Both the position numbers and the translations under genes were made by a program. From a bacterium (GTDB taxonomy: Bacteria > UBP15 > UBA6099 > JAJRTR01), in assembly GCA_024278215.1 (NCBI GenBank), contig JAJRTR010000183.1, forward strand, positions 1-6,336: a stretch of 6,336 nucleotides of DNA, in the 5' to 3' direction. Shown here piece by piece: positions 1 to 6,336 of the stretch (position 1 is its first letter; every line of letters begins with the position of its first letter). Below the pieces are notes generated by a model. It had not been told where the DNA came from. It worked only from the letters and a program-made list of their open reading frames with translations, and did no database searches.

Positions 1-1772
1 AGAAGCTCATGCACGTGGCCGAGGCTGTTGTGCGCCGCGGAGTTATTCGGCGACATATCAATGACTTTCCGGTAGGTATTGGCGGCTTCGTGGAGCATGC
101 CCAGCCGCTCCTGTATCAATCCTGTGACGAGGATATAATCGGGATTGTCCGGGTACAGTTCCAGAGCCCTGTCGATGTCGTTCTGCGCGTTGCGCAGATC
201 GCCGATCTTAATGTTGTATTTCGCGCCCTCGAAGAAGTTTGCCGCCCTCTCGGGTTTTGTTTCTTCAAGATGTTCATCTATTCGCTGTTGTTTTTCTTCA
301 GGATATAACGCGCCTCTTTTTCTGTCGCGCCTGTTGTAGTCTCTGACCGATCTGGTGTCTACTCCACCGTTGTTTCTCGTGATGCTTGCCGTATGTTTCG
401 TCTCAGGCTCAGTTTTATTGGCAACAGATGTTTTGTGGACAGCCTTCTGGGTTGCATATCTGTTCAACGTTCTGGTTGAAGTCTGCGTCGTTCGCGATCT
501 TTCTTTGACTTCAGGCTCGGATTTGGCAGAAGCGACAGCGCGCTGAGATGCCGCCGCCATCTGTTTTTCCGGTTTCTTTTCCGGCGCTTTCGCGGGCTCT
601 TTTTCAGTTTTCCGTGCTACAGCCGGTTCCGATGCTTTGACCGGTTCATTCTGTTCGGGCGTAACTTCTGGCGGTGTGGACTTCTTTTTTGGTTCGACCT
701 TCATGGGAGCGTGCGATCTGGATGTAGTGCGAGTTCTATGTCGCGGAGTATATTCCTGTGTTTCCGTGGTTCCTTCGGAGTCCTGCGAGGTTTCGGTCGT
801 TTTGTTTGCATCAACAGTTTTGGGAGGCGCAGCTGCCCTGGCGACAACGACAGGTTTTTCAACGGTGGGCTGAGCAGCCGGTTCTTTTTCAACGTCGGTT
901 TTTTTCACAGGCACCGGACTATGAGTCCTGCGCGGTTTATCTTTCAGTTCTATCTCTTTGGGCAGGCCAGCGAGTACGCCTTCCTGGTGTAGCGAATTAT
1001 TATATTTGTCGCGTTCGCCTTTGAGGAATTTGTAGTTTTCTTTGAATCTTTCGTTATCAGGCGCCATGTTGATAACTTTTTCCATTTCCTCGAGCGCCTT
1101 GTCGAAATTATTGAGTTTGTAGTAGGCATAGGCCAGGTTGTTGCGGGGCAGTGGATATTCCGGAGCGATTTCCACCGCCTTTTTGTGAAACTCGAGCGCA
1201 GTATCGAAGTCGCCGCGTTCGGTGTAGACATTACCGAGATTGATGTATGCCGTCAATAATTTATCGTTGAGTGCGAGAGCGTTGTTGAGAGCATCTTCCG
1301 CTTTGTCGAACTGCTTGAGCAGATAATAATTCTGACCGATGTTGTTGTAGATAATAGCCCTGTCGGGGCTGTCATCGGGAGTCAGTGCGAGAGCCTTGTT
1401 GAAGGAATCAATGGAGTTCTGGTATTTACCTTTGGCGTTGTAGCAGACACCCAGCCCGCTGTAAGCCTCGGGCAGGTTGCCGTCGAGTTGCACAGCCTTG
1501 TCAAGAGCAGTGAGAGCATCTTCGTAATTTGCCACGTCGATATATGCGAGCCCGAGCGCATTCAGGTAAAAAGCGTTGTCGGGTTCGGCGTCGACGGATT
1601 TCTTAAGTTCTTCGAGAGATTTCTCCGCCTGTCCCTTTTTCTGCAGCTCCAGCGCAGACTGGTAATGTTCCCATCCTGTCTGTGCCATAACATTTGCCGC
1701 GAAAACCGTGGTAACAAAAAATAAAACGGCAAACACAAAAGAGAATTTTTCTTTCATTTTGTTTTTTGTCAT
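1..1772 (-). CDS. Exported TPR-repeat protein with long low-complexity linker (3' end beyond window)
   Basis: An uninterrupted frame of 590 codons runs from ATG at 1772 to the left edge with no stop, so the C-terminus is missing. Residues 1-30 look like a Sec signal peptide: a lysine-rich start (MTKNKMKEK), a hydrophobic core (FAVLFFVTTVFAA) and a likely cut after NVMA. About six TPR units follow at residues 33-240, with typical spacing of about 34 residues and signatures such as NALGLAYIDVANYEDAL and NLGNVYTERGDFDTAL. Residues about 270-505 are a disordered-looking linker rich in Pro, Lys, Glu, Thr, Ala and Arg. TPR units resume at about 508 (AQNDIDRALELYPDNP) and continue off the window. 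TPRs are protein-binding scaffolds, so the role is probably assembly or anchoring in the periplasm or at the surface; the partner is unknown. The start is supported by a GAGGTG ribosome site five bases upstream. The gene is divergent from the helicase gene. Gene and fold are secure; the function is not. Confidence 0.93.
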   Translation of the reverse strand, partial: MTKNKMKEKFSFVFAVLFFVTTVFAANVMAQTGWEHYQSALELQKKGQAEKSLEELKKSVDAEPDNAFYLNALGLAYIDVANYEDALTALDKAVQLDGNLPEAYSGLGVCYNAKGKYQNSIDSFNKALALTPDDSPDRAIIYNNIGQNYYLLKQFDKAEDALNNALALNDKLLTAYINLGNVYTERGDFDTALEFHKKAVEIAPEYPLPRNNLAYAYYKLNNFDKALEEMEKVINMAPDNERFKENYKFLKGERDKYNNSLHQEGVLAGLPKEIELKDKPRRTHSPVPVKKTDVEKEPAAQPTVEKPVVVARAAAPPKTVDANKTTETSQDSEGTTETQEYTPRHRTRTTSRSHAPMKVEPKKKSTPPEVTPEQNEPVKASEPAVARKTEKEPAKAPEKKPEKQMAAASQRAVASAKSEPEVKERSRTTQTSTRTLNRYATQKAVHKTSVANKTEPETKHTASITRNNGGVDTRSVRDYNRRDRKRGALYPEEKQQRIDEHLEETKPERAANFFEGAKYNIKIGDLRNAQNDIDRALELYPDNPDYILVTGLIQERLGMLHEAANTYRKVIDMSPNNSAAHNSLGHVHEL

Positions 1773-1777
1773 GGTTA

Positions 1778-1783
1778 CACCTC
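1778..1783 (-). promoter_or_regulatory. Shine-Dalgarno site of the TPR gene
   Basis: On the minus strand this reads GAGGTG, five bases before the ATG at 1772-1770. It decides the start over the in-frame ATG five codons later (1757-1755), which has no comparable site and would shorten the basic n-region of the signal peptide. Confidence 0.8.
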
Positions 1784-1828
1784 TATAAGATTCTACATAA
1801 ACTGCGTTTTTTTGAAAAGTAGTTTCTA

Positions 1829-1857
1829 ATAATATTACTTGTATAGTTCATTGACAA
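1829..1857 (-). promoter_or_regulatory. Sigma70-type promoter for the TPR gene
   Basis: Minus strand: TTGTCA (1857-1852) and TATTAT (1834-1829) are separated by exactly 17 bases. Each hexamer has one mismatch to the housekeeping consensus. Transcription would begin near 1822, giving a leader of about 50 bases before the ATG at 1772. The site sits in an AT-rich intergenic stretch, as expected. It is a pattern match only, and the consensus is assumed to hold for this organism. Confidence 0.55.
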
Positions 1858-1878
1858 CGAAATGAAAAGTGATATGAA
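1851..1878 (+). promoter_or_regulatory. Candidate promoter for the helicase gene
   Basis: Plus strand: a perfect TTGACA (1851-1856), 16 bases, then TATGAA (1873-1878), which matches four of six -10 positions. It would give a leader of roughly 95-100 bases before the ATG at 1982. The -35 hexamer lies on the same bases as the -35 of the divergent TPR promoter. The weak -10 keeps confidence low. No clearly better plus-strand promoter is visible between 1773 and 1981. Confidence 0.35.
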
Positions 1879-1967
1879 AAAAAATGGAAAAGGTAGCTTC
1901 ATGTCCATATGTTTTATCCTTAAACCTCGAATAATGATACTGATACCACTAATATTGTTATAAGCAG

Positions 1968-1973
1968 AAAGGA
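1968..1973 (+). promoter_or_regulatory. Shine-Dalgarno site of the helicase gene
   Basis: AAAGGA ends eight bases before the ATG at 1982 but only two bases before the in-frame TTG at 1976. Normal spacing therefore favours the ATG, which removes two residues from the longest possible reading. Confidence 0.7.
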
Positions 1974-1981
1974 CCTTGCCG

Positions 1982-4318
1982 ATGCCGCGAAAATGGGTGC
2001 GTGAAGCGATTGCGAAGCTTAAATTAACAGCCGATTACAAGGATCAGGCTGTTTATATAAAGGAGTATAAGCCCCGAAAAGCTGAATATGGAAATCTGAA
2101 TCAGCCGGTTTCGCACATCCTGGAAAGTAATCTCAAGAAAACAGGCATCCGAAAATTATACTCCCATCAGGTCGAGGCGATAAACAATATCATGTCCGGC
2201 AGGGACGTTGTTATAGTCACGGAAACGGCAAGTGGGAAATCGTTATGTTACAACATCCCTGTGTTGGAAGAAGTGTTGGGCGACGGCGATGCGAGGGCGT
2301 TGTATCTGTTTCCCACCAAGGCACTCGGGCAGGACCAGGCACGTATGCTGCACCATCTTATCGCACCTGATGCGGAATATGTCGAAGGAAAGTATGCTTA
2401 TACGCCGGCCTGCGGACACAGGAAAATAAAACTCGGCACTTATGACGGCGACACGCCCCGTGAGGTGCGGCCCGCGCTCAGACGTGCCGCGCAGATTATC
2501 CTTACGAATCCCGATATGCTTTCGCTCGGCATTCTGCCCAATCATAAACGTCTGTGGAGCAGGTTCTTCAGCAATTTGCGATACATCGTCATAGACGAAA
2601 TACATATATATCGCGGCGTATTCGGGTCGCATATAGCGAATCTTATGCGGCGGCTCGATAGAATATGCGAACACTATGGCGCACGCCCGATATTTGTTTG
2701 CTGTTCGGCAACAATAGCGAATCCCGCCGAACACGCTTCGAGGCTCACCGGGCGAGATGTCGTGCCGATTGTAAGAAGCGGAGCGCCTTCTGCCGGACGT
2801 ACGTTCGTAATGTGGAACCCGCCGCTGAGCGACGATGAGTCGGGAGCCGATACGCGCAGCCCGCTCGCCGAGACGATCGACCTTTTTACGCATTTCGTCG
2901 CGCGGGGAAAACGCACTATTGTCTTTGCACGTGCGAAGCCGACTGTCGAGGTGATATTGAAGTATGCGAGAGATAAGCTCATCGGCGGCAGCGTGCGGCC
3001 CGAAGCGATCGTCTCCTACCGCGCCGGTTATCTCGCTTCCGAACGGCGCGCCATCGAGAGGTCCCTCGCGGAAGGCGAGTTGCTGGGTGTCACCTGCACG
3101 AACGCGCTCGAACTCGGTGTCGATATCGGCAGCCTCGACGTGGCGATAATCAACGGTTGCCCGGGTTCGATAGCCGGTGTATGGCAGCAGGCGGGCAGGG
3201 CAGGGCGCAGAAGCAGCGGTTCCATATCTTTTTTTGTCGCTTACAATGAGCCGCTCGATCAATACTTCATGCGTCACCCCGAATACTTTTTCGGGCGTCC
3301 GGTCGAGGAGGCGATTGTGAATCCGGAGAATCCCTATATACTCAAACTCCATCTCCAGGCCGCAGCCGCGGAATTGCCGCTGAATAAATCCGAAAAAACT
3401 CTGTTCGGCGGCGATTTCATAAAACTTGTGCGGCAGATGATAAGCAAAGGCGATGTGCGCGAGACGCGCAGCGGCGCACACTGGGTAGGCGCGGATTTCC
3501 CGGCATCTCAGATAAACATGCGTTCCGCTTCCTCGCATCGTTACGTTATCATGCTTCCGAACGGTAGTTTAATAGGCGAGATGGACGGTTCGACAGTTTT
3601 TCAGTACCTGCACGACGGCGCTGTCTACCTGCACCAGGGCAATTCTTATATAGTCGAGCATCTCGATCTTAAAGAAAAAATAGCGCATGTAAGGCAGCGT
3701 GTGGTCGATTATTACACGAGATCATTATCGAACGAAAGTATACTGGTCGACGAAACACTGCTGAAAAAGAAAATGGGACGTATGCCTGTTTATTTCGGCT
3801 ACGTGGACGTCACCAGCAGTGTGCATTCATATAAAAAGGTGCGCAGGCAGGATGATACGGTTTTGGGCTGGGAGGACCTTTTTTATCCCGAGGAAAAGCT
3901 ATGGACGCAGGGCTTCTGGTTTGTGCCGCCGGACAGCGTGATTCGAAAGGTGCAAAAAGAGGGTGTCGACATCGCCGGCGGCCTGCACGCCATCGAACAC
4001 GCCGCCATTTCACTGATGCCGTTCATGGCAATGTGCGACCGGGGTGATATCGGCGGTGTGTCTACAGACTCGCATCCCGACACCGACGGCAAACCCGCCG
4101 TCTTTATTCACGACGGCTACGAAGGCGGAATAGGGCTGTCCGAGACGTGCTATAATCGTATCGAAGAACTGCTCGGAAAAACACTCGAGTTGATTGAGGA
4201 CTGTCCGTGCAAGACCGGCTGCCCGTCGTGTATCCAGTCGCCGAAATGCGGCAACATGAACGAACCGCTCGACAAGGAGGCCGCTGTTATGATCCTTTCG
4301 GGGATACTTGCGAAATAG
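1982..4318 (+). CDS. mrfA: MrfA/YprA-family superfamily 2 DNA helicase with C-terminal Zn-cysteine cluster (DUF1998 type)
   Basis: Predicted ATP-driven DNA helicase of 778 residues. Counting from ATG 1982, the motifs are LYSHQVEAI (59-67), Walker A TASGKS (82-87), LFPTKALGQ (109-117), GTYDGDTP (152-159), LTNPDM (174-179), Walker B DEIH (205-208), SAT (242-244), TIVFAR (312-317), NALELGVDIG (374-383) and QQAGRAGRR (402-410). The C-terminal half carries the marks of this family: HAIEHA and MCDRGDIGG (669-692), HDGYEGGIGLSE (710-721), and a cysteine cluster at 741, 743, 747, 750 and 756 expected to hold zinc. Bacillus MrfA, of similar length, is a 3'-5' helicase that works with the nuclease MrfB in repair of mitomycin C damage; eukaryotic Hrq1 is related. 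No MrfB-like gene lies here, so the repair role is inferred from family only. Nothing essential is missing. An exported-protein gene follows on the same strand. Confidence 0.95.
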   Translation: MPRKWVREAIAKLKLTADYKDQAVYIKEYKPRKAEYGNLNQPVSHILESNLKKTGIRKLYSHQVEAINNIMSGRDVVIVTETASGKSLCYNIPVLEEVLGDGDARALYLFPTKALGQDQARMLHHLIAPDAEYVEGKYAYTPACGHRKIKLGTYDGDTPREVRPALRRAAQIILTNPDMLSLGILPNHKRLWSRFFSNLRYIVIDEIHIYRGVFGSHIANLMRRLDRICEHYGARPIFVCCSATIANPAEHASRLTGRDVVPIVRSGAPSAGRTFVMWNPPLSDDESGADTRSPLAETIDLFTHFVARGKRTIVFARAKPTVEVILKYARDKLIGGSVRPEAIVSYRAGYLASERRAIERSLAEGELLGVTCTNALELGVDIGSLDVAIINGCPGSIAGVWQQAGRAGRRSSGSISFFVAYNEPLDQYFMRHPEYFFGRPVEEAIVNPENPYILKLHLQAAAAELPLNKSEKTLFGGDFIKLVRQMISKGDVRETRSGAHWVGADFPASQINMRSASSHRYVIMLPNGSLIGEMDGSTVFQYLHDGAVYLHQGNSYIVEHLDLKEKIAHVRQRVVDYYTRSLSNESILVDETLLKKKMGRMPVYFGYVDVTSSVHSYKKVRRQDDTVLGWEDLFYPEEKLWTQGFWFVPPDSVIRKVQKEGVDIAGGLHAIEHAAISLMPFMAMCDRGDIGGVSTDSHPDTDGKPAVFIHDGYEGGIGLSETCYNRIEELLGKTLELIEDCPCKTGCPSCIQSPKCGNMNEPLDKEAAVMILSGILAK
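4202..4249 (+). other. Zinc-binding cysteine cluster of the helicase
   Basis: These codons encode CPCKTGCPSC followed by IQSPKC, that is C-x-C-x3-C-x2-C-x5-C near the end of the helicase. MrfA-type proteins carry such a cluster in their C-terminal domain, and it separates them from ordinary DEAD-box helicases. Which four of the five cysteines bind metal cannot be told from sequence. Confidence 0.75.
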
Positions 4319-4407
4319 ACAAACATTCTTTTGCAATCGGCTCGGATGTTAAAGTCGTTTTGTAAATATGTTGTATACATGGATGCAGCACAGACTGAAG
4401 ACGAATT

Positions 4408-4411
4408 GGAG
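4408..4411 (+). promoter_or_regulatory. Shine-Dalgarno site deciding a TTG start
   Basis: GGAG lies six bases before the TTG at 4418-4420. Starting there gives MITRKCFGTVAVLIAG, a normal signal-peptide beginning. The upstream in-frame candidates (TTG 4331, ATG 4346, ATG 4379) lack a good ribosome site and would put an acidic stretch (QTEDELE) ahead of the hydrophobic core. Confidence 0.6.
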
Positions 4412-4417
4412 ATTGTT

Positions 4418-6145
4418 TTGATCACACGGAAATGTTTCGGAACAGTTGCGGTACTGATCGCGGGAATAGTTGCATTTACAATATCTTTTTTCAATGATTG
4501 CGCGGCAGAATATTCTTCGGCGGTGCCGCCGGTCGAGGTGCATAGTGACGAAAAAGGCGATTATGTGATAGACCGCCCGTTTCCGCAATGGGTGCGTGAG
4601 GATGCCGCGGGAGAAGTGAACACGACCGAATGTGTGAAGGACGCGCGAATACCGCAGTGGGCGCTGCCGCCCGCGGTCGAACCGGTAAGATGTGCCGCGC
4701 TTAATGCCGAAAAGACGGAAATGTGGGCGGCCACCGCGAGTGGTGTTATATACATGGATCTCGCAGGCAAAAGGAAATTGTACTTCGCGGGCCGCCGCTG
4801 GCTTCCCGATGATGATGTCCTGTCTGTCGGCGTCGATAAGAACGGCGATGCTTATGTGAAAACAGCCGGTGGGACCGGCCTGATATCGAGGCGACCTATG
4901 ACACTCGAAGAGAAGGCGCTTTACTTCGAGCAGATAGCACAGGAACGTCACAACAGGGAAGGGATGATAACGAATTCGCCCCTGAAAACCGCCGGTGATG
5001 TGAACTCATATTATCTGAGCGACGACGACAACGATGGTCAGTGGACGGAGATGTACCTTGCCGCCGAGTGCTTCCGCTATGCCGTGACAAAAGACCCGGA
5101 AGCGCTGCGCAATGCTCGCGAATCATACAGTGCGATGAAAAAACTCCTGACGATAACGCCTGTAAAAGGATATGTCGCGCGCTCCGTGCTGTCTGCGGAT
5201 AAGTGCCCCGGAGCCGACCCCGAGAGATGGCGGATGCACGAGTCCGGCAAGCTGTGCTGGAAAAGCGATACTAGTAAAGACGAGTTGATCGGCCACTACC
5301 TGGGACTGCCCGTCTATTATGATCTTGTCGCCGATGACCGGGAACGCGCCGAGGTCCGCACTCTGATAAGGGACCTTACCGACTATATCGCGGACAACGG
5401 TTTCAGGCTGCTCGATGAAAATGGCAGAGTGACAACTTACGGCAACCTCGACCCGGAATGGGTCAACGGTCCGGTGGGCCGGCTCGGCGACCAGGGGCTC
5501 AACAGCCTCGCGGCGCTGGCTATCGTTATGTCGGCCTACAAAATAACGGGCGACGAAAAGTACTACGATGATTTTAAACGGCTGATAACAGATCACGCGT
5601 ATCACAGAAACGTGATGAAGGAAAAGGAAATATCCGACAGGTTCCAGGTGAATCATGACAGCGATGAAATGGCGGCGCTTGGTTTCTACAGCCTTCTTCG
5701 CTATATGGATAAGTCTAAACTCCGCGACAAGTATATACTCGAAGGCCTGAAGCGGTTGTGGCGACACGACCTGCCCGAGAGGAATCCTGAACAGATAATA
5801 ATCTACGGCGCTTTTGCGGGAAAGGATTTCGGACTCGATAAAGCGGTGGAAACGCTTATGGAGATTCCACTGGACCTGGTCGAGTGGGATGTTGTCAACA
5901 GCGGCAGGAAAGATATAATTGAGAATCGGAACCTCGACAGGACGGGCGAACACCAGAGCCGTGAGGTGCTGTCGTACACGGAAACAAGAACAATGAGATG
6001 GTCTGAGAATATGTATCAACTCGATGTGCGCGGCGGCGGCAGGAGTGAGATGGTGCCTACGTTCTGGCTGCTGCCGTACTGGATGGCGAGGTATCACGGG
6101 ATGATAAGATTACCGGATGCGGATCAGGCCGTTGGCCCGCAGTAA
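4418..6145 (+). CDS. Exported protein of unknown reaction: short propeller-like segment plus predicted (alpha/alpha) glycosidase-like domain
   Basis: From TTG 4418 the product has 575 residues (up to 604 from TTG 4331). Residues 1-30 form a Sec signal peptide with basic ITRK, hydrophobic VAVLIAGIVAFTISFF and a likely cut after DCAA; no lipobox is seen. Residues about 80-160 resemble one or two blades of a sensor-type propeller (MWAATASGVIYMDLAG, then VGVDKNGDAYVKT), too few for a closed ring. The rest is mainly helical with conserved-looking blocks: ERHNREGMI (176-184), SDDDNDGQWTEMYLAAE (201-217), DTSKDELIGHYLGLPVYYD (284-302), NHDSDEMAAL (412-421), EIPLDLVEWD (482-491) and FWLLPYWMARYHGMI (549-563). 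These recall a recurring uncharacterised family of exported proteins with an (alpha/alpha)-barrel look, suggesting a glycan lyase or hydrolase. That link is from memory and no catalytic residue can be assigned. The gene follows the helicase after 99 bases. Confidence 0.85.
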   Translation: MITRKCFGTVAVLIAGIVAFTISFFNDCAAEYSSAVPPVEVHSDEKGDYVIDRPFPQWVREDAAGEVNTTECVKDARIPQWALPPAVEPVRCAALNAEKTEMWAATASGVIYMDLAGKRKLYFAGRRWLPDDDVLSVGVDKNGDAYVKTAGGTGLISRRPMTLEEKALYFEQIAQERHNREGMITNSPLKTAGDVNSYYLSDDDNDGQWTEMYLAAECFRYAVTKDPEALRNARESYSAMKKLLTITPVKGYVARSVLSADKCPGADPERWRMHESGKLCWKSDTSKDELIGHYLGLPVYYDLVADDRERAEVRTLIRDLTDYIADNGFRLLDENGRVTTYGNLDPEWVNGPVGRLGDQGLNSLAALAIVMSAYKITGDEKYYDDFKRLITDHAYHRNVMKEKEISDRFQVNHDSDEMAALGFYSLLRYMDKSKLRDKYILEGLKRLWRHDLPERNPEQIIIYGAFAGKDFGLDKAVETLMEIPLDLVEWDVVNSGRKDIIENRNLDRTGEHQSREVLSYTETRTMRWSENMYQLDVRGGGRSEMVPTFWLLPYWMARYHGMIRLPDADQAVGPQ

Positions 6146-6228
6146 GCGACAACATGTTTAATGCCTTCTCCCTTATAAATGATCTTCCTGTACTCGTATC
6201 TGGACAGTACCAAGTTCTGGATAATACT
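6146..6228. other. Short convergent intergenic gap, no clear terminator
   Basis: This gap separates the end of the exported-protein gene from the stop of the minus-strand gene entering from the right. It contains a direct repeat TCTGGA (6199-6204 and 6216-6221) and an imperfect hairpin CAGTAC-CAA-GTTCTG (6205-6219). The nearest T-run (6236-6241) is 16 bases further on and inside the neighbouring gene, so this is not a standard intrinsic terminator. No coding signal is seen. Confidence 0.4.
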
Positions 6229-6336
6229 TTACCCCTTTTTTACTGATTTGCGAAGCTTGGCGAGTTCGACGGATAGGTCGATCCATTCGCCGGTAAGTTT
6301 TTTGAATTGCTTATAATTTGCTATTTGTTTTTTCAC
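6229..6336 (-). CDS. C-terminal end of a small protein, possibly transposase-associated (DUF6788-like)
   Basis: On the minus strand, 35 codons are open from the right edge to a TAA at 6231-6229. The peptide begins VKKQIANYKQFKKLTGEW and ends LAKLRKSVKKG. The spacing Y-x2-F-x2-L, then W-I-D-L-S-x-E-L-x2-L, predicts an amphipathic helix. It recalls the tail of small proteins often encoded beside transposases (DUF6788 type, from memory). The GTG at the very edge could in principle be a start, but a truncated larger gene is more likely. The part that would settle the identity lies outside the window. If right, a mobile element or its relic borders this locus. Confidence 0.5.
   Translation of the reverse strand: MKKQIANYKQFKKLTGEWIDLSVELAKLRKSVKKG

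Follow-up and report, generated by a model that had tools for sequence, protein, structure and literature searches.

The window that we analyzed (the whole stretch of 6,336 nucleotides) carries a gene for a protein made up of a putative export signal, a short beta segment and a large helical barrel, with the following features:

4418..6145, + strand: coding sequence of 575 amino acids, with a TTG start at 4418 and the stop codon at 6143-6145
4418..4507, + strand: putative signal peptide (residues 1-30, possible cleavage after CAA), judged from the sequence, its hydropathy and a low-pLDDT helix at residues 7-25
4538..4888, + strand: beta segment (residues 41-157), a shortened Reg_prop-type propeller with two blade-like units according to strands in the model, a weak 3v9f match, a Reg_prop profile match and the blade count
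4889..6115, + strand: predicted (alpha/alpha)6 barrel domain (residues 158-566), from AlphaFold2 of the domain alone and fold searches

A GGAG Shine-Dalgarno sequence (4408-4411) stands 6 nt 5' of the TTG start, and the N-terminus combines a positively charged n-region with one hydrophobic stretch, the top 19-residue hydropathy being 2.29 at residue 7 and the maximum beyond residue 40 being 1.16. We infer from these features of the sequence that the protein is exported. An earlier note on this DNA had described an open frame at 4418-6145 with a signal-peptide-like N-terminus, and both the sequence and the hydropathy bear this description out. In some relatives from other phyla, a motif scan found a lipobox-like motif in place of the plain signal peptide. 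The frame is not a chance one, since 27 related loci with up to 65% identity were found in public genomes and the family is present in all other genomes of the same order (6 of 6).

The gene begins 100 bases downstream of another forward-strand gene (1976-4315), which encodes a DEAD/DEAH helicase of the MrfA/YprA type with MrfA zinc-binding and HRQ1 winged-helix domains. On the reverse strand, positions 3-1772 encode an exported-looking TPR protein with a long middle part rich in proline, lysine, threonine and glutamate between two TPR blocks. The 3' end of the window (6195-6336) is a repeat that begins some 50 bases past the gene and of which the genome has about a dozen near-identical copies, many of them at contig ends; it is an insertion-sequence-like element that broke the assembly.

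No family in Pfam, NCBIfam or PHROGs matched the 575-residue protein, and its sole PDB sequence match below E 0.001 was a weak one of residues 100-168 to the Reg_prop propeller 3v9f. The relatives were likewise without an assigned family for the barrel. When 40 of them were compared with Pfam one by one, matches were obtained to Reg_prop (18), He_PIG (4) and DUF4434 (1), and those to the barrel were weak (C5-epim_C in 8 of 40, best E 0.015; GH127, best E 0.018); Pfam found no barrel family in 10 short or distant relatives, and NCBIfam gave none with E < 0.04 for 40 barrel domains. A PDB search with the domain profile found a weak, local similarity to GH146 (5opj, E 0.0017) in the region of the first inner helix. 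The gene's protein had no match in the plasmid and phage collections, and our literature searches found no paper in the searched library that describes the family. The impression recorded in the earlier note, that of a recurring family with no assigned reaction, was therefore correct. The note had also named a confident match to an enzyme family with a known reaction as counting against its proposal, and Pfam, NCBIfam and the PDB sequences yielded none.

We collected at least 81 barrel domains, some of them as little as 17% identical to the window's protein, and the lineages of the family comprise Myxococcota, 'Deltaproteobacteria', Planctomycetota, Hydrogenedentota, Bdellovibrionota and UBP15-type bacteria. 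Three more members are encoded in the window's own genome (L002, L003 and L004), one genome of another lineage gave nine family matches, and twelve chosen genomes had 5-17 matches each, some of which are fragments of one gene so that copy numbers are slightly lower. Evenly drawn samples contained the family in 25 of 146 genomes from the phylum of a Myxococcales locus and in 29 of 149 from the phylum of a Planctomycetales locus. One Planctomycetales genome carries a tandem pair of propeller-barrel genes (L019:5197-10023) that fall into different tree subclades. Large and represented in neither Pfam nor NCBIfam, the barrel family is a good candidate for a new enzyme family.

AlphaFold2 modeled the whole protein with 40 relatives at a pLDDT of 91.2 and the barrel alone with 81 relatives at a pLDDT of 95.1 and a pTM of 0.94, with beta strands at residues 41-161 and helices at 163-559, about twelve of them main helices. 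In this model, residues 158-566 are a confident (alpha/alpha)6 barrel, as the earlier note had supposed, and the fold search that it proposed returned mainly sugar-active (alpha/alpha)6 enzymes. The best Foldseek matches were cellobiose 2-epimerases (3vw5, E 2.7e-7), followed by GH76, GH146, a polysaccharide lyase and GH88, with GH9 also among the matched solved structures. VIA-align 2 placed 50 entries between Z 15.7 and 18.7 against the barrel, including 7tem (exported YPO2471; Z 18.7, rmsd 4.0, 312 aligned), CsCE (Z 18.6, rmsd 4.2, 311 aligned) and the GH76 protein BT2949 (Z 18.6, rmsd 4.0, 305 aligned), and neutral invertase, GH116, GH9 and others follow within about three Z units. Because these top structural scores tie, the fold searches are clear on the fold, not on the family. 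The solved structures matching the barrel are overwhelmingly carbohydrate-active; terpene cyclases and complement C3d have (alpha/alpha)6 barrels too, and the shared fold alone shows no function. A viral structure library held no useful match to the barrel protein.

Across relatives, 42-650 residues precede the barrel and form a full propeller, an Ig-like, DUF4434 or Cys-rich module or no module at all, with the barrel as the constant part; 36 of 80 relatives are without a propeller, and in Planctomycetota the barrel stands nearly alone in proteins of 458-497 amino acids with a short N-terminus. Since it occurs both alone and behind unrelated N-terminal modules, we regard the barrel as the functional core. 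The tail that follows it measures about 9 residues here and has a family median of 2. Two members with other architectures were seen: in a 2362-residue frame (L015:4573-11658), 1440 residues that include a proprotein-convertase P-domain come after the barrel, and a member from another lineage (L039:916-3207) probably has a DUF4434 module before the barrel and may thus combine two enzyme domains in one protein.

In the tree, all propeller forms make up one clade (100/99), within which the short forms of the window's order are a supported subclade (100/100); a second short form, L086, has a separate origin. By blade profile, the long propeller forms mostly have 4-7 blades, whereas the window protein and the relatives from its order have 2-3. 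Given the few blades and the nested position in the tree, a remnant, which was among the options raised in the earlier note, is the best reading of this segment, and the short propeller is a lineage-specific shortening.

The alignment of the 81 barrel domains brought out the sites listed below, which include all four blocks quoted in the earlier note (residues 201-212, 284-296, 412-421 and 549-563):

5021..5044, + strand: motif 1, residues 202-209 (DDDNDGQW), before and at the start of helix 206-224
5180..5182, + strand: R255, invariant (81/81 domains)
5267..5305, + strand: motif 2, residues 284-296 (DTSKDELIGHYLG), at the start of helix 287-303, with S286 and D288 in 80/81
5651..5680, + strand: block 3, residues 412-421 (NHDSDEMAAL), with E417 in 43/45 domains of the propeller clade and 0/36 of the rest
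5999..6001, + strand: W528, kept in 79/81
6062..6106, + strand: motif 4, residues 549-563 (FWLLPYWMARYHGMI), in the last barrel helix, with Y554 in 81/81, W555 in 93% and R558 in 91%

Only R255 and Y554 are fully invariant, D288 is the only column with Asp or Glu in 99% of the domains, and G251, G292 and G336 are each found in 79 of 81. An Asn or Asp occupies position 205 in every domain, and an Asp is found at 205 or 206 in 80 of the 81; as this Asp shifts between the two positions, no second carboxylate column is universal in the alignment. Glu is the residue at position 289 in 54 domains and Gln in 25. The propeller clade fixes further residues, namely R180, D204, N205, D206, W271, K282, H293, T339, R497 and D499. 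Conservation of the quoted blocks, for which the earlier note had proposed an alignment, differs between parts of the family: within the propeller clade, blocks 1-4 all lie above average (0.76, 0.63, 0.55 and 0.70 versus a domain mean of 0.41), whereas outside of it blocks 1 and 3 are average (0.19 and 0.27 versus 0.23) and S286-x-D288 and Y554 persist. The notion that the blocks line an active-site cleft agrees with the model insofar as their loops are predicted to precede inner helices, but block 3 is not conserved in the wider family. With inner and outer helices assigned from helix order (alternation), the loops preceding inner helices, which amount to 50% of the domain, hold 22 of 31 conserved polar or aromatic residues (hypergeometric p about 0.01). 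This placement fits one functional face of the modeled barrel and is modest evidence for it. The DxDxDG-like stretch DDDNDG in motif 1 is a possible Ca2+ loop. Homology to the Asp-Asp pair of GH76, for which the Trp register fits and the register of a T-G-D turn is off by three, is not claimed.

To place the barrel among known families, its profile was compared by hhalign with those of collected GH127, AGE, C5-epimerase, GH88 and GH76 members. Probabilities were 65% for AGE, 12% for C5-epimerases, 7.5% for GH76, 3.8% for GH88 and 3.5% for GH127, with column-shuffled controls at or below 0.6%, numbers that are rough because the profiles are small. Pairs of known families scored 97% (GH76-AGE), 96% (GH76-GH88 and GH76-GH127) and 80% (AGE-GH88), some only 11-62%. 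As far as such small profiles can tell, most known families are closer to each other than the barrel family is to GH76, GH88, GH127 and C5-epimerases, and these low scores make the barrel family a separate branch, with AGE appearing as its nearest neighbor among the families sampled by these same small profiles.

Gene neighbors differ among loci. Directly upstream of the gene, three close relatives from the order have a PMT_2-type glycosyltransferase gene, the only conserved gene partner that we found; downstream, three Myxococcota loci have in common genes for a Cys-rich protein and for an M3 peptidase, and the MrfA/YprA-type helicase is not kept beside the gene in relatives' loci. Around 20 distant members, we saw no enrichment of carbohydrate genes. 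The gene context neither supports nor excludes a glycan role.

We lean toward the view that the window's protein is exported and, as a stand-alone enzyme, uses its (alpha/alpha)6 barrel to act on a glycan. A glycoside hydrolase is the likeliest kind of enzyme; catalysis, hydrolysis and substrate are all putative. The barrel would be the catalytic module, and its substrate pocket would be formed by the loops before the inner helices, where the conserved polar and aromatic residues lie. As catalytic carboxylates, D288 and the Asp at 205/206 are the strongest candidates, R255, Y554, W209, W271 and W528 may bind the sugar, and the N-terminal module, here the shortened propeller, would be an interchangeable accessory part. 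A glycan enzyme is supported by the near-absolute conservation of Arg, Tyr, Ser, Asp and Trp residues in 81 highly divergent domains and by the weak motif-level matches to GH146, GH127 and C5-epimerase; the lack of carbohydrate-gene enrichment nearby, the Asp shift between 205 and 206 and the replacement of E289 by Gln in 25 of 81 domains count against it. We give slightly less than even chances to the wider proposal of a new, widespread family of exported (alpha/alpha)6 hydrolases or lyases that has its own catalytic set (Arg255, Ser286-x-Asp288, Tyr554 and Asp 205/206), has N-terminal modules that can be exchanged and has multiplied to many copies in several genomes from little-studied phyla.

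The barrel could instead be inactive and have a role at the cell surface in binding glycans, in adhesion or in matrix structure. Binding proteins commonly have propellers and Ig-like modules, and the missing conserved gene neighbors, the lipobox-like motif of several relatives and the failure of E417 and E289 to be retained family-wide would all suit such a role. However, the near-invariant R255, S286, D288, W528 and Y554 typify catalysis more than binding alone, and 5-17 divergent matches per genome suggest substrate diversification, so that we consider an inactive barrel rather unlikely. A polysaccharide lyase or uronic-acid C5-epimerase would rely on Tyr and Arg instead of two carboxylates, in line with R255 and Y554 as the sole fully invariant residues and with the weak C5-epim_C similarity described above. 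PL33 enzymes have an (alpha/alpha)6 toroid and catalyze with Asn, Tyr and His, but there the toroid is followed by a C-terminal beta-sheet domain where the window's protein stops right past the barrel (PMC11848413). Together with the absence of any His above 64% conservation in the 81 domains and the weak C5-epimerase profile comparison (probability 12%), this makes a lyase or C5-epimerase quite improbable.

The best Foldseek matches (cellobiose 2-epimerases) and the top profile-profile score among known families (probability 65%) would both speak for an AGE-type sugar 2-epimerase or isomerase, yet exported AGE-type epimerases would be unusual, PF07221 is unmatched, and we judge this assignment to be very unlikely. 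Two essential histidines are conserved in the AGE superfamily (PMC5726027), whereas no His column of the barrel family exceeds 64%. The earlier note had offered a surface sensor as an alternative. In such a sensor the propeller would detect a ligand and signal, and its blades are of the Reg_prop type known from sensor kinases with solved structures. This idea was not supported and strikes us as extremely improbable: no kinase or output domain follows the barrel in any member seen (median tail 2 residues), the protein itself ends about 9 residues past the barrel, 36 of 80 relatives have no propeller and the window's protein has a shortened one, and no receptor or kinase partner was seen in the neighborhood loci of the relatives examined.

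The family has many paralogues per genome and is modeled in neither Pfam nor NCBIfam, which leaves a sizeable annotation blind spot in Myxococcota, Planctomycetota and candidate phyla. Should the family prove to be a new one among the CAZymes, it would add a catalytic layout to the (alpha/alpha)6 enzymes, and the Planctomycetota forms of 458-497 amino acids, which consist of only a short N-terminus and the barrel, make the family directly testable.

Among known systems, AGE enzymes (cellobiose 2-epimerase, N-acylglucosamine 2-epimerase and YihS) resemble the window's protein in their (alpha/alpha)6 barrel, the best Foldseek matches and a tied VIA Z of about 18.6. They differ in their catalytic His pair, which a comparison by alignment columns of the 81 domains did not find conserved here, and the window's family is exported and has extra loops; PF07221 (AGE) matched neither the window's protein nor anything in genome G000. 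The alpha-1,6-mannanases of GH76 share the fold (Z 18.6-19.2) and, where an inner helix begins, a motif containing Asp that comes just ahead of a Trp, but this motif is a DD pair in GH76, and positions 205/206 are ND or D plus a small residue in nearly all members here. In genome G000, PF03663 (GH76) and PF07944 (GH127/GH146) had no match and PF07470 (GH88/GH105) a single one on another contig (C54). The beta-L-arabinofuranosidases of GH127/GH146 are alike in fold type and in the local similarity at the first inner helix (5opj); they have conserved zinc-binding/catalytic cysteines, unlike the window's family, in which no Cys column rises above 50% of the 81 domains. PL33 and related two-domain lyases are set apart by the C-terminal beta-sheet domain that the window's protein lacks. 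The Reg_prop sensor propellers of hybrid two-component systems share the blade sequence type of the propeller clade, but the window's protein has no kinase family and no hydrophobic segment past residue 40, and in the barrel family the propeller is a dispensable module that is shortened here.
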